Below, in pieces: positions 1-64,000 of a stretch of 64,000 nt of DNA. The notes under the pieces were generated by a model. It did not search any database. It had not been told where the DNA came from and saw only the letters and a program-made list of their open reading frames with translations. The first letter of the stretch is position 1; each line of letters begins with the position of its first letter. The position numbers and the translations under genes are program-made. Source of the DNA: Laspinema palackyanum D2c (lineage in GTDB: Bacteria; Cyanobacteriota; Cyanobacteriia; Cyanobacteriales; Laspinemataceae); contig NZ_JAMXFD010000008.1 in NCBI RefSeq assembly GCF_025370875.1, positions 136,862 to 200,861 of the forward strand. The letters are read 5' to 3'.

Positions 1-294
1 CTTCAGGATTGTTTGCTGAGACTTCAGGATTGTTTGCTGAGACTTCAGGATTGTTTGCTGAGACTTCAGGATTGTTTTCTGACGCTTCAGGATTGTTTTC
101 TGACGCTTCAGGATTGTTTGCTGATACTTCAGAATTGTTTTCTGACGCTTCAGGATTGTTTGCTAAGACTTCAGGATTGTTTGCTAAGACTTCCGGATTG
201 TTTGCTAAGACTTCAGGATTGTTTGCTAAGACTTCCGGATTGTTTTCTGACGCTTCAGGATTGTTTGCTGATACTTCAGGATTGTTTGCTGACG
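1..294 (-). repeat. 21-bp tandem repeat, about 14 copies, encoding heptapeptides
   Basis: The sequence repeats every 21 bases from the window edge to about 294. Read on the minus strand each unit encodes seven residues, SANNPEV or the variants SENNPEA, LANNPEV. The array continues beyond the window. It forms an extended Asn/Pro/Glu-rich stalk in the surface protein. Third-position and whole-codon variants are interspersed, so the copies are not all identical. Confidence 0.9.
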
Positions 295-1636
295 GTTCTG
301 CGGATTCTTCTCCTTCAATTTGTGGATTCGGTGTTACTGCACTGACTACTAGAGTAAAAATATTACTAACGGAGAGACTTCCATCGGATGCGGTGATTTT
401 AATATTGAGGCTGCCGACATGAGTCTCGATGGGGGTTCCGCTAAAGGTGCGAGTTGTGGCATCAAAGAGTAACCAAGGGGGTAAATCGCTGCCATCTTCT
501 AAAGTGGCGGAATAAGTGAGGGGATTGCCATCGGGGTCGTTGAAGGTATTTGCTGGAAGGGTAAAGTTAAATAGAGTGGATACAGTGGCGGTTAAATCGC
601 TGATTTCATTCACAACCACGGGAGGATTATTTGCACGGTCATTATCAGTGATTTTCGCCGTGACGGAATTAATCTGAATTCCATTGTAATTGGGGTCTGT
701 AGAAAGGGCCGTATGAGTAATCGTTCCGGTATGATTTCCTTCTACAATATTATCATCAACAGCCACAATTTCTACGGTTTGAGGCTTATCCCAATTCTCT
801 GGAGTGAATATCAGAGAATTAACCCCAGTTGTGGTTTGATGATCGGGATTAATCCTAATCGTTACTTCGGCAGTGGGTCGGTTGGTTAAAACCACTGTAT
901 AGGTATCTGTTGCCCCTCCTTCCGTGACATTTGTGCTGCCGTCGGACTCGGTGATAAGGGCACTATACCAAACCAAGCTAAAATTATCAAGAGCCAATCC
1001 GTGGTCATTATCCTTATCGTTTACTTCTACCCACCGAATCCAAAGCGTTTGATTATTGTCCCAAGTTAAATCATGGATTGTCCCCCCCAGATTGGCAACC
1101 AAACCATTCGTATTACCATTGACTGGACCTCCTGGTTCCATAGCAATAGGGGAAGTAAAATCAAAATTTTCCCCCAGTTTATTCCAAGTTTGAACCGTAT
1201 CAAATGTGGCTCCCAATCCATACTCTAATCTCATGGTTTGCGGCAGGGTTGGCGGCGTGACACTGCCCCCATTTCGCCATTGTTCGCCATCAAATTTTAG
1301 GGTTATATTCTTGAGGGTTGAACCTGTGGTATTTGTGGCGGCCAAAGCAATCCATCCGGCAATTTTGCCAGTGTCTGGACTGCCAAAATAAGCATGACCT
1401 GAACCCAATCCCCCCAAAGCGCGATCGGACGCACCATTTGATCCATAACTATAAAAACTTCCTTTATTACTTGAGCCATGATTCGCATCATAAGTTGGAA
1501 TTGGAATGCCCGGTGCTGGTTGACGAAACAGATACCATCCAGGTAAGGTAGAATGATTGGCCCAGAGATTATCGGTTCCATTTGTTGCCAGAGAATCGAA
1601 ATCTTGAAAGTAAGCACCCTGAAATGCGATCGCCAT
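1..1636 (-). CDS. Partial large surface protein: Calx-beta-like and cadherin-like domains plus heptapeptide repeats
   Basis: The gene starts at 1636 with GGAGG seven bases upstream and stays open to the window edge, giving at least 545 codons; the C-terminus is missing. Residues 1-220 open with FQGAYFQDFDSLATNG, an extracellular beta-sandwich style of N-terminus. Residues about 222-320 contain VTEGGATDTYTVVLTNRP and a later VDDNIVEG, typical of Calx-beta-like modules. Residues about 337-430 read as a cadherin/dystroglycan-type Ig domain (NDPDGNPLTYSATL, then FSGTP). From about residue 445 the protein becomes tandem heptapeptides of the form [SL][AE]NNPE[VA]. No signal peptide is obvious, so type I secretion with a C-terminal signal outside the window is my inference. 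The function is probably adhesion or matrix structure, but no binding partner can be named. Confidence 0.75.
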   Translation of the reverse strand, partial: MAIAFQGAYFQDFDSLATNGTDNLWANHSTLPGWYLFRQPAPGIPIPTYDANHGSSNKGSFYSYGSNGASDRALGGLGSGHAYFGSPDTGKIAGWIALAATNTTGSTLKNITLKFDGEQWRNGGSVTPPTLPQTMRLEYGLGATFDTVQTWNKLGENFDFTSPIAMEPGGPVNGNTNGLVANLGGTIHDLTWDNNQTLWIRWVEVNDKDNDHGLALDNFSLVWYSALITESDGSTNVTEGGATDTYTVVLTNRPTAEVTIRINPDHQTTTGVNSLIFTPENWDKPQTVEIVAVDDNIVEGNHTGTITHTALSTDPNYNGIQINSVTAKITDNDRANNPPVVVNEISDLTATVSTLFNFTLPANTFNDPDGNPLTYSATLEDGSDLPPWLLFDATTRTFSGTPIETHVGSLNIKITASDGSLSVSNIFTLVVSAVTPNPQIEGEESAEPSANNPEVSANNPEASENNPEVLANNPEVLANNPEVLANNPEVLANNPEASENNSEVSANNPEASENNPEASENNPEVSANNPEVSANNPEVSANNPE

Positions 1637-2006
1637 AACAATTCCTCCGAATGACTCCTGATATTAACAAAGTTTTTTGGATGACCTAACTAAGGTATAA
1701 ATAACCCCAAATAGGCTGACTAAGTTTGACTGTCCCGATTCATGCAAATCTTGAGATTGCCCCCTCAATGATAGAGGGCTTTAATGAATTCACCCTACGA
1801 CAGATAGGGGAAATGAGCAAGTCCTGACTGAACTGGGTACCGCTATCGTCTGGTTAACTGGATCCAGCCCGGGAAACGATTAACTCTCAAAGCGATACTC
1901 TGCCTATTTTAATAGTACAGGAATCCTGATACCAACCTCTCCCCAGATATTGCAGATAGGGAACCGTCGTTTTCCTGGATGATAAGAGTAGGAACTCTGG
2001 TTTTTG
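1637..2006. other. Intergenic region, no gene recognised
   Basis: This 370-bp stretch lies between the start of the surface-protein gene and the end of the dual-OB gene; both are transcribed leftward. I see no credible reading frame. A short inverted repeat, CCCTC-N7-GAGGG, lies at 1762-1778. It may hold the terminator of the operon to the right and the promoter of the surface protein, but neither is clear. Confidence 0.4.
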
Positions 2007-2690
2007 TCAGAAGTTCCCAGAGAGTTCAATGACACCGGCGATTAATTTCCAACAGAGAGGTTCACCTTCCCCGTCTGACGGTGCCCAAGGGATACTGAGA
2101 CTGACGGTGACGAGGCAATTAGGGGAGGGTTGATGTCCAGACTCTAATTTTTTGACGAATACTGGATCGGTAATCTTCGCTTTTTCTAGTTTGCATCCCT
2201 TGGCGGTTTCTATTGTTCCTCGCCAGTTAGTTTGTCCTTTGTAATTCGTATGCTTATGAATGTAAAACTTGTTAGTTTTTACCAGTTGGAGGGTGCGACG
2301 GTGATGAAAGGGGCGGTTTTTTAGGTCGGAAGGATTAACGGATTTCTCGGAATTGTGGAGGATATATTTAAAGTTTAAACATTGTCTGCGGATATCATCG
2401 AGAGTGGCTTTCCCTCGATATTTCCATTGTCCGGGTAGAATGGAAAGGTTTTCACATTCAAAGCCGAAATCTGGGCCGGTATCATCGAGGGGGATTTCTA
2501 AAATATCCAGTAATTCCGGTTCTCTGCCTTCTAGGAGGCGAACATAGATGGGAACTCTGCCATCTTGGGGGTATAGCCGATCGCAGATGGGACGAATCCA
2601 TCTGCCAGTATCGTAGTCAATTCCTGCGATACAGCGTTCCTGGTGTTTCCACGAGTTCGCTAAACAGATAATTCTCCTCACAGATGACAT
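2007..2690 (-). CDS. Putative dual OB-fold (DuOB-like) protein, third gene of a DUF488 operon
   Basis: The protein is about 227 residues from MSSVRRII at 2690; an upstream ATG at 2708 would add six residues and overlap the preceding gene by 31 bases. The N-terminus RIICLANSWKHQERCIAG...GRWIRPI matches the pattern I associate with the dual OB-containing domain seen in small proteins next to DUF488 genes: R-C-x-A-G, then G-x-W-I-R-P. The rest is beta-rich, with LVTVSLSIPW near the C-terminus. OB folds usually bind nucleic acid, so nucleic-acid or nucleotide binding is my inference. It overlaps the preceding DUF488 gene by 13 bases at this start, so translation is probably coupled. The family assignment is from memory of the motif and should be checked by profile search. 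Confidence 0.65.
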   Translation of the reverse strand: MSSVRRIICLANSWKHQERCIAGIDYDTGRWIRPICDRLYPQDGRVPIYVRLLEGREPELLDILEIPLDDTGPDFGFECENLSILPGQWKYRGKATLDDIRRQCLNFKYILHNSEKSVNPSDLKNRPFHHRRTLQLVKTNKFYIHKHTNYKGQTNWRGTIETAKGCKLEKAKITDPVFVKKLESGHQPSPNCLVTVSLSIPWAPSDGEGEPLCWKLIAGVIELSGNF

Positions 2691-3136
2691 ATTTTCACGT
2701 TCCCCCATTTTCCGTTGAGGTATTCTGCCACGAGGCGGCGATGACAGTGATGCGGTTTGGCTTCACTACAGAGTAAACAGGCTCCATCTAGCTGTTCTGG
2801 CGTCACTTTTTTCTCGATTTTCCGAGTCTCAATCAGGTGCAAGAATTTCTGCTCATAAATGGACCAATCCCCTTTATTCTTTTTATACTCATCCAGAATG
2901 TCTTTGGTGGGGGCTAAGTCTAAAATATGGAGATACTCGATATCAGCAAGGCTTTTCAAAAAGTATTTCAGGTCGTTTTTTTTTGCAAATCCAGCTAATT
3001 GGGAGATGTTATTTAAGCGAGTATCGATAATCCGTTTAACCCCTGCTTGTTTGAGGGTAGTAAAAAAGGTTTCCGCACTTTTTTGTGTAAAACCAATGGT
3101 AAATAAATTCACGTTATTCCCGTTACTTTTCATCAT
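2678..3136 (-). CDS. DUF488 family protein (second copy)
   Basis: About 152 residues from the ATG at 3136 (MMKSNGNNVNLFTIGF), which overlaps the stop of the preceding gene by 14 bases; a longer frame to 3163 exists but would precede the conserved start. DUF488 hallmarks are the N-terminal LFTIGFTQKSAETFF, the RIIDTRLNNIS strand-loop, and the C-terminal LLCSEAKPHHCHRRLVA with the family's C-x-E...C-H-R motif. DUF488 proteins have a small alpha/beta fold of unknown biochemical activity; the conserved Cys/His/Arg cluster looks like an active or ligand site. It is sandwiched between another DUF488 gene and the dual-OB gene with overlaps on both sides, so the three products are likely made in fixed ratio. 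Confidence 0.8.
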   Translation of the reverse strand: MMKSNGNNVNLFTIGFTQKSAETFFTTLKQAGVKRIIDTRLNNISQLAGFAKKNDLKYFLKSLADIEYLHILDLAPTKDILDEYKKNKGDWSIYEQKFLHLIETRKIEKKVTPEQLDGACLLCSEAKPHHCHRRLVAEYLNGKWGNVKICHL

Positions 3137-3773
3137 CTTCGGTCGTTTTTTCGATGTAGGCAATTTGGTCTCCTTGCAATTGATAGGCTGTGCTTACACA
3201 GTCTTCTCGGGTTGGCAAGTCGTGATTAGGTTCAGCAAATAAGGAGAGTTGAATGGGTTTATTGTTGGGATTATTTTGATATTCACTTAATCCCTGTTTT
3301 ACGAGCATTCTCTCTTCTAAGTCGTGATGGGATTCCAATTGGCCGGTTTTCAAAATGTGGTTAATTTCAAGATGGTGCTGTCGCAGATGTTGACAGACTA
3401 GGATGGCGCGATGGCAGGTCAGGGGGTCCTGTTCGGCACACATGAGGGAAATTTTATGGGTGTTTAACCCGGTGAGGACTCGATTGAGTCCAGTTTGAAA
3501 GTCTGGGGTGGCGGCAATTTTTTCATAAACGGCTTTTCCCTCAATATAACAGTCCGGGTTGCTGGGTCTTGCACCTAATTCTTGGCCTAGAAAAACATAT
3601 TTAATGCCTGCTTGTTCTAAGGCTTCTTTTAAGAGGGTGCGGTTAAAGTGGGGTAAGTATCGACTGTAGGGATGGGAACGAACATCTGCTAAGGCATCGA
3701 TTTGATGCTGTTGGAGGAGGTGGATAAATGTGTCTATTTCGTGATTAGAATGGCCGATGGTGAATAAGTTCAT
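3123..3773 (-). CDS. DUF488 family protein (first copy)
   Basis: About 216 residues. I place the start at 3773, where AGGAG lies some ten bases upstream and the protein begins with the canonical MNLFTIGHSNHEIDTF; the longer frame to 3854 adds 27 unconserved residues. Other DUF488 marks are ADVRSHPYSRYLPHFN, which is the D-V-R-x-x-P motif, and LMCAEQDPLTCHR, the C-A-E...C-H-R motif. Beyond residue 150 it carries an extra C-terminal segment (about 65 residues, charged, ending TTEDDEK) that the second copy lacks. It is the promoter-proximal gene of the operon. The molecular activity of the family is not known to me. Confidence 0.85.
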   Translation of the reverse strand: MNLFTIGHSNHEIDTFIHLLQQHQIDALADVRSHPYSRYLPHFNRTLLKEALEQAGIKYVFLGQELGARPSNPDCYIEGKAVYEKIAATPDFQTGLNRVLTGLNTHKISLMCAEQDPLTCHRAILVCQHLRQHHLEINHILKTGQLESHHDLEERMLVKQGLSEYQNNPNNKPIQLSLFAEPNHDLPTREDCVSTAYQLQGDQIAYIEKTTEDDEK

Positions 3774-3876
3774 CAAGATAACTCCTAGGATTAACGAGGT
3801 CAGAAAGGGTTGATTATCCTCATGTTTTCTTTGGGTCTTTGAGTTGAAACTCAAGGGCGGTTTCTGTTTCTGAGTT

Positions 3877-3905
3877 AATCAAAAATTTGGTTAAAATTTT
3901 TGATT
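3877..3905 (-). promoter_or_regulatory. 11-bp perfect inverted repeat in the leader of the DUF488 operon
   Basis: AATCAAAAATT at 3877-3887 is repeated exactly in inverted form at 3895-3905 with a 7-base loop. It lies just downstream of the predicted -10 box and about 100 bases before the first start codon. Such AT-rich dyads are typical operators, though it could also form an RNA hairpin. Confidence 0.5.
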
Positions 3906-3919
3906 GATTTTAGCCTTAA

Positions 3920-3949
3920 ACTTTAGCATAGAACTATTCTTTTTGTCAA
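3920..3949 (-). promoter_or_regulatory. Predicted sigma-70-type promoter of the DUF488 operon
   Basis: On the minus strand a perfect -35 box TTGACA (3944-3949) is followed after 18 bases by TAAAGT (3920-3925). It faces the DUF488 genes. Spacing and the perfect -35 make it plausible; the -10 matches consensus at four of six positions. Confidence 0.45.
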
Positions 3950-4069
3950 TCTCTTCTAACTCCGACAACTCAAAGGGACGGAAACGAGGGCTGCCCTAGG
4001 GCTAGGTTCAGTATGATTTACACCGGCCTATAGCCAATCAGGGAGGGGAATTGGGGGGTTGTACTGGAG

Positions 4070-7000
4070 TTATTTTAAAGGTAACTCGATCGCAAATTCA
4101 GTTCCGACACCTTCAGTGGAAGAAAATCGCAAAATTCCTTGATGATTTTCGGTGACAATTTGATAGCTGGTTGACAATCCCATTCCGGTTCCTTTCCCGA
4201 TCGCCTTGGTGGTAAAGAACGGATTAAATAACTTTTCTTGCACCCAGGTATTCATGCCAATTCCATTGTCTTGAATCACAATCGAGACCCGATTTTCGAG
4301 TAAAATTTGGGTCCGCAAGGTAATACAGCCTACATAATCAGATAGGGATTCAGGGGTCAAACGGTTTCGCCGTTCTTCGATCGCCTCGATCGCATTCATT
4401 AACAGATTCATAAACACTTGATTCAGTAGACTGCTGTAACATTCAACAAGGGGTAAATTGCCATAGTGCTTAATGACATGAATCTCTGGAACTCTGCCAT
4501 GACCCTTTAAGCGATTATGTAAAATCATTAAGGTACTGTCAAGATTTTCATGGAGATCTACGGCTTTAATATCAGATTCGTCTAACCGGGAAAATGTCCG
4601 CAGAGACTGGACGATATCACGAATCCGGGACGCTCCATTTTTCATGGAGTTGATAATTTTAGGAAAATCACTGATGAGAAAATCTAATTCAATTTCTTCT
4701 TTGAATTCCGTAATCTCCTCCGGTGGATTGGGATAGGAGTTTTGGTAAAGCTGAATTAGTTTTAACAAATAATCCGTATAGTCCGAGGTGTGGGCTAAGT
4801 TGCCATAAATAAAACTCACGGGATTATTAATTTCATGGGCAACCCCAGCCACTAACTGACCGAGACTGGACATTTTTTCGGCTTGAATTAACTGGACTTG
4901 GGTATCTTGGAGTTCACGATAGGCTTGTTGGAGTTCTTGGCTTTTAGCTTGGGAATCTTGGTAAAGTTGGGCTTGATAGATAGCGATCGCCACCTGAGTA
5001 CCAATGCTATGCAACAGTTCTAATTCATCATCCTGCCAGGGCCGATCGCTGGCGATTCTTCCCATTTCTAAGCCACCCATTCGCACTCCAGCTGTATGAA
5101 TTGGCAAAATTAAATAGGTTCCCAATCCCGCTTTTTGGCACCACGCTTTTAAGGGTTCATCGCTAGAATTCGCCACCGGATCTAACCGATACATTTTTCC
5201 CGGTAAAATATGTTCTAACAGTTGAGGATAATTATCCATTGGATAGGAACCCAGCCAACTGGCTAACTGGGGATTTTTCTGTTCTTTGACGACTTCTAAG
5301 ATTGGCGGTTCTGTATCTGAGTGATACCAGATAAAGGTGCAGATATCTACTTCTAGTTCAGCAAAAATTGCATTCACAGCATTCTGCAAAATGGTATCCA
5401 AATCGAGAGAATTGCGAATTTCTGTGCTGATATGATTTAAGAGTTGAGTGCGCTTGAGCAAGGCTTGGAGTCGCGCTTCGGCTTGTTTGCGATCGGTAAT
5501 TTCCCGAATGATTGAGAATACATCCTCTCCACACAGTGCAAAACGAGCTTCGTAATTTCGCACGCCATCGGGCATCACCAGTTCGTATTCAAATAACTGC
5601 ATTTGGTGAGTTTTTAACGTTTCTTCAATCAACTGTCCAGTCGGTTGTGCCAGAAAGTCTGGCAAAATTTCATATAAATTTTTGCCTAAAAATTGCTCCG
5701 GGGGTACTAATGGGGACATCTGTGGGGAGCATTTATAATCGACGAAGACTTTATCCCGGTTGTAGCGTAACATCATATCCGGAATAGCTTCAAGGAGTGC
5801 GCGAGTCTGAGTTTCGCTGTCTTGCAACGCTTTTTCGGCGGCTTTTCGTTCCGTAATATCCGCAATAATTGACCAAATATATTGTCCCCCATCGGACCCC
5901 TGAATTCTTAACCCAATCAATTCTACTGGAACTTGATGCCCTTGCTTATGGATATACTCTTTCTGATAAGGACCATATCGTCCAGTGGTTTGCAGCAAGT
6001 TTAATTGGATCGCCTCCGCTTCGTTATACTCTTCAGGGGTTAAATCCCAGTAACTTAACTGATTTAATTCCGCCAGAGTATAACCTGTGAGGTGAGAGGC
6101 AGCGGCATTGGCTTCGATAAATTGGCCCTGGAGATCATTCAAAATAATCCCCAAGGGACAGAGTTCAAAGAGCGATCGCAGCTTTTCCTCACTGGTTCGC
6201 AGGGCGGCTTCGGCTTGGATGCGCTCGGTGATATCCTCAAAGATAGCCACAATCCCCATTACTTGTCCGGTGCCATCATGCAGGGGGATCTTGGTGGTTT
6301 CCACCCAATTTTTACTACCATCCGGGTTCTGCACGGTTTCGATTAACTTGAGTAGGGGGCGATCGCTGATCATCACCTGGCGATCGCAATTTTTGTAATA
6401 GGTCGCTTCTTCTGGACTCAGAGAAAAATCCTCATCGGTTTTACCGACAAATTCCTCTGGACTGCTTCCCCTAAAAGCCTTGACAAAGGCTTGATTGCAG
6501 CCTAACACCACACTGTGGCGATCTTTCCATACCACCGACTGCGGCAAGGCATCCAGAATCGTTCTTAACAATTCTCGGGACTGGTCCAGTTCAGTTTCCG
6601 CCAGTGCACGTTCGGTAATATCCATTGTCGTCCCAAACATTCGCACCACTTGATTCTCCCGAAACTCCAGTTCAGCCCGGACATTGACATATCTCACTTC
6701 TCCATCCGGACGGAGGATGCGAATATCAAAATTTTGAGGAATCCCTTCCTGCGCTTCTATGACCCGCGCTTGGAGGAAGGCGCGATCATCCGGATGAAAT
6801 TGTTTCAAATGTTCAGTCCAGGTGGGTTCCGGCTGGTCTGGATTCATGCCCAATATCCGAAAAACCTCGTCAGACCAAGTGAGTTTCTGGGTGGTAACAT
6901 CAATTGACCAGTTGCCCAGATGGGCGACTTGTTGGGCTTTTTGCAGTTGTTCGGTGAGTTCAACCAGGGCGAGTTCATTGGCTTTGCGATCGGTCACATC

Positions 7001-8641
7001 ACTCTGAATCCCGATAAACCGCACCGGGTTGTCTTCCTCATCCCACTCCACAATTTTACCAATCGCTAAATTCCATTTATACGAACCATCTTTACAGCGA
7101 ACCCGATGTTCATTTTTATAAATTTTTGTTTCACCTTTGATATGTTTTTCCAACTCGTGATACATTTGAGCCTTATCCTCTGGATGGACACGATTTTCCC
7201 AGAGCCATTCCTGGTCAATGATTTCCTCTGCATCATAGCCCAAAAATTTCTTCCACTGATTGTTAGAACAAACCATCTCATGGGTCTGCATATTACATTC
7301 CCATGTCCCAGTCCCGGTCGTATCCAGCGCCAGTTGTAACCGAATATGACTTTCCCTTACTGCAATTTCGGCCTGTTTTTGATCGTGAATATATCGGGCA
7401 ATTCCTAAACAGGCAATCACTTGTCCCTCATTATCAAGCAAAACGGATACATTAGTAGAATGCCAATAATAGTGACCATTTTTATGCAAGACTCGATATT
7501 CAAGTCCCCGGATATTTTCCTGTTGCAGCAATCGCTCGAATGCCTCCATACAAATCTGTAGGTCTTCAGGATGAACAATCTCCCCAAAAGAATGATGTAA
7601 CAAATCGGAATCTATGTATCCCATGATGGATTCAAACGTCGGACTGACATAACTAAACGTCCCCTCATGCTCAATGATAAATACCATATCGTTAAGATTA
7701 TCAATCAGGTTCCGAAACTTACTTTCGCTCATTTCCAGGGCTTTTTCCCGCGCTTTTAGCTCTGTAATATCCCGAATATAGCCATACCATGTGATGCTAC
7801 CCTCGGGTTCGGCCTGGGGGGTGGAGTGGGCTACAACCCATATAATCTTGCCATTGGGATGACAAATTCGATACTCACAATGCCACGGAGTAAGCTGCTT
7901 CCCGGACTCCAGAATCGTCTGGGTCACTCGCGGCAAGTCCTCGGGATGGACCGATTCAAACACTCGGCCACCATCCTCGCGCACGGCTTCCGGCGCGACG
8001 CCATAAATGTCTTTTAACCCATCACTGGCGTAAGGGAAATAAGACTGACCATCGGGAAGGAGGCGAAACTGATAAATCACCCCAGGAAGATGACGGGTCA
8101 GTTGTTGAAAGCGATACTCTTCTTCACTTTGTTGGGTGTTTGTTAGGTGAGGTTCGGAAGAAGAAGGGGTGATTTCCTGATTGGGAATGAGGTGTTGAAC
8201 TTGGCCTTGTGCGCCTTTGAGTTCGGTAATATCTCGAAAAATTAGCAGGTGACAATCAGCCCAAAAATTTGCCTGGGCAACATATTCCACTTCTCGCACT
8301 TCCAGGTCCGGGCGGATGAGGCGAACTCGATCGCAGATTTGACCTTGTGCTAACCAGTTGTGCCAAGATTGGTCGAAGTCAAACCCCGGGGGGGTAAAAT
8401 CTCTGAGAGTACCTCCCATTAGGTCTTGAGGCAGTAACCCCAATAAGGAACAGGCGGCAGGGTTGGCATCCAAGTAGTACCCCCGGTCATCGATGATGAG
8501 CATCGCATCTAAGGCGGCGGCAAAGAGCGCTTGGAAGGGTTGATTATCTTGGGGGAAAAAGGGGGGAACGGACCCCGAATCTACGGGTTGGCGATCGCAC
8601 GGAGGGGGCAGGTGAAACTCAATTTGACGAGGTAAGAGCAT
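4070..8641 (-). CDS. Multi-PAS/GAF sensor histidine kinase
   Basis: 1523 residues. Eight PAS/PAC units follow one another from about residue 34 to 1055, each ending in a coiled linker such as DITELK, DVTDRK or DITERK. A GAF domain spans about 1060-1220 and a coiled coil leads to the dimerisation/phosphoacceptor helix, where GVAHEINNPVSF supplies the H-box histidine. The ATPase domain follows with N-box NLLMNAIEAI, G1 DNGIGM and G2 GKGTGMGLS. There is no transmembrane segment or receiver domain, so it should be a soluble sensor passing phosphate to a response regulator encoded elsewhere. No residues for haem or bilin binding are evident in the GAF domain. The start at 8641 has no clear ribosome site, so a few N-terminal residues are uncertain. 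It is divergent from the mtnX-like gene. Confidence 0.92.
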   Translation of the reverse strand: MLLPRQIEFHLPPPCDRQPVDSGSVPPFFPQDNQPFQALFAAALDAMLIIDDRGYYLDANPAACSLLGLLPQDLMGGTLRDFTPPGFDFDQSWHNWLAQGQICDRVRLIRPDLEVREVEYVAQANFWADCHLLIFRDITELKGAQGQVQHLIPNQEITPSSSEPHLTNTQQSEEEYRFQQLTRHLPGVIYQFRLLPDGQSYFPYASDGLKDIYGVAPEAVREDGGRVFESVHPEDLPRVTQTILESGKQLTPWHCEYRICHPNGKIIWVVAHSTPQAEPEGSITWYGYIRDITELKAREKALEMSESKFRNLIDNLNDMVFIIEHEGTFSYVSPTFESIMGYIDSDLLHHSFGEIVHPEDLQICMEAFERLLQQENIRGLEYRVLHKNGHYYWHSTNVSVLLDNEGQVIACLGIARYIHDQKQAEIAVRESHIRLQLALDTTGTGTWECNMQTHEMVCSNNQWKKFLGYDAEEIIDQEWLWENRVHPEDKAQMYHELEKHIKGETKIYKNEHRVRCKDGSYKWNLAIGKIVEWDEEDNPVRFIGIQSDVTDRKANELALVELTEQLQKAQQVAHLGNWSIDVTTQKLTWSDEVFRILGMNPDQPEPTWTEHLKQFHPDDRAFLQARVIEAQEGIPQNFDIRILRPDGEVRYVNVRAELEFRENQVVRMFGTTMDITERALAETELDQSRELLRTILDALPQSVVWKDRHSVVLGCNQAFVKAFRGSSPEEFVGKTDEDFSLSPEEATYYKNCDRQVMISDRPLLKLIETVQNPDGSKNWVETTKIPLHDGTGQVMGIVAIFEDITERIQAEAALRTSEEKLRSLFELCPLGIILNDLQGQFIEANAAASHLTGYTLAELNQLSYWDLTPEEYNEAEAIQLNLLQTTGRYGPYQKEYIHKQGHQVPVELIGLRIQGSDGGQYIWSIIADITERKAAEKALQDSETQTRALLEAIPDMMLRYNRDKVFVDYKCSPQMSPLVPPEQFLGKNLYEILPDFLAQPTGQLIEETLKTHQMQLFEYELVMPDGVRNYEARFALCGEDVFSIIREITDRKQAEARLQALLKRTQLLNHISTEIRNSLDLDTILQNAVNAIFAELEVDICTFIWYHSDTEPPILEVVKEQKNPQLASWLGSYPMDNYPQLLEHILPGKMYRLDPVANSSDEPLKAWCQKAGLGTYLILPIHTAGVRMGGLEMGRIASDRPWQDDELELLHSIGTQVAIAIYQAQLYQDSQAKSQELQQAYRELQDTQVQLIQAEKMSSLGQLVAGVAHEINNPVSFIYGNLAHTSDYTDYLLKLIQLYQNSYPNPPEEITEFKEEIELDFLISDFPKIINSMKNGASRIRDIVQSLRTFSRLDESDIKAVDLHENLDSTLMILHNRLKGHGRVPEIHVIKHYGNLPLVECYSSLLNQVFMNLLMNAIEAIEERRNRLTPESLSDYVGCITLRTQILLENRVSIVIQDNGIGMNTWVQEKLFNPFFTTKAIGKGTGMGLSTSYQIVTENHQGILRFSSTEGVGTEFAIELPLK

Positions 8642-8824
8642 GGCATCAGAGAAAATTGTAAACGAGGATCAAGGCCAAACGTTGACAATCCCACGACTAA
8701 AAGCGTATGGCTGTTCAAATTATACCCACAAGCAGAAGACTCAGAACTCAGAAGGGACAGATCCTCTTGACAAGAACACTCGTTTCTGGATATTCTTAGC
8801 CCTAAACTTCTCACGGCCTGGGCT

Positions 8825-9526
8825 GTGAACTCTGTTGTTGTCTATGGCCTCTACTCAACCGTGACCCCAAAAATTGTGAAACTTGATTCCTTGGAACGGA
8901 TTGTCTTGTGTGATTTTGATGGGACCATTACCACGGAAGATACTTTCGTGAAGATGATGCAGGAGTTCACTCCCACACTGGCGCGAGAACTGCTGCCCGA
9001 AATATATGCATTGCGCTTAACCCTGCGCGATGGAGTGCGACAGACCCTGGAATCGATTCCTACGGCCCAATATCCCGAGATTTTGGCGTTTATGGAGGGG
9101 GAACCGATTCGACCCGGGTTTGTGGAGTTTCTGGATTTTTTGGAACAAGAGGGTGTGCCGATCGCCATTGTTTCTGGCGGGTTGCGAGGGATGGTAGAAA
9201 CGGTGTTAGGTCCCTTGAAACACCGGGTTTTGGCAATTCATGCAATCGAAGTGGATCTCGGTGCCGAGTATCTACAGGTGCATTCCGACTTTGAAGGGGG
9301 GACGGAATTGGTGAATAAGGTAGCGGTGATGCGGCGATATTCGGCCAAGGAAACCGTGGCGATCGGGGATTCGGTGACGGATTTGAATCTGGGAATGGAA
9401 GCGGGGGTGGTGTTTGCGCGCGATCGCCTTGCTGCTTATCTAACGGACCGCCAAAAACCCTATTTGGAGTGGCATGATTTTTTTGACCTGCGAGACACTC
9501 TCGATCGCCGGTGGAATTCTGTCTAA
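8825..9526 (+). CDS. mtnX: HAD-family phosphatase, MtnX-like
   Basis: 233 residues from a GTG at 8825; another GTG at the codon for V18 could also serve. HAD motif I is LCDFDGTITTED with the nucleophile and acid/base aspartates, motif II is VSGG, and motif IV is GDSVTDLNLG. Length and the TIVxxDFDGTI...PTxxREL layout fit HAD-IB phosphatases of the MtnX group, which dephosphorylate 2-hydroxy-3-keto-5-methylthiopentenyl-1-phosphate in methionine salvage. No other salvage gene is adjacent, so substrate assignment rests on family resemblance. The alternative is a phosphoserine-phosphatase-like enzyme. The gene converges on the following small gene across a symmetrical terminator. Confidence 0.7.
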   Translation: MNSVVVYGLYSTVTPKIVKLDSLERIVLCDFDGTITTEDTFVKMMQEFTPTLARELLPEIYALRLTLRDGVRQTLESIPTAQYPEILAFMEGEPIRPGFVEFLDFLEQEGVPIAIVSGGLRGMVETVLGPLKHRVLAIHAIEVDLGAEYLQVHSDFEGGTELVNKVAVMRRYSAKETVAIGDSVTDLNLGMEAGVVFARDRLAAYLTDRQKPYLEWHDFFDLRDTLDRRWNSV

Positions 9527-9551
9527 GTCTAAGCGGAAGGGCGTATCAATC

Positions 9552-9598
9552 ATAAAGCGTGACTGATGTGAGGAAATAGCACAAGAGTCACGCTTTAT
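9552..9598. terminator. Bidirectional hairpin between convergent genes
   Basis: A perfect 13-bp inverted repeat (ATAAAGCGTGACT at 9552-9564 and its complement at 9586-9598) encloses 21 bases. It lies midway between the stops of the mtnX-like gene and the facing small gene and ends in an AT-rich arm on each side, so it can serve both. Confidence 0.7.
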
Positions 9599-9613
9599 TC
9601 TTACCAGTATTGT

Positions 9614-9991
9614 TCAATTGTAACAACGAGATTTACTTGCTCTACGTTTAGTTTCTTCGTGCCAGTAGGCGGTGAGAATTTTAGGGTCCGGAGGACCAAT
9701 CAGACAGACGACTCGCAGACCCCGGAGAACATCAATGAACTTCGCATAAGGGGTTCTTTCCAAACTGCGATCGTTCAGGGTATAAACCAGTGCGCCTCGG
9801 CTAAAGGTCTTTTTACCGTAAGTTAACGCCACGGTAATCATGGCATTACTGATGGCCCTTTGCTGCTGTCTGCGTTCTAAATGATTGAGGTCTTTGCGGC
9901 GGTGTACCGCACCCAATAAACCGATCGCTTCGATATTGGAATCACCTTCAATCATAGCGGTGAGCTTTCTGTTCGCATCCATTTGTACCAC
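9614..9991 (-). CDS. Small DUF4258-like protein
   Basis: 125 residues from the ATG at 9991, preceded by CCAGGAGTGGTACAA, which holds an AGGAG about eight bases upstream. The segment RRQQQRAISNAMITVALTYGK followed by RGALVYTL and a late LRVVCL...ILTAYWHEE matches the outline of DUF4258: a helix with R-x-x-Q-R-x-I, a strand with a conserved Y, and a final strand reaching T-x-Y/W. Some DUF4258 proteins are toxin-like. No antitoxin partner adjoins it here, and its upstream flank is a long noncoding region, so a toxin role is not supported. I regard the family assignment as moderate. Confidence 0.6.
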   Translation of the reverse strand: MVQMDANRKLTAMIEGDSNIEAIGLLGAVHRRKDLNHLERRQQQRAISNAMITVALTYGKKTFSRGALVYTLNDRSLERTPYAKFIDVLRGLRVVCLIGPPDPKILTAYWHEETKRRASKSRCYN

Positions 9992-10710
9992 TCCTGGTAA
10001 TAATTTACTTCAGACCAATCGAACAATAAATTCAGTTTCATGCACATAAAAAAATGAGTGTAACGAGGATTGAACGGGAGTTCCCCGGTTCAATCAGAAC
10101 AATTGAGGGAAAACTAGATTTAGATTCGGGTCATTTTTAACCCGTGATCAGGTCAAGGAGACCTTAACCCGTTCCCAAAATTCTGGTGAGACAAGCGACG
10201 ATCGCTTAGGGTAGATGCCAATTTTGTGATTTAGGAAAGGTTCACCAGCAACTTTTTCCTAAAATCATCCCTATCCCAAGAATGCCCTAGAGTTCCAACC
10301 CAATCGCAAATTAAGTCAGAATTCGTTGCAATTCTTAAAAAACCTGACATCTATTTACAATCAAACCGGAGAGGGTAATTGTCTTTAAATTGACAAACTG
10401 CTCTCAAGAGTGAACAGACCCTGAGCAATTTCCCTTGTTGGTTATGCTTTTTATCATAAGCAACCCTCCGGTGAATCCCGTGATTGCTAGGGACGGTTTG
10501 TTAATCGTCATAGACGAAAGGGGATGTTAAGAGGTTGCCACCCGGGGATTCCAACCCCCGGTTGTGACGACAAAGCCTTTGGGGGTCAAGGAACAGAAGG
10601 CGATCGCCTGAGTTATGCCGTTTCTAAAACTGGTCGCGATCGCTCTGTCTCAGGGGCATCCCATCCGCCCCAAGACTCTGGGACCTCAGCCTGTTCCCTC
10701 CAAAAATGAA
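9992..10710. other. Intergenic region of about 700 bp with several hairpins, no gene recognised
   Basis: No convincing coding frame is present; a 61-codon frame at 10524-10709 has no ribosome site and crosses HIP1 sites. Dyads include GATTGAACGGG with CCCGGTTCAATC near 10067-10094, GGTTATGCTT with AAGCAACC near 10440-10467, and a repeat of CCCCGG arms near 10540-10562. The first may lie in the leader of the small gene at 9614. A structured RNA is possible but I cannot assign one. Confidence 0.35.
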
Positions 10711-10733
10711 CCTCCCCTTAAACTAAGGGGAGG
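10711..10733 (-). terminator. Rho-independent-like terminator of agrE
   Basis: CCTCCCCTTA at 10711-10720 pairs perfectly with 10724-10733 around a three-base loop. On the minus strand the stem is followed by TTCATTTTT. It lies 64 bases beyond the agrE stop. Confidence 0.7.
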
Positions 10734-10796
10734 CTAGGCAAATCAAAGATTAGAGAGGGGAACGTTCAACCGCACTCGCCCCAAAGGTTTCAGGAG

Positions 10797-12902
10797 TTAG
10801 GCTGCATGATAGGGAGAGGTCAACAGGTCTAAATGCTTGGTTAACAAGCTCAGGAATAGGCCCACATCGGTAACCACCCCCGTGGATTCAACAGAACCGC
10901 GATCGCTGAGTTTCGTAACCACTGCTGGATTAATATCCACACAGACCATCTTCACCCCAGAAGGCGTCATGTTGCCGACCCCAATCGAGTGCAACATGGT
11001 GGATAACATCAAAATCATCTCTGCCCCTTCCAAGAGCTTCGCATACTCTTCCTGAGCCTTAATTAAATCCATTTGAGTATCGGGCAACGGTCCATCATCT
11101 CGGATGGAACCGGCTAGGGCAAAGGGTACATTGTGTTTCACACATTCATAAAATATCCCACTTTGGAGCGCACCTTGTTCCACCGCTTTGGCAATACTGC
11201 CATAGCGGCGAATGGTGTTAATGGTTTTCAGGTGGTGCCGATGTCCGCCCCGGACGGCGACGCCGCGCTTCATGTCCACCCCGAGGGAGGTTCCCATGAA
11301 CGCTTGTTCCATATCGTGAACGGCGATCGCATTGCCACCGAGTAACCCTTGGATATACCCTTCCCGAATCAACCGGGTCAGGTGTTCGCCACCGCCGGTA
11401 TGAATCACCACGGGTCCTGCCGTCACCACCACCTTACCGCCGCGATCGCGAATTTGCCGCAATTCCCAGGCGACTTGTTCCACCACCAATTCCACCCGAC
11501 GCTCGCTGGAGACTCCAGACGACATAAAGCTGAATTCTTGGTTGTTGCGTTGTTCCCGCGCTCCCGTCTTGCGAACCGTGCGGATGCCAGCCACATCCAC
11601 CACCACCGACTCACCCAGTTCCAAATCGCGCAGGAGCTTGCAGCGCGCCACCGGCCCTTCGGGGGTTTGAACCACGGCGATCGCCCCATCCATGCGATGA
11701 TTCAGCACCCGGACCCATTCCCCCTTGATCCGCACTTCCGTGGGATAAATCGTGGTGACATAGAAATCATCCGGAGCCACCCCTTTTTGTTGGACAGGTT
11801 CGAGTTTGGCATCCCGCTCATCTTGGGGCAAGTCTACAGCACCCAAGTCAATCAACTGGGCTAAAATCTCTTCCATCACCCCATGAGAAGGCGCTGAGAC
11901 TTTCACCTCGGCAGTGGAGGTGCTCTGCCGTTGCTCTCCCAAGTTAAAATTCAAGACTTGGAAACTGCCACCGCCTTCGACGATAGTATCTAGGGCCCGG
12001 TTGATTAATCCTGTATCCAGCAGATGTCCTTCTAAGCGAATCGTCCGACTTTCTACGGGTTCATTGGCATGGACATCCTCCTTCACAGGTTCGGTGGTTC
12101 GCAGGGTCAGACATTTCGCTGCACCCCCTGCTTTGAGGAATTCGCTGAGGGTGGTTTCAAACACCTCAAAGCCGACATTTTTGAGGCGTTGTTTCAGATC
12201 ATCGCTGACCTTGTTCATGATTACTTTGTCGTCAACATTGACCGCATTGCAGGCAAAGTTTACGGCATCTGCTTCGCCAATGGCAATCCTTTTTTCGGGG
12301 GGAACGCGCATTTCAATGATGCGGTTGGAGTAGAAGTCAAAAGCTGGGGGATAATAGAGTAAGTAACCGCGATTGAGGGGACAGAAGCAGGTATCCAGGT
12401 GATAGAACCGTTCATCGGCTAATTGCAGAGAGATGACTTGGATATCTAACCACTTGGCAATATAGGAGTGGGAGTCGAGTTCAGAACGGAAACCGTATCC
12501 TGCCCATAGCCAACGTCCTTCGCGATCGAGCAGTGCATCTCCGGCTCCTTCAAAGGGTAAATCTTTCGGGAGTTCGTAGACGGTGTACCCTTGGGCTTCA
12601 AACCACTGTTTGAAATAGGGTTCTTCCCCTTGGCGTTCTTTGTGGAAGAAGCGACTGAGGACGACTTTTTTGCCCAGAACTAATCCGGCGTTGGCGGTAA
12701 ACACCATATCGGGCCAACCGGGTTGGGGATCGACGAGTTCAACCAGGGCGTGTTCTTTGATGATGTGGAAGAGTTTATGCCACTGCTCCGTGGCGCGATC
12801 GCGAGAAGATTTGTGGATGTTGCCCTCCATCCAGGGATTAATCACATAATCCACGTCATAGTGGTTGGGGGGACACATCAGGATACGAGTCTCAGAATTC
12901 AT
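10797..12902 (-). CDS. agrE: Arginine dihydrolase / ornithine-processing bifunctional enzyme AgrE (ArgZ)
   Basis: 701 residues, the usual size of the cyanobacterial enzyme. The N-terminal guanidino-modifying domain (about 1-280) shows FTANAGLVL, FEGAGDALL, FYHLDTCFCPL and GGAAKCLTLRT; the last holds the expected catalytic cysteine, with the His and Asp in the preceding motifs. This part turns arginine into ornithine, ammonia and CO2. The middle and C-terminal parts match the LOR/SDH-type region, with VVVTAGPVVIHTGGGEHL and the cofactor-binding-like GLLGGNAIAVHD, implicated in converting ornithine to proline. The route degrades arginine released from cyanophycin and balances cellular nitrogen. 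It stands alone, with a terminator behind it and candidate control sites in front. Identification is strong; the detailed roles come from studies of the Anabaena and Synechocystis enzymes. Confidence 0.93.
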   Translation of the reverse strand: MNSETRILMCPPNHYDVDYVINPWMEGNIHKSSRDRATEQWHKLFHIIKEHALVELVDPQPGWPDMVFTANAGLVLGKKVVLSRFFHKERQGEEPYFKQWFEAQGYTVYELPKDLPFEGAGDALLDREGRWLWAGYGFRSELDSHSYIAKWLDIQVISLQLADERFYHLDTCFCPLNRGYLLYYPPAFDFYSNRIIEMRVPPEKRIAIGEADAVNFACNAVNVDDKVIMNKVSDDLKQRLKNVGFEVFETTLSEFLKAGGAAKCLTLRTTEPVKEDVHANEPVESRTIRLEGHLLDTGLINRALDTIVEGGGSFQVLNFNLGEQRQSTSTAEVKVSAPSHGVMEEILAQLIDLGAVDLPQDERDAKLEPVQQKGVAPDDFYVTTIYPTEVRIKGEWVRVLNHRMDGAIAVVQTPEGPVARCKLLRDLELGESVVVDVAGIRTVRKTGAREQRNNQEFSFMSSGVSSERRVELVVEQVAWELRQIRDRGGKVVVTAGPVVIHTGGGEHLTRLIREGYIQGLLGGNAIAVHDMEQAFMGTSLGVDMKRGVAVRGGHRHHLKTINTIRRYGSIAKAVEQGALQSGIFYECVKHNVPFALAGSIRDDGPLPDTQMDLIKAQEEYAKLLEGAEMILMLSTMLHSIGVGNMTPSGVKMVCVDINPAVVTKLSDRGSVESTGVVTDVGLFLSLLTKHLDLLTSPYHAA

Positions 12903-12919
12903 AATTTGCGCTATATTCG

Positions 12920-12933
12920 GTAAGTAATGTTAC
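12920..12933 (-). promoter_or_regulatory. NtcA-type palindrome next to the agrE start
   Basis: The sequence GTA-N8-TAC fits the NtcA consensus exactly. It ends only 17 bases before the agrE start codon, too close for the usual activator position some 22 bases ahead of a -10 box. It could act by repression or be a chance match. Confidence 0.3.
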
Positions 12934-12975
12934 AGTTTTGGGATTCAGTTATTTTTGTAGCAGCAAGACAAAACT

Positions 12976-13006
12976 CCTCCTTTTTATGTAAAAAAGGAGG
13001 TTTTTT
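12976..13006. terminator. Strong hairpin with T-run in the region upstream of agrE
   Basis: CCTCCTTTTT (12976-12985) pairs with AAAAAGGAGG (12991-13000) and on the plus strand is followed by six T. On the minus strand the stem is followed by AGTTTTG, about 70 bases ahead of agrE, where it could act as a leader attenuator. No plus-strand gene precedes it. Confidence 0.5.
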
Positions 13007-13314
13007 CAGAACGAATTCGTCTGAGCTATGTCATAACAGCCAATTCTTTATCTTATCACAGGATAGTAATAAGTTTTTGAGGTAAAAAAAATAGTCTCTT
13101 TTAATTGGAAGATTGATTTTATGCTCGAAATCGGGAAGCGGGTTGGGTCGAGTCTTTTATGAACGGGTTGTTCTTCTCAGGGAGAACGGAGAAACCCGGG
13201 TGCAATTGAAGGCTGGAGGGGATGGGATCAAGGGCGATCGCACCCTCGGTCTTTGCAGGGACAGCCACCGAAGAGATCCCCACAGCTGGCCTCTGAATGG
13301 CGGATTGACTTGAG

Positions 13315-13366
13315 AAAAAAAAATCCCCCTAGCCGAAGCTAGAGGGTTCGTCAATCAGGGTGCATC
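13315..13366 (-). ncRNA. Candidate sRNA 3' end: TGCACCCTG motif plus terminator, copy 1
   Basis: On the minus strand GATGCACCCTGATT (13353-13366) is followed by a hairpin CCTCTAGC-TTCG-GCTAGGGG and then nine T. This is a full intrinsic terminator with a conserved 14-base lead-in shared with the copy at 13577-13626. No gene precedes it on this strand, so it may end a small RNA whose 5' end I cannot place. Confidence 0.4.
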
Positions 13367-13576
13367 TATATTATTAAATTCTAGTTATGGGGGGTTTATC
13401 CGGAAAATACTGCAAGTTTTTTTTGAGGGAGGTCAGTAGTGGGATCACGGGAAGACGATCGCCTAAAAACTGGATGGACTATTCTCCCCAAAAACCCGTG
13501 TTTGCCCTTGACCCGTCCTTTGTTCTGAGACTTTTACAGCCCAAAATATCACCGGGGATTGAACGACTCGGAGTCG

Positions 13577-13626
13577 AAAAAAATCCCCTAGCTTTGGGCC
13601 AGGGGGACTCTGAATCAGGGTGCATC
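13577..13626 (-). ncRNA. Candidate sRNA 3' end: TGCACCCTG motif plus terminator, copy 2
   Basis: GATGCACCCTGATT is identical to copy 1. It is followed by a CCCC...GGGG hairpin of different loop sequence and seven T. The stem sequence differs but the fold is kept, which argues for a functional terminator. Confidence 0.4.
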
Positions 13627-14438
13627 CAATTCGTTATTTCCACCCCGGACTGTAGGCATCCGGGAAAGGGTTAAAACTGTTTTTCCCTGGGTCAAGAATC
13701 CACCATTGACGGGATAATGCTTGCCCAGTTTTTGCAAGAGGCGATCGCACTCAGTCATGCGGGAGATTTCCCCGATGTACCCCCCTTGACAGCACCCCGG
13801 GATTGGGGTATCTTGTGTCTTTAGCGTGCATTCTCATCAGTACAATCATCAAATTATCGCGATCTGTATCGTGATGAGTGCCTACATCTACACCCGCAGG
13901 TTACGGACTGGGTAACCCTCCTGCGCGGATGGCACAGGGAAGACATTGAGGCATCTACAAAAAACAACCGAGGGGATTTACGGTCACCGGCCACTAATCT
14001 CTTGGTTTTAATTTTCTTCTCTCTGTAGAGCAAAATTTTCGAGGCATCTTGGCACAAGTTTGATTCGGAGGAGCATTTTTCAGGCTGGTCCTAAATCTCC
14101 AAATGAATTTACTGTGGCGAGATTCATTCCAAGCATCATGACAAGTCTTGAGTTGGATTACCTAAGACTGAGATAGAAAACTATCACGGCGAGTTCCCAA
14201 ACGCATCGATATAGATGTGGGCGCGATTGCCTCGGGGTGGCATTTGCACAAATAGGTTGAGAGTTGGGGCAGAATTTATCAAGCCAATGCTGATGATTCC
14301 GTTTATTGTGCAAAATCTGAATGCGATCGGCCCGAGCACCGATGGATCAATCGATCTATCGGTGATCTCCACGCAGTTGGCATGGTTACAGGCGATCGGC
14401 GATCGCCTGTTCAAAACCCGATACCCCACCGGATGGGT

Positions 14439-14495
14439 AGCCTGGGTAGGCAGGCTTCGTCCGTATAGCCCCACCCTTGAGGGTGTGGGTTTTTA
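14439..14495 (+). terminator. Repeat element with two hairpins ending in a terminator, copy 1
   Basis: AGCCTG-N6-CAGGCT is followed by a conserved TCCGTATAGCCC linker and a CCCACCCT/AGGGTGTGGG hairpin with five T. The same 55-bp arrangement recurs at 45239-45295. Here no gene lies upstream on the plus strand. Confidence 0.55.
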
Positions 14496-14551
14496 CAGAC
14501 CTGTGCATCCCGGGACCCTCGGAGTTTCTACCGGGTCTCAATTCCGGATCC

Positions 14552-14625
14552 AGGTGCAATTGAGCCGAATAGATCTCTCAGTTGCACCCTGGTTTCCTCC
14601 TAGTCTTTGGACTAGGGGGATTTTT
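14552..14625 (+). ncRNA. Candidate sRNA: two hairpins and terminator, copy 3 of the TGCACCCTG module
   Basis: On the plus strand GGTGCAATTGAG pairs with CTCAGTTGCACC (one mismatch) to form a first stem. The 3' arm runs straight into GTTGCACCCTGGTT, the version here of the shared motif, then a CCTAGTC-TTTG-GACTAGG hairpin and five T. This copy is in the opposite orientation to the other two. Confidence 0.4.
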
Positions 14626-15152
14626 CTGCGTTTTGTGCCCCCTCAACCCGGACCCCTGGGCCCAATCCAATCTTTTCCCCCTGCTCTTTATTTACCCAAA
14701 AATAACCCGATGAAGCCTCGACCCTCTGGCAGTAGCCGAAGTGAGTGGAGGTTTCTTTGCTCTATTGTTGCCCATTTCCCCTGCATAAAATTACGGAGTG
14801 CTTTACCTGAGCCAGCTAAAAAGCCAACACCGAATCAGGCAGGTTTTTCCTTTTTAAAGGAAAATTTTAGGAGAATCAAAAAAAATTTTATCCCAGAAAA
14901 ATCGGCTTTTTCTCATTGGAGGCCCCAATTTATGGGCAGCTAGAAATGGCCTAAAATTAAGGGTTTCAGGCCCTAGGCTGATTTGAATTTCACGGACTCG
15001 ATTTTCCTGAAACCTAAGAAATTTTGGTGTAAGTAACAGTGGTTTTTGGGGTCTTAGCCTAGGGATTTATTTCCGTTTCATTCTCAGGAAACATGATAGA
15101 CCCTAACGTCAGTATTCAAGAGTTTTAGGGATTACCATCAAAAGGAAGAAAT

Positions 15153-15959
15153 ATGTCTGCAAATAACGCCCACATCAAACGCTTGTTGGCAACGAAACAA
15201 TGTCAAGGTGGGGACCTCCGAGATGCCCACTTAACTCGGCTCAATCTCAGTGGTGCTGACTTGAGCGGTGCTAAGTTGATGTTTGCCAACCTCAATGGCA
15301 CTAATCTGAGTAATGCCAACTTAAGTGGTGCCGAACTCAGTTTTGCAAATTTCGTGGCCGCTGACCTGATTAATAGCGACCTGAGTGGGGTTGACGCTAA
15401 AGGCGTCAACTTCCTCGATGCCAAACTGAATCACGCCCAACTTGGCGGTGCCGATTTAGTATTTGCCAATTTAGTCAATACCAACCTAGAAGAAGCCAAC
15501 CTCAGTGGGGCTTCTCTGGAAGGGGCGAATTTAATCGGTGCAAATCTCAATAGCACTCAGATGAATGGGATTAACCTCTCCGGTGCAAATCTGGGCCATG
15601 CTCAAATTCGGAATGCCAATTTATCCAATGCTGACTTGAGTAATGCCCGGTTAGTGGAAGCGGACCTGAGTGATGCGAATCTCTCTGGGGTGAATTTGAG
15701 AAACGCTAATTTATTAAATGCTAACCTCAATGGTGCGAATCTCACGGGTGCTGATTTGACTGGCGCTAATTTGGCCCAGGCAAAGCTCGATGGTGCGATC
15801 GGGCTGTACCAGGACAATTTGGTGGGAATGCGCCCGCCCGATCGCCCTCCTGCATCCCACAATCATCCCAATATGTCTTACGTCAGCGTTCTCCAAACCA
15901 ATTCCTTGCACTCGTCATCCAATCATCTGGGGCTCCCTCGTCCGGGGTTGCCGTCTTAA
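15153..15959 (+). CDS. Pentapeptide-repeat protein
   Basis: 268 residues, with AAGGAAG nine bases ahead of the ATG. From about residue 20 to 215 the chain is an unbroken series of A(D/N)LSx-type pentapeptides (LSGADLSGAKLMFANLNGTNL and so on), which fold as a right-handed quadrilateral beta-helix. The last 50 residues are Pro/Ser/His-rich and unstructured-looking. There is no signal peptide, so it should be cytoplasmic. Such proteins are abundant in cyanobacteria and mostly uncharacterised; no DNA-mimic or kinase domain is attached. A 9-bp hairpin follows the stop. Confidence 0.9.
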   Translation: MSANNAHIKRLLATKQCQGGDLRDAHLTRLNLSGADLSGAKLMFANLNGTNLSNANLSGAELSFANFVAADLINSDLSGVDAKGVNFLDAKLNHAQLGGADLVFANLVNTNLEEANLSGASLEGANLIGANLNSTQMNGINLSGANLGHAQIRNANLSNADLSNARLVEADLSDANLSGVNLRNANLLNANLNGANLTGADLTGANLAQAKLDGAIGLYQDNLVGMRPPDRPPASHNHPNMSYVSVLQTNSLHSSSNHLGLPRPGLPS

Positions 15960-15977
15960 TGAAGATAAGCAGCAGTC

Positions 15978-16001
15978 TAGCCCAGTCACAATACTGGGCT
16001 A
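15978..16001 (+). terminator. Hairpin after the pentapeptide gene
   Basis: TAGCCCAGT pairs perfectly with ACTGGGCTA around a six-base loop, 19 bases after the stop. There is no clean T-run, so termination efficiency is uncertain. Confidence 0.5.
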
Positions 16002-16183
16002 AACTGTTATCAAAAGTCTCGTCCCTGGAAGAGGTGGCTGGAGATTTCCCTCTTCTTGAGCGATCGCACCCCCTCCGATTCGCAATGGATTCCCTTCTTA
16101 ATCTGTATGACCATCGGTCCGTTCAATTCCGATAGATACAGTTTTTCATCGGGTCATCTACTCCGGGCGATCGCCGCTCAACC

Positions 16184-16363
16184 TTACCGTCCACTCCCAC
16201 GATGGGGGGCTATTTCTTGCCCCGACTCTAGTCTTGCTGTTAATACCTGTGTGTTGAACTCCGAACGCGACAGCTCTAAACTGTGAGATTCACGCCCAGA
16301 GAAGTTTGCCGCCAAACCCAATAAGAACAGGCTACAGAAAATAATCGAAAAGTAGCTACGCAT
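16184..16363 (-). CDS. Possible 59-residue secreted peptide
   Basis: The frame begins MRSYFSIIFCSLFLLGLAANFSGRES, a good signal-peptide profile: a basic residue, a hydrophobic run, then small residues near A20. The remainder is short and polar. The start has only a weak GGA upstream (cgGATCTTGGAT). No relatives come to mind, and the frame could be fortuitous in this 840-bp gap. Confidence 0.3.
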   Translation of the reverse strand: MRSYFSIIFCSLFLLGLAANFSGRESHSLELSRSEFNTQVLTARLESGQEIAPHRGSGR

Positions 16364-16493
16364 ATCCAAGATCCGTTTCAGAGCTTCTATTACTCCTTAC
16401 GAAATCTCGAATTTTTATCAGTTTAAATAGTCAAAAAAAATAATTATTTCAGTCATTTCATCAAGTATTTTTTATATTTGTAGAGAAAAGTAG

Positions 16494-16510
16494 GGTGGGC
16501 ATTGCCCACC
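16494..16510. repeat. GGTGGGCA palindrome
   Basis: GGTGGGCA and TGCCCACC form a near-continuous palindrome of the kind found dispersed in cyanobacterial intergenic DNA. The gap from 15960 to 16798 otherwise shows only the possible peptide gene and the hairpins listed here. Confidence 0.45.
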
Positions 16511-16718
16511 TTATTTACTACAATTGCTCTAATTATCTAGGTTTGATAGGCTTCTTTATGGAGCTTGACGGCGATTTGTCCTAACAATCATCTCTACTTT
16601 TGTAGCAATCCAAATATTAAAAAATCCGAGGCTTTTTAAAAAATCCTGTATAAAACAACACCCCCATTGAGTCAGGGTTGCCATCCCGGTGAAAAAATGC
16701 TAAACTAGAAATAGGCTT

Positions 16719-16753
16719 TAAAAAAAAATTAAGGAGCGCTCACTGCGCCCCCT
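16719..16753 (-). terminator. Terminator of the DUF2555-coaBC-DUF4090 cluster
   Basis: On the minus strand GGGGGCGC pairs with GCGCTCC (one G-T pair) and is followed by AATTTTTTTTT. It lies about 45 bases beyond the DUF4090 stop, past a separate 18-bp AT-rich palindrome at 16782-16799. Confidence 0.7.
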
Positions 16754-16798
16754 AAAAAACGTCCCGACATCCGGGATTCTCAACCGTAAATTTACGGT

Positions 16799-17104
16799 TT
16801 ATTTGCTGCCATAGTAGAAAGCGATTTCTTTCTCTTTTAAAGGAGCAAAGTCCGCCTGGGTCAGCATCTGGTTGAGTTCATCTTGAGCGATATGTTTCGC
16901 CCCAATCCGCACAATGCGCGATCGCATGGTATTGGAAACGCCACTGCGCTGCCGTCCCGCCTCTAGTCCCATCACCTGATTGTACAGATCCAGTTTGGCC
17001 TCGGGAATGGGAGACCCATCAAAATCAATTCCCTTGGCGATCGCCACATCGATCGCATCTGCGCCGGTGGTACTCTCCGCAACTGGCTTGTTTTCGCTCG
17101 TCAT
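16799..17104 (-). CDS. DUF4090 family protein
   Basis: 101 residues from the ATG at 17104 (a GTG two codons earlier opens the longer frame). The sequence has TGADAIDVAIAKGIDFDGSPIPEAKL, then QRSGVSNTMRSRIVRIGAKHI and a C-terminal LKEKEIAFYYG. I recognise this as the cyanobacterial DUF4090 family, of unknown function. It follows coaBC by 70 bases in the same direction and precedes a terminator, so the genes are probably co-transcribed. The composition suggests a small soluble helical protein. Confidence 0.8.
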   Translation of the reverse strand: MTSENKPVAESTTGADAIDVAIAKGIDFDGSPIPEAKLDLYNQVMGLEAGRQRSGVSNTMRSRIVRIGAKHIAQDELNQMLTQADFAPLKEKEIAFYYGSK

Positions 17105-17174
17105 AAACACTTTTGGCCGAAAGATTACCTCAGCATTCTACCAAGTTGCGTCCCCTCTCCATCTACCCAAAGAC

Positions 17175-18449
17175 TTACCGGGAAAGAGACTGGATAAAAT
17201 CAAAGACTTTATGGGCCAATTTCAACTTACTACAGGGGGCGATCGCCTGTTGTCGTCCCGTAGCATCAATCACCACCGCCTGATTACTATCACTCCCAAA
17301 CCCCGCATTGGGGCGATCAATCGGATTAGCGACGATCGCATCTAATTTCTTCCGGCGCAACTTCTCAATGGCTGGCGTAACAATATCCCCCGTTTGTGCC
17401 GCAAACCCAATTAACCGCTGATGGGGTTGCTTACATTCCCCCAATTGTGCGATAATATCCGGCACCGATTCCAAGGGCAAACTCTCTGGTAGCGCCTGTT
17501 TCGGTAACTTGTGCGAATGAAACTGCACCGGCCTAACATCGGCCACCGCTGCCGCCATCACCGTAATATCCGCCTGGGGAAAAAATTCTAGCATCGCCTG
17601 CTGCATTTCTTCAGCGCGAGTCACCGCCACAATCTGAGCACCGGGTATCAACTCCTGGAAGCCGGGGGACATCGCCCCCGCTACAAAAGTCACCTCAGCC
17701 CCACGATGGAGCGCACAGCGTGCTAAAGCAATGCCCATTTTGCCCGTGGCGGGATTGCCGATAAACCGAACGGGGTCAAAATGCTCCCGGGTACTTCCGG
17801 CACCGATTAACACCCGCTTACCCACTAAATCCTGCTTTCCCTGAGTATGTAAGACCGATTCTATATGGGCTAAAATTCGCTCCGGTTCAGCCATTCGCCC
17901 GGTTCCGACGCGATCGCAAGCCAGCAGTCCGGAACCCGGTGCAATCCTGTGAAATCGCGACTCCTGAACCACCTGTTCCCAATTGCGTTGGGTCACCGAC
18001 TGATTCCACATCTCCGTATTCATTGCCGGGGCCAACAAAATCGGACAAGTAGAAGCTAGAACCGTATTGGTGAGCAGATTATCTGCCATTCCCGTTGCCA
18101 ACTTCGCTAAGGTATTCGCCGTCAGGGGGGCAATCACCAAAACCTCCGCCCATTCCCCCAGTTCAATATGTAACGGTCGGGAATGGACGGGTTGCCAGAA
18201 GTTGGCATCGGTATAGGCAGGATGACGGCACAGGGTAGTCACCGTCAACGGGGTAATAAATTCCTGGGCACCACGAGTCAGAATCGCCCGGACCTGCGCC
18301 CCCGCTTTCGCCAGGGTTGAGAGGGCATCACAAACTTTATAGGCGGCAATTCCGCCCGTGATGCCCAGCAGAATCCGTCTATTTTCAAATGAAGAAGGCA
18401 CGAGGAGGTTTCCCTCCTGGATGCCTGTCTGGTTAAAGTCCTCACTCAT
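17175..18449 (-). CDS. coaBC: Bifunctional phosphopantothenoylcysteine decarboxylase / phosphopantothenate-cysteine ligase
   Basis: 424 residues, normal for CoaBC. The CoaC flavoprotein half (about 20-200) shows [10 protein letters not shown], the [20 protein letters not shown] segment with the catalytic His, the PAMNTEMW substrate clamp and [12 protein letters not shown]. The CoaB half (about 215-424) shows [21 protein letters not shown] for nucleotide binding and FAAQTGD. Together they convert 4'-phosphopantothenate and cysteine to 4'-phosphopantetheine in coenzyme A synthesis. The first 23 residues precede the conserved domain and could be overcalled. It follows the DUF2555 gene by 23 bases. 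Confidence 0.95.
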
Positions 18450-18472
18450 GGTTCAGACTGAGCCTTAAGCGG

Positions 18473-18685
18473 TTACCCTTCATCGTAAGGTTGCAAGTCC
18501 AACAAATAGATGTAAGGTTCAACGAGTTCTGGACGACGAAAGGCGATCGCGCGTAGCAAATGCCAATCATTCAAGCCCTCAAACGGATCGGTATAATCAT
18601 CCAGTTCAAGACGGATAGCGAGTTTCTCGATATCAGCCTCCGTCATCGAAGTAATATCCCGAGTGGAAATGGTCGTCGCTCCCAT
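18473..18685 (-). CDS. DUF2555 family protein
   Basis: 70 residues from MGATTISTRDI at 18685; an ATG five codons upstream (18700) is the alternative. The protein has MTEADIEKLAIRLELDDYTDPFEGLNDWHLLRAIAF and ends LVEPYIYLLDLQPYDEG, the full pattern of the short cyanobacterial DUF2555 family. Its function is unknown to me. It is the first gene of the set leading into coaBC, with a 23-base gap, so it is probably co-transcribed. Confidence 0.82.
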   Translation of the reverse strand: MGATTISTRDITSMTEADIEKLAIRLELDDYTDPFEGLNDWHLLRAIAFRRPELVEPYIYLLDLQPYDEG

Positions 18686-18783
18686 CGTTCGCCCCTCCAT
18701 TATGTATGAGCACTTGGAACTAGCAAAGCAAGTCCGCTACCAGAGTAAATTGTACTCTAATTGACCGAGTTGCGTCCTAAATC

Positions 18784-19446
18784 TTAAGGCTTATTAATAT
18801 TAGTTTCTGCTGATGCCGGAAAAATTTCCTCAATAAAGCGTTGCATCACCTCCATTTGTTCCGGCAAAATGGAGTGACCCATTCTCCATTCCTGATATTG
18901 CACCGGGACTCCCAACGCTTGGAACACTTCCCGCGCCTGATGAGCAGCGCTCAGGGGCACCACGGGGTCTTCGGTGCCATGCATGATTAAGGTGGGGGGG
19001 AGGCGATCGCCCATTGCTTGGGGTTCGCAATGTAAGTAACCACTCAGAGAGACTAAACCGGCTAAGGGTAACCGCAGTCCCACATCTAACGTCATCGCAC
19101 CCCCTTGAGAAAACCCGCTTAACACCGTTCGTTCCAGGGGAACGCCGGTACTCCCTTCGAGCGATCGCAACCAACTTGTCAATATTTCCTGACTTTCCGG
19201 TAACTTCTGATAATTTGGACTGTACAGGTCATACCACATTCGGCCCTCCCGAACCTGGGGATGGGGAAACGGCGCATTGGCAAATAGAAACAGGAAGTCG
19301 GGGAAATTGAGCAGGGAGGCTAAGGGAGCTAAATCCTGGCTATTAGCACCCCATCCGTGGAGCATGACCATAATACCTCTCGGGGGTTTGCCGCTCGTTG
19401 GGGGAATGGCGATCGCTTCTAAAGACAAGGGGTTGGTTCCTTCCAT
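18784..19446 (-). CDS. Alpha/beta-hydrolase, phospholipase/carboxylesterase type
   Basis: 220 residues. The oxyanion-side motif is VMLHGWGANSQDL. The nucleophile elbow GFSQGGAM gives the catalytic Ser, HGTEDPVVP the Asp and MGHSI the His, in the expected order and spacing for the Abhydrolase_2 family. These enzymes hydrolyse carboxyl esters or lysophospholipids; the substrate here cannot be told. No signal peptide is seen, so it should be cytosolic. It is separated from DUF2555 by about 100 bases and may have its own promoter. Confidence 0.88.
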   Translation of the reverse strand: MEGTNPLSLEAIAIPPTSGKPPRGIMVMLHGWGANSQDLAPLASLLNFPDFLFLFANAPFPHPQVREGRMWYDLYSPNYQKLPESQEILTSWLRSLEGSTGVPLERTVLSGFSQGGAMTLDVGLRLPLAGLVSLSGYLHCEPQAMGDRLPPTLIMHGTEDPVVPLSAAHQAREVFQALGVPVQYQEWRMGHSILPEQMEVMQRFIEEIFPASAETNINKP

Positions 19447-19621
19447 CTAAATAGTTTGCACCCTCTATCTTAATATCCCCCAGGCTGTCGGTTGCATCCA
19501 CAATACCTCACCGGATTGATGAGCTTAGACCAAATCCCGCCAATTGCAGTATTAACCATTCTCAGGAATAATAAATTAAACAAGGCTCGGTTTTCCTCTC
19601 GAAATTATTTGACCCGGGTTT

Positions 19622-22600
19622 ATGCCAACCTCTAACTCCCACTCCTGTACTCCGGGAATCCGCGGATTCGCAGTGGCCCTGTTTCTGGGGGGGATTGCTA
19701 TCACGGGTCCGAGTTATGCCCAAATCATTCCGGATACCACCCTGCCGATTAATTCGGTGGTTAACCCCAATGGAGCAATCTTGACCATTGATGGGGGGAC
19801 CGCATCCGGCAGCAATTTATTTCATAGTTTTGAGCAGTTTAATCTCCCGACGGGTGGGACTGCTTGGTTTAATAATCCCCTAGAAATTCAAAATATCTTC
19901 ACCCGAATTACCGGGGGTGGCGGTTCCACGATTGATGGATTAATTCAAGGCAATGGCATTGCCAATCTGTTTTTACTCAATCCCAATGGCATCATTTTTG
20001 GGCCAAATGCCACCCTAAATCTCGGGGGGTCTTTTGTGGCGAGTACGGCGAATGGGTTTACTTTTGCCGATGGAAGGGAGTTTTGGGCGACGGGAGGACA
20101 GGTTCAGACCCCTCTGTTATCAGTAACAGTGCCGGTGGGATTGCAATATGGGAGCAACCCCAGAGGAATTGAGGTACAGGGGGCGAACTTGACCCTGCAA
20201 CCGGGTCAAACCTTGGCATTAGCAGGGTCAAAGCTGTCGATCGCCTCGGGACAATTGCAAGCACCTGGGGGTCTTGTGGCGTTAAATGCGGTGGGGTCGG
20301 AAGGGGTGACTGCCTTGAATTGGCAGAATGCCGCTGTGAGGTTGCAGCAGACTCCCACGGGAGAAACCCCGAATCCAAGGGGTGATATTTTTCTGAGCAA
20401 TAACAGTGTGCTCTCGGTGATTAGCAATAATGGGGGGGATATTTCCCTCCAGGGACGGAATATTCAGCTATCTGGGGGAAGTCGAATTATCGCCGGGATT
20501 CAGACTCTGCAAGGGGGACCTAATGCCCAAGGGGGAGAGATTACCCTGGATGCCACGGGTGCGATTACCCTCACCCAACAGAGTGCGATCGGGAATCAAG
20601 TCGGTTTTAATGCCACGGGAAATGGCGGAAATGTCACCGTCAGGGGACAATCTCTCTCTCTGAGTGAGGGGTCTCAACTGAGTGCGGTTGTCAAAAATGG
20701 CGGCGGAAATGCCGGTCAGGTGGTGATTCAATTGGCCGAGGGATTAACCCTGACGGGGACACAGACAGGCATTTTTAGTCTAGTAGAATTGGGCGTGGGA
20801 AACCGTGAACGCCGAAGAGGAGTGGGAAGCAGTGGCGGGATTGAGATTCAAGCGGGAACGGTTGCTTTAACCAATGGTGCACAAGTCCAGTCGCTCACCC
20901 AAAATGATGGAGATGCAGGACGGGTCGCAATTCGCACAACCGATGGGGTGAGTCTTTCTGGCGCAAGTACGGCGATTTTTAATACAGTGGAACCGGGAGG
21001 TGTAGGCAATAGTGAGGGAATTGAGATTGAAGGGCGATCGCTCGTTCTGAGTAACGGTGCTCAAGTGATTTCCCAAACCCAGGGAACTGGCAATGCCGGT
21101 CCAATTCTCCTTCAGGTGAGAGAGGGAGTTTCCCTGATGGGAAGTAATACCAGTATTTTTAATAATAGTGCAGGGACTGGGAACAGTGCGGGAATTGAGA
21201 TGAATACCGGAACCCTGTCGATGACTGGGGGCGCACAAATCCAGTCGGTGGCCTCGGGATTTGGAAATGCTGGTCCTGTCAAGATTAGCGCCAATGATGC
21301 GGTTACGCTACAGGGAGTGAGAACGGGGATTTTGAGTACCGTTACTTCCCGATTTAGTGAGGGTAATAGTGGGGGAATTGACATTCAGGGGCGATCGCTC
21401 TCCCTGAGTGCGGGCGCTCAATTGGTGGCGGCAACCTTGGGCCGGGGAAATGCCGGTCCCGTTTCCATCCAAGTGCGAGAAGATATTACCCTAACCGGCG
21501 CAAATACTGTAATTTTTAGCAGTGTTGGGCCAATACGCCGTGATCTCTTTTCCTTTACCGGCAGCATTCCTACGATCGCCCAGGGAAATAGCGGGGGAAT
21601 TCAGATGACCGGGCGATCGCTGCTGATGAGTGACGGCGCACAAATTGTCGGCAGTACCTTTGATTCGCAACAGGGAAATGCAGGCAATATTCAGATCCAA
21701 ATGGCGGACCGAATTTCCATCCAGGGAAATGACACTCAGCGCAATCCCAACGCTTCTGAAAAGAATTTCGCGGTTACCCCGACAGTGCCACTGAGTCTGG
21801 TTGAAAATCTGGAAGTCGAAGTCATTGACCCGACTCCTCCCCCGACTCCGACTCCGCCTCCAACCCCTCCCCAACCGAGTCCTCCCCCAACCCCTCCGCC
21901 TCCTGCGGTGGTAGGTGAGGCGGGAAAAGGTGCGACGACCGGGATTTTTACCACCGTAGAAACCAATGCTCAGGGCAATGCCGGAAGTATTAATCTTCAA
22001 TCCCGGACCCTAGAAGTGAGTCAAGGGGCCCAAATCCAAACCCTAACGCGAGGGGAAGGGAATTCCGGAGATATCCAGATTCAAGTCTCCAATGCGGTAT
22101 TCACCGGGGTGAATACTTTGGGAGATTTTAGCGGGTTAGCAAGTACCGTGGAGGCGGGTGCCGTAGGCAATGCGGGAGATATCCAGATTAATGCGGATAA
22201 CCTGGCAGTGACCGGGGGTGCGGGGATTCAGGCCCTCACCCGAGGAACGGGAGACTCTGGTGAGATTCGTCTGAATGTCACCCAGGGAATGACGGTGAGT
22301 GGCACAAGTCCGGATGGGAGTTTTACTTCCGGGGTGTTTAGTAGTACGGAGGAGGCAGCACAGGGTTCTGGGGGTGGGTTAACCATTGCTACGGACCGAT
22401 TACAGGTATCCGATGGGGCCGTTTTGAGTGCGCGCTCAACTACAAATTTTCCCGGTGGTGAAATTGATGTGAGTGCGAATCGAATTGATCTCAGCAACGA
22501 GAGCCACATTCTCACCAGTGCAACGGGGACGGGTGCGGCAGGGAGTATGAGACTGACCGCAGGGGAACGGGTAACTTTGAGCGATCGCGCGGTGTTGTCC

Positions 22601-23323
22601 TCGGAGACGGCCAGTGGCGATCGGGGCAATATTACCTTGCGATCGCCGGATCTAATTTTAAGAAATAATAGTCAAATTACCACGAATGCCACGGGGACAG
22701 GAACCGGCGGAAATATTATCCTCAATACGGATAATATTGTTGCCATTAATAATAGTAACATCACCGCCAATTCTGAACAAGCATCCGGGGGTCAAGTGAT
22801 TATTAATACCCAAGGAATTTTTGGTGCCCAGGCGCGCCGAATTGGCAGTCCCAACACCAGTGATATTACCGCAACTTCTGCTCAAGGTCCGCAATTTGAT
22901 GGCATTGTGGAAGTGAATAGACCGGAAGTTGACCCGACATCCGGGTTAGTGGAGTTACCGGAAAATTTGGTGGATCTGACCCATGTGGTGGCGCAAAATT
23001 GTGCCGATCCGAATGCGCCGCAAAGTAGTTTTGTGGTGACAGGTAGAGGGGGTTTACCGCCGAGTCCAAATGATGCGATCGCCCCAGAGTCTCCCTTAGT
23101 TGATTTAGGTCAGAATGACCCTGCAACCGGGTTAAACTCAGGGGAAGGATGGCCGCGCCAAGAGAGTGCCACGGGAAGCAATTCGGGGGAAATTTATGCG
23201 GAATTGGTAGAAGCGCGGGGTTGGTCTCGGGATAATCAAGGTAAAATTAAGCTAGTGGCAGAAGTGCCAGTCCGAGAACTGCGGCAACCGTTGGGGATTG
23301 TACCGCCCCAGTGTAACCGATGA
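19622..23323 (+). CDS. Two-partner-secretion exoprotein with haemagglutinin N-terminal domain
   Basis: 1233 residues. A signal peptide (GFAVALFLGGIAITGPSYAQ) ends near residue 33. The TPS secretion domain follows, with LPINSVVNPNGAILTIDGG, FHSFEQFNLP, FTRITGG and the hallmark LFLLNPNGIIFGPNA. The remainder is a long series of about 60-residue beta-helix repeats of the form GNSGGIxIQGRSLxLSxGAQ, broken by a Pro-rich segment around residues 738-760. Export would need a TpsB/ShlB outer-membrane partner, not present in the window. It is likely a surface filament or adhesin. The stop lies 20 bases ahead of the next gene's likely start. Confidence 0.92.
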   Translation: MPTSNSHSCTPGIRGFAVALFLGGIAITGPSYAQIIPDTTLPINSVVNPNGAILTIDGGTASGSNLFHSFEQFNLPTGGTAWFNNPLEIQNIFTRITGGGGSTIDGLIQGNGIANLFLLNPNGIIFGPNATLNLGGSFVASTANGFTFADGREFWATGGQVQTPLLSVTVPVGLQYGSNPRGIEVQGANLTLQPGQTLALAGSKLSIASGQLQAPGGLVALNAVGSEGVTALNWQNAAVRLQQTPTGETPNPRGDIFLSNNSVLSVISNNGGDISLQGRNIQLSGGSRIIAGIQTLQGGPNAQGGEITLDATGAITLTQQSAIGNQVGFNATGNGGNVTVRGQSLSLSEGSQLSAVVKNGGGNAGQVVIQLAEGLTLTGTQTGIFSLVELGVGNRERRRGVGSSGGIEIQAGTVALTNGAQVQSLTQNDGDAGRVAIRTTDGVSLSGASTAIFNTVEPGGVGNSEGIEIEGRSLVLSNGAQVISQTQGTGNAGPILLQVREGVSLMGSNTSIFNNSAGTGNSAGIEMNTGTLSMTGGAQIQSVASGFGNAGPVKISANDAVTLQGVRTGILSTVTSRFSEGNSGGIDIQGRSLSLSAGAQLVAATLGRGNAGPVSIQVREDITLTGANTVIFSSVGPIRRDLFSFTGSIPTIAQGNSGGIQMTGRSLLMSDGAQIVGSTFDSQQGNAGNIQIQMADRISIQGNDTQRNPNASEKNFAVTPTVPLSLVENLEVEVIDPTPPPTPTPPPTPPQPSPPPTPPPPAVVGEAGKGATTGIFTTVETNAQGNAGSINLQSRTLEVSQGAQIQTLTRGEGNSGDIQIQVSNAVFTGVNTLGDFSGLASTVEAGAVGNAGDIQINADNLAVTGGAGIQALTRGTGDSGEIRLNVTQGMTVSGTSPDGSFTSGVFSSTEEAAQGSGGGLTIATDRLQVSDGAVLSARSTTNFPGGEIDVSANRIDLSNESHILTSATGTGAAGSMRLTAGERVTLSDRAVLSSETASGDRGNITLRSPDLILRNNSQITTNATGTGTGGNIILNTDNIVAINNSNITANSEQASGGQVIINTQGIFGAQARRIGSPNTSDITATSAQGPQFDGIVEVNRPEVDPTSGLVELPENLVDLTHVVAQNCADPNAPQSSFVVTGRGGLPPSPNDAIAPESPLVDLGQNDPATGLNSGEGWPRQESATGSNSGEIYAELVEARGWSRDNQGKIKLVAEVPVRELRQPLGIVPPQCNR
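21834..21905 (+). repeat. Proline-rich hinge coding segment within the haemagglutinin gene
   Basis: About 24 codons encode almost only Pro and Thr (PPTPTPPPTPP...), interrupting the beta-helix repeats. It may be a flexible or rigid spacer. Such a run is unusual in the middle of a TPS passenger. Confidence 0.7.
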
Positions 23324-23345
23324 GCAAGAGGGAATCAGAATCACG

Positions 23346-25181
23346 ATGAGAAGGCGCGATGGCCAGAATGTGTTCAGTCGATTTAGGCAAAGTTTCCGCT
23401 TTAGTTTCTCCGCTTTTAAATATAGCAAAAGAGCGGTGCAATTAGTTTGGAAAACTAGCCCAATTTTAACAGCAATTGTAGCCATTCTCACCGGAATTGC
23501 TGGATTGTTACCCGCAGGAATTGCCTATTTAGGGAAGTTAATTATCGATAGCGTAGTCACCGCAGCGAGTTCCGGGACGGGACCCCAAACTGCACTCATG
23601 TATGTCGGATTCGAGGCGATCGCTGTGATGATGTTGACCCTCTGTCAGCGTGGGTTGAGTGTTTGTCAATCCCTGTTGCGAGTCCTCCTGGGACAAACGG
23701 TTAACGAATTAATCTTAGAAAAAGCGCTGACCCTTTCTTTGTCGCATTTTGAAGATTCGGAAGTCTATGACAAAATGACTCGGGCCCGACGAGAAGCGTC
23801 GAGTCGTCCCCTGAGTTTTGTGAATCGCACTTTTGGGTTAGTGCAAGAGACTCTTGGATTGGTGGCATATAGTGGATTGTTGTTGCAGTTTTCCGGATGG
23901 GTTGTCGGGGTGTTGGCGATCGCCGCGATACCGCCGTTTTTAGCAGAAACTAAGTTTGCCGGTGCTGCTTTTCGGGTTTTTAAAAGGCGATCGCCAGAAA
24001 CCCGGGAACAAATTTACCTAGAAACCCTGATTGCGCGGGAAGATTACGCCAAAGAGGTGCAACTGTATCAACTCGGACCCGTGTTTCTGAATCGGTATCG
24101 GAATATCTTTCATCGCTTGTATCAGGAAGACCGAAATTTGACCCTGCGGCGAGGATTTTGGGGATATGTACTGGGGTTGCTGAGTAGTTTGGCATTTTAT
24201 GGCACTTACGCCTGGATTGCGATCGCTGCAATTTCTGGAAGCATCACCCTAGGAGATATGACCATGTATTTAATGGTATTTCGCCAGGGACAATCCAGCT
24301 TTTCTGCAACCTTGAGTGCGATCGGGGGAATGTATGAAGATAACCTCTATTTGTCCAACTTGTATGAATTTTTAGAACAAGAGATACCCCAGGCAGCAGG
24401 TAGCGCCAACCGAGGACCCATTCCCCAAGATGGTGTGCGATTCCAGAACGTTTCCTTTACCTATCCCGACGCCACCCAACCCGCCTTAACCGACATCACC
24501 TTTCATTTAAAACCTGGAGAAAAACTCGCCTTAGTTGGTAAAAATGGGTCCGGAAAAACCACCTTAATTAAATTACTCACCCGCCTCTACGAACCCTCAT
24601 CCGGTCAAATTTTCCTCGATGGATTAGACTTGCGCGAATGGGATATCAACCACTTAAGACAGCGCATTGGCGTGATTTTTCAAGATTTTGTCCGCTATCA
24701 ATTCCTCGTCGGCGAGAATATTGGCGTCGGCGATGTGGATAGCTTAGAAGACGAAACCCGTTGGAAAACTGCTGCTGAAAAAGGCATGGCGGAACCTTTC
24801 ATTGCCACCTTACCCCAGGGATTTTATACCCAACTCGGACGCTGGTTTAAATCCGGAACCGAACTCTCCGGAGGACAATGGCAAAAAATTGGTCTTTCCC
24901 GGGCTTTTATGCGAATCAAAGCCGATATTCTAGTCCTAGATGAACCCACCTCTGCAATGGATGCGGAAGCCGAATTTGAAATCTTTGAACGGTTTCGCCG
25001 CTTGGCAAAAGACCGCATGGTTTTGTTGATTTCCCATCGATTTTCCACCGTTCGTATGGCGGATACAATTATTGTTTTAGAAGCGGGTAAATTGATAGAA
25101 AGCGGCACTCATACCGAGTTAATGCAAGCAGAAGGACGCTATGCGAAATTATTTACCCTCCAAGCGGCTGGATATCAGTAA
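23346..25181 (+). CDS. ABC transporter, fused membrane and ATPase domains
   Basis: About 611 residues from the ATG at 23346 (an upstream ATG at 23298 overlaps the previous gene). Residues about 30-330 form a type-I exporter membrane domain with six predicted helices. The ATPase domain has Walker A GKNGSGKTT, Q-loop IFQDF, signature LSGGQ, Walker B ILVLDEPTSAMD and the switch His in LLISHRF. There is no C39 peptidase or CLD domain, so it is not an obvious type I RTX exporter. Lipid, peptide or drug export are possible. It directly follows the haemagglutinin gene, so the two may share a transcript. Confidence 0.92.
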   Translation: MRRRDGQNVFSRFRQSFRFSFSAFKYSKRAVQLVWKTSPILTAIVAILTGIAGLLPAGIAYLGKLIIDSVVTAASSGTGPQTALMYVGFEAIAVMMLTLCQRGLSVCQSLLRVLLGQTVNELILEKALTLSLSHFEDSEVYDKMTRARREASSRPLSFVNRTFGLVQETLGLVAYSGLLLQFSGWVVGVLAIAAIPPFLAETKFAGAAFRVFKRRSPETREQIYLETLIAREDYAKEVQLYQLGPVFLNRYRNIFHRLYQEDRNLTLRRGFWGYVLGLLSSLAFYGTYAWIAIAAISGSITLGDMTMYLMVFRQGQSSFSATLSAIGGMYEDNLYLSNLYEFLEQEIPQAAGSANRGPIPQDGVRFQNVSFTYPDATQPALTDITFHLKPGEKLALVGKNGSGKTTLIKLLTRLYEPSSGQIFLDGLDLREWDINHLRQRIGVIFQDFVRYQFLVGENIGVGDVDSLEDETRWKTAAEKGMAEPFIATLPQGFYTQLGRWFKSGTELSGGQWQKIGLSRAFMRIKADILVLDEPTSAMDAEAEFEIFERFRRLAKDRMVLLISHRFSTVRMADTIIVLEAGKLIESGTHTELMQAEGRYAKLFTLQAAGYQ

Positions 25182-25218
25182 GTCTTGGTGATTTATCTTG
25201 CTAATTATACAAAAGTTA

Positions 25219-28176
25219 TCAGGGTCCAAATATCCATTCATCGGCTAACATCAACCCGTCTTCTTCCCGGGTGACATCAGGAATGAGCGGACTGACGGAG
25301 TGCCAGTCCGCCCCTGTAGTGAAGGTGCGATCGCTGGGGATTGTGGTGGCGATCGCACCTTCACTGTCCGGCCAAATCTGTTCCCTGAGTGCGTTGGCAG
25401 CATCCAATGTCAGATGTGGATTGAGTTTCGCGATCCAGGTTTCAGTCCCTCCCGTAGCCATGCCGCCTAAATCACCGTCGGTTGATCCAGCGAGGTAAAG
25501 ATTGCCTCCCCCATCGACGGCGATGCCTAAAACTGTATCAAACTCACTCGATCCCAATTGCTCGATCCATAATTGCTCCCCATTGGTGTTATATTGTGCA
25601 ACCCAGATGTTTCTGGAATTGCCCTGTACTAAATCTGCCCTCGTGGTTCCAGTCAGGGAGATATTCCCGGCTGGATCAATGACCAGACCCTCGGCCCGTT
25701 CCAAACCCTCCATTTCCAAGGGCTTAAACCACTCTTGTTCCCCATTGCTGTTATATTTAGCCAGCCAAGGACCCGAGAAAGAGCGATCGCCATGACTGTT
25801 CATGCTATATCCAGTGAGGTAGACCGCTCCGAAGGGATCGAGGGCCACCTTTGTAGAACTGAAAGCCGTGTAATTGGTTTCTAACCGGGCCTCCCACAAC
25901 GGTTCCCCATTCGTGTCATACTTGGCGACCCAGGGCGAGGCGGATAAGGGGGCTAACTCATTAAAATCTGTATAGCCACTCAGATAAAAAGTTCCTGCGG
26001 GTTCGACGGCGAGGCTGGTGGCGTAATCCAACGACTCGGTAGGAAACTGCTTGACCCACAAGGGGTTGCCTTGGGGGTCATGCTTGGTAACCCAGGACCC
26101 GACATCTCCCCGAGGAAACTGGGGGTCGGCGGCCCTAGTCCCTCTCACATAGAGATTGCCTGCCTGATCTAAGGCTATCTCCGATGCGGAATCGTTGAAT
26201 GCTGAGGGGTTCTCTCGGATGTCGTAGGTGGTCACAAAATTGCCTTGGGGGTCGTACTGAGTCACCCAGGCATCACTCCCCCGGTAAAAATAGCCACTTC
26301 TGACCGAGGGGAATCCCGGAGAGTATTGGGTCAATCCGGTGACAAACACATTCCCGGCATTATCCAGGGTGAGATTGGTAGAGATGTCGTAGTAATCCTG
26401 TCCGAAATTCTGCCGCCAAACTTCCTCCCCTTGGGGGTTATACTGACCGACCCAGAGGTTGGCCCAGGCATGGGTATAGCCATTTACGGTCAAGGTTGCT
26501 CCGGTGAGGAAGAGATTGCCTGCGGGATCGACTGCCATGCCATTGAGTGAGTCGCTGCCAGATTCGCTACTCTCGAATTGGCGAATCCATTCGAGACGAC
26601 TGGGGAGGGTGGGGGGAATTTGAGTGCGGGTCAGGGTAAACTCGGTTGGACCGATCGCACTGCCCTTGCCATCGGTGGCAGTAAACTCAAAGCTGTCATT
26701 GCTGTAACTCCAACTGTTGGAGTGATAAAATAGCAATCCGGCATCGATATCCGCTTGAGTAAAGGTATCCTCAAGGGTTAAGGCCGTTTGATTTAATATC
26801 AAAGCGCCTTGTTTAGGAATAGATGTGAGGGTATAGACGATCGCATCGCCGTCGGGGTCGCTCACTTGTAACTGAGTCGGGGCGATCGCCACCGTTGCGC
26901 CTTTCTCGAAGGTGAGTCCCGTATTCTGAGTTAAAATTGGGTCAGCATTGGGCAATATTTGGGCAATCCAAGCATCATAGTCACCGGGATTACTGCCGCT
27001 TAAGTCCCCTAATGTCCATCCCCCTAAATAAACTCGACCGGCGTCATCTACGGTCATTCCAAACGGGGAGTCGGCAGCGGTAGACCCGAATTGAAACCCA
27101 CCTAAGCGATCGCCGTTGGTATCATATTGTGCGACCCAAATATCGGATTCTCCCGTATTACTATGGCCTTCAATAGCCCCCCAAGTGTTTCCTGTTAAGT
27201 AAATTCGGTCATTGCCATCAATCTTGATGTCTAATGCACCCTCTGAATTGGCTGAACCGAATTGTTCTATCCAGACTAAGTTGCCCGTGGGGTCATATTT
27301 GGCAACCCAGGCATCCCAACTGCCTGCACTGCTCTCTCCTAATGTTCCCTCGGTCCATCCGGTGAGATAGATATTACCGGCACTATCCAGGGCCAGACCG
27401 TTGGATTGGTCTTCACCTTCTGTTCCGAATTGCCTCACCCACTGCTGCTGTCCGGTACTGTCATATTTAGCAACCCAAGCATCAGCATCTCCGGCCTTGG
27501 CAGCGCCTAAACTGCCAAAAGTATAACCTGTGACATAGAGATTTCCCGCCCGATCGCCCTCAACGCCGGTGGCCCGGTCTTCCGATGGAGTGCCGAGTTG
27601 CTGAACCCAGAGGAGATTACCATTGCTGTCATATTTGCCAAACCAGGCATCGGATTCTCCCCGATTGACTCCACCTAGATCCCCCCAAGTGTCTCCGGCA
27701 ATATATACGTCGCCCATGCTATCCGTGGTGAGACTTCGAGCATCATCGGTGGTAACACTGCCGAATTGTTTAATCCAGAGGGGATTGCCATTGCTGTCAT
27801 ATTTGGCAATCAAGGCGTCATATCCTGCACCGTTGGTTTCTGCCAAGGTGCCGGAGGTCGTGCCAGCAATGTAAAGATTGCCTAGAGGGTCGCTCGTGAG
27901 AGTATAGGCGCGATCATCCTGGGCGCTGCCGAGTTGTTGAATCCAGAGGGGAGTGCCATTGGGGTGATATTTGGCAAACCAGATATCCCAGTCTCCTTGA
28001 GGCGTTCCCCCTAATCCGCCTTGGGTTTGTCCTCCGAGGTAGAGGTGTCCGAGGGGGTCTCGGGCAATGCCATAAGCGCGATCGTCGTTGGCGCTGCCGA
28101 GTTGCTGAATCCAGGGAAGTTGCGGGTGAATCGTGGTGGAGTGACCCGAGGCGTCGGGTTCGCTAACCGTTAGCAT
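25219..28176 (-). CDS. SBBP beta-propeller repeat protein with an internal cadherin-like domain
   Basis: 985 residues. Repeats of about 60 residues with WIQQLGSxxDDRAxGxxxDxxGNLYLxGxTxGxLGG and WVAKYDxxGN occur on both sides of one cadherin-like module (about 405-525; DPDGDAIVYTLTSIPKQG, then YSNDSFEFTATDG). The pattern is that of SBBP seven-bladed propeller repeats of exported proteins. No signal peptide is visible, which fits a T1SS substrate or a C-terminal signal I cannot recognise. It lies 113 bases downstream of the 1964-residue gene on the same strand and is probably co-expressed. Role: surface or extracellular binding, by inference. Confidence 0.88.
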   Translation of the reverse strand: MLTVSEPDASGHSTTIHPQLPWIQQLGSANDDRAYGIARDPLGHLYLGGQTQGGLGGTPQGDWDIWFAKYHPNGTPLWIQQLGSAQDDRAYTLTSDPLGNLYIAGTTSGTLAETNGAGYDALIAKYDSNGNPLWIKQFGSVTTDDARSLTTDSMGDVYIAGDTWGDLGGVNRGESDAWFGKYDSNGNLLWVQQLGTPSEDRATGVEGDRAGNLYVTGYTFGSLGAAKAGDADAWVAKYDSTGQQQWVRQFGTEGEDQSNGLALDSAGNIYLTGWTEGTLGESSAGSWDAWVAKYDPTGNLVWIEQFGSANSEGALDIKIDGNDRIYLTGNTWGAIEGHSNTGESDIWVAQYDTNGDRLGGFQFGSTAADSPFGMTVDDAGRVYLGGWTLGDLSGSNPGDYDAWIAQILPNADPILTQNTGLTFEKGATVAIAPTQLQVSDPDGDAIVYTLTSIPKQGALILNQTALTLEDTFTQADIDAGLLFYHSNSWSYSNDSFEFTATDGKGSAIGPTEFTLTRTQIPPTLPSRLEWIRQFESSESGSDSLNGMAVDPAGNLFLTGATLTVNGYTHAWANLWVGQYNPQGEEVWRQNFGQDYYDISTNLTLDNAGNVFVTGLTQYSPGFPSVRSGYFYRGSDAWVTQYDPQGNFVTTYDIRENPSAFNDSASEIALDQAGNLYVRGTRAADPQFPRGDVGSWVTKHDPQGNPLWVKQFPTESLDYATSLAVEPAGTFYLSGYTDFNELAPLSASPWVAKYDTNGEPLWEARLETNYTAFSSTKVALDPFGAVYLTGYSMNSHGDRSFSGPWLAKYNSNGEQEWFKPLEMEGLERAEGLVIDPAGNISLTGTTRADLVQGNSRNIWVAQYNTNGEQLWIEQLGSSEFDTVLGIAVDGGGNLYLAGSTDGDLGGMATGGTETWIAKLNPHLTLDAANALREQIWPDSEGAIATTIPSDRTFTTGADWHSVSPLIPDVTREEDGLMLADEWIFGP

Positions 28177-28289
28177 GGTTGATGCCTTCCTTCAGAGGGT
28201 TCTTATATTATGAACGAAACTAGGCGATCGCATCAAGGGGTAGGAAAACTTGCCCCAATTGAGGCGATCGCCTGCACTCATCGGTGAGT

Positions 28290-31200
28290 TTAGGTCAACG
28301 GAATAAAATACTCAGCAACCATTGTCTGGGGTTCTATTCCCTTGGCGATCGCCAGGATTTCATCGCCTAATGCGATCGCCGTTCCGCACTGGTAGGAGAA
28401 GAAATTGAGGAGATTGAAGGTTAATCCCTCACCTAACACAAACGAGTCTTCTCCAGGGGTAAAATCGGCAATCAGATCGGTCCCGAAACCCGACTGCACG
28501 ACAAAGCGATCGCGTCCCGTACCGCCGGTGAGAGTATCATTCCCCAAATCGCCACTGAGGAAATCATCCCCGTCGCCGCCATAGAGGAGGTCATCATCCT
28601 TGCCGCCATACAACGTATCATTGCCACTGCCGCCAATCAGAGTATCATTACCGGCGTTGCCTTCTAACCAATCATCCCCGGCACCCGCACAGAGAAAGTC
28701 GCGATCGCCGACGGAACCCAGGGGTACATCGCTGCCGATGCCACCTCGGATGGTATCGTTGCCATCCTCGCCATAGAGAGTATCATCTCCTAAATCTCCA
28801 AATAACAGGTCATCTCCAGCGGAACCGCACACAATATCATGATCTTTGCCGCCATGAATGGTATCGTTACCATTCCCCCCATGCAGGGTATCATCCCCTT
28901 GATTGCCGTTGATGAAATCATTGCCATCCCCGCCATAAATCAAGTCTCGTCCTCCAATATCGGGGACATTGGGATCGCTGGTGCCGCCGAATAAACTATC
29001 ATCTCCCTGATCTCCCATGAGGATATCATTTCCTAAATCCCCATAAATCAGGTCATTATCTTTGCCACCGTAAGCGATATCGTCATCTTTGCCACTATAG
29101 ATGGTATCGTCGCCTTCGTTGCCATTGATCAGATCATTGCCTCGGTTACCAAAGATTAAATCGCGATCGCCATCAGGACCGATGGGGGTTTCGCTGCCAT
29201 TTCCCCCGAGAATGGTATCATTGCCGAGGTCACCATACAAGATATCGTTATCCAGGTTACCCAAGATCAGATCATCGTCTTTGCCTCCGTGAATGATATC
29301 ATTTTCTCGACCACCATAGAGGGTATCGTTGCCTTCGTTGCCATTGATAAAATCATTGCCTTTGCCGCCTTCGATGCGATCGCGATCGATGCCAGGACCG
29401 ACAGGGAATTCGCTGCCAACCCCTCCCAGCATATAATCATCCCCGGTATCACCATACAGAACATCTGTACCCCCTTTCCCCCAGAGAAAATCATGTCCGG
29501 CAAATCCTAATATCCCTTCATGGCGATCGTCCCCGAAGATGACATCATTTTCTTCGGTTCCAAACAGGAAGATTTCCACCGGGGGTCTGTCTTGCGGTCC
29601 ATAAAAGATAATTTCTGGCGGGGGTGGAACCGGACATTTACACCCACCGCTTGGCGAGGGGTCGCTAGGGACGGGGTTGCAGGTGTTTGTGCTGTTGGTA
29701 TGCGGTATTCCATTGGGAGGATTTGCCGGGGGATTCTCAGATTCTGGGCGATCGCCATTCACAGGAGAATCCGGGATTAAAGGACTATTGCCGTTACCCC
29801 CGTTAGTACCTGGATTATTGCCGCCATCGCTTCCTGTACCTGTATTTCCGGTTCCTGTACCTAGATTATTGCTGCCATCGCTTCCTGTACCTGTATTTCC
29901 AGTTCCTGTACCTGGATTATTGCTGCCGCCATCGGTTCCGGTTCCTGTACCTGTACCTGGATTATTGCTGCCGCCATCAGTTCCGGTTCCTGTACCTGTA
30001 CCTGGATTATTGCTGCCGCCATCGGTTCCGGTTCCGGTTCCTGTACCTGGATTATTGCTGCTGCCATCGCTTCCTGTATTTCCGGTTCCTGTACCTGTAC
30101 CTGGATTATTGCTGCCGCCATCGGTTCCGGTTCCTGTACCTGTACCTAGATTATTGCCGCCATCGGTTCCGGTTCCTGTACCTGTACCTAGATTATTGCC
30201 GCTATCGGTTCCGGTTCCTGTATTTCCAGTTCCTGTACCTGGATTATTGCCGCCATCGGTTCCGGGTCCTGTACCTGGATTATTGCTGCCGCCATTGGTT
30301 CCTGTACCTGTATTTCCGGTTCCTGTACCTGGATTATTGCTGCCGCCATCGGTTCCGGTTCCTGTACCTGTACCTGGACTATTGCTGCCACCTGTATTAC
30401 CGCCACCTGTGCCACCGCCACCGTTAGGCGATTGAATGGTTAAATCAAAGGTATCCGTAATGCTTGCACCGGACTGATCTGTAACGGTGACAATAATCGG
30501 GAGAGTTCCGATATCGGTTCTTCCAGGAGTGCCGGTGAACGTGCCGTCATCCTTGAAGGTTAACCAATCGGGAATAGGGTTTCCATTGGCGAGGGTAACG
30601 GTATAGGTTAAGCGGTCCTTGAAGGCAATAATATCGGCATCATAGAACGTATTATTTGGGATGGGGAAGTTAAAGTTGGTGCCTGGAGTGGTGGTTTGAT
30701 TGTCGAGGGGATTAAGGAGGATGGGGGGAGCGTTAATGTTTAAATTAACGGTGGAGTCAGTCTTGGCATAGTCAGTACCGTCAAATCCATTCCAAGTGAA
30801 ACTCACCGGACCATTAAAGTTCTCATTGGGGACAAAGGAGAGTTTCTGGATATCGGTGAGAGCAATTTCCCCGGGATTTTGGATTGGTTTTCCATCCAAA
30901 ATTAGGGTCCCATTCGTGGGAAGAGAGGTAATGGAAATTGTCTTGAGGGTATCCCCATCAGCGTCTGTAAATTGATTGGTAAAATACTCAGGTTTAAAGA
31001 AGAAGGGAGTATTTTTGGTGCCGGTTTGATTGAGGGTTTCGAGGGTAGGTGGGGTATTAGCGTTAATGTTTAAATTAACGGTCGAGTCAGTTTTGGCATA
31101 GTCAGTACCGTCAAATCCATTCCAAGTGAAACTCACCGGACCATTAAACTTCTCATTGGGGACAAAGGAGAGTTTCTGGATATCGGTGAGAGGAATTTCT

Positions 31201-34184
31201 TGGGGATTTTGGATTGGTTTCCCATCCAAAAGTAGGGTTCCGGTGGTGGGAAGAGAGGTAATGGAAATTGTCTGGAGGGTATCTCCATCAGCGTCTGTAA
31301 ATTGATTGGTAAAATACTCGGGTTTAAAGAAGAAGGGAGTATTTTGGGGGCTGGTTTGATTGAGGGTTTCTAGGGTAGGTGGGGTATTATTGATGTTGAC
31401 GAGAAAGCTTCCGAGTTCGGCGGCGATCGCATTGCCGGTGGTATCGGTGACTTGGTTTCTTTGCAATGTCACCGTATAAGTGCCGTTATCGCTCTTATCC
31501 CAACGGCCCCCGGGAGGGGTAATCTGGTAGGTGACGTTGATGCCAGGGGAATTGCCGGTGTAATTGGGGGTGGCGATCGCCGTAACCTGGAGACTCTCAT
31601 TCTTGGGTCCCGTGACCAGAATATCCCCAATATCCAGGGTACTCCAGTCGATCGCCCGGTTATCGGTAAAAGTGACGCTGAAACTGTAGGTTGTTCCGCC
31701 TACAGTGGTCACCTCTTGGGCCATAAAGTCTTTAAAACCGGGCGGTATCGAGTCTGTCGGTCCGGGAGACCCGATATCTAACCCGCTATTGGTTCCAGCT
31801 AAGGTACTTTCATAAGCTTTGGCGACGACTGCCGTGGGTTCGCCCGGTTGACCGATCGCACTGGTCAACCAATTGCTACCATTATCATTGGCTGTTCTCA
31901 AGTCCTCTTCGCTGAACGTGAGAGAGTTTAAATACAAGGAAGCACCGGGGGAAGGCGTCGGCCATCCCCCAGTTGTGTCATACGCTACCTCATCAATGGC
32001 TGTGGTAAACCCCAGGGTATAGTTACTAAAGTTCCGCCATAACCCGATGCGATCGCTGGTGTTACCCAATCCCAATTCAGGCCAATTACTGACGGGAATC
32101 AGGGGAATTTCCCCGGTATCCCACCCTGCCTTAAATGCCTCGGGAGACAGGTTGGTATTAAACAAAATCCCCGTTTTCCCTGCTGCGATCGTACCCCCAT
32201 TAATATTCGCCGCCTCTAGGTTAGCACCAGCATTGGCAAAGACAAATCCTGTTAAGTCTAGGGGTTGATCCGTCGGATTGTAAATCTCCACCCACTCCCA
32301 GTGTGGTTGGTCATTGCGGGGATGGTACATAATTTCCGTAATCACCGGGAGAACCTGTTTCTCATAAGCGCCGATATCGATCGCCTCCCCAACCTCGCGC
32401 TGGAATGGGTTACCCCGTTGGTCAGTGACTAAATCAGTGTTAAGATTAAGATCACCCAAATCAATCGCCGGAGACCCTAAAGTGAGGGCATGGGTTAATG
32501 GAGACCCAGTAGGTGCGCCATTCAGTGCTAAAGTCGGAGTGATGACAGCGTTAATGTCGCTCACACCGAGGGATTTAAAACTGTAATTTGTATCAGCAGT
32601 TAAGTTCTGGATGCCGGTCCAATCGCCGATCAGGTTGTACTCTGCTCTGCTCACCGGACCCGAAATATCCCGGTGGACATCACCCGGGCTATTATCGGTG
32701 TTTCCGGCCACAATGGTATGGCTGATGTCGAAGTAACTTCTCGCCTCTTCATTATTAAAATTAAAGATGCCGCCACCGTTGCCGGTGTCCTTGCCATCAC
32801 GATCAGCGGTATTAAAAGCGATCGTGCTGTGATTAACGGTTAGATTTCCTTCACTGTATAAACCCCCACCGTCGTTTGCCGCCCGGTTATTGGAAATCGT
32901 GGTATTAGAGATATCCGCCGTGCTACTATTTTGGATGCCTCCACCATGTTTGCCCGCTTCATTGTTGTTAATGGTACTCCCAATTACAGTCAAGAATTGG
33001 TTATCTGTATGCCGGATTCCTCCCCCTTCATCCTTAGCAACGTTGTTAGAAATGCTACTATCGATAACCGTCAGAGTCCCCGCATTATTAATCCCTCCCC
33101 CGTCATCCTCCGCTCGGTTGCCAGTGATGGTACTCTGCTTCAGGGTCAAAGTCCCCGCATTGTAAATCCCACCCCCATCACTGGTATTGTTGTTTTCGGG
33201 AGTAGAGGGAATATTGGCCCAGCCATTTTTAACCGTGAGATTATTGAGAGTAAGGTGAGCATTAGCCCCAACATGGAAAATCCGGAAACCGGATGCACCC
33301 TGAGCGCGAACGATTTGAGCCCCGTTGCCATTAATCGTTAGCTTATCCGTCTGAATCGAGGGTAACCCGTTGGCACCGAGGAGAGAATTATCAAAGTCTG
33401 TGAGGGTATAGGTACCCCCGCCCAAATTGATGATACTATCTTGACCATCATTATTAGCCGCTGTAATTTTAGTAATCAGGTCGTTGACATCTTCCGCATT
33501 CACCGTATAGATTTTTTCGGCTAGTAAAGCGTTATAGCCCGCGATCGCCTCGGATTGGAAGGGTAAGGGGGCCTCAATATTTCCCGTCCTCACTTCTAGG
33601 GTCCAGTTGCCATTTAATTCAGCACTGCCGGTTAAATCATCGGAGGCGGCAATATCCGCACCCGTCAACTCCGCTAGTTTTTGCAGGAAGGTAATCCCTG
33701 CATCCGAGGTCCCGACATTACATCCATACAGTAAGATATCCGCCCCCTCACTGAGGGCCGCCCGCAGGTTCTGCCATTGGGGAAGATAGGCATCCAGAGT
33801 CTCGGCATCCAGTTGAGTTGTGCCGAGTTGGACCCTTCCGGAACTTCCGTGAGAGACTAGATGAATGCTGTCGATGTTCGTCCGACCCGCGATCGCCTCC
33901 ATGATTTGGTCGATGCCATCGCGATCGCCATCCAGCACGATCGCCTCCGTATCCGGTGTCAGAGCATCCAGGAGGGTTTGTTGCTCAGAAACCCCTGCAT
34001 CGATAAAGACTAGGGTGCGGGACTCCGTTAAAGGCGGGGTTCCTTGGATGGGAGGTTCTGGAGTGGTATCCAGGCCCTTATACCGTTTTGAAATTCTGGA
34101 CAAGTGGTTGACTGAGTGCGATTGTGGGTGGTTCATTGCAAATACATCCCCGGAAGATATAGTGTTAATAATCATCTTGAACAC
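28290..34184 (-). CDS. Giant DUF4347/beta-helix/lamin-tail/RTX surface protein
   Basis: 1964 residues; MNHPQSH at 34136 is an alternative start. DUF4347 occupies about 55-225 ([38 protein letters not shown]). A right-handed beta-helix follows to about 610 ([12 protein letters not shown]). A lamin-tail domain lies at about 615-745 ([25 protein letters not shown]). Two almost identical 110-residue cadherin-like modules and a putative Ig domain come next. A Gly/Thr/Asn linker spans about 1255-1475, and RTX nonapeptides (GGxGNDxLxG) run from about 1540 to 1900. The RTX block implies calcium-dependent folding after type I secretion. It is probably a cell-surface or matrix adhesin. The exporter is not adjacent. 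Confidence 0.92.
29795..30415 (-). repeat. Glycine/threonine linker, degenerate 18-54 bp tandem repeats
   Basis: Units encoding [13 protein letters not shown] recur about 15 times with insertions of GNTGTG. On the opposite strand this creates a long spurious Pro/Val frame. The linker separates the Ig-type domains from the RTX block. Confidence 0.85.
30721..31380 (-). repeat. 330-bp tandem duplication encoding a cadherin-like module
   Basis: Two consecutive 330-bp copies encode nearly identical 110-residue modules (TLETLNQT...[11 protein letters not shown]...[17 protein letters not shown]). The few differences are mostly silent or conservative. It looks like a recent in-frame duplication or gene-conversion product. 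Confidence 0.85.
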
Positions 34185-34605
34185 CCAACCCCCGTATGAT
34201 TACGAGGGCCTGGGTTCTTTATAAATCAAGGCTGGACAATTTTGGTCGAAGAAAGAAAAAACTAGATCACCCTGGTTATGATCTAGTATAGTCCGTAGAT
34301 ACACGGGGATGGGTTGCACCCCTCAATTAAATGCCTAATTAGCCCTCTCTCGCCAAGCTTCAGAGGTGCAAAGGGTTTTTGTTTGGGCTGATCTCGGGCT
34401 AGGCAAAAGGGTTTACGGGGTCCTGCGCGGAAGATTACGCATCCAACCTAAAATAAAACCAACGCCTTCGGGAACTGCTTTAAAGCGTGGCCCTAGGGCG
34501 GTAAGGATTGGGGGCTATACGGGGTTTATCCGTGCCACAATCCGAGCGATCGCTGGATCAGCAGCAATCCCATCTATCAACATCAGGAGACTTTCTCACT
34601 CAACA
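34185..34605. other. Intergenic region with an 8-bp dyad, no gene recognised
   Basis: Between the divergent giant surface gene and the dipeptidase gene. CTAGATCA (34262-34269) is inverted at 34279-34286 with a 9-base loop. A frame open from 34366 leads into the dipeptidase but its first 80 codons have no protein-like conservation pattern, so I treat it as leader. Confidence 0.4.
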
Positions 34606-35295
34606 ATGAAACCCTATCAACATATCCCCATTCTTGACTGTGGCGAACCCTTGGTGGCGATTCCTGAGGAGCAGTTTGCCCTCGTGTTGCCTCATCCTTA
34701 TGAACTCTTGGGCGCACCCTACCCAGGGCGATCGCCGTTTTATCTGCGCCAAGGGGTACTGACGGCTTTAGTCCAAGCACAAACCTACCTCCATCAGCAA
34801 TATCCCCAATGGCAGATTTTAATTTTTGATGCCTATCGGCCTATCGCCGTGCAACAGTTTATGGTAAACTATGCGTTCACCGAGCAGGTGCGATCGCAAG
34901 GATTGGATCCGGAGAAATTAAGCCCCTGTGAGCGCCAAGAAATTTTAGAGCAAGTGTATCAATTTTGGGCCGTTCCCAGTCTGGACCCCGCCACCCCTCC
35001 ACCTCATGCCACGGGTGCCGCCGTGGATGTTACCTTGGTAAATGAGGGGGGTATCGCAGTGGACATGGGTTCCCCGATTGATGAAATCTCACCGCGATCG
35101 CATCCTGACTATTTTGCCCAAAGCCTAGATCTCACTCACCAAGCGTATCACACCCATCGCCAAATCTTGGCCCAAGCGATGCAACAAGCTGGATTTGCTC
35201 AACATCCCAATGAATGGTGGCATTTCTGTAAAGGGGATCAGATGTGGGCTTGGTTAACGGACCAAGAGACGGCTTTTTATGGCAGAATTGAGTAA
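34606..35295 (+). CDS. VanX-like D-Ala-D-Ala dipeptidase (M15 family)
   Basis: 229 residues from the ATG at 34606; AGGAG lies 16 bases upstream, a little far. Family marks are FDAYRPIAVQQ, where the Arg stabilises the transition state, PPHATGAAVDVTLV, which gives the zinc His and Asp of the HxxGxAxD motif, and NEWWHFC, which gives the catalytic Glu and third zinc ligand. The enzyme cleaves D-alanyl-D-alanine dipeptides or related peptidoglycan pieces. No glycopeptide-resistance neighbours (vanH, vanA) are present, so a peptidoglycan recycling role is more likely. No signal peptide is seen from this start. A longer frame from 34366 is unlikely to be translated. Confidence 0.88.
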   Translation: MKPYQHIPILDCGEPLVAIPEEQFALVLPHPYELLGAPYPGRSPFYLRQGVLTALVQAQTYLHQQYPQWQILIFDAYRPIAVQQFMVNYAFTEQVRSQGLDPEKLSPCERQEILEQVYQFWAVPSLDPATPPPHATGAAVDVTLVNEGGIAVDMGSPIDEISPRSHPDYFAQSLDLTHQAYHTHRQILAQAMQQAGFAQHPNEWWHFCKGDQMWAWLTDQETAFYGRIE

Positions 35296-35375
35296 ATTCA
35301 GTACAATGGCGGGGGTTCGCAGTCCCGCCTGATCGCTTCAGTCAGTGGAAAATTGATTTTTGACTAGGAACATAA

Positions 35376-35625
35376 GATAACGACTGAAGTCGTTACTACG
35401 AACTAAGATAAGATAACGACTGAAGTCGTTACTACGAACTGGGATAAGATAACGACTGAAGTCGTTACTACGAAGTTGGATAAGATAACGACTGAAGTCG
35501 TTACTACGAAGTTGGATAAGATAACGACTGAAGTCGTTACTACGAACTGGGAAAGATAACGACTGAAGTCGTTACTACGAACTGGGATAAGATAACGACT
35601 GAGGTTGTTAGTTGAGCCTTGATTC
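35376..35625. repeat. 36-bp tandem palindromic repeat array, 7 copies
   Basis: Units start at 35376, 35412, 35448, 35484, 35520, 35555 and 35591. Each holds the palindrome AACGACT-GA-AGTCGTT followed by ACTACGAA and a short variable tail. There are no unique spacers, so this is not CRISPR. The last, degenerate copy overlaps the 3' end of the membrane-protein gene. The same family occurs at 47853-47989. Confidence 0.9.
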
Positions 35626-37236
35626 ATCTGCTGGGGTTCGGATGGGGTCTACTGTCCAAATATGTCCCAGGGGATGGATGGGGGTGAGGGTATAACGCGG
35701 GTCGGATTCAAGGGTTTTATATAATTTCTCGTTGGGACGGAATAAGAAGAGGGGGGAGGAGATGTCGGGGATTTCCAGGCGATCGCTGTCGGGGAGGAGA
35801 AGAAAGCGCACATCGGGATTGAGTTTATAACTCAAGGCAATCAGGCGACTGAGGCGATCGGGACTGCCGATTACCTGGGGATTTTCGGCTTGATTAACCA
35901 GTTCGGCAACTTCGACATCGTAATAACAACTATATTTATGCCACCAGGTTTCCGCTGAGGCACTCACGGCACAAGAGACAACACCGGCCCCCAGCAATAT
36001 CACATAGGCCAATTGCCAGATTCGACGCTGAAGATTCCTTCCGGTATCGAGACGGAGGCGACTGGCAAACAGATAGGCAACTGCCAATTGCAGCGCCAAA
36101 TAGGAGGGCAAAAGATAGCGAGCAATCCCCGACCTCTGACCCCCGGAAATCACGTCATAGAGCATCAAAAACAAGCCATTAGCGGCAATGGATGTGAGCA
36201 GAAACCACCCGACCGATTTCGGAGTTTTGCGAACCGTCACCCACAGTGCATATCCCACCAATAGGAGAATCGGGATGACAACATACCCCCAGGCATTTCC
36301 CCAAGCCAACGGCGTGAAATCTTTGCCTAATTCTACATCAAAAAACCGTTGGGGATAGAGGGTATGAAGGTCAAAAAAGACGGAACTCAAATTCACCAAC
36401 CATCGATTCATTAATGCGGGTAGAGGCAAATCTCGCTCCAACCATCCCCCCAACCGGCTGTTTTTTTGAAAATAGACCACAATCCAAGGAATCAAGATGG
36501 CGCAACCCATTCCGGAAGCAATCAGATAGGATTTAAAGGATTGAGTCGATTTCCATTGTTCTCGAAATCCGACATACAATCCATGTCCAAAAAAGACTAA
36601 GCCAGAAATTAGATGAGAATAGAAGCCTAAGACAACAGTTCCGGCATAAATTGCCCAACTGCCTCGGGTTTTCAAGCGCAGCGATCGCAACAAGGCTAAC
36701 CCAGAAACTAAGGTGACCACCGTCCATAAGCTATATTGTCGGGCTTCTTGAGCATACAGTAAATGTAAGGGAGAAACCGCCATTAAGGATAGAGCAATCC
36801 AACCTACCCTTGGGGTAGAAAATAGCTCTAAACTGAGGAAGTAAAGGGCAGGAAATGCCAACAAGCTCAAAATCGCCGCTACGCTACGAGTCACGGTGAT
36901 GGAGTTGCCAAATATCTCCATCCAGAGTCGGGTTAAGAGGTAATAAATGGGAGCGTGTTCAGCATTGTCAGCCAAGGCATTGAGGGTATCTCCCCACCGC
37001 CGTTCTGGGGAGAGACTTTGAAACTCATGCAACTGGGCGATCGTCAGCAGTTCCCCGGTGGAAATTTGCTCATAAAAGTTGGATTTTCGGTATCCTGCCA
37101 CTCGCAAAGAGGTATTAACTTCATCAACCCAGTAAATTTTTTGGTCTAACTGATAAAACCTAAAAAATATGCCGATCGCGAGAACTAACACGACCAAGAA
37201 CCGTAAACTATTCCAATACAATTTGGGAGTTTTCAT
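35608..37236 (-). CDS. Polytopic GT39-like glycosyltransferase
   Basis: 542 residues from MKTPKLYWN at 37236, just two bases after the previous stop and preceded by AGGATTAAGG; an upstream ATG at 37263 overlaps that gene. It has about ten hydrophobic helices. Right after the first one is FYQLDQKIYWVDEVNTSLR, the loop with acidic residues typical of GT-C enzymes such as PMT and ArnT, which take polyprenyl-phosphate sugars. The C-terminal 70 residues are soluble. It probably transfers a sugar to a lipid or protein on the periplasmic side; donor and acceptor are unknown. It is translated with the preceding membrane protein. Its last codons reach into the tandem repeat array. Confidence 0.8.
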   Translation of the reverse strand: MKTPKLYWNSLRFLVVLVLAIGIFFRFYQLDQKIYWVDEVNTSLRVAGYRKSNFYEQISTGELLTIAQLHEFQSLSPERRWGDTLNALADNAEHAPIYYLLTRLWMEIFGNSITVTRSVAAILSLLAFPALYFLSLELFSTPRVGWIALSLMAVSPLHLLYAQEARQYSLWTVVTLVSGLALLRSLRLKTRGSWAIYAGTVVLGFYSHLISGLVFFGHGLYVGFREQWKSTQSFKSYLIASGMGCAILIPWIVVYFQKNSRLGGWLERDLPLPALMNRWLVNLSSVFFDLHTLYPQRFFDVELGKDFTPLAWGNAWGYVVIPILLLVGYALWVTVRKTPKSVGWFLLTSIAANGLFLMLYDVISGGQRSGIARYLLPSYLALQLAVAYLFASRLRLDTGRNLQRRIWQLAYVILLGAGVVSCAVSASAETWWHKYSCYYDVEVAELVNQAENPQVIGSPDRLSRLIALSYKLNPDVRFLLLPDSDRLEIPDISSPLFLFRPNEKLYKTLESDPRYTLTPIHPLGHIWTVDPIRTPADESRLN

Positions 37237-37238
37237 CC

Positions 37239-38927
37239 TTAATCCTGAACCTTTAAAATACAATCCGCTGATAATACAGCAAAATCAGCCGTTTCAAAAC
37301 CTGAACACTGGGTCATCAGGGTGGCGATCGCCGGTTGAATGCCTTGTTCCAGATTGGCGATCGCCTCCTGGGTAACGGAATAGGGGTTTAACCACCGATT
37401 GTAAGATAAATACCCCGGAGTAAACGCCCCTTTTTCAATCAACCACCAATCCACCCCATCTTCTTGCAAAAAGTCCACTACATCCCGTAAATTGGGACTA
37501 TATTGCGCTTGAATCATCCGTTGCAGACGATTCCGAAACTGTTCATAGTAACCCCAATGATAGGGAATCGCATATTCTCTGGCAGCGAAAACCGACCGAT
37601 GAGCAAAGGTGGGTAAATTATTGGCTTCTTCTGCTAAGGAAGCAATCAAAATATCTGGGGGTTGTTGTTGCAAGAAGGCATAAAGCTCAGGTTGTTCTCC
37701 CCGTTGATAAGAAGTCCAGGGGAAATTGTTCATCGTCAACTGGGGATAAAATAGAAAGACTATAGCCAACACAGCAGAAATAATTCCGGCTATGATTTTT
37801 TTAGGAACGGATTGTCCCCATCTCCAGAGGGCATCGAGTAGAATAGTGATGGCGATCGCTGCCGCCCATGCCATCACCATTCGCAAACTATGCTGCGTAT
37901 AGCGACTGGGCAAATGGAGTTTAAATAGCAATCCATGTGCCGCAAAAAACATCAACAAAGCGGCGATAACAATCTCTAATAAAATGCGGATGCGTGAAGA
38001 AATCGCAGGCACTAGGGTAAATATTTTGGGAAATTTCAGCAAAATTGGCAGCAAAAAACCTAAAACCATGAACACCGGAGTTAAAATAGCAGACAGAGCA
38101 ATCCCACTGCGTCCATGCAACCAAAATGCCCAAGGATCATCAATAAAAAATTGGCTTCTCCCCCCTGGTAGAAATTCCGGTAGTTTTTGAGCTTCCATAG
38201 CAGAAATCGTCGGACCAAATTCTGAGCTAGTCAGGGCATAAACGAATAAAATAAAGCCAGCGATAATTAAATTACTCCTTAAAAATTTTAAATTTATAAG
38301 TCTAAGACTAAGCGTGATTTTTTTCCTTTTATATATAAAAGTTTGTAACAGTAAAATTACTAATAAAATCAATACATATTGGGGGTAAAAAAGTCCCAAA
38401 AGGGCAATCATTATCCCCGTAGCCAGACTTTTTTTCTGCAAAAAATAATACAAAAGTGGTAAAAATAACGGATAGACAAAGGCTTTCGGCGTAGCTGAAA
38501 TCAGCCCATCTTGCATCCATAAACTTTGATTGAGCAACACAGAAGCAATGAACCCGGCGATAGGCACCGGAAATAACTCCATCGTCACGCCAAAACAGAA
38601 AACAGTAGTGATTAAACCCAACAGAGGCGGCAACAGTTTACTCAGCAACAAGGGGGCAATTCCTACCCCTGCCATCACTCGATAAAATAGGGCATAACCG
38701 GCAGGTGCAACCGATTGAAAATAATCGGCAATTAAATCATTGGGGAATAACCCTGGTTCTAAAAAGCGCTGCATCCAAAAAACGTGCTGCCGCGCATCAT
38801 CTTGGACCACCAAGTCCGCACTAAATGCTTGCTGGAGTCCCCCTATCCCGTAAACCGCAGCAATAGTTAAGCTCAAACTGAACCAAAAAATCACCGCTGA
38901 TTTAGGGGTATAGGGTGCAGGTGCCAT
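37239..38927 (-). CDS. Polytopic membrane protein, GT-C-like
   Basis: 562 residues from MAPAPYTPKSAV at 38927; the longer frame to 39104 would overlap the divergent gene's leader and lacks hydrophobic character. About eleven transmembrane segments follow. The first periplasmic loop has SADLVVQDDARQHVFWMQRF, in which the Asp pair recalls the acidic motif of GT-C glycosyltransferases. A soluble domain of about 130 residues closes the protein. I do not recognise a named family; a role in glycan or exopolysaccharide assembly is inferred from the fold pattern and from the GT39-like gene that starts two bases after it. Confidence 0.7.
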   Translation of the reverse strand: MAPAPYTPKSAVIFWFSLSLTIAAVYGIGGLQQAFSADLVVQDDARQHVFWMQRFLEPGLFPNDLIADYFQSVAPAGYALFYRVMAGVGIAPLLLSKLLPPLLGLITTVFCFGVTMELFPVPIAGFIASVLLNQSLWMQDGLISATPKAFVYPLFLPLLYYFLQKKSLATGIMIALLGLFYPQYVLILLVILLLQTFIYKRKKITLSLRLINLKFLRSNLIIAGFILFVYALTSSEFGPTISAMEAQKLPEFLPGGRSQFFIDDPWAFWLHGRSGIALSAILTPVFMVLGFLLPILLKFPKIFTLVPAISSRIRILLEIVIAALLMFFAAHGLLFKLHLPSRYTQHSLRMVMAWAAAIAITILLDALWRWGQSVPKKIIAGIISAVLAIVFLFYPQLTMNNFPWTSYQRGEQPELYAFLQQQPPDILIASLAEEANNLPTFAHRSVFAAREYAIPYHWGYYEQFRNRLQRMIQAQYSPNLRDVVDFLQEDGVDWWLIEKGAFTPGYLSYNRWLNPYSVTQEAIANLEQGIQPAIATLMTQCSGFETADFAVLSADCILKVQD

Positions 38928-39140
38928 GCAAAACCGATGCAGGCGATTGGGAAAGGTTGGGGAAATAGAAGAAGTTCGGAAGGACAAGGGTTTAAATCTG
39001 GGGGAAGGATTAATCTCAAATTCTACCCGATCGCTGGTAACAGTGGAAGCATCAGCCACCTCCAACCCCCTAGGAGTGATAAAATTAAGGGAATTTCCCG
39101 ACAAGATTGGTCATGTAAACTTCACTGGGTCACCCTAACC

Positions 39141-39743
39141 ATGAATACCACCCTAGCGGTCCCTGAAATTTCTCCCTTGGTCCTGCAAATGTCTCCGGCG
39201 ATCGAGATGACAGACGAACAATTTTTTAATTTTTGCCAACAAAACCGAGGCTATCGAATTGAACGCACCTCTCAAGGAGAAATTATTATTATGCCACCCA
39301 CCGGGTCAGAAACGGGAAATCGCAACTTTGATTTGATTATCCAACTGGGAATCTGGACCCGACAAAACAAAACTGGAATCGGATTTGATTCTTCCACCGG
39401 CTTTACCCTTCCCAATGGCTCTATAAAATCCTCTGATGCAGCTTGGATAAAACTAGAAAAATGGAACCGTCTTACTCCAGAACAACAACAAAAATTTGCT
39501 CCAATATGTCCAGATTTTGTCGTTGAACTTCGGTCCCCCAGTGACAACTTGAAACGCCTGCAAGATAAACTGCAAGACTATATTGAGCAGGGAACATTAC
39601 TCGGGTGGCTAATTGACCGCCAACACCAGCAAGTTTATATTTATCGTCCCGACCAACCTGTAGACTGTTTGACCCAACCCACCACCTTAAGCGAGGAGTC
39701 CGTTTTACCGGGATTTATCTTAGATTTATCCACCATTTGGTAA
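39141..39743 (+). CDS. Uma2 family (DUF820) nuclease-like protein, copy 1
   Basis: 200 residues; I take the ATG at 39141 (MNTTLAVPEISP) over a frame that opens at 38937. The PD-(D/E)xK-like core has RIERTSQGEIIIMPPTG, then SSDAAWI, then CPDFVVELRSPSDNLKRLQDKLQDYIEQG and LGWLIDRQ. Uma2 proteins resemble restriction-type nucleases, occur in many copies in cyanobacteria and have no settled function. It is divergent from the membrane-protein genes. Confidence 0.85.
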   Translation: MNTTLAVPEISPLVLQMSPAIEMTDEQFFNFCQQNRGYRIERTSQGEIIIMPPTGSETGNRNFDLIIQLGIWTRQNKTGIGFDSSTGFTLPNGSIKSSDAAWIKLEKWNRLTPEQQQKFAPICPDFVVELRSPSDNLKRLQDKLQDYIEQGTLLGWLIDRQHQQVYIYRPDQPVDCLTQPTTLSEESVLPGFILDLSTIW

Positions 39744-39988
39744 GCCAATTTTATAAATTTGCTCTCAATTTTTTCCAAAAGCATGGCATTGATATGGAGT
39801 GGTCCAGGGTTGAACTGTCCAGATTAAAGCCAATGGATTGAAACTCGATTGGTGGGTTAAATTTTTCTCATAATAGGATTGGACAATCTGCCCGAGAGTA
39901 TGTTAGAAATAAATCAAGATAGATTTCAATTTAAAATCCAAGGGTTGCCCCTAAAACCCTGTAAACTTTCATCGGATAATGATTCATC

Positions 39989-40732
39989 ATGACTATTAGC
40001 ACGGAATCGTTTACCTCCCTGCCCGATCATACCCAACTACCCTGTGAGGATGGCACCTTTGTGCAGAACTTTCAAGAACACCCACAAAGCATCCTCTTGA
40101 CTGATTCAATTCTTCCGGTTCTGGATGCCAAACATCCCGATGGAAATTACTGCATCGGTCAAGATAGCGGCATTTACTGGCGAATCACCGACCCACCCCT
40201 GAAAGGTGCGAAAGCGCCGGATTGGTTCTATGTTCCCAATGTTCCTCCCACCTTGGACGGACAACCTCGCCGGTCCTATGTCTTGTGGCAAGAACTTATG
40301 CCACCCCAAATTGTCATTGAATTTGTTTCGGGGAATGGTGCCGAAGAACGAGATAAAACCCCTTGGGAAGGCAAGTTTTGGATCTATGAAACTGTGATTC
40401 GACCCGCCTATTATGCGATTTATGAAGTTCAAAAAGCCAGTGTGGAAGTCTATGGTCTCACCATCGGTCGCTATGAGTTAATTCCAGCCAATGAACGGGG
40501 TCATTTTCCCATTCCAGAACTGGGGGTGGAACTAGGAATTTGGTCGGGATTGTATGGCAACATGGACCTTCCTTGGTTACGCTGGTGGGACAGTCAAGGA
40601 AATTTGTTGTTATATGGTCACGAACAGGCTGAACAAGAACGCCAACGAGCCGAACAGGAACGCCAACGGGCCGATCGCCTTGCCGCCCGATTGCGGGAGT
40701 TGGGGGTTGACCCGGAGGAATTCGCTGATTAA
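39989..40732 (+). CDS. Uma2 family protein with C-terminal coiled coil, copy 2
   Basis: 247 residues. The core shows YWRITDPPLKGAKAPDWFYVPN, then PPQIVIEFVSGNGAEERDKTPWEGKFWIYE and AYYAIYEV, the Uma2 layout with a modified catalytic region. The C-terminal 35 residues (EQAEQERQRAEQERQRADRL...) form a charged coiled coil ending LRELGVDPEEF, a tail common in cyanobacterial Uma2 proteins. The coiled coil suggests oligomerisation. It lies 91 bases before the tubulin-like gene on the same strand. Confidence 0.85.
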   Translation: MTISTESFTSLPDHTQLPCEDGTFVQNFQEHPQSILLTDSILPVLDAKHPDGNYCIGQDSGIYWRITDPPLKGAKAPDWFYVPNVPPTLDGQPRRSYVLWQELMPPQIVIEFVSGNGAEERDKTPWEGKFWIYETVIRPAYYAIYEVQKASVEVYGLTIGRYELIPANERGHFPIPELGVELGIWSGLYGNMDLPWLRWWDSQGNLLLYGHEQAEQERQRAEQERQRADRLAARLRELGVDPEEFAD

Positions 40733-40823
40733 CGGGTTCCTAGACGGTAAAAAACTCAGGGGTTAGGCTGTCGGTTCAGACATCCTAAATTTCTTCATTT
40801 CATCATTAATAAACAGGAAAAAT

Positions 40824-42287
40824 ATGGCAGCAGTTGATGAAAAAAGTATGGTTCCCACTGTCCTCGTGGGCGTGGGGGGAACGGGACATGAAGTCCTCTC
40901 CAGAGTCCGGCGTTTAGTAGAGGAAACTTACGGAAGTTTAGCGAATTTTCCGTTAATTAGCTTTCTGGTCATTGATACGGATAAAGAATATAAGGTCAGC
41001 AGTTCGGTGGCGGCGGGTTCGGCATTTAAAGACCATGAAAAATACTGGGCCAGTGTCAGTGGGCGGCAGGTGCGGGATATGATGTCAAATATGCAGAATT
41101 ATCCCTGGATTGAACGCTGGTTTCCCACGGAATTGGAACGGAATATTAGTGCCATTGAAGCGGGGGCGGGACAAATTCGCGGCTGTGGTCGGTTTGCGTT
41201 TTTCTGCAACTATCATGGGATTCAGAAAGCCTTTGAACGGTCTTGCGATCGCATTAAAGGTCACGAAAATTATATGCTCGATCGCTACGGCATTAAAGTC
41301 GTAACTTCAGGGATTAATGTGTTTGTGATTGGGTCTCTGTCTGGGGGAACCGGCAGTGGAATGTTGATTGATATCGGCTATTGTATCAATCATTGGCTGA
41401 AAGGACAAGGGAGCCCAATGGTAACAGCGATCGCCCCATTACCCGCTGCCTTTGCTACCATTAACGTAGGCGATCGCGTCCTCGCCAATGGATATGCTGC
41501 CATGATGGAATTGAGCTATTTTTCCGACTATCGCACGGAATACTTAGCCCAGTATAGTGCCAGCTTACTCGACGAAGTGCGATCGAATCGTGCCCCCTTT
41601 GATTTCACCTACCTAGTCGGCACAAAAAACGGCGACAGTGAATTTACCCTCGACCAAATTCGCGAACTAATTTCTCAAAATATATTTCTGGATTTAACCT
41701 CCGACTTCGCCCCCCATAAGCGCTCAATTCGAGATAATATCAAAGGCGCTTGGGCGCAAGCAGACCCCGGAGGACGAGGGTATCCCAAAAACTTCATGAG
41801 TTTTGGACTTTCCACCATTGAAATTCCCATTGCCCAAATTAGAACCTCCTTATCCAATCGCCTTGCTGCCGACTTTGTAAGCTGGTGGTTAAACGAAAGT
41901 GTTCTTTTACCCCCGCAAACTTTTGAGTTAGTCCAAAATGACATTCTCAAACGGATGCGCCTCACTGATATGGAGTTACTCACGGATTTAGGCGCAGCGG
42001 GAGATAAATCTTATGTCGCCGAAATCTCCAGTTTTGTCAATAGTATCCGCAGTGAAATTACCCGAGAGAATCTCCTCCAATGTACTCAACAAGGAGTGAT
42101 GGGAGTTGCTGGAACTGAAAAGGGCAAAATCCTCCAATTTGGAGAGTTCTTACAGGAAAAAGTGGAGGAATACCGGGCCAATCATCTGCGAGAACTGAGT
42201 CCCGATGAACGGTTGCATGGGGATTTCTTGCAGAAAATGTACGATAACCGCAATCGCATCATCCAACAGGGACGCCAAGCCTTATAA
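40824..42287 (+). CDS. Tubulin-like GTPase domain protein, N-terminal part before an in-frame TAA
   Basis: 487 codons, with AGGA upstream of the ATG. The N-terminus PTVLVGVGGTGHEVLSRVRRL is the nucleotide-binding first loop, and VIGSLSGGTGSGMLIDIGY contains the tubulin/FtsZ signature SGGTGSG. This fits the prokaryotic tubulin-like (Tubulin_2) family, whose members are usually near 1000-1100 residues. The stop at 42285-42287 ends this part in the middle of a helical region (RIIQQGRQAL). The reading frame continues in phase for 605 more codons after it, so this is very likely one gene split by a nonsense codon. It follows a Uma2 gene. Confidence 0.8.
   Translation: MAAVDEKSMVPTVLVGVGGTGHEVLSRVRRLVEETYGSLANFPLISFLVIDTDKEYKVSSSVAAGSAFKDHEKYWASVSGRQVRDMMSNMQNYPWIERWFPTELERNISAIEAGAGQIRGCGRFAFFCNYHGIQKAFERSCDRIKGHENYMLDRYGIKVVTSGINVFVIGSLSGGTGSGMLIDIGYCINHWLKGQGSPMVTAIAPLPAAFATINVGDRVLANGYAAMMELSYFSDYRTEYLAQYSASLLDEVRSNRAPFDFTYLVGTKNGDSEFTLDQIRELISQNIFLDLTSDFAPHKRSIRDNIKGAWAQADPGGRGYPKNFMSFGLSTIEIPIAQIRTSLSNRLAADFVSWWLNESVLLPPQTFELVQNDILKRMRLTDMELLTDLGAAGDKSYVAEISSFVNSIRSEITRENLLQCTQQGVMGVAGTEKGKILQFGEFLQEKVEEYRANHLRELSPDERLHGDFLQKMYDNRNRIIQQGRQAL
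42285..42287 (+). other. In-frame TAA splitting the tubulin-like gene
   Basis: The upstream frame ends here and the frame to 44102 resumes with no shift (EEFYRIIEDRNRGPKFAEIF). The 23 codons before the next possible start still read as the family's helical sequence. A single C-to-T or G-to-T change from CAA or GAA would explain it. Sequencing error, pseudogene formation and read-through are all possible. Confidence 0.75.
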
Positions 42288-42356
42288 GAGGAATTTTATC
42301 GGATTATTGAAGACCGCAATCGGGGACCTAAATTTGCAGAAATCTTTCTAGTTACC

Positions 42357-44102
42357 GTGCGTCAAGTCTTTGAAAATGCCGTAGAAAAGTTTCGGCGAGA
42401 AGGGGAGAAAGTCTGGCAACCTAATGAAGAAAATCGCCGCAAACAGTATGAGGATGCCTTACAAGATATCGGCCATTTTAAAGATAAATTTGGCTTGACC
42501 AAACAGGCTAAAATGGAGGAGTATGCAGAAAAGGGATTAGCGGGGTTGGAAGGGAGCTTAATTGCTACAATTCAGCGCAAAACGCGGTTTTTGGGGTTGG
42601 ATACGATCGCCCGTTTACAGGAGCATTTAGACGAGTTAGAACGGCGATTGGCCCGCTGGACTCAGAAGATGCGCCAAACTCGCGATACTTTCTCCCATGA
42701 AGCGGATTCCCAAGCGGATAGTGCCGATGCGTTAACGATTAATGGGATTAAATTATACGATCGCCAAGAACTGAATCAACTCTATCAAGACTTGATTGAA
42801 CAATATGCCAGTTCCACCGAAGGCAGCAAGAGTCGCTATCAAACCGGACTCGATGGACTCTGTAGTAATTTATCCAGTCAAGTCCTCGCCGATAGCAGTC
42901 CGTTATGGAAACAAAACCGGGCGGCAGGGGAAACTATGCGCCTATTTGATGTCCAACAATTAGCGGAAGTTCAGGAAGAGGATTTCCAAGGGATTATATC
43001 CGAAAAAAGCCGCAATATTATTAATCAGGCCCCGAATAGTAGCCGGATTAAACGGGAACTAGCAGCTTGCGATCGCCTGTTCAAAGTGTTTAATAATGAT
43101 GCCGCTGAAATCCGCAATCAATTGGCGATCGCCTACAGTAAATCAAAACCCGTTATCCTCCTGAATCCTGCTGTCATGACAGGACGAGATGCCGGATTTA
43201 CTCCCGCTACAAATACTAAAGTTGCAGTAGTCGGAGGGCGCACTCCCACGGACCCTGCTGCCATGAAACTTCTCCCCTTATTAGAGGAACGAGTCGGCAG
43301 TTCCGATGCGGTTACCCCATTAGGAGAAGAAGAACGACATCGGGTCGTTTTCGTGCAAGAAATGGGGGGATTTTCCTTGCGTTGTATTGATGGAATGCAG
43401 GAATTGCGCCACTCCTATCAAGACTGGAAAGGGCAAACCATTGAAGCAAAACGCGCCCAATTAAAAGGAGAAAGTAAAGACCCTCCGATTCCGGTTCATA
43501 TCCAAAAAGAACCGCCCTTTTGGGATATTTTTCCCGAAAATCCGGCAGTATATCAATTGGTAGTTTTAGGGCGTTCTTTGAATGTTTTACGCATCGAAGA
43601 AAATCGTCAAACGAAAGAAAACCTAGTCCGTTATACTCGCCAAACCTCCATCGGCAGTGAAAACGTGGAGATCTCTGCCACTTGGGAAGAAGCAGTACAA
43701 GTGCTAGAAGTCAATCAATGCCGAGGCGATCGCGAGGAAATTCAGCGCCAAGTTACTGCCAAACTGAACGCCGCTGAAACAGCAACCCAAAAGCAGGAAT
43801 TGTATCAACATTTCATGGAGTATTTGACGGAACGACAAACGGAATTGGAGAAAGAAGGCGGCAAAGATAGCTTGATTTATAAGCGAGAAGCCAAAATCAT
43901 CCAACAGGCGATCGAAACCCATCAATTGCATCTCGCTGCCGGTGCATCTTCTGTCCCTCCAGCAACCGCCCTCACCCCCGTTGCTACCCCCACTGATGCA
44001 CCGGCACAAACCCATGTATTCTGCACTAAATGCGGCACTAAAAACCCGGTTAATTCTAAGTTTTGTTTTAAGTGCGGCAATCAATTAGTGTCTTTGAGTT
44101 AG
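42357..44102 (+). CDS. Tubulin-like protein, C-terminal part with zinc ribbon
   Basis: Open from a GTG at 42357, but coding sequence evidently begins at 42288 directly after the TAA. There is no ribosome site ahead of the GTG, so independent translation is doubtful. Residues 1-330 are mostly helical and coiled-coil-like (EKFRREGEKVWQPNEENRRKQYED). The end is a zinc ribbon, FCTKCGTKNPVNSKFCFKCGNQ, with two C-x-x-C knuckles, preceded by a Pro/Ala/Thr linker. The zinc ribbon may recruit a partner or nucleic acid. Function is unknown. Confidence 0.7.
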   Translation: MRQVFENAVEKFRREGEKVWQPNEENRRKQYEDALQDIGHFKDKFGLTKQAKMEEYAEKGLAGLEGSLIATIQRKTRFLGLDTIARLQEHLDELERRLARWTQKMRQTRDTFSHEADSQADSADALTINGIKLYDRQELNQLYQDLIEQYASSTEGSKSRYQTGLDGLCSNLSSQVLADSSPLWKQNRAAGETMRLFDVQQLAEVQEEDFQGIISEKSRNIINQAPNSSRIKRELAACDRLFKVFNNDAAEIRNQLAIAYSKSKPVILLNPAVMTGRDAGFTPATNTKVAVVGGRTPTDPAAMKLLPLLEERVGSSDAVTPLGEEERHRVVFVQEMGGFSLRCIDGMQELRHSYQDWKGQTIEAKRAQLKGESKDPPIPVHIQKEPPFWDIFPENPAVYQLVVLGRSLNVLRIEENRQTKENLVRYTRQTSIGSENVEISATWEEAVQVLEVNQCRGDREEIQRQVTAKLNAAETATQKQELYQHFMEYLTERQTELEKEGGKDSLIYKREAKIIQQAIETHQLHLAAGASSVPPATALTPVATPTDAPAQTHVFCTKCGTKNPVNSKFCFKCGNQLVSLS

Positions 44103-44133
44103 GGGGTCAAATCTGATTCAATTCAACCGATAA

Positions 44134-44157
44134 AAAAGCCCGCATTTGCGGGCTTTT
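44134..44157. terminator. Bidirectional terminator between convergent genes
   Basis: AAAAGCCCGC (44134-44143) pairs perfectly with GCGGGCTTTT (44148-44157), flanked by A-run and T-run. It serves the tubulin-like gene and the facing small gene. Confidence 0.85.
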
Positions 44158-44200
44158 ACTGCATCTAAAAATTGCATAGACTAAAGGATGAATGAACCTC

Positions 44201-44401
44201 CTACATAACTTTCCATTGCTGACGCAGTAAGGAAACAAAGGTATTGTATCCTTGAGAATTTCCCGGGGAGTCGGGAATAAAATATTGGGGAAATTCTTTG
44301 TAACAGCGCCATTGTTCATGGGATTTCATCCGGAGATACAAGACGCGACCCATTGTGCCATCGGGTTTCCATGTCATTTGGCCTTGGTTCGGTAAGGACA
44401 T
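44201..44401 (-). CDS. Small conserved-looking protein of 66 residues
   Basis: The start at 44401 is supported by GGAGAAAAAATT upstream. The sequence MSLPNQGQMTWKPDGTMGRVLYLRMKSHEQWRCYKEFPQY... is rich in Trp, Tyr and basic residues, unlike a random frame. No domain is recognised. It is monocistronic, converging on the tubulin-like gene through a shared terminator. A shorter frame at 44107-44319 in another phase is a shadow. Confidence 0.6.
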   Translation of the reverse strand: MSLPNQGQMTWKPDGTMGRVLYLRMKSHEQWRCYKEFPQYFIPDSPGNSQGYNTFVSLLRQQWKVM

Positions 44402-44633
44402 AATTTTTTCTCCATTTCTCTTAAAAAATCGAGATTTATGCGGGTCTATTATGGCAAGTTTTAATCAGAAATTTGTGACTATTACTACCATTTTTACCCT
44501 AAAAAGAGGATATTTTTTTCGACTGAACAGGGGATATTGATGTTCCCCATTCTAGCCGATCGCCTGTTTCCGTCAATCCTCGGGAATGGCAACTGCGGTA
44601 CAATAGCGGTAAACCTATTGTTTTTGGAATGTG

Positions 44634-45215
44634 ATGATGATTCCTACGGCTAAACGGTTCACGATTCAGGAATATCACCGCCTCACGGAATTGGGCTTTT
44701 TCCAGGAGGGCGATCGCGTTGAACTGATTCAAGGAAAAATTCTTCAGATGGCAGCTAAAGGGACCGCCCATACTACGGTTACGAAACGGTTACTCAGAGC
44801 GTTAGGGCAACGGTTGGGAGAGCGTGCTACACTGCAAATTCAAGATCCTTTATTTCTGGCACCCAATAGTGAACCCGAACCGGATATTGCGCTGGTGAAA
44901 AATCGTGCAGATGACTATTTCTCGGGACATCCCACCCCAGAGGATGTCATCCTGGTGATTGAAATTGCTGATTCTTCTTTACGTTACGATCGCGAGGTGA
45001 AATTGCCCCTCTATGCCAAGTCAGGGATTGCTGACTATTGGATTTTTAATTTAGTCAACAATACCCTGGAATGCTACAGTGAACCCTATCAGGATAATCG
45101 GGAAAGTTTTGGCTATCGTCAGCGTCGAATTGTTTTACCCAATGAACAGGTTCCTTTGCCCAGTTTTTCAGATATATTATTGGATTTGGTGGAAATATTT
45201 CCCCCTCAAAGTTAG
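44634..45215 (+). CDS. Uma2 family (DUF820) nuclease-like protein, copy 3
   Basis: 193 residues from ATG 44634 (a GTG precedes it, another ATG follows). FTIQEYHRLTELGFFQEGDRVELIQGKILQM opens the canonical Uma2 fold. Then come EPEPDIALVKNR, VILVIEIADSSLRYDREVKLPLYAKSGIADYWIFNL: the D...E-x-A...K arrangement of the PD-(D/E)xK core is intact. It is the most canonical of the three Uma2 proteins in the window. A repeat-type terminator follows. Confidence 0.9.
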   Translation: MMIPTAKRFTIQEYHRLTELGFFQEGDRVELIQGKILQMAAKGTAHTTVTKRLLRALGQRLGERATLQIQDPLFLAPNSEPEPDIALVKNRADDYFSGHPTPEDVILVIEIADSSLRYDREVKLPLYAKSGIADYWIFNLVNNTLECYSEPYQDNRESFGYRQRRIVLPNEQVPLPSFSDILLDLVEIFPPQS

Positions 45216-45238
45216 GTTAGGAAATGATTTTGATAGAG

Positions 45239-45295
45239 TAGCCTGCGGAGGCAGGCTTTGTCCGTATAGCCCGACCCTTTAGGGTGCGGGTTTTT
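45239..45295 (+). terminator. Repeat element with two hairpins ending in a terminator, copy 2
   Basis: GCCTGC-GGAG-GCAGGC, the TCCGTATAGCCC linker and a CCCGACCCT/AGGGTGCGGG hairpin with five T repeat the arrangement at 14439-14495. Here it sits between the convergent Uma2 and malQ genes. Confidence 0.75.
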
Positions 45296-45309
45296 ATGTT
45301 GAATACCTA

Positions 45310-46827
45310 TTATTCAGGCAGCCGTTGATAAGTTGCTGTTAAGGTTTTCAGGCGACTGCGAAGTTCCGGAGATAAATCTTCCGGTTGGTAACGCCAGGAC
45401 CAATTCCCTTCGGATTTACCCGGTGCATTCATGCGCGCGTCGTTTCCTAATCCTAAAACATCTTGGAGTTGCGTAATGGCTTGATTCGCGATGGTACTCC
45501 ATCCTAAACGAATTAACTCCCAATGAATTTCTTTTTCTGCCGATTGCGGTTTATCTAAATAACGCCAGAGTTTTTCTTTCGCTTCTGCTGGTAGTTGTTG
45601 ATACCATCCCACGGTGGTATCATTGTCATGGGTTCCTGGATAAACCACAAAATTTTGATTTTTGTAGTTATGAGGCAGAAAATGTAGTTCGGGATGAGTC
45701 TCAAAGGCAAATTGTAAAATTTTCATGCCGGGAAAATCAAAATGCTCTCGCAGTGCATCCACTTCTGGGGTAATCAGTCCCAAATCTTCGGCAATAATAG
45801 GAAGTTTGCCTAATTTGTTACCAATCACTTCAAAAAACTCTATTCCCGGTCCTTTTAACCATTGCCCATTTTTGGCGGTTTTTTCTCCTTTCGGGACTGC
45901 CCAAAATGCTTCAAATCCCCGAAAATGGTCAATTCGCAATAAGTTGACGGCATCAAAGGTGGTTCTAAAGCGTTCCACCCACCACTCGAATTCAGTCTCT
46001 TTTAATTTCTCCCAATTATAAACTGGATTTCCCCAAAGCTGCCCGGTTTCCGGAGCAAAATAATCCGGCGGAACTCCTGCCATCAGGGAAGTTTCTCCGG
46101 TTTGTTCTTCTAAATAAAATAGTTCAGAATGGGCCCAGACATCGGCGCTATCATGAGCGACATAAATGGGAATATCGCCAACAATTTGAACATTTTTTTC
46201 GTTAGCATACTCTTTTAAGGCTTGCCATTGTTGGTCAAATTCAAATTGCAAAAATTTATAAAAACTAATGCGATCGCTGAGTTCTTGGCGAACGGTTTCT
46301 AAGGCTTCGGGTTGGTGTTTTCGGACTGCTATGGGTTCCCAGGAGTTCCAGGCGGCACTATGATGTTTCTCTTTGAGGGCCATGAATAAGGCATAGTCCT
46401 CAATCCAATAAGCGGTGCGATCGCAAAATTTTTCAAGTTCCTGATGCTGTTCAGCCGTGGCGTTGTTTTTAAAATTTTGATAAGCGGTTTTGAACCATTT
46501 CATCTTAACCGGAATCACCTTCTCAAAGTCCACATAGTCTTTTGGAAAATCCGGAATTTGGACTAAATCTTCTTCAGAAAGCAACCCTTTTTGTTGCAGA
46601 TGTTCTGGACAAATCAACATGGGATTTCCGGCAAAGGCGGAATAGGACATATAGGGGGAATTGCCATACCCTGTTGGACTCAAGGGTAAAACTTGCCAGA
46701 GTTGTTGTCCACTTTCAGCGAGAAAGTCAACAAACTGATACGCTTGCGCCCCGAAGTCTCCGATACCATATCGACTGGGAAAGGAGGTGGGATGTAATAA
46801 AATACCGCTGCTTCTAGGAAAAGACAT
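45310..46827 (-). CDS. malQ: 4-alpha-glucanotransferase (GH77)
   Basis: 505 residues from MSFPRSSGILLHP at 46827; the frame extends 37 codons further but SSGILLHPTSFPSRYGIGDFG is the family N-terminus. Catalytic region: LLRIDHFRGFEAFWAVP with the nucleophile Asp, IIAEDLGLITPEV with the acid/base Glu, and YPGTHDNDTTVGW with the stabilising Asp. The enzyme transfers alpha-1,4-glucan segments in glycogen and maltodextrin metabolism, in the cytosol. No glycogen gene is adjacent. Confidence 0.95.
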   Translation of the reverse strand: MSFPRSSGILLHPTSFPSRYGIGDFGAQAYQFVDFLAESGQQLWQVLPLSPTGYGNSPYMSYSAFAGNPMLICPEHLQQKGLLSEEDLVQIPDFPKDYVDFEKVIPVKMKWFKTAYQNFKNNATAEQHQELEKFCDRTAYWIEDYALFMALKEKHHSAAWNSWEPIAVRKHQPEALETVRQELSDRISFYKFLQFEFDQQWQALKEYANEKNVQIVGDIPIYVAHDSADVWAHSELFYLEEQTGETSLMAGVPPDYFAPETGQLWGNPVYNWEKLKETEFEWWVERFRTTFDAVNLLRIDHFRGFEAFWAVPKGEKTAKNGQWLKGPGIEFFEVIGNKLGKLPIIAEDLGLITPEVDALREHFDFPGMKILQFAFETHPELHFLPHNYKNQNFVVYPGTHDNDTTVGWYQQLPAEAKEKLWRYLDKPQSAEKEIHWELIRLGWSTIANQAITQLQDVLGLGNDARMNAPGKSEGNWSWRYQPEDLSPELRSRLKTLTATYQRLPE

Positions 46828-47179
46828 GATTATACCAAAATCTAGGTTTGAAGGAGTGTTTTTAGAATCAATAAACCCTATAAAAATACATATTGGCCGG
46901 GGTTTATAGAGTTTTATGAATTTGATTTTTACTCCCAATACTCTATAAATTTTACCGAATTTTGAGGTGGGGGGATCTACCTCGGGGATGATTTGAAATC
47001 AGTTGGAATAAAAAATAACTCGAATGGCAGGGTTTGGGGTGGACCACTCGCCTGAAGCGGGTTCAGAAAGTTGACTCAATTATATCGATAGATAGAGATG
47101 CCTTGGGGGGAATCTGTGCTAACGTAAATCGAAACTGGATTGAGCCGATTTGTCGAGCCTCATCATCGGAGAAATACTC
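46828..47179. other. Divergent intergenic region, no gene recognised
   Basis: About 350 bp between malQ and the acetoacetate-decarboxylase-like gene. It must hold both promoters; I see AT-rich sequence near 46850-46960 but no convincing paired boxes. Confidence 0.35.
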
Positions 47180-47842
47180 ATGCCTTACCCCTGTGCACCT
47201 TGGACACTTAAAGGCCGTGCCGTGCAAACTCTCCATCCTATTGATACCCGTCGAGTGCGATCGCTGGTTCCCTCAGATTTGGCGATTGTAGAGATTTTCC
47301 CGGGAAAAACTGTGGGAGGGGTTTATTGTGCTAAATATGGGGCAGGGTCAACTTTATTATATAATGAATTAATTGTGGTTTCTGCATTAGTGCGCCACCG
47401 GATGCAGTTTGGGGCGTGGATTTCTCATATTTATGTGGATCATCCCGATTCGGTGGCTGGGGGTCGAGAAATTTGGGGATTGCCGAAAGAATTAGCCCAA
47501 TTTACTTGGGAAAAAGACGATCGCGATCGCGTGATGGTTCGACAAGGCGATCGCCTGCTCTGTAGTCTCGATTTTAGCCTCAAAACCTTCCGATTCCCCA
47601 TCCCCTTTGCCTTTCCCAGCTTTAGCACACTGGGTTCTAATTTACTCTTGTTTCCGGGGGAATTAACCTCTCATATTGGGTTAGTTGAGAGCAGATTGGT
47701 GATTCCCCCAGAAAGTCCTTTTTCGATGTTAAACTTGTCAAACCCTTGGCTGACTTTTTCTTGTGAAGACTTACGATTGGTTGCCGGTGCGCCAAAAGTG
47801 ATTCAGGAAAGAGCAACTACCACCCCTTATGCTCCCGCATAG
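47180..47842 (+). CDS. Acetoacetate decarboxylase family protein
   Basis: 220 residues from the ATG at 47180, chosen because CGGAGA lies nine bases upstream; the frame opens ten codons earlier. The PF06314-type core is present: YNELIVVSALVR, then HIYVDHPDSVAGGREIWGLPKELAQF, in which GLPKE aligns with the Lys-bearing motif of acetoacetate decarboxylase. Only one Lys is at the site where the clostridial enzyme has two, so activity may differ. Cyanobacterial members are not characterised to my knowledge; decarboxylation or aldol-type chemistry is inferred. Confidence 0.8.
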   Translation: MPYPCAPWTLKGRAVQTLHPIDTRRVRSLVPSDLAIVEIFPGKTVGGVYCAKYGAGSTLLYNELIVVSALVRHRMQFGAWISHIYVDHPDSVAGGREIWGLPKELAQFTWEKDDRDRVMVRQGDRLLCSLDFSLKTFRFPIPFAFPSFSTLGSNLLLFPGELTSHIGLVESRLVIPPESPFSMLNLSNPWLTFSCEDLRLVAGAPKVIQERATTTPYAPA

Positions 47843-47852
47843 GGTTTTTAGG

Positions 47853-47989
47853 AACGACTGAAGTCGTTACTACGAACTCAGAAGAACGACTGAAGTCGTT
47901 ACTACGAACTCAGAAGAACGACTGAAGTCGTTACTACAAACATTAGAATGAAGTTTTCATCCCTGTTTGTAGTAACGCCTTCAGGCGTT
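47853..47989. repeat. Second cluster of the AACGACTGAAGTCGTT palindrome
   Basis: Three direct copies start at 47853, 47885 and 47917 (period 32) and a fourth, inverted variant with the stem AACGCCT/AGGCGTT lies at 47974-47989. The variant keeps base pairing through paired changes. It sits between convergent genes. Confidence 0.85.
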
Positions 47990-48012
47990 TCTTCCCTGTT
48001 TATTCCCCCCAA

Positions 48013-49611
48013 TTACTTCCCAATCCACCCTTCAATCATGCCGACGGGAACCTGAATGCTGGGATGGTCAAATACGGCTCGGACTGCTTCCGTTCCTCCG
48101 AGTTCCTTCAAGCGTTGTAACTGTTTTTTCAGATTAGGATTGAAATTAATATGTTGCTCGATCGCCCGTTCGGCGACTGCTGAAGAAGGCTTTCCTTGGG
48201 AGAGGTTTTCCAAAAATGCCTGCACTTCAGCATACAACGCATTCATCGGAGTGACCGCTTCTTTGGCTGTCGTCGTCTTGGTCCCAGGAACCTTTTGTGC
48301 AACAGGTGCTGCTGCTGATAGGATAGGTGTATCAGGTAACTTAGGAGGATTAGAGGGACTCAACTCTTGCGCCTCTGTTCTGTCACCAGACCCGAAATTT
48401 CGCACAACTCCCGCCACATCTACCCCGGTACTCGCCCGCAACTGCTCCAAAAATGATGCCATTTTCCCGGCAGTATTGCCGTTTGTGGTATCGATAGAGG
48501 TCAGATTTTGGATTCTCACATTTGGGACCGTAGAAACCATTGTCTTGAGAAGCGGTTCCAATTTTTGCAACAGGAAAATCTCGCGCGCTGCGGGTCCGGC
48601 AGCTTTCCAGGATTCGGCAAGGCGTTTTGTCCCCATTGCTTGAGCTCGGCCGTCTTCAATGATTTCAGATGCCTTCCCTTTCGCTTCGGCGATCGCCCGC
48701 TTACATTGTGCCTCAGCCGGTGCCACCACATCCGCTTGTAACTGTTGCTCCACTTGCTTGATGCGCTCGGTTTGCACGGCGACATCCGCCTGAGTTCGCG
48801 CCACTTCTGAGCCAATCTCCGCTTCGGCTTCAGCCACTAATGCAGCCCGAATTGTCTTCGCATCTTGAATGCGGCGATTCGCTTCGGCGCGAGTCATTTC
48901 AACTTGGCTGGCAATTCGCTTAATCGAGGTACTTTGGTCATTTTCTGCGGTGCGAATCACAGACTGGGCTTTGGCTCTAGCTTCGGCAATTCGAGCATCC
49001 CGGACCAATTCTGCTCGCTGTTTCCGTCCGATGGAATCCAAGTATCGCACATCATCGGAGATATTTTGGATTTGCAGGTTATCCAACACTAAGCCTAACT
49101 TTTCTAAATCGTCCTCGGCTTCCTCCAGCAAGCTTTTGGCAAAGGCAATTTTATCTTCATTAATCTGTTCCGGAGTTAAGGAAGCTAAGACGCCGCGCAA
49201 ATTTCCCTCTAGGGTTTCTTGGGCGATTTTCTCGATTTCTTTGCGGGTTTTGCCCAATAATCGCTCGATCGCATTGTGGATTGTCGGTTCAGTTCCGGCA
49301 ATTTTTATATTTGCTACCCCTTCTACTTTCAGGGGAATGCCGCCTTTAGAGTAGGCATTGGTCACCCGCAGTTCGATGATCATGTTAGTGAGATCCATGC
49401 GGTAGGCGCGTTCTAACAAGGGGAGGCGAATGCTGCTTCCCCCTTTCACCAAACGATATCCTGCCATGCGATGCTCATCCAGGGGACGCGCACTCCCAGC
49501 AAAAATTAGCACTTCACTAGGTTGACAGATGTAATACAGATTGTTGATGACCAGTGCACCTGCGCCACCGGCTGCACCTAAAATCGCCAGTAATCCTAGA
49601 ATAACTTCCAT
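48013..49611 (-). CDS. Flotillin/SPFH-domain membrane protein, copy 1
   Basis: 532 residues; AGGAG lies eight bases before the ATG. One N-terminal hydrophobic helix (ILGLLAILGAAGGAGALVI) anchors it, then YICQPSEVLIFAGSA opens the SPFH domain, with IGRKQRAELVRDARIAEARA leading into the Ala/Glu-rich coiled coil. Flotillins oligomerise and organise membrane microdomains. The C-terminal 130 residues add a Ser/Pro linker and a helical domain that the second copy lacks. It is the last gene of a three-gene minus-strand cluster behind the other SPFH gene, 206 bases apart. Confidence 0.88.
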   Translation of the reverse strand: MEVILGLLAILGAAGGAGALVINNLYYICQPSEVLIFAGSARPLDEHRMAGYRLVKGGSSIRLPLLERAYRMDLTNMIIELRVTNAYSKGGIPLKVEGVANIKIAGTEPTIHNAIERLLGKTRKEIEKIAQETLEGNLRGVLASLTPEQINEDKIAFAKSLLEEAEDDLEKLGLVLDNLQIQNISDDVRYLDSIGRKQRAELVRDARIAEARAKAQSVIRTAENDQSTSIKRIASQVEMTRAEANRRIQDAKTIRAALVAEAEAEIGSEVARTQADVAVQTERIKQVEQQLQADVVAPAEAQCKRAIAEAKGKASEIIEDGRAQAMGTKRLAESWKAAGPAAREIFLLQKLEPLLKTMVSTVPNVRIQNLTSIDTTNGNTAGKMASFLEQLRASTGVDVAGVVRNFGSGDRTEAQELSPSNPPKLPDTPILSAAAPVAQKVPGTKTTTAKEAVTPMNALYAEVQAFLENLSQGKPSSAVAERAIEQHINFNPNLKKQLQRLKELGGTEAVRAVFDHPSIQVPVGMIEGWIGK

Positions 49612-49745
49612 TTGGGTTCTCCTAATTGGTCAGTTGTCATTTGTCTTGGGAAGAGTCGGTAGAGTTAGCGAGGGTCAATGGTACAATGAGTAAAAACCCC
49701 ATCTTCCTCATCTTTTAATCCGGTAGGGAGTGGACCCCACCCTAA

Positions 49746-49769
49746 CCCTCCCCAAGACACAGGGGAGGG
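49746..49769. terminator. Hairpin between the two flotillin genes
   Basis: CCCTCCCC pairs with GGGGAGGG around eight bases. There is no T-run on the minus strand. It may attenuate or stabilise the transcript between the two SPFH genes. Confidence 0.35.
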
Positions 49770-49817
49770 GACCGGAAGTGTATTCTCACTATCTTCCCGA
49801 TCCTCCCTATCTCCCTT

Positions 49818-51251
49818 CTAAACTCGCTTTACTTCAACGACTTCCGGTTTGTCGCCATTGCTGCGGTTCAGGGTGCCAATGACATCGATGCCGAGGGTGC
49901 GATCGACGCGATCGAGGAATTGTCCGACGATTTCGGGATAGGCATTGACTAAGCTGGCGATCGATTTGCCATCGCCATTGTCAATCACATTGATCCGATC
50001 AATCTGGACACGCTGGGTAATATTTGCCACCTCTCGCAGGACCATTTCAATCTGTTGGATTAAGAAGACTTCGGCCGCATCAGTGCCCGTTTCTCGCCAG
50101 ATTTCGGTGAACAGGTCGTTAACTTGTGCGGCAGCTTTGGCATTTTCCTCGAATACGGCTGCTTCCCCGCGCGATCGCAGCTCTTGTGCTTGTCGCGCTG
50201 CTTCTGCGGGGAGCACTTCATCGGCTTCTAAACGGAGGCGTTCTAGGTCCGCACGGATACTTTGTAGCAGTTGTTCGGCCCTTGCTCGGGCTTCTTTTGC
50301 GGCCGCTTTTGTGCGTTCTTCTTCCGATCGCGCCTGTTGATCCAGTTCGGCTTGGATTTTCCGCAGTTCGTTATTTTTTTCCTCGATCGCCATCCTTGCC
50401 AGGGTTTTGGCGACTTCAGACTCTTGCTCACTTTGCGCTTCTACAGCTTCGGCTTCAGCCACCGCATTGGATTCGGCAATTTCCGCATCCCGGACGATCG
50501 CGGCAATTTGGCGGCGTCCGATGGAACTGAGGTAGTCTACATCATCGGAGACACTTTGAATTTTTAAGGTATCAATTTCTAATCCCAGCCGTTGCAAATC
50601 ATCCTGGACATCATCAGTAATTCGTTCCGCAAATCGCAGGCGATCTTCGTTGAGTTCTTCAGGGGTTAAGGTCGCAACAACACCCCGCAAATTGCCTTCT
50701 AAGGTTTCGCGGGCGACCCGGACAATTTCCGTGCGATCGCGGTCCAGAAAGCGTTCAATCGCATTGCCGACGATTTCTGGATTGCTGGAAATTTTCACAT
50801 TAGCGATGGCTTGAATATTCAACGGCGTTCCCCCTTTCGCATAGGCATTTTTCACCTCCACTGGCACCGGCATCGTGGTCAAATCCATCCGCTTAACCGT
50901 TTCTAAAATGGGGATACAAATGGTGCGATGGCGGGTGACTCGATAGCCTAATTCATGGCCTTCTTTAGTTTTCCGTTTCAAACCCGATAAAATTAAAATC
51001 TCATTAGGTTTACAGATACATAAAATTTTATTTAAAATCCACAAAAATATCAAAAACCCCAAAATTGATAAACCAATCGTCCCGCCGATAGTAATTAATC
51101 GATCGGTTGTAGTCGCTTGAGGAGTAGCGGGGGATGGATCAACTTGAGCAATTTGGAGGGTGGAGAATTCCTTCTGGGGTTTGCGGGCGATCGCCACTCC
51201 AGAATCGGCGGGTTTGGGAGTTGAGACAGAGCCTTGAACAATCCGTTGCAT
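49818..51251 (-). CDS. Flotillin/SPFH-domain membrane protein, copy 2
   Basis: 477 residues, with AAGGAAG eight bases ahead of the start. An N-terminal Pro/Thr-rich stretch of about 50 residues precedes a transmembrane helix (IGLSILGFLIFLWIL) and the SPFH domain from ICKPNEILILSGLK. IGRRQIAAIVRDAEIAESNA starts a long coiled coil with AEAEAVEAQSEQESEVAK. The two flotillins share the SPFH core but diverge at both ends, suggesting a hetero-oligomer. The conserved C-terminal LGIDVIGTLNR resembles TGVDVAGVVRN in the partner. Confidence 0.88.
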   Translation of the reverse strand: MQRIVQGSVSTPKPADSGVAIARKPQKEFSTLQIAQVDPSPATPQATTTDRLITIGGTIGLSILGFLIFLWILNKILCICKPNEILILSGLKRKTKEGHELGYRVTRHRTICIPILETVKRMDLTTMPVPVEVKNAYAKGGTPLNIQAIANVKISSNPEIVGNAIERFLDRDRTEIVRVARETLEGNLRGVVATLTPEELNEDRLRFAERITDDVQDDLQRLGLEIDTLKIQSVSDDVDYLSSIGRRQIAAIVRDAEIAESNAVAEAEAVEAQSEQESEVAKTLARMAIEEKNNELRKIQAELDQQARSEEERTKAAAKEARARAEQLLQSIRADLERLRLEADEVLPAEAARQAQELRSRGEAAVFEENAKAAAQVNDLFTEIWRETGTDAAEVFLIQQIEMVLREVANITQRVQIDRINVIDNGDGKSIASLVNAYPEIVGQFLDRVDRTLGIDVIGTLNRSNGDKPEVVEVKRV

Positions 51252-51347
51252 AGCGTTGGCTTCCTTTCAGATTGAGTAAACTAAAGAATGTTCTTCGAGT
51301 ATTCTGTAAAGCTTAGAGAAAATTGCGCCCTTCTTTATCTCGGCGAT

Positions 51348-51950
51348 TTATTGGGGTTGGAGTAACTCATTGGAGTCTTCCGACACCACCCACAGACGAT
51401 TGTTTTTCAGACCCACAATCAAAACTCGGTCTCCTTTATTAAAAGACCTTGACTCATCAGTAAAGGCCATAAATTCCACATTGGACCCTTTAATATTCAC
51501 GCGGACCTTGCCTTTGCTTTCACAATTGAAAGGCAGGAGGACCGTCGCTGAGAGTCCGACTAAATCACTAGAACGGGTGAGACTATTAGCATAACGTTGG
51601 CTGAGACTTCGGAGACTCCACACCATCGTACTGCCACAAAAAATTCCCATTCCCGCCGCAATTTTGGCAACCAGCTCGGGAGCCATTTCAGGGCGTAGCC
51701 AATTTAAAAACAGTCCAGTTAATCCAAAAAAACAACTCCCGAAGGTCCAAAATTTTAGACTAAAGAACGGCAAAATGAACATCCGCTTTAGCCAACTTCC
51801 CCGTTTGAACTGGTTCAACTTCTGAGAGTGATCAGAAATTTCTAGGTCCGCATCAAAGGCTACCCCGAAATCTGCACCGTCGAGTCCTCCAATCGCCGCG
51901 AACAGGATAAAAAGACCCCCAATGCCGAAACAAAAAAGATAAATAGGCAT
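51348..51950 (-). CDS. NfeD/YqiJ-like membrane protein with C-terminal OB fold
   Basis: 200 residues. Two to three hydrophobic segments (FGIGGLFILFAAIGG; FFGLTGLFLNWL; IAAGMGIFCGSTMVW) are followed by a C-terminal domain of about 70 residues, GLSATVLLPFNCESKGKVRVNIKGSNVEFMAF...FNKGDRVLIVGLKNNRLWV, which reads as the OB fold of NfeD-like proteins. NfeD-like genes are regularly paired with flotillin genes, as here, 96 bases upstream of the first SPFH gene. It likely works with the flotillins in the membrane. Confidence 0.8.
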   Translation of the reverse strand: MPIYLFCFGIGGLFILFAAIGGLDGADFGVAFDADLEISDHSQKLNQFKRGSWLKRMFILPFFSLKFWTFGSCFFGLTGLFLNWLRPEMAPELVAKIAAGMGIFCGSTMVWSLRSLSQRYANSLTRSSDLVGLSATVLLPFNCESKGKVRVNIKGSNVEFMAFTDESRSFNKGDRVLIVGLKNNRLWVVSEDSNELLQPQ

Positions 51951-52274
51951 GATTTTAATAGCCTCGTCTGCATATCAAGGGTTCAGACTCTATTAATTGT
52001 CGCAAAAAAAACTCCTAACGTCCAGTTTTGTTACGAAAATTTGTGATAGGGAGGATTGCCACTGCGGTGACAACAACCGCCCTCCCCCGGAAGTGACGGG
52101 AAGCGGGGACCGCCGACAACATCCCAACCGAGGGACTGAGGCAATTTCCGCAGCCTCTGGTATCCTGGAGTTGGCCTCAAATCCGGAGAAGTTGCCGGAA
52201 TCGCGCCGGAGTTGTCGGAAATCGCCCCACTTTTTCTGAGATAATAATCTGCCTACCTCTAAAATAAGGAAACC
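51951..52274. other. Divergent intergenic region ahead of proS
   Basis: No gene is convincing; an 80-codon frame at 51997 is rich in Pro/Arg/Ser and unlikely. A degenerate direct repeat with GGAGTTG-x-CGGAA lies at 52170-52230. A candidate -10 box (GATAAT) sits near 52240-52250 ahead of proS. Confidence 0.35.
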
Positions 52275-52277
52275 GTG

Positions 52278-54095
52278 ATGCGCTTATCACAAATGCTGTT
52301 TGTTACCCTCCGTGAAGACCCCGCAGAAGCGGAAATTCCCAGTCATAAACTCCTGTTAAGGGCCGGTTATATCCGGCGGATTGCCAGTGGGGTTTATGCT
52401 TATTTGCCTTTGATGTGGCGGGTTCTCAAAAAAGTCTCCAATATTGTCCGCGAGGAAATGGACGCCACAGGTGCTCAAGAATGTCTGTTGCCGCAACTCC
52501 AACCAGCAGAGTTATGGCAAGAGTCAGGACGGTGGGAGACTTACACCAAGGCAGAAGGAATTATGTTTGCCCTCACCGATCGCCAGGAACGAGAAATGGG
52601 TTTAGGACCGACCCATGAAGAAGTGATCACCGCCATCGCCCGGGATATGATTCGGTCTTATCGTCAACTTCCCCTCCATTTGTATCAAATTCAAACTAAA
52701 TTTCGCGATGAAATTCGTCCCCGTTTTGGATTAATGCGCGGACGAGAATTCATTATGAAAGATGGCTATTCTTTCCATACAGACGAAGCCAGTTTACAGA
52801 AAACTTATGCGGATATGGACTGGGCGTATAGCAATATGTTTCGCCGTTGTGGCTTAGAATTTCGCGCAGTTCAAGCGGATTCTGGGGCCATTGGTGGGGC
52901 GGCATCCCAGGAATTTATGATTTTGGCAGAAGCGGGAGAGGATGAAGTTCTTTATACCGAAGATGGTAAATATGCCGCCAACGTAGAAAAAGCCACCTCC
53001 TTACCTGCCGATGCGAAACCCAGTGCTTTTGTTCTCTATGAAAAACGAGAAACTCCCAATACCAACACCATTGATAAACTCTGTCAATTCCTCAACTGTT
53101 CCCCCACGGAAGTGGTTAAAAATATCATTTACCGCGTGGTCTATGACAATGGGAGAATGGTGTTGGTCTTGGTGAGTATTCGGGGCGACCTACAAGTGAA
53201 CGAGGTGAAACTTTATAATGCCTTAAGCCAACTCGCCCCCAATTATGGCGGAAATGCGATTATTGCCCTGGATATTCCTTCGGAACAAGTCCAACAACAA
53301 TTAACCCTCAAACCCTTACCTATCGGATATATTGGTCCAGATTTAGCGGATAATTATATCACACCGGCAGAACATTTGCAACCGGAGTTTTTAAGATTTG
53401 CCGATCGCACTGTGGTGGAGTTAAAGAATTTTGTCACCGGGGCCAATGAGACCGGCTATCATGTTGTCGGTGCCAATTGGGGGGAACAGTTTCCTTTAAG
53501 CGATCGCATCGTCGATTTACGCAAATCCCAAGCAGGCGATCGGGCGGTTCATAACCCCAGTCAACTCCTCAAAAGTGCCAGAGGCATCGAAGTCGGGCAC
53601 ATCTTCCAACTTGGGACTAAATATTCTCAAGCCTTGGGGGCAACCTATACCAATGAACAAGGGGATAGCGTCCCCTTAGTAATGGGATGTTATGGCGTAG
53701 GAGTCTCCCGATTAGCTCAGGCTGCCGTAGAGCAATCTTATGATAAAGATGGCATCATTTGGCCCGTGGCCATTGCTCCCTATCATGCCATTATTTGCAT
53801 TCCCAATATTTCCGATGCTGAACAGGTGGAAGTCGCAGAAAACCTCTACAAGGAACTCAATGCCGTCGGCATCGAAACCCTCTTAGATGACCGGGAAGAA
53901 CGGGCGGGAGTCAAATTTAAAGATGCTGATTTAGTAGGAATTCCCTATCGAATTGTGACGGGTCGGTCTCTCAAAGCCGGTAAAGTAGAAGTCGTTGAAC
54001 GCGCTACTAAAACTTCCCATGAAATTTCCATCTCTGAAGTTGCAGCGACCCTCAAAACATGGATTGATGAAGCTTTGTCTTCGGCGGTTAGGTAA
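52278..54095 (+). CDS. proS: Prolyl-tRNA synthetase
   Basis: 605 residues from the ATG at 52278, preceded by TAAGGA; a GTG one codon earlier is possible. Class II motifs are present: [25 protein letters not shown] (motif 1), [23 protein letters not shown] (motif 2) and [13 protein letters not shown] (motif 3). Between motifs 2 and 3 lies the bacterial editing insertion domain (about 235-390, with [11 protein letters not shown]), which clears mischarged Ala-tRNA(Pro). The anticodon-binding domain ends the protein. Essential translation gene. Confidence 0.97.
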
Positions 54096-54180
54096 CCTGA
54101 GCAAGGGTGCTTTAAAAGTTGTTTCCGAGATTAGCTGACCAACCCTAATCCTTGGCAAAAATAGGGAGAATCTCCTAAAT

Positions 54181-54256
54181 GGGAGCATCTTGCTCCCTAA
54201 CCCTTTGCCATAATTAGGGAAAACCCACCGAAGGAGGGGGAGCATCTTGCTCCCTA
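54181..54256. repeat. Two copies of a GGGAGCATCTTGCTCCCTA palindrome
   Basis: The palindrome GGGAGCAT-CTT-GCTCCC with a following TTTGCC element occurs near 54181 and again near 54238, in a 275-bp noncoding gap after proS. It is a dispersed cyanobacterial-type repeat and may help terminate proS. Confidence 0.6.
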
Positions 54257-54370
54257 CTGCTTTGCCGGAAGAAAAATGCTCCCACTCCTGAATTTTACTG
54301 CAATCATACAGGATTCAGACTCGCGATAGAAACCTCGATACCCGATGCTTCCCTCTCTCATCAAACCCGA

Positions 54371-55162
54371 ATGGAATTTTTCACCCTTCTGCTCACCAGT
54401 CTGTTTACTTTAGTCTCTCCTGCGGGGATTGCCTTAGATACTTTAGCCGAACAAAATATTCGCGATCGCCTCTTTGCAGCAGAAGAACTCGAAGTCCGCA
54501 TTGATAACACCCCCAGTTATCAATTACTCGAGGGAAAGGTCGATCGCCTGCGAATTGCGGGCCGGGGATTATCATTAATCCCAGGGTTAAGACTTGATAG
54601 TTTAGAAATAGAAACCGACGCCATTGATGTCAACCCTAGAGAGTTCGGACGAGGTTCCGGAAATAGCCCCATCCGGGGATTACAAAAACCGTTACAGGCA
54701 GCAGTTCGAGTTTCGGTAACCGAGGCCGATATCAATACCGCCTTGCAGTCCCCGGAACTTTATAATCAAATGCAAACTCTAGCCTTGAGCTTATTTGATT
54801 CTCCCTTAATTCAACAAATTGCCACCCGTTATACCCTAGTTAATCGGCAAGTTACTTTTTTACCCAATAACCGAATCCGATTCCAATCTCAAATTCAAGA
54901 ACGGGGATATAATGATTTCCTAACCTTAACCGTAGAAACCGGCATCAATATCATTGAGGGTCAACAATTACAACTCCTTTCCCCCGCTGTGTGGGTGAAC
55001 GATCGCCCAGCACCCCGACGATTAGTCACGGGACTCTTAGATTTAACCCGCCGGTTTAATTTACAGCGCTTAGAAAATCGAGGTCTGCGATCGCGGGTTT
55101 TGCAATTTAACCTCACCCCAGTCGGGGCAGAAATTGCCCTATTTGTGGCACTCAACCCTTAG
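54371..55162 (+). CDS. DUF2993 (LmeA-like) protein, copy 1
   Basis: 263 residues. A hydrophobic start (MEFFTLLLTSLFTLVSPAGIAL) precedes LAEQNIRDRLFAAEELEVRIDNTPSYQLLEGKVDRLRIAGRGLSL, the beta-rich DUF2993 pattern, with later VSVTEADINTALQSP and FLPNNRIRFQSQI. The family resembles lipid-binding barrels. No ribosome site is clear at 54371. A paralogue lies at 57843. Confidence 0.82.
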   Translation: MEFFTLLLTSLFTLVSPAGIALDTLAEQNIRDRLFAAEELEVRIDNTPSYQLLEGKVDRLRIAGRGLSLIPGLRLDSLEIETDAIDVNPREFGRGSGNSPIRGLQKPLQAAVRVSVTEADINTALQSPELYNQMQTLALSLFDSPLIQQIATRYTLVNRQVTFLPNNRIRFQSQIQERGYNDFLTLTVETGINIIEGQQLQLLSPAVWVNDRPAPRRLVTGLLDLTRRFNLQRLENRGLRSRVLQFNLTPVGAEIALFVALNP

Positions 55163-55190
55163 ACTAGAGCGGAAAGACCAACCCCCGACG

Positions 55191-55312
55191 TCCCCTGTGG
55201 TGAATGTCTCCGGGACTCCTCGGCTTTGTCTGCTCAAAGCACTCCCGTGTGAGTTACCACCCTAACCGAGGAATCCTAGTGGTGTGCCTCCACAGACAAG
55301 GGGCAGATATTC
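55191..55312. other. Candidate structured RNA between the DUF2993 and HEAT genes
   Basis: Nested complementary segments lie here: an outer CCCCTGTGG with CCACAG/GGGG, CTCCTCGG with CCGAGGAAT, and small hairpins GCTTTG-TCTGCT-CAAAGC and ACTC-N6-GAGT. Together they would fold as a multibranched RNA of about 120 bases just ahead of the HEAT gene. It matches no riboswitch class I know. Confidence 0.3.
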
Positions 55313-55364
55313 AGATAGACTGAGCTAGAGGAGTATTGAAAATGGTATGGATGTGGGGGACAGT

Positions 55365-57689
55365 ATGAACGCCGAACGGTTTGCTTTTAAGCTGATTGTG
55401 GAAAAAACTGAAAATTGGGGAGAAGATCCCGTAACCCTACCGGACAATCTACCTCGTTCTGAGGCGGGGGAAAAAGCCCTCAGTGAATTTTTGCAAGTGA
55501 TGCAGCTTGAACTAGAGGATGCTCGCTTAGAGGAGTCGCAGGTGCAGGAGTACCGGGAACCCCTAACGCAATTCGTCTTGCAACCGTTGGTACAGGAAAC
55601 CCTGTTAGGAGTTTTTGACAAAGACTGCAAAACTATCTCTACAGAGACTTTAGGGCAAACCTGGACTCAGCTCAATTTGAAGGCCCTCCCCCAAGGGTTT
55701 AATTGGGAAGCCGTAGCGCGAATCTATTTCAAACAAATTAAAGCCTTTGTTCACGCCAGAGAATTAGTCGATCGCCTGCTGAACTCCAACGGAGAAGATG
55801 CACTCACCCTGGATGACATCAAACGGGATGTATTCCTGCAACATCTGTTTGATGAACCCTGGCATGAAGTGATGCGGCAAATCGTCAGGATGATTCCGCC
55901 GGAATTGGCGGCAGAATTACTCGATTCTCTGATAGAAAACCAAGTCGAACCCTCGAACTTTACTCACTTATTTGTAGCGGCAGAATGTCTGGCGGTTTTG
56001 CCCGAGCGCACCGCATTGACATCCACAGCGAATCAACTGCGCGATCGCCTGCAATCCTTAACCCAATATCCGGAAGTGGATGAACTCATCCTCACCCGCC
56101 TGCGCGCCATTTCCACCCTGGCGCGAGTCTGGAAAACGGACCCGGATACCCTTCCCTGGTTACAATCTTTAGCCGAATCCCCCGTTGCCGAAACTATCCG
56201 CATGAGTGCGGTGGATGAAATCGCCCTCTGTTGGAAAGAACGCCCAGAGATTCTCTCCTGGCTCAAAACCTTAGCACAATCGTCCGTTGCTGAAATTACC
56301 CGGGTGAGTGCGGTGCGATCGCTGGCGACTCACTACCGCCAGGACCCGGAGATTCTCCCCCTGCTCAAAACCTTAGCCCAAAGCGATCGCTATTGGCTGG
56401 TCCGGGAGGCGGCATTAGAAGAGTTGGCCGAGGGATGGCACGATGATCCCCAGACCTTTTCCCTGATTGCGGCGATCGCTCAATCCGATTCCGAGGCCGA
56501 TGTGAGAGAGGCGGCCGTAGAAGAACTCGCCAGAGGTTGGAGTCACGACCAGGAAACTGCTGCCTTAATTGGCACTTTAGCCGAGTCTGATGAAGATTGG
56601 CACGTCAGAATTGCCGCCATGCAGCAGTTTGCGATCGCCTGGTATGACAAGGCATCCACCCTAGGTTGGCTAAGAACTCGTGCCCTTTGTGATCCCGATT
56701 GGCACGTCAGAATTGCTGCCATGCAGCAGATTGCTACCGGCTGGTTTGATGACCCCGAAACCGTCGCCTGGTTGCGCGATCGTATTGTTTCTGATGACAC
56801 CTGGCAGGTGCGCGTTGCTGCCTTACAACTGGCGGCAGCTTGGTTTGAAGACCCGAAAACCTTACCGATTCTCAAAGAAATCGCCTCCTCAGACCGCGAT
56901 CGCCGGGTCCGGGAAGCCGCAGTGCACGAGTTTACTCGCACTTGGAAGGATGACCCGGAACTGTTACCGATTCTCAAATCCCGCGCGACTCAGGACGAAC
57001 ATTGGCAGGTGCGCGTCGCTGCCTTACAGCAACTGGCGACGGGATGGTATGACGACCCGGAAACTTTACCGATTCTCAAGATACAAGCGGTCAATGATCA
57101 GTCTTCTGATGTGAGAATGACTACCTTGCGAGAACTGGCTTCCGGGTGGTTTGATGACCCCGAAACCTTGCCCATTTTGAAAAGTCGGGCTACCTCGGAT
57201 CAAGGGTGGGATGTGAGAATTGTTGCCCTGCGAGAATTGGCAACGGGTTGGAAGGAACATTCGGAAACTTGGAGCATTGTCAAAAGCCGCGCTCAATCCG
57301 ATGACAATTGGGCCGTGCGTCTGGCCGGGGCGATCGAGTTAGTGACCCACTGGCCCCAAAACCCGGAAACGTTGGAGATTGTCAAAGCCCGGGCTTGTAC
57401 CGATGAGGATTCGTTTGTGAGACTCTCGGCCCTGCAACAGCTCGTTAAGGGGGGATGGGATGATGCTGCTGTATTTGCCGTTTTGTGCGATCGCGCCGTC
57501 AATGATCCGTTTGTGCCGTTACAAGATGGTGCGCTCAATCCTCGACTTACGGCCCTAGAAGCCATCGTCCAGTATTATGGGGATCACCCAGAAACTCTCC
57601 CCTTAATCCGCGATCGGGCCCAATCCGACCCCGATGAAAAAGTGCGGGCCTTTGCTCAATCCATCTTAGGCACCCCGGGCCCAAACTAG
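55365..57689 (+). CDS. HEAT-repeat protein resembling the tail of cyanobacterial NACHT proteins
   Basis: 774 residues from MNAERFAFK at 55365, preceded by GGGGG; an ATG six codons upstream is the alternative. Residues 1-250 are helical and read as an N-terminal adaptor-like region (TLGQTWTQLNLKALPQGFNWEAVARIYFKQIKA). From about residue 256 to 769 there are roughly 15 repeats of about 31 residues, best written W(F/Y)DDPETLPILKxRAxSDxxWxVRxAALQxLAxG. That is the consensus I associate with C-terminal repeats of cyanobacterial NACHT STAND proteins. No Walker A or NACHT motif is present. A protein-protein scaffold role is inferred. Confidence 0.8.
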   Translation: MNAERFAFKLIVEKTENWGEDPVTLPDNLPRSEAGEKALSEFLQVMQLELEDARLEESQVQEYREPLTQFVLQPLVQETLLGVFDKDCKTISTETLGQTWTQLNLKALPQGFNWEAVARIYFKQIKAFVHARELVDRLLNSNGEDALTLDDIKRDVFLQHLFDEPWHEVMRQIVRMIPPELAAELLDSLIENQVEPSNFTHLFVAAECLAVLPERTALTSTANQLRDRLQSLTQYPEVDELILTRLRAISTLARVWKTDPDTLPWLQSLAESPVAETIRMSAVDEIALCWKERPEILSWLKTLAQSSVAEITRVSAVRSLATHYRQDPEILPLLKTLAQSDRYWLVREAALEELAEGWHDDPQTFSLIAAIAQSDSEADVREAAVEELARGWSHDQETAALIGTLAESDEDWHVRIAAMQQFAIAWYDKASTLGWLRTRALCDPDWHVRIAAMQQIATGWFDDPETVAWLRDRIVSDDTWQVRVAALQLAAAWFEDPKTLPILKEIASSDRDRRVREAAVHEFTRTWKDDPELLPILKSRATQDEHWQVRVAALQQLATGWYDDPETLPILKIQAVNDQSSDVRMTTLRELASGWFDDPETLPILKSRATSDQGWDVRIVALRELATGWKEHSETWSIVKSRAQSDDNWAVRLAGAIELVTHWPQNPETLEIVKARACTDEDSFVRLSALQQLVKGGWDDAAVFAVLCDRAVNDPFVPLQDGALNPRLTALEAIVQYYGDHPETLPLIRDRAQSDPDEKVRAFAQSILGTPGPN

Positions 57690-57712
57690 AGAGAGTATTT
57701 CTGGCTTACCCC

Positions 57713-57742
57713 TTGACAAAAATCCTCTTTTACCCATTAGGT
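57713..57742 (+). promoter_or_regulatory. Possible promoter of the second DUF2993 gene
   Basis: TTGACA at 57713-57718 is followed after 18 bases by TTAGGT. The -35 is perfect, the -10 poor. It lies about 100 bases ahead of the gene. Confidence 0.3.
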
Positions 57743-57762
57743 TAACAGCGATCGGTCCCAAG

Positions 57763-57803
57763 CTCGTCAGGGGTGACCGGCCAGACTGATCCCTCCTGAC
57801 GAG
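57763..57803 (+). terminator. 9-bp inverted repeat ahead of the second DUF2993 gene
   Basis: CTCGTCAGG (57763-57771) is inverted at 57795-57803, followed by TTTCCCC. It may terminate the HEAT gene or act in the leader of the next gene. Confidence 0.45.
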
Positions 57804-57842
57804 TTTCCCCCCGGACTTAGCCTAATTCGTTAACAACAAATT

Positions 57843-58673
57843 ATGGAATTATTGACCCTCGTTTTAACCGGAATTCTCACCTTAGTGTCCCCCGTTGGGG
57901 TGACCTTTGATAATATCGCCGAGAGAGATATTCGCGAGGCCCTCCATGATGCCGAACAGTTGGAAGTCCGACTGGATAATGCCCCAAACTACTCGCTACT
58001 TAGGGGCAATATCCAACGGTTACGCTTTGCGGGGCGGGGATTGTACGTCACGCCGGAGCTTCGCATCGATACGGTGGAAATCGAAAGCGACCCGATCGCC
58101 GTCGATATTAACCGTCTCAACCAAGAAGACCGCCGCTCAATCCCGCGCTTTCTCCGGGAACCCTTACAAGGGGCGATGCGCGTAGTCATCACCGAGGCCG
58201 ACCTCAACCGCGCCTTGCGATCGCCCGCTGCCGCTGAACCCCTGCGAGAACTCGGCATCGGGATCACCCGCACCAATGACCCGGAGGCCCAAAGGGACCC
58301 CCAACGCTTTCAAATTGTCAACCCCGAGGTGGAATTTTTAGCCAATAATCGAGTGCGCTTCCAGTTAGAAATTGCCGATCGCCGGGATAATGAATCCGTG
58401 CAAATCGTTGTAGAGACCGGATTAGCCTCAATTAATGGGGCAAGAATCCAAGCCATCAACCCGACCATCTGGATTAACAATGAAGAGGCCCCTCCTCAGT
58501 TGATTACAATTTTCTCCCGAATCCTCGATCGCGCCCTAGACCTCAGAAAATATGAAGACCGAGGATTATTTGCCCGGTTTTTAAAATTTGAACTGAGTCC
58601 CGATCTCCTAGAAGTTGCCGCCTTTATTCGCATCGATCAGCCCGATGCGTTGTCGGTCTTGACTCGCGAGTAA
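57843..58673 (+). CDS. DUF2993 (LmeA-like) protein, copy 2
   Basis: 276 residues. It aligns with the first copy along its length: MELLTLVLTGILTLVSPVGVTFDNIAERDIREAL, then NAPNYSLLRGNIQRLRFAGRGLYV, VVITEADLNRAL and FLANNRVRFQLEI. A hydrophobic N-terminus suggests export or membrane attachment. The two copies probably arose by tandem duplication, with the HEAT gene between them. A lipid-binding role is inferred from family fold. Confidence 0.82.
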   Translation: MELLTLVLTGILTLVSPVGVTFDNIAERDIREALHDAEQLEVRLDNAPNYSLLRGNIQRLRFAGRGLYVTPELRIDTVEIESDPIAVDINRLNQEDRRSIPRFLREPLQGAMRVVITEADLNRALRSPAAAEPLRELGIGITRTNDPEAQRDPQRFQIVNPEVEFLANNRVRFQLEIADRRDNESVQIVVETGLASINGARIQAINPTIWINNEEAPPQLITIFSRILDRALDLRKYEDRGLFARFLKFELSPDLLEVAAFIRIDQPDALSVLTRE

Positions 58674-58960
58674 GTTTTCGGGAAATTTAGCCGATTCCCT
58701 TGTAGTTTCTTGCCAAGGTCTACCGCCATCTTTAATTTTTTAATAAAGATGTAGCTATTTGTTCTTAAGGCATTGGCGATCGCCAATTAACCCGATGAGC
58801 GGCTCAGGGCTGGGAAGAATTCAGGGATGAGAACAGGTGATCCCCCGTACTGGATACCAAGGGAACCCTCAGAGGACTGAAACATCCGCTCAGTTCAAAA
58901 CCCCAAAATCCGCCTTTCTTATTAGTGAATATTGTTTAACCGTTGAGGAGAACTTTTGAT

Positions 58961-59614
58961 ATGCAAAATGGACAAACTCGCCGCATTCCCCTGGGTGTTA
59001 TTGCCACCCTCTGTGCTGTCGTTGTCGCCGCAGGAGGTGGAACCGCTTGGTGGGCCGTGAATTCTCAAAAGGATCTCACTCTCAATGGCATGAATCCCGT
59101 TCCCACCCAACCCAGGGACCCCGGGGTAAATATCCCAGTCACCCAGGATCCGAATTTAACTCCTCCCACAGCGCTCAATCCCATCGAGCAATCGGTGCAA
59201 ATTTATGTGGTCCAAGATAACGGGACCCAATTTGAATTGGCCTCTGTCCCGGTCTCCGTGCAGGCAACGGAAGAACCCGAGGCGGTGTTAAAAGCTGCCT
59301 TTGATCGCTTGGTCACTCAACCGCCCAATGGCGCTGGCTTTAGCGCAATTCCCCCGGGTACCCAAGTGCTGAATGTAGAGGTCAAGGAGAATGGCATCTA
59401 TGTTAACCTCTCCCCTGAATTTACCTCCGGGGGTGGCAGTAGCTCGATGACGGCTAGATTAGGGCAGGTAGTTTATACGGCGACCACCTTGGATCCGAAT
59501 GCCTCGGTCTGGATTTCCGTAGACGGGGAACCGTTGGAAGTCTTGGGGGGTGAAGGGTTAGATATTCCTCTGCCGATTACCCGCACTATTTTTGAGTCCG
59601 AGTTTCCGCTGTAA
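58961..59614 (+). CDS. GerMN domain protein
   Basis: 217 residues from the ATG at 58961, with GAGGAG ten bases upstream. The N-terminal helix (IPLGVIATLCAVVVAAGGGTAWWAV) is a membrane anchor. A Pro/Asn linker leads to the GerMN domain (about 72-215) with VQIYVVQDNGTQFELASVPV, LKAAFDRLVTQPP, YVNLSPEFTSGG and QVVYTATTLDPNASVWISVDG. GerMN is a periplasmic or extracytoplasmic module of unclear ligand. A hairpin follows the gene. Confidence 0.88.
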   Translation: MQNGQTRRIPLGVIATLCAVVVAAGGGTAWWAVNSQKDLTLNGMNPVPTQPRDPGVNIPVTQDPNLTPPTALNPIEQSVQIYVVQDNGTQFELASVPVSVQATEEPEAVLKAAFDRLVTQPPNGAGFSAIPPGTQVLNVEVKENGIYVNLSPEFTSGGGSSSMTARLGQVVYTATTLDPNASVWISVDGEPLEVLGGEGLDIPLPITRTIFESEFPL

Positions 59615-59638
59615 TTTATTGTCCTTGTCAACAGCATG

Positions 59639-59679
59639 GACCCCCCAAGTCTCCTCAATTCACAGGGGCTTGGGGGGTC
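59639..59679 (+). terminator. Hairpin terminator after the GerMN gene
   Basis: GACCCCCCAAG pairs perfectly with CTTGGGGGGTC around 19 bases. It is followed by AATTTGT, a weak T-run. Confidence 0.6.
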
Positions 59680-59831
59680 AATTTGTAGGGGATAAAACCT
59701 ACATTCCCCAGGTTAGATCGCGCTCTAACGGATTAAGGGTTTTAACGCCCTAACGCTTATGGAGTCAAAACTTCAGGCTTCAAAAACCTAAAAATATATT
59801 GAGAATAAAGATAGAGCTGCGGAATGGGAGT

Positions 59832-62081
59832 TTAAAACAAATAGACCTCTCCAGGGTCAGAGCCAAAGATCCAACCTGGAGCGGCGATCGCCATGCTGTC
59901 ACCGATCCCAGTCACTGCAGCGCCAAACCCTTCGGTTCGCTCTGGAAAAGGATTTCTGAACGTGGTGACCAGTTCCCCAGTAGTGCCATCAAACAGATAG
60001 GCGGATCCCTCGTTCGTGGTACTTGGATTAACTCCAGGAGCGCCAATCAGGAAATTATCTGCGATCGCCGCTACGGAAGTCCCAAACCCCTCGTAGCTTT
60101 CTGATGAGGGGTTAGAAAAGCTCAGGAGCATCTCCCCGGTACTGCCATCGATTAAATAGGCTGCTCCCGAAAACAAATCAGCTCCCTCCGCACCTACTAA
60201 AATCCTGTTACCCACTGGTGCTAAAGAGACACCAAAGGCATCACTCTGATTGGGAGCCGGACTGTTAAAGGTTTGGAGCAATGCTCCCGTTGCCGGATCC
60301 AAGAGATAGACCCGACCGGAATTAAAGCCATTCCCATCATCAAACGGTGCAGCAATTAAAGCATTATTACCCAGTGCTGCCACTTCCTGACCAAATCCAT
60401 CTAAACTATAAGGCTCTGGATTTAAGAAAGTTTGGAGGAGATTACCACTGGGATCGAATAGATACGCGGCACCACTTCCGGATTGATTACCACTGGCAAC
60501 CCCACCGTCACCAATCAATAGATTATTGCCTATAAACGCCACAGAGAACCCAAAGGAATCCCCAGGATTCGGAGATGGCGATCGCAGGGTTTGCACCACT
60601 GCTCCTGTATCCACGTCAAACAGGTAAGCAATTCCTGAACCTAGACCACCCGTTGCATCCCTGGGGGCCCCAATGAGTACAAGGTTACCCTGGGCTGCAA
60701 TCGAGATTCCGAAGCGATCCCCCACGCTAGAAGTCGGACTGTTGAAGGTTTGTAACAGTTCTCCTGTGGTTCCATCAAACCAATAAACCACCCCAGGAAC
60801 AGCATTCGGGCTATTCTTGCCCGGTGCGCCAATGAAAAGGTTCTGACCCAATGGGACCAGTTCTGCACCAAAATTATCCCCTGGGGTGGGGTTAGGGTTC
60901 CGAAAGGTCAATTTCGGTAACTGGGTATCGTCATCAATAATGTCTAGAACGGCTGTATTTTGAATTCCGATGACTGCTTCGCCCGTGGGATTAAGTAACG
61001 TTAAATAAAGGCTTTCAGTCGATTCTAATTGCGGATCGTTAACAATGGGAATTGTCACCGTTTTCTGGGTTTCTCCCGGTGCAAAATTAATTAAGACAGG
61101 CGTATTGTCGTAATCCTCTAGGGCGATCGCCTCATTACTAGACGCGGAAATCGTCACCCCTACGGTTCCCTCCCCACCATTGCGGGTTACTGTCACTGCC
61201 GCTTCAGTCGTGCCATCCTCATTAACGCTAAAATTGCTGTCGCTAAAATTTAGGGTTGCCAAATTGATAAAATCTTCTGCATCCAGAGTGCCGAGGTCAA
61301 CAGACTGCAATACGGCTAAAAACTGCCCATTGGATTTATCTCGAAGCAGGACATCTGAACTATTATTTTCCGTTCCTTGAATCAATTCAAGGTCAGTAAA
61401 TGTTAGACCTTCAATGAGAGCAATTTTATCGATACCATCGGTAAAATCTGTAATCACATCGGCAGAGGCGATCGCTGTCCCACCCAGATTTTTTCTTAGG
61501 AAAAAGGTATCATTGCCTTCAGCGCCGGTTAACGTATCGATCCCAATATCCCCATAAAGGCGATCGTCGCCTAATCCTCCCATCACTAAGTCATTGTCTT
61601 TACCCCCGCGTAGGATATCATTTCCAGCACCACCGATTACCGTATCATTTCCTCGGTTGCCATTTAGTTCATCTGCACCTTCACCCCCATCCAAACTATC
61701 TTCACCCGCCAGTCCTAACAGGGTGTCATTACCCAGTTCGCCCCCTAGGAAATCACTGCCATCACCCCCAAAATTGGCTTCAGGTCCTTGATCTCCAATC
61801 AGAAAATCGTTGCCATCTCCTCCGAACAACGTATCATTACCCAGATCGCCGAAACAGGTATCGTCTCCCAGGGTTCCAAAGAGGCGATCGCCGTCTTTGC
61901 CTCCGCGCACAATATCATTGCCATTTCCGCCAAAAACTGTATCGTTTCCCTGATTTCCATTCAGGCGATCGTCCCCGTCAAAACCTTCGAGGATGTCATC
62001 TCCAGAAAACCCCAAAATAGAGTCAATTTCTGGGGTTCCTGTCAAGGTATCATTTTTGTCACTGCCCAATAGAGGAGCCAT
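59832..62081 (-). CDS. RTX / Calx-beta / FG-GAP surface protein
   Basis: 749 residues. Unusually, the RTX nonapeptide block is at the N-terminus (about 5-200, with GGNGNDIVRGG, GGDGNDFLIGD). A linker of about 75 residues is followed by a Calx-beta domain (about 277-387; FSVNEDGTTEAAVTVTRNGG, LESTESLYLTLLNPTG). The C-terminal half holds about seven FG-GAP-like repeats (GDNFGAELVPLGQNLFIGAPGKN, DAFGVSLAPVGNRILVGAEGAD), which fold as a propeller like integrin alpha. Type I secretion normally reads a C-terminal signal, so the order here is notable. Likely calcium-dependent surface protein. Confidence 0.9.
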   Translation of the reverse strand: MAPLLGSDKNDTLTGTPEIDSILGFSGDDILEGFDGDDRLNGNQGNDTVFGGNGNDIVRGGKDGDRLFGTLGDDTCFGDLGNDTLFGGDGNDFLIGDQGPEANFGGDGSDFLGGELGNDTLLGLAGEDSLDGGEGADELNGNRGNDTVIGGAGNDILRGGKDNDLVMGGLGDDRLYGDIGIDTLTGAEGNDTFFLRKNLGGTAIASADVITDFTDGIDKIALIEGLTFTDLELIQGTENNSSDVLLRDKSNGQFLAVLQSVDLGTLDAEDFINLATLNFSDSNFSVNEDGTTEAAVTVTRNGGEGTVGVTISASSNEAIALEDYDNTPVLINFAPGETQKTVTIPIVNDPQLESTESLYLTLLNPTGEAVIGIQNTAVLDIIDDDTQLPKLTFRNPNPTPGDNFGAELVPLGQNLFIGAPGKNSPNAVPGVVYWFDGTTGELLQTFNSPTSSVGDRFGISIAAQGNLVLIGAPRDATGGLGSGIAYLFDVDTGAVVQTLRSPSPNPGDSFGFSVAFIGNNLLIGDGGVASGNQSGSGAAYLFDPSGNLLQTFLNPEPYSLDGFGQEVAALGNNALIAAPFDDGNGFNSGRVYLLDPATGALLQTFNSPAPNQSDAFGVSLAPVGNRILVGAEGADLFSGAAYLIDGSTGEMLLSFSNPSSESYEGFGTSVAAIADNFLIGAPGVNPSTTNEGSAYLFDGTTGELVTTFRNPFPERTEGFGAAVTGIGDSMAIAAPGWIFGSDPGEVYLF

Positions 62082-62448
62082 ATTTTAATTTCATAGGTTT
62101 GCGCATTAATTTAGCGATCAGCTAGACTGTTGATTTTTCCGGTCAAATGATAAAAATCTTAAACCAACATTCCGTAGGTTAAGTTAAAGAAGTAAATAAT
62201 ATTTCCGGCAGGAGGCTCCCACAACCTGAAGTATCCATTGCCGTTCCTCGGTTAAATCGGTAATTTGTTGACATCCATTAAGGGTCAGGAGATGAATCGA
62301 TTAAAAGCATTGGAAAACCCATCTTAAAGTTGGAGTGGCGGTGGGGTTACCCAATTGGTTATTAATCGACTTTTTGGCCTGTGCTAGTGCTGACGTTGTG
62401 TAAGATTTCTGCGTTAACTCCTTCTTTTTCCGCAGCAGCTAGGGCAAT
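62082..62448. other. Intergenic region with decayed insertion-sequence tail
   Basis: The stretch from about 62355 to 62448 continues the transposase reading frame after its stop (IALAAAEKEGVNAEIL), then diverges into unrelated sequence. The rest shows no gene. I cannot find clear terminal inverted repeats. Confidence 0.45.
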
Positions 62449-62787
62449 TTAAACAAACAGTTGAGTCAGTCCCGCTTTATAGAGGACGTCGAGAACTCTC
62501 CCAAGTCGGTCATCATTGAGATGCTCTGGAGTGATCTCTTCGTACAAGAGGTGTTCTGTCGCTTTTCCCTCGAAGAACTTCTCAAATAGGTACAACGGAG
62601 CGCTCACCAAGCCTAACCCGTTGATAATCATGGCTTTGATTATGATTCCGGCACTCACGAGTTCTAGGGGGTGGCTCCCTAGCACCTGATTGATGATTTC
62701 TACCAGTCCAACCCGATGTAGGATGCCTGCTACTATGCCCAAGTGGTTAATATCTGGTCCTCTAACGGAAGATGCTATACCTGTCAT
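62449..62787 (-). pseudogene. Truncated IS transposase, DUF4277-type N-terminal fragment
   Basis: 112 codons reading DINHLGIVAGILHRVGLVEIINQVLG, then LVSAGIIIKAMIINGLGLVSAPLYLFEKFFEGKATEHLL, the N-terminal domain of IS1634-type transposases that normally exceed 500 residues. It ends in a TAA, after which the family sequence continues for about 16 codons and is then lost. The catalytic DDE domain is absent, so the element is dead. Confidence 0.8.
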
Positions 62788-62860
62788 ACTTTTAAAAGTA
62801 TTCGCCCTGTGCTATTTTACCTGCGGAATGTAGGTTTCATCCGGATTCCAGTTTTCAAAG

Positions 62861-62895
62861 CAAAAACCCACAACCTGAAGGGTGTGGGTTTTTGC
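62861..62895. terminator. Terminator of the ArsR-family gene
   Basis: AAAACCCACA and TGTGGGTTTT flank a 12-base loop, with A- and T-runs on either side. It lies next to the ArsR stop and can work in both directions. Confidence 0.75.
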
Positions 62896-63249
62896 TTATC
62901 GTTTTCCATGCAAGCTCAAAGAGCGGAATTGACGCGCTTGTTCTTCAATCCGCTCGGCAAGGCGATCGCACACGAGATTACACAGCTCGAAAATCAGCGG
63001 ATCTTCCACACGATAATAAGCCGAAGTGCCTTCCGTGCGACGACTGAGGATTCCCGCTTGCAGCATAACTTTCAGATGTTTAGAGACATTCGCCTGACTG
63101 GTGGAGGTGGCATCCACTAACTCTTGTACACATTTTTCACCATTTCTGAGTAAGTTTAAGAGCTTCAAGCGCATGGGCTCACTCAAAATACTGAAATATT
63201 CCGCCACTTGTTGCAATACCTCTGGGGGTAAGGGTTGCGCTCGTTTCAT
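62896..63249 (-). CDS. ArsR-family winged-helix repressor
   Basis: 117 residues from MKRAQPLPPEV at 63249, preceded by AGGACCAGCC; an ATG eight codons upstream is weaker. Helices FSILSEPMRLKLLNLLRNGEKCVQELV, recognition helix TSQANVSKHLKVMLQAG and wing SAYYRVEDP are typical of ArsR/SmtB. Cysteines occur in the CVQEL helix and in ELCNLVCDRL near the C-terminus, so metal or redox sensing is possible, but the classic C-x-C or D-x-H metal motifs are absent. A perfect 14-bp palindrome sits just upstream, suggesting autoregulation. No metal-transport gene is adjacent. Confidence 0.85.
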   Translation of the reverse strand: MKRAQPLPPEVLQQVAEYFSILSEPMRLKLLNLLRNGEKCVQELVDATSTSQANVSKHLKVMLQAGILSRRTEGTSAYYRVEDPLIFELCNLVCDRLAERIEEQARQFRSLSLHGKR

Positions 63250-63269
63250 GGCTGGTCCTAAAGAATTAC

Positions 63270-63283
63270 CCATATTTATATGG
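63270..63283. promoter_or_regulatory. 14-bp palindrome, candidate operator of the ArsR-family gene
   Basis: CCATAT-TT-ATATGG is a perfect 6-2-6 palindrome lying 21 bases upstream of the chosen start. Placement fits self-repression. Confidence 0.4.
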
Positions 63284-63342
63284 TCCTATTGTAACAGTAA
63301 ACCGATTTATGACAATTAAGTAATTAAAGGGAGTGAACTCAA

Positions 63343-63376
63343 GAGTCGATTGTCTTGAGAGCAAGGCAATCGACTC
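63343..63376 (-). terminator. 10-bp inverted repeat after accB
   Basis: GAGTCGATTG (63343-63352) and CAATCGACTC (63367-63376) pair perfectly around 14 bases, about 20 bases beyond the accB stop. There is no strong T-run on the minus strand. Confidence 0.5.
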
Positions 63377-63397
63377 ACTCATGGAGGCGGGAAAACA

Positions 63398-63958
63398 TTA
63401 CTCGGGGCTAATCCGCATTAAAGGCTGACCGTATTCTACCGGAGTGCCATTTTCGACCAAAATTTCCACCACTTGTCCGGAAACCTCAGCCTCGATTTCA
63501 TTCATCAACTTCATCGCCTCAATGATGCAGACGGTTTGGCCGAGTTTGATGCGATCGCCCACGGCGACAAATGGCGGTTCATCAGGAGAGGGAGAGCGAT
63601 AGAAGGTCCCCACCATTGGGGAAATGACCTCCAAAAACTTGCGATCGTTCGTCACTGGAGCCGGAGCAGCGACACTGGGACCTCCAGGAGCATTCCCCTC
63701 CGTCGGCCCAGGGGTCCCCGACGAGGTAGGGGCTGTCGGAATAGCAGGCTTAACCGGGGGACTTGAAGGGGCGATCGCCCCAGTTCCCTCAGTCGCCAGG
63801 ATCAACCCCGGATCAACCGGGATCCCCACCCGCTCGGCAATTAACCTATCCTTGCGTAGGGTCAGCTCAAAATCGCCACTTTTTAAAATCAGCTCAGAAA
63901 TATCCGTTCCATTGAAAGCCCCAAGCAGCTCACTCAGTTGGCTTAAATCCAGTTGCAC
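63398..63958 (-). CDS. accB: Biotin carboxyl carrier protein of acetyl-CoA carboxylase
   Basis: 186 residues from a GTG at 63958, where the family N-terminus [35 protein letters not shown] begins. A Pro/Ala/Thr linker of about 70 residues precedes the biotinyl domain, [25 protein letters not shown], with the biotinylation motif EAMKLMNEI. It carries the biotin that passes carboxyl groups in the first step of fatty-acid synthesis. In many cyanobacteria efp lies directly upstream; that region is outside the window. Confidence 0.94.
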
Positions 63959-64000
63959 AGTTTCTTTGACCCCGTAAAATCAACGTTATTCTTCTCTAGT

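Follow-up and report, generated by a model that had tools for sequence, protein, structure and literature searches.

A DUF488–DUF488–DuOB gene trio of the PDC-M45 type in Laspinema palackyanum, with a putative sliding-clamp-binding motif

The window analysed here is a stretch of 64,000 nucleotides from the genome of Laspinema palackyanum D2c (contig NZ_JAMXFD010000008.1, positions 136,862 to 200,861). It contains three genes on the minus strand that encode two DUF488 proteins, DUF488-1 (B) and DUF488-2 (C), followed by a DuOB protein (A) (Table 1). A preliminary description made from the sequence had these genes overlapping end to start, and the open reading frame calls confirm this arrangement. 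B and C overlap by 11 bp, while C and A overlap by 13 or 31 bp depending on whether the DuOB protein starts at the ATG at 2690 or at the alternative ATG at 2708.

Table 1. Features of the trio and its site; positions are those of the window.
Feature	Position	Strand	Basis
DUF488-1 (B; PDC-M45B), 216 aa	3123..3773	-	Pfam DUF488 1.8e-24; PADLOC PDC-M45B 1.9e-73
DUF488-2 (C; PDC-M45C), 151 aa	2678..3133	-	Pfam DUF488 2.3e-23; PADLOC PDC-M45C 4.8e-72
DuOB protein (A; PDC-M45A), 227 aa	2007..2690	-	Pfam DuOB 8.2e-44; PADLOC PDC-M45A 1.9e-28
Putative active-site loop of B, C112-x-E114...C120-H121-R122	3408..3440	-	All five named residues invariant in 48/48 cyanobacterial B
Putative active-site loop of C, C122-S-E124...C130-H-R132	2738..2770	-	C122, E124, C130, H131, R132 invariant in 21 diverse sequences
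QLSLF, B residues 175-179, putative beta-sliding-clamp (DnaN) binding motif	3237..3251	-	Conservation, low pLDDT, published consensus
Candidate single promoter TTGACA-18-TAAAGT	3920..3949	-	10/12 consensus match, upstream of trio
Stretch absent from the trio site of G387, another Laspinema genome (empty site)	1783..4056	.	blastn against the window; about 150 bp instead

The two DUF488 copies score 87.2 and 83.6 bits against a Pfam cut-off of 22.2, and C also falls above the cut-off in the DUF488-N3a ‘active’ subclade (2.6e-8). A match of the third protein to an OB-type profile had been set beforehand as one of two points on which the preliminary description would fall or stand, and it scores 150.6 bits with Pfam DuOB against a cut-off of 27, over its full length. 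These are the sole DuOB and the sole two DUF488 matches in the host genome, and the nearest named relatives of the window DuOB are from Laspinema palackyanum (94% identity) and Oscillatoria sp. HE19RPO (93%). A search against NCBIfam gave no match. As for the single shared promoter, the total number of promoter-like matches in the region is at chance level, but the upstream element in Table 1 is found again ahead of the trio in another Laspinema genome (locus L074). The stretch between this site and the start of B holds an inverted repeat that is almost perfect (3835-3858; coding strand TTGAGTTTCAACTCAA) and is a possible operator. Short tandem repeats that read as (SGLFAET)-like peptides occur at the start of the window (3-422), antisense to a 545-aa open reading frame.

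The trio is not new to defence catalogues, a point absent from the preliminary description. A, B and C specifically match PDC-M45A, PDC-M45B and PDC-M45C of the 2023 PADLOC library, in which PDC-M45 is defined as one DuOB (A) and two DUF488 proteins (B and C), and the genes are adjacent. The PADLOC label PDC stands for phage defence candidate, that is, an unproven system (PMC11514479). As the library already holds this exact three-gene unit, the Laspinema locus, which is real and conserved, belongs to a candidate system that has been catalogued before. The PADLOC entry consists of models without a mechanism, and a literature search found no experimental work on the PDC-M45 trio. To our knowledge, what is new here is a clamp motif in B and the exchange of B for an mSLOG-DUF4326 protein, which lies outside the PADLOC models.

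The DuOB gene is present in 44 of 386 cyanobacterial genomes, with a patchy distribution. The trio is widespread rather than confined to one strain, which was the second point set beforehand. All 47 complete cyanobacterial loci are co-directional, 43 with the order B-C-A and four with A-B-C; three loci (L044, L046 and L080) were left out of this count as at least one gene is missing or a stub. At 36 of the 43 B-C-A loci the B and C genes touch or overlap, and in one contig they are naturally fused to encode a single 377-aa protein (L194:7326-8459). The three proteins diverge in step, with r of 0.72-0.80 between their distances, a level reached by none of 2000 permutations, although shared species history contributes to this value. 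The shared direction, the fusion and the correlated divergence lend strong support to the suggestion of a defined three-part unit that joins an enzyme-like fold to a nucleic-acid-binding one. Within Laspinema the trio occupies one shared chromosomal site in five genomes, including that of the window. Using L096 and L080 as blastn queries against the window, we found the site empty in genome G387 (Table 1), while genome G391 retains only a 230-bp remnant of the DuOB 3' end (L080:9817-10046). The trio is undergoing loss within the genus at the same site. Loss is mostly of the whole trio, and partial remnants also exist.

Both DUF488 copies keep the C-x-E...C-H-R cluster, as had been noted, and its residues are invariant among close relatives (Table 1). 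In the AlphaFold2 (AF2) model of B, C112 is the last residue of a predicted strand (108-112), which would place it where the catalytic cysteine of phosphatase folds sits. In structure comparison this model comes nearest to PTP/DSP phosphatases and to SAM-dependent methylases, diphthine synthase among them, with Z up to 8.7 at an rmsd of 3.8 over 130 aligned residues; these matches are weak, with Z about 8 and no Foldseek E below 0.001. They agree with membership of the rhodanese-phosphatase superfamily, short of proof. Burroughs and Aravind in 2023 reportedly placed a RapZ-C/DUF488/DUF4326 clade in this superfamily and predicted DNA-end processing for DUF488 and DUF4326. The trio resembles that clade in the fold neighbours of B, in a cysteine predicted to end a core strand and in the swapping of DUF488 and DUF4326 within one system. 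The DNA-end chemistry of the clade is itself a prediction, and we know of no link between the clade and the sliding clamp.

The AF2 model of the DuOB protein (pLDDT 91) has two OB-like halves whose structural neighbours are the OB folds of HIN DNA sensors, telomere end-binding proteins, RPA and SSB, a likeness that supports nucleic-acid binding. Sequence searches with the trio proteins returned no usable solved structure. Nucleotide sensing, a role raised in the preliminary description, is not supported for the trio, as an mSLOG domain occurs only in the DUF4326 variant described below.

The C-terminal region of B had been described as an extra acidic tail; B does have about 90 extra residues and the last of them are acidic, but the conserved parts are QLSLF and a C-terminal helix, neither of which that description mentions. 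The AF2 model of B (mean pLDDT 88) comprises a core of residues 1 to about 159, a disordered linker and a confident helix at 189-204, and residues 172-179 form its only internal stretch with pLDDT below 50. After dereplication, the QLSLF columns show a conservation of 98, 98, 93, 100 and 100%, while the gap-rich flanks reach about 20-25%. Of 48 cyanobacterial B proteins 45 carry QL[SD]LF, which occurs in none of 49 A, 47 C or 720 neighbouring proteins, the last of which gave the background frequency. Beyond the motif, residues 189-206 (window about 3156-3209) hold a second conserved element, AYxxQGxxIAY, predicted to be helical. This helix may be where C or A docks.

QL[S/D]LF is a published beta-clamp-binding consensus, and the QLSLF form is typical of PolC (PMC3919608). 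In the host genome DnaE (DNA polymerase III alpha) carries QLNLF in its C-terminal region; a Y-family polymerase, wanted as a second control for the motif, was not found there and DnaE was taken. B shares with sliding-clamp clients such as DnaE/PolC, Pol IV, MutS and transposases a linear motif of the QL[S/D]LF type in a flexible, disordered segment, as expected of a clamp client. Unlike these clients B is not a polymerase or repair protein, and its binding to the clamp is read from the motif. On these grounds we think it probable that B docks on the DnaN sliding clamp through QLSLF. Divergent B proteins carry variants of the motif, namely QLNLF in Rhodothermus, QLHLF in the linker of the B-C fusion, QMTLF in L195 and QLDLL in L186, while proteobacterial A-B-C types keep just its acidic-hydrophobic end (for example SDMF or EDLF). 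No consistent clamp motif was found in A, C or the DUF4326 variant, where matches are sporadic and chance-like. As the motif is reduced in the proteobacterial A-B-C types and inconsistent in the DUF4326 variant, there are versions of the system that do not depend on clamp binding.

Relatives outside Cyanobacteria reveal more of the range of the trio. There are 38 relatives of C in IMG/VR viral contigs, many of which are apparently prophage or island DNA; nearly all have DuOB as a neighbour, together with either B or a DUF4326 protein but never both. Many proteobacterial copies have B replaced by an mSLOG-DUF4326 protein (for example L102:9170-9664, L202:11689-12282 and L168-L192). The mSLOG domain is clear in the Escherichia coli copy and weak in that of Klebsiella, and the DUF4326 partner matched no PADLOC model. 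At their C-terminal end these partners share a conserved acidic stretch, for example LNSWDDGE. With the window DuOB as query no plasmid matched, while a divergent DuOB from L051 found 23 plasmids; a tblastn search with DuOB found no relatives in 50,697 phage records. In E. coli a small integrative element at ffs (L202:9605-15784), with a recombinase on one side and an integrase on the other, has DuOB-DUF488-DUF4326 as its main cargo, and some other copies adjoin prophage terminase genes. In one viral contig (L197:8461-10011) a DUF488 pair adjoins a family-B DNA polymerase gene, and DuOB was not detected there by the profile used.

Several of these relatives lie among defence genes. In two viral-collection contigs the trio sits between PglX and PglZ of BREX (L162:6566-8444 and L163:6617-8438), resembling in this the accessory systems embedded in BREX operons; the trio is not a BREX component, however, and stands alone in Cyanobacteria. 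Elsewhere it adjoins capP-type proteases or regulators (L161, L166), CBASS in Agrobacterium, type III CRISPR in Allochromatium and, as the DUF4326 variant, a NotI restriction-modification pair in Klebsiella. On a Rhodothermus plasmid (L127:5983-7774) it is directly upstream of cas1-cas2-cas6, the CRISPR adaptation genes with cas6. This Rhodothermus copy has a divergent DUF488-2 and a weak DuOB (6.8e-11), and is an early-diverging version.

The cyanobacterial neighbourhoods give a different picture. We found no excess of defence genes near the cyanobacterial trios: 86 PADLOC families matched near the trios against 138 near matched displaced controls, a comparison that is coarse because these are counts of matching families rather than proteins, with the best 25 listed. 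On this comparison, defence-island enrichment in Cyanobacteria is not seen. In the window itself there were no other convincing defence genes and no defence island; none of its 29 proteins matched PglZ or BrxC, and a BREX core is adjacent only at L162 and L163. A location in defence islands, which the preliminary description named as a check, is not supported in Cyanobacteria. The role in conflict that it suggested fares better outside Cyanobacteria, where BREX, CBASS, CRISPR and prophage contexts favour it, than in the cyanobacterial neighbourhoods, which do not. With no cyanobacterial enrichment, the defence reading draws on the relatives outside Cyanobacteria, where individual loci were seen among defence genes without a statistical control.

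Taking these observations together, we give a probability of roughly 0.5 to the reading that the trio is a three-protein module of the PDC-M45 type, most likely an anti-phage or anti-mobile-element system, in which B, C and DuOB act at the clamp. In the best model, two cysteine enzymes with the rhodanese/phosphatase fold are tethered to the clamp and would work with a DNA-binding subunit on the ends of replicating, probably viral, DNA. We infer strongly that QLSLF of B would dock the module on DnaN and so bring it to the primer-template junctions of replicating DNA. DuOB may then hold exposed single-stranded or end DNA, B and C, probably as a heterodimer, could act on DNA ends or on nucleotides by group transfer of the phosphate or sulfur type, and replicating invader DNA would be blocked or marked. 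Among these parts we lean towards an anti-phage purpose, while action on DNA ends is more tentative, at somewhat below even odds. The fullest version, in which PDC-M45 is clamp-tethered immunity whose cysteine-enzyme pair works at replication forks, where it chemically modifies or caps the 3' ends of DNA (or nucleotides) while a HIN-like dual-OB protein recognises DNA, is doubtful. We know of no replisome-coupled, DNA-end-modifying mode of defence to date.

A clamp motif is also what repair and replication proteins carry, the OB folds of DuOB resemble single-stranded DNA binders, and the cyanobacterial copies show no defence enrichment, all of which would suit a host accessory of DNA repair or replication restart. 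Here clamp-bound DUF488 would act at the fork to clean up 3' ends or nucleotides that are damaged and DuOB would bind single-stranded DNA, with no part in defence. We consider such a housekeeping role unlikely, since the trio is patchy (44/386 cyanobacterial genomes), is lost at the same site within the genus Laspinema, is found on prophages, on plasmids and in an integrase island, and occurs inside BREX operons. Those BREX copies also argue against a helper of mobile elements, which would serve plasmid or prophage establishment or anti-restriction by modifying the DNA ends of the element itself. While plasmid and prophage copies that adjoin terminase or replication genes would fit a helper, the chromosomal copies that four other Laspinema genomes have at one common site and the lack of any DuOB relative among the 50,697 phage records do not, and we regard it as quite improbable.

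SLOG is a nucleotide-ligand-binding fold, and the ability of an mSLOG-DUF4326 protein to fill the third slot is in keeping with a toxin-antitoxin-like or abortive module where nucleotides would be damaged by one DUF488, with its partner proteins as restraints or sensors. We find this very improbable: both DUF488 proteins have the full set of putative catalytic residues, there is no small labile antitoxin, and the trio tends to go whole, despite partial remnants.

For a defence module at the sliding clamp, the reading we prefer, the near-invariant motif in B provides a specific and directly testable hypothesis for DUF488, a family that is widespread and of unknown function. The interchange of DUF488-1 and mSLOG-DUF4326 would widen the current detection of the system beyond the PADLOC models. 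If the hypothesis is true, the trio would be a form of immunity in which the replication clamp serves to locate DNA that is being replicated.
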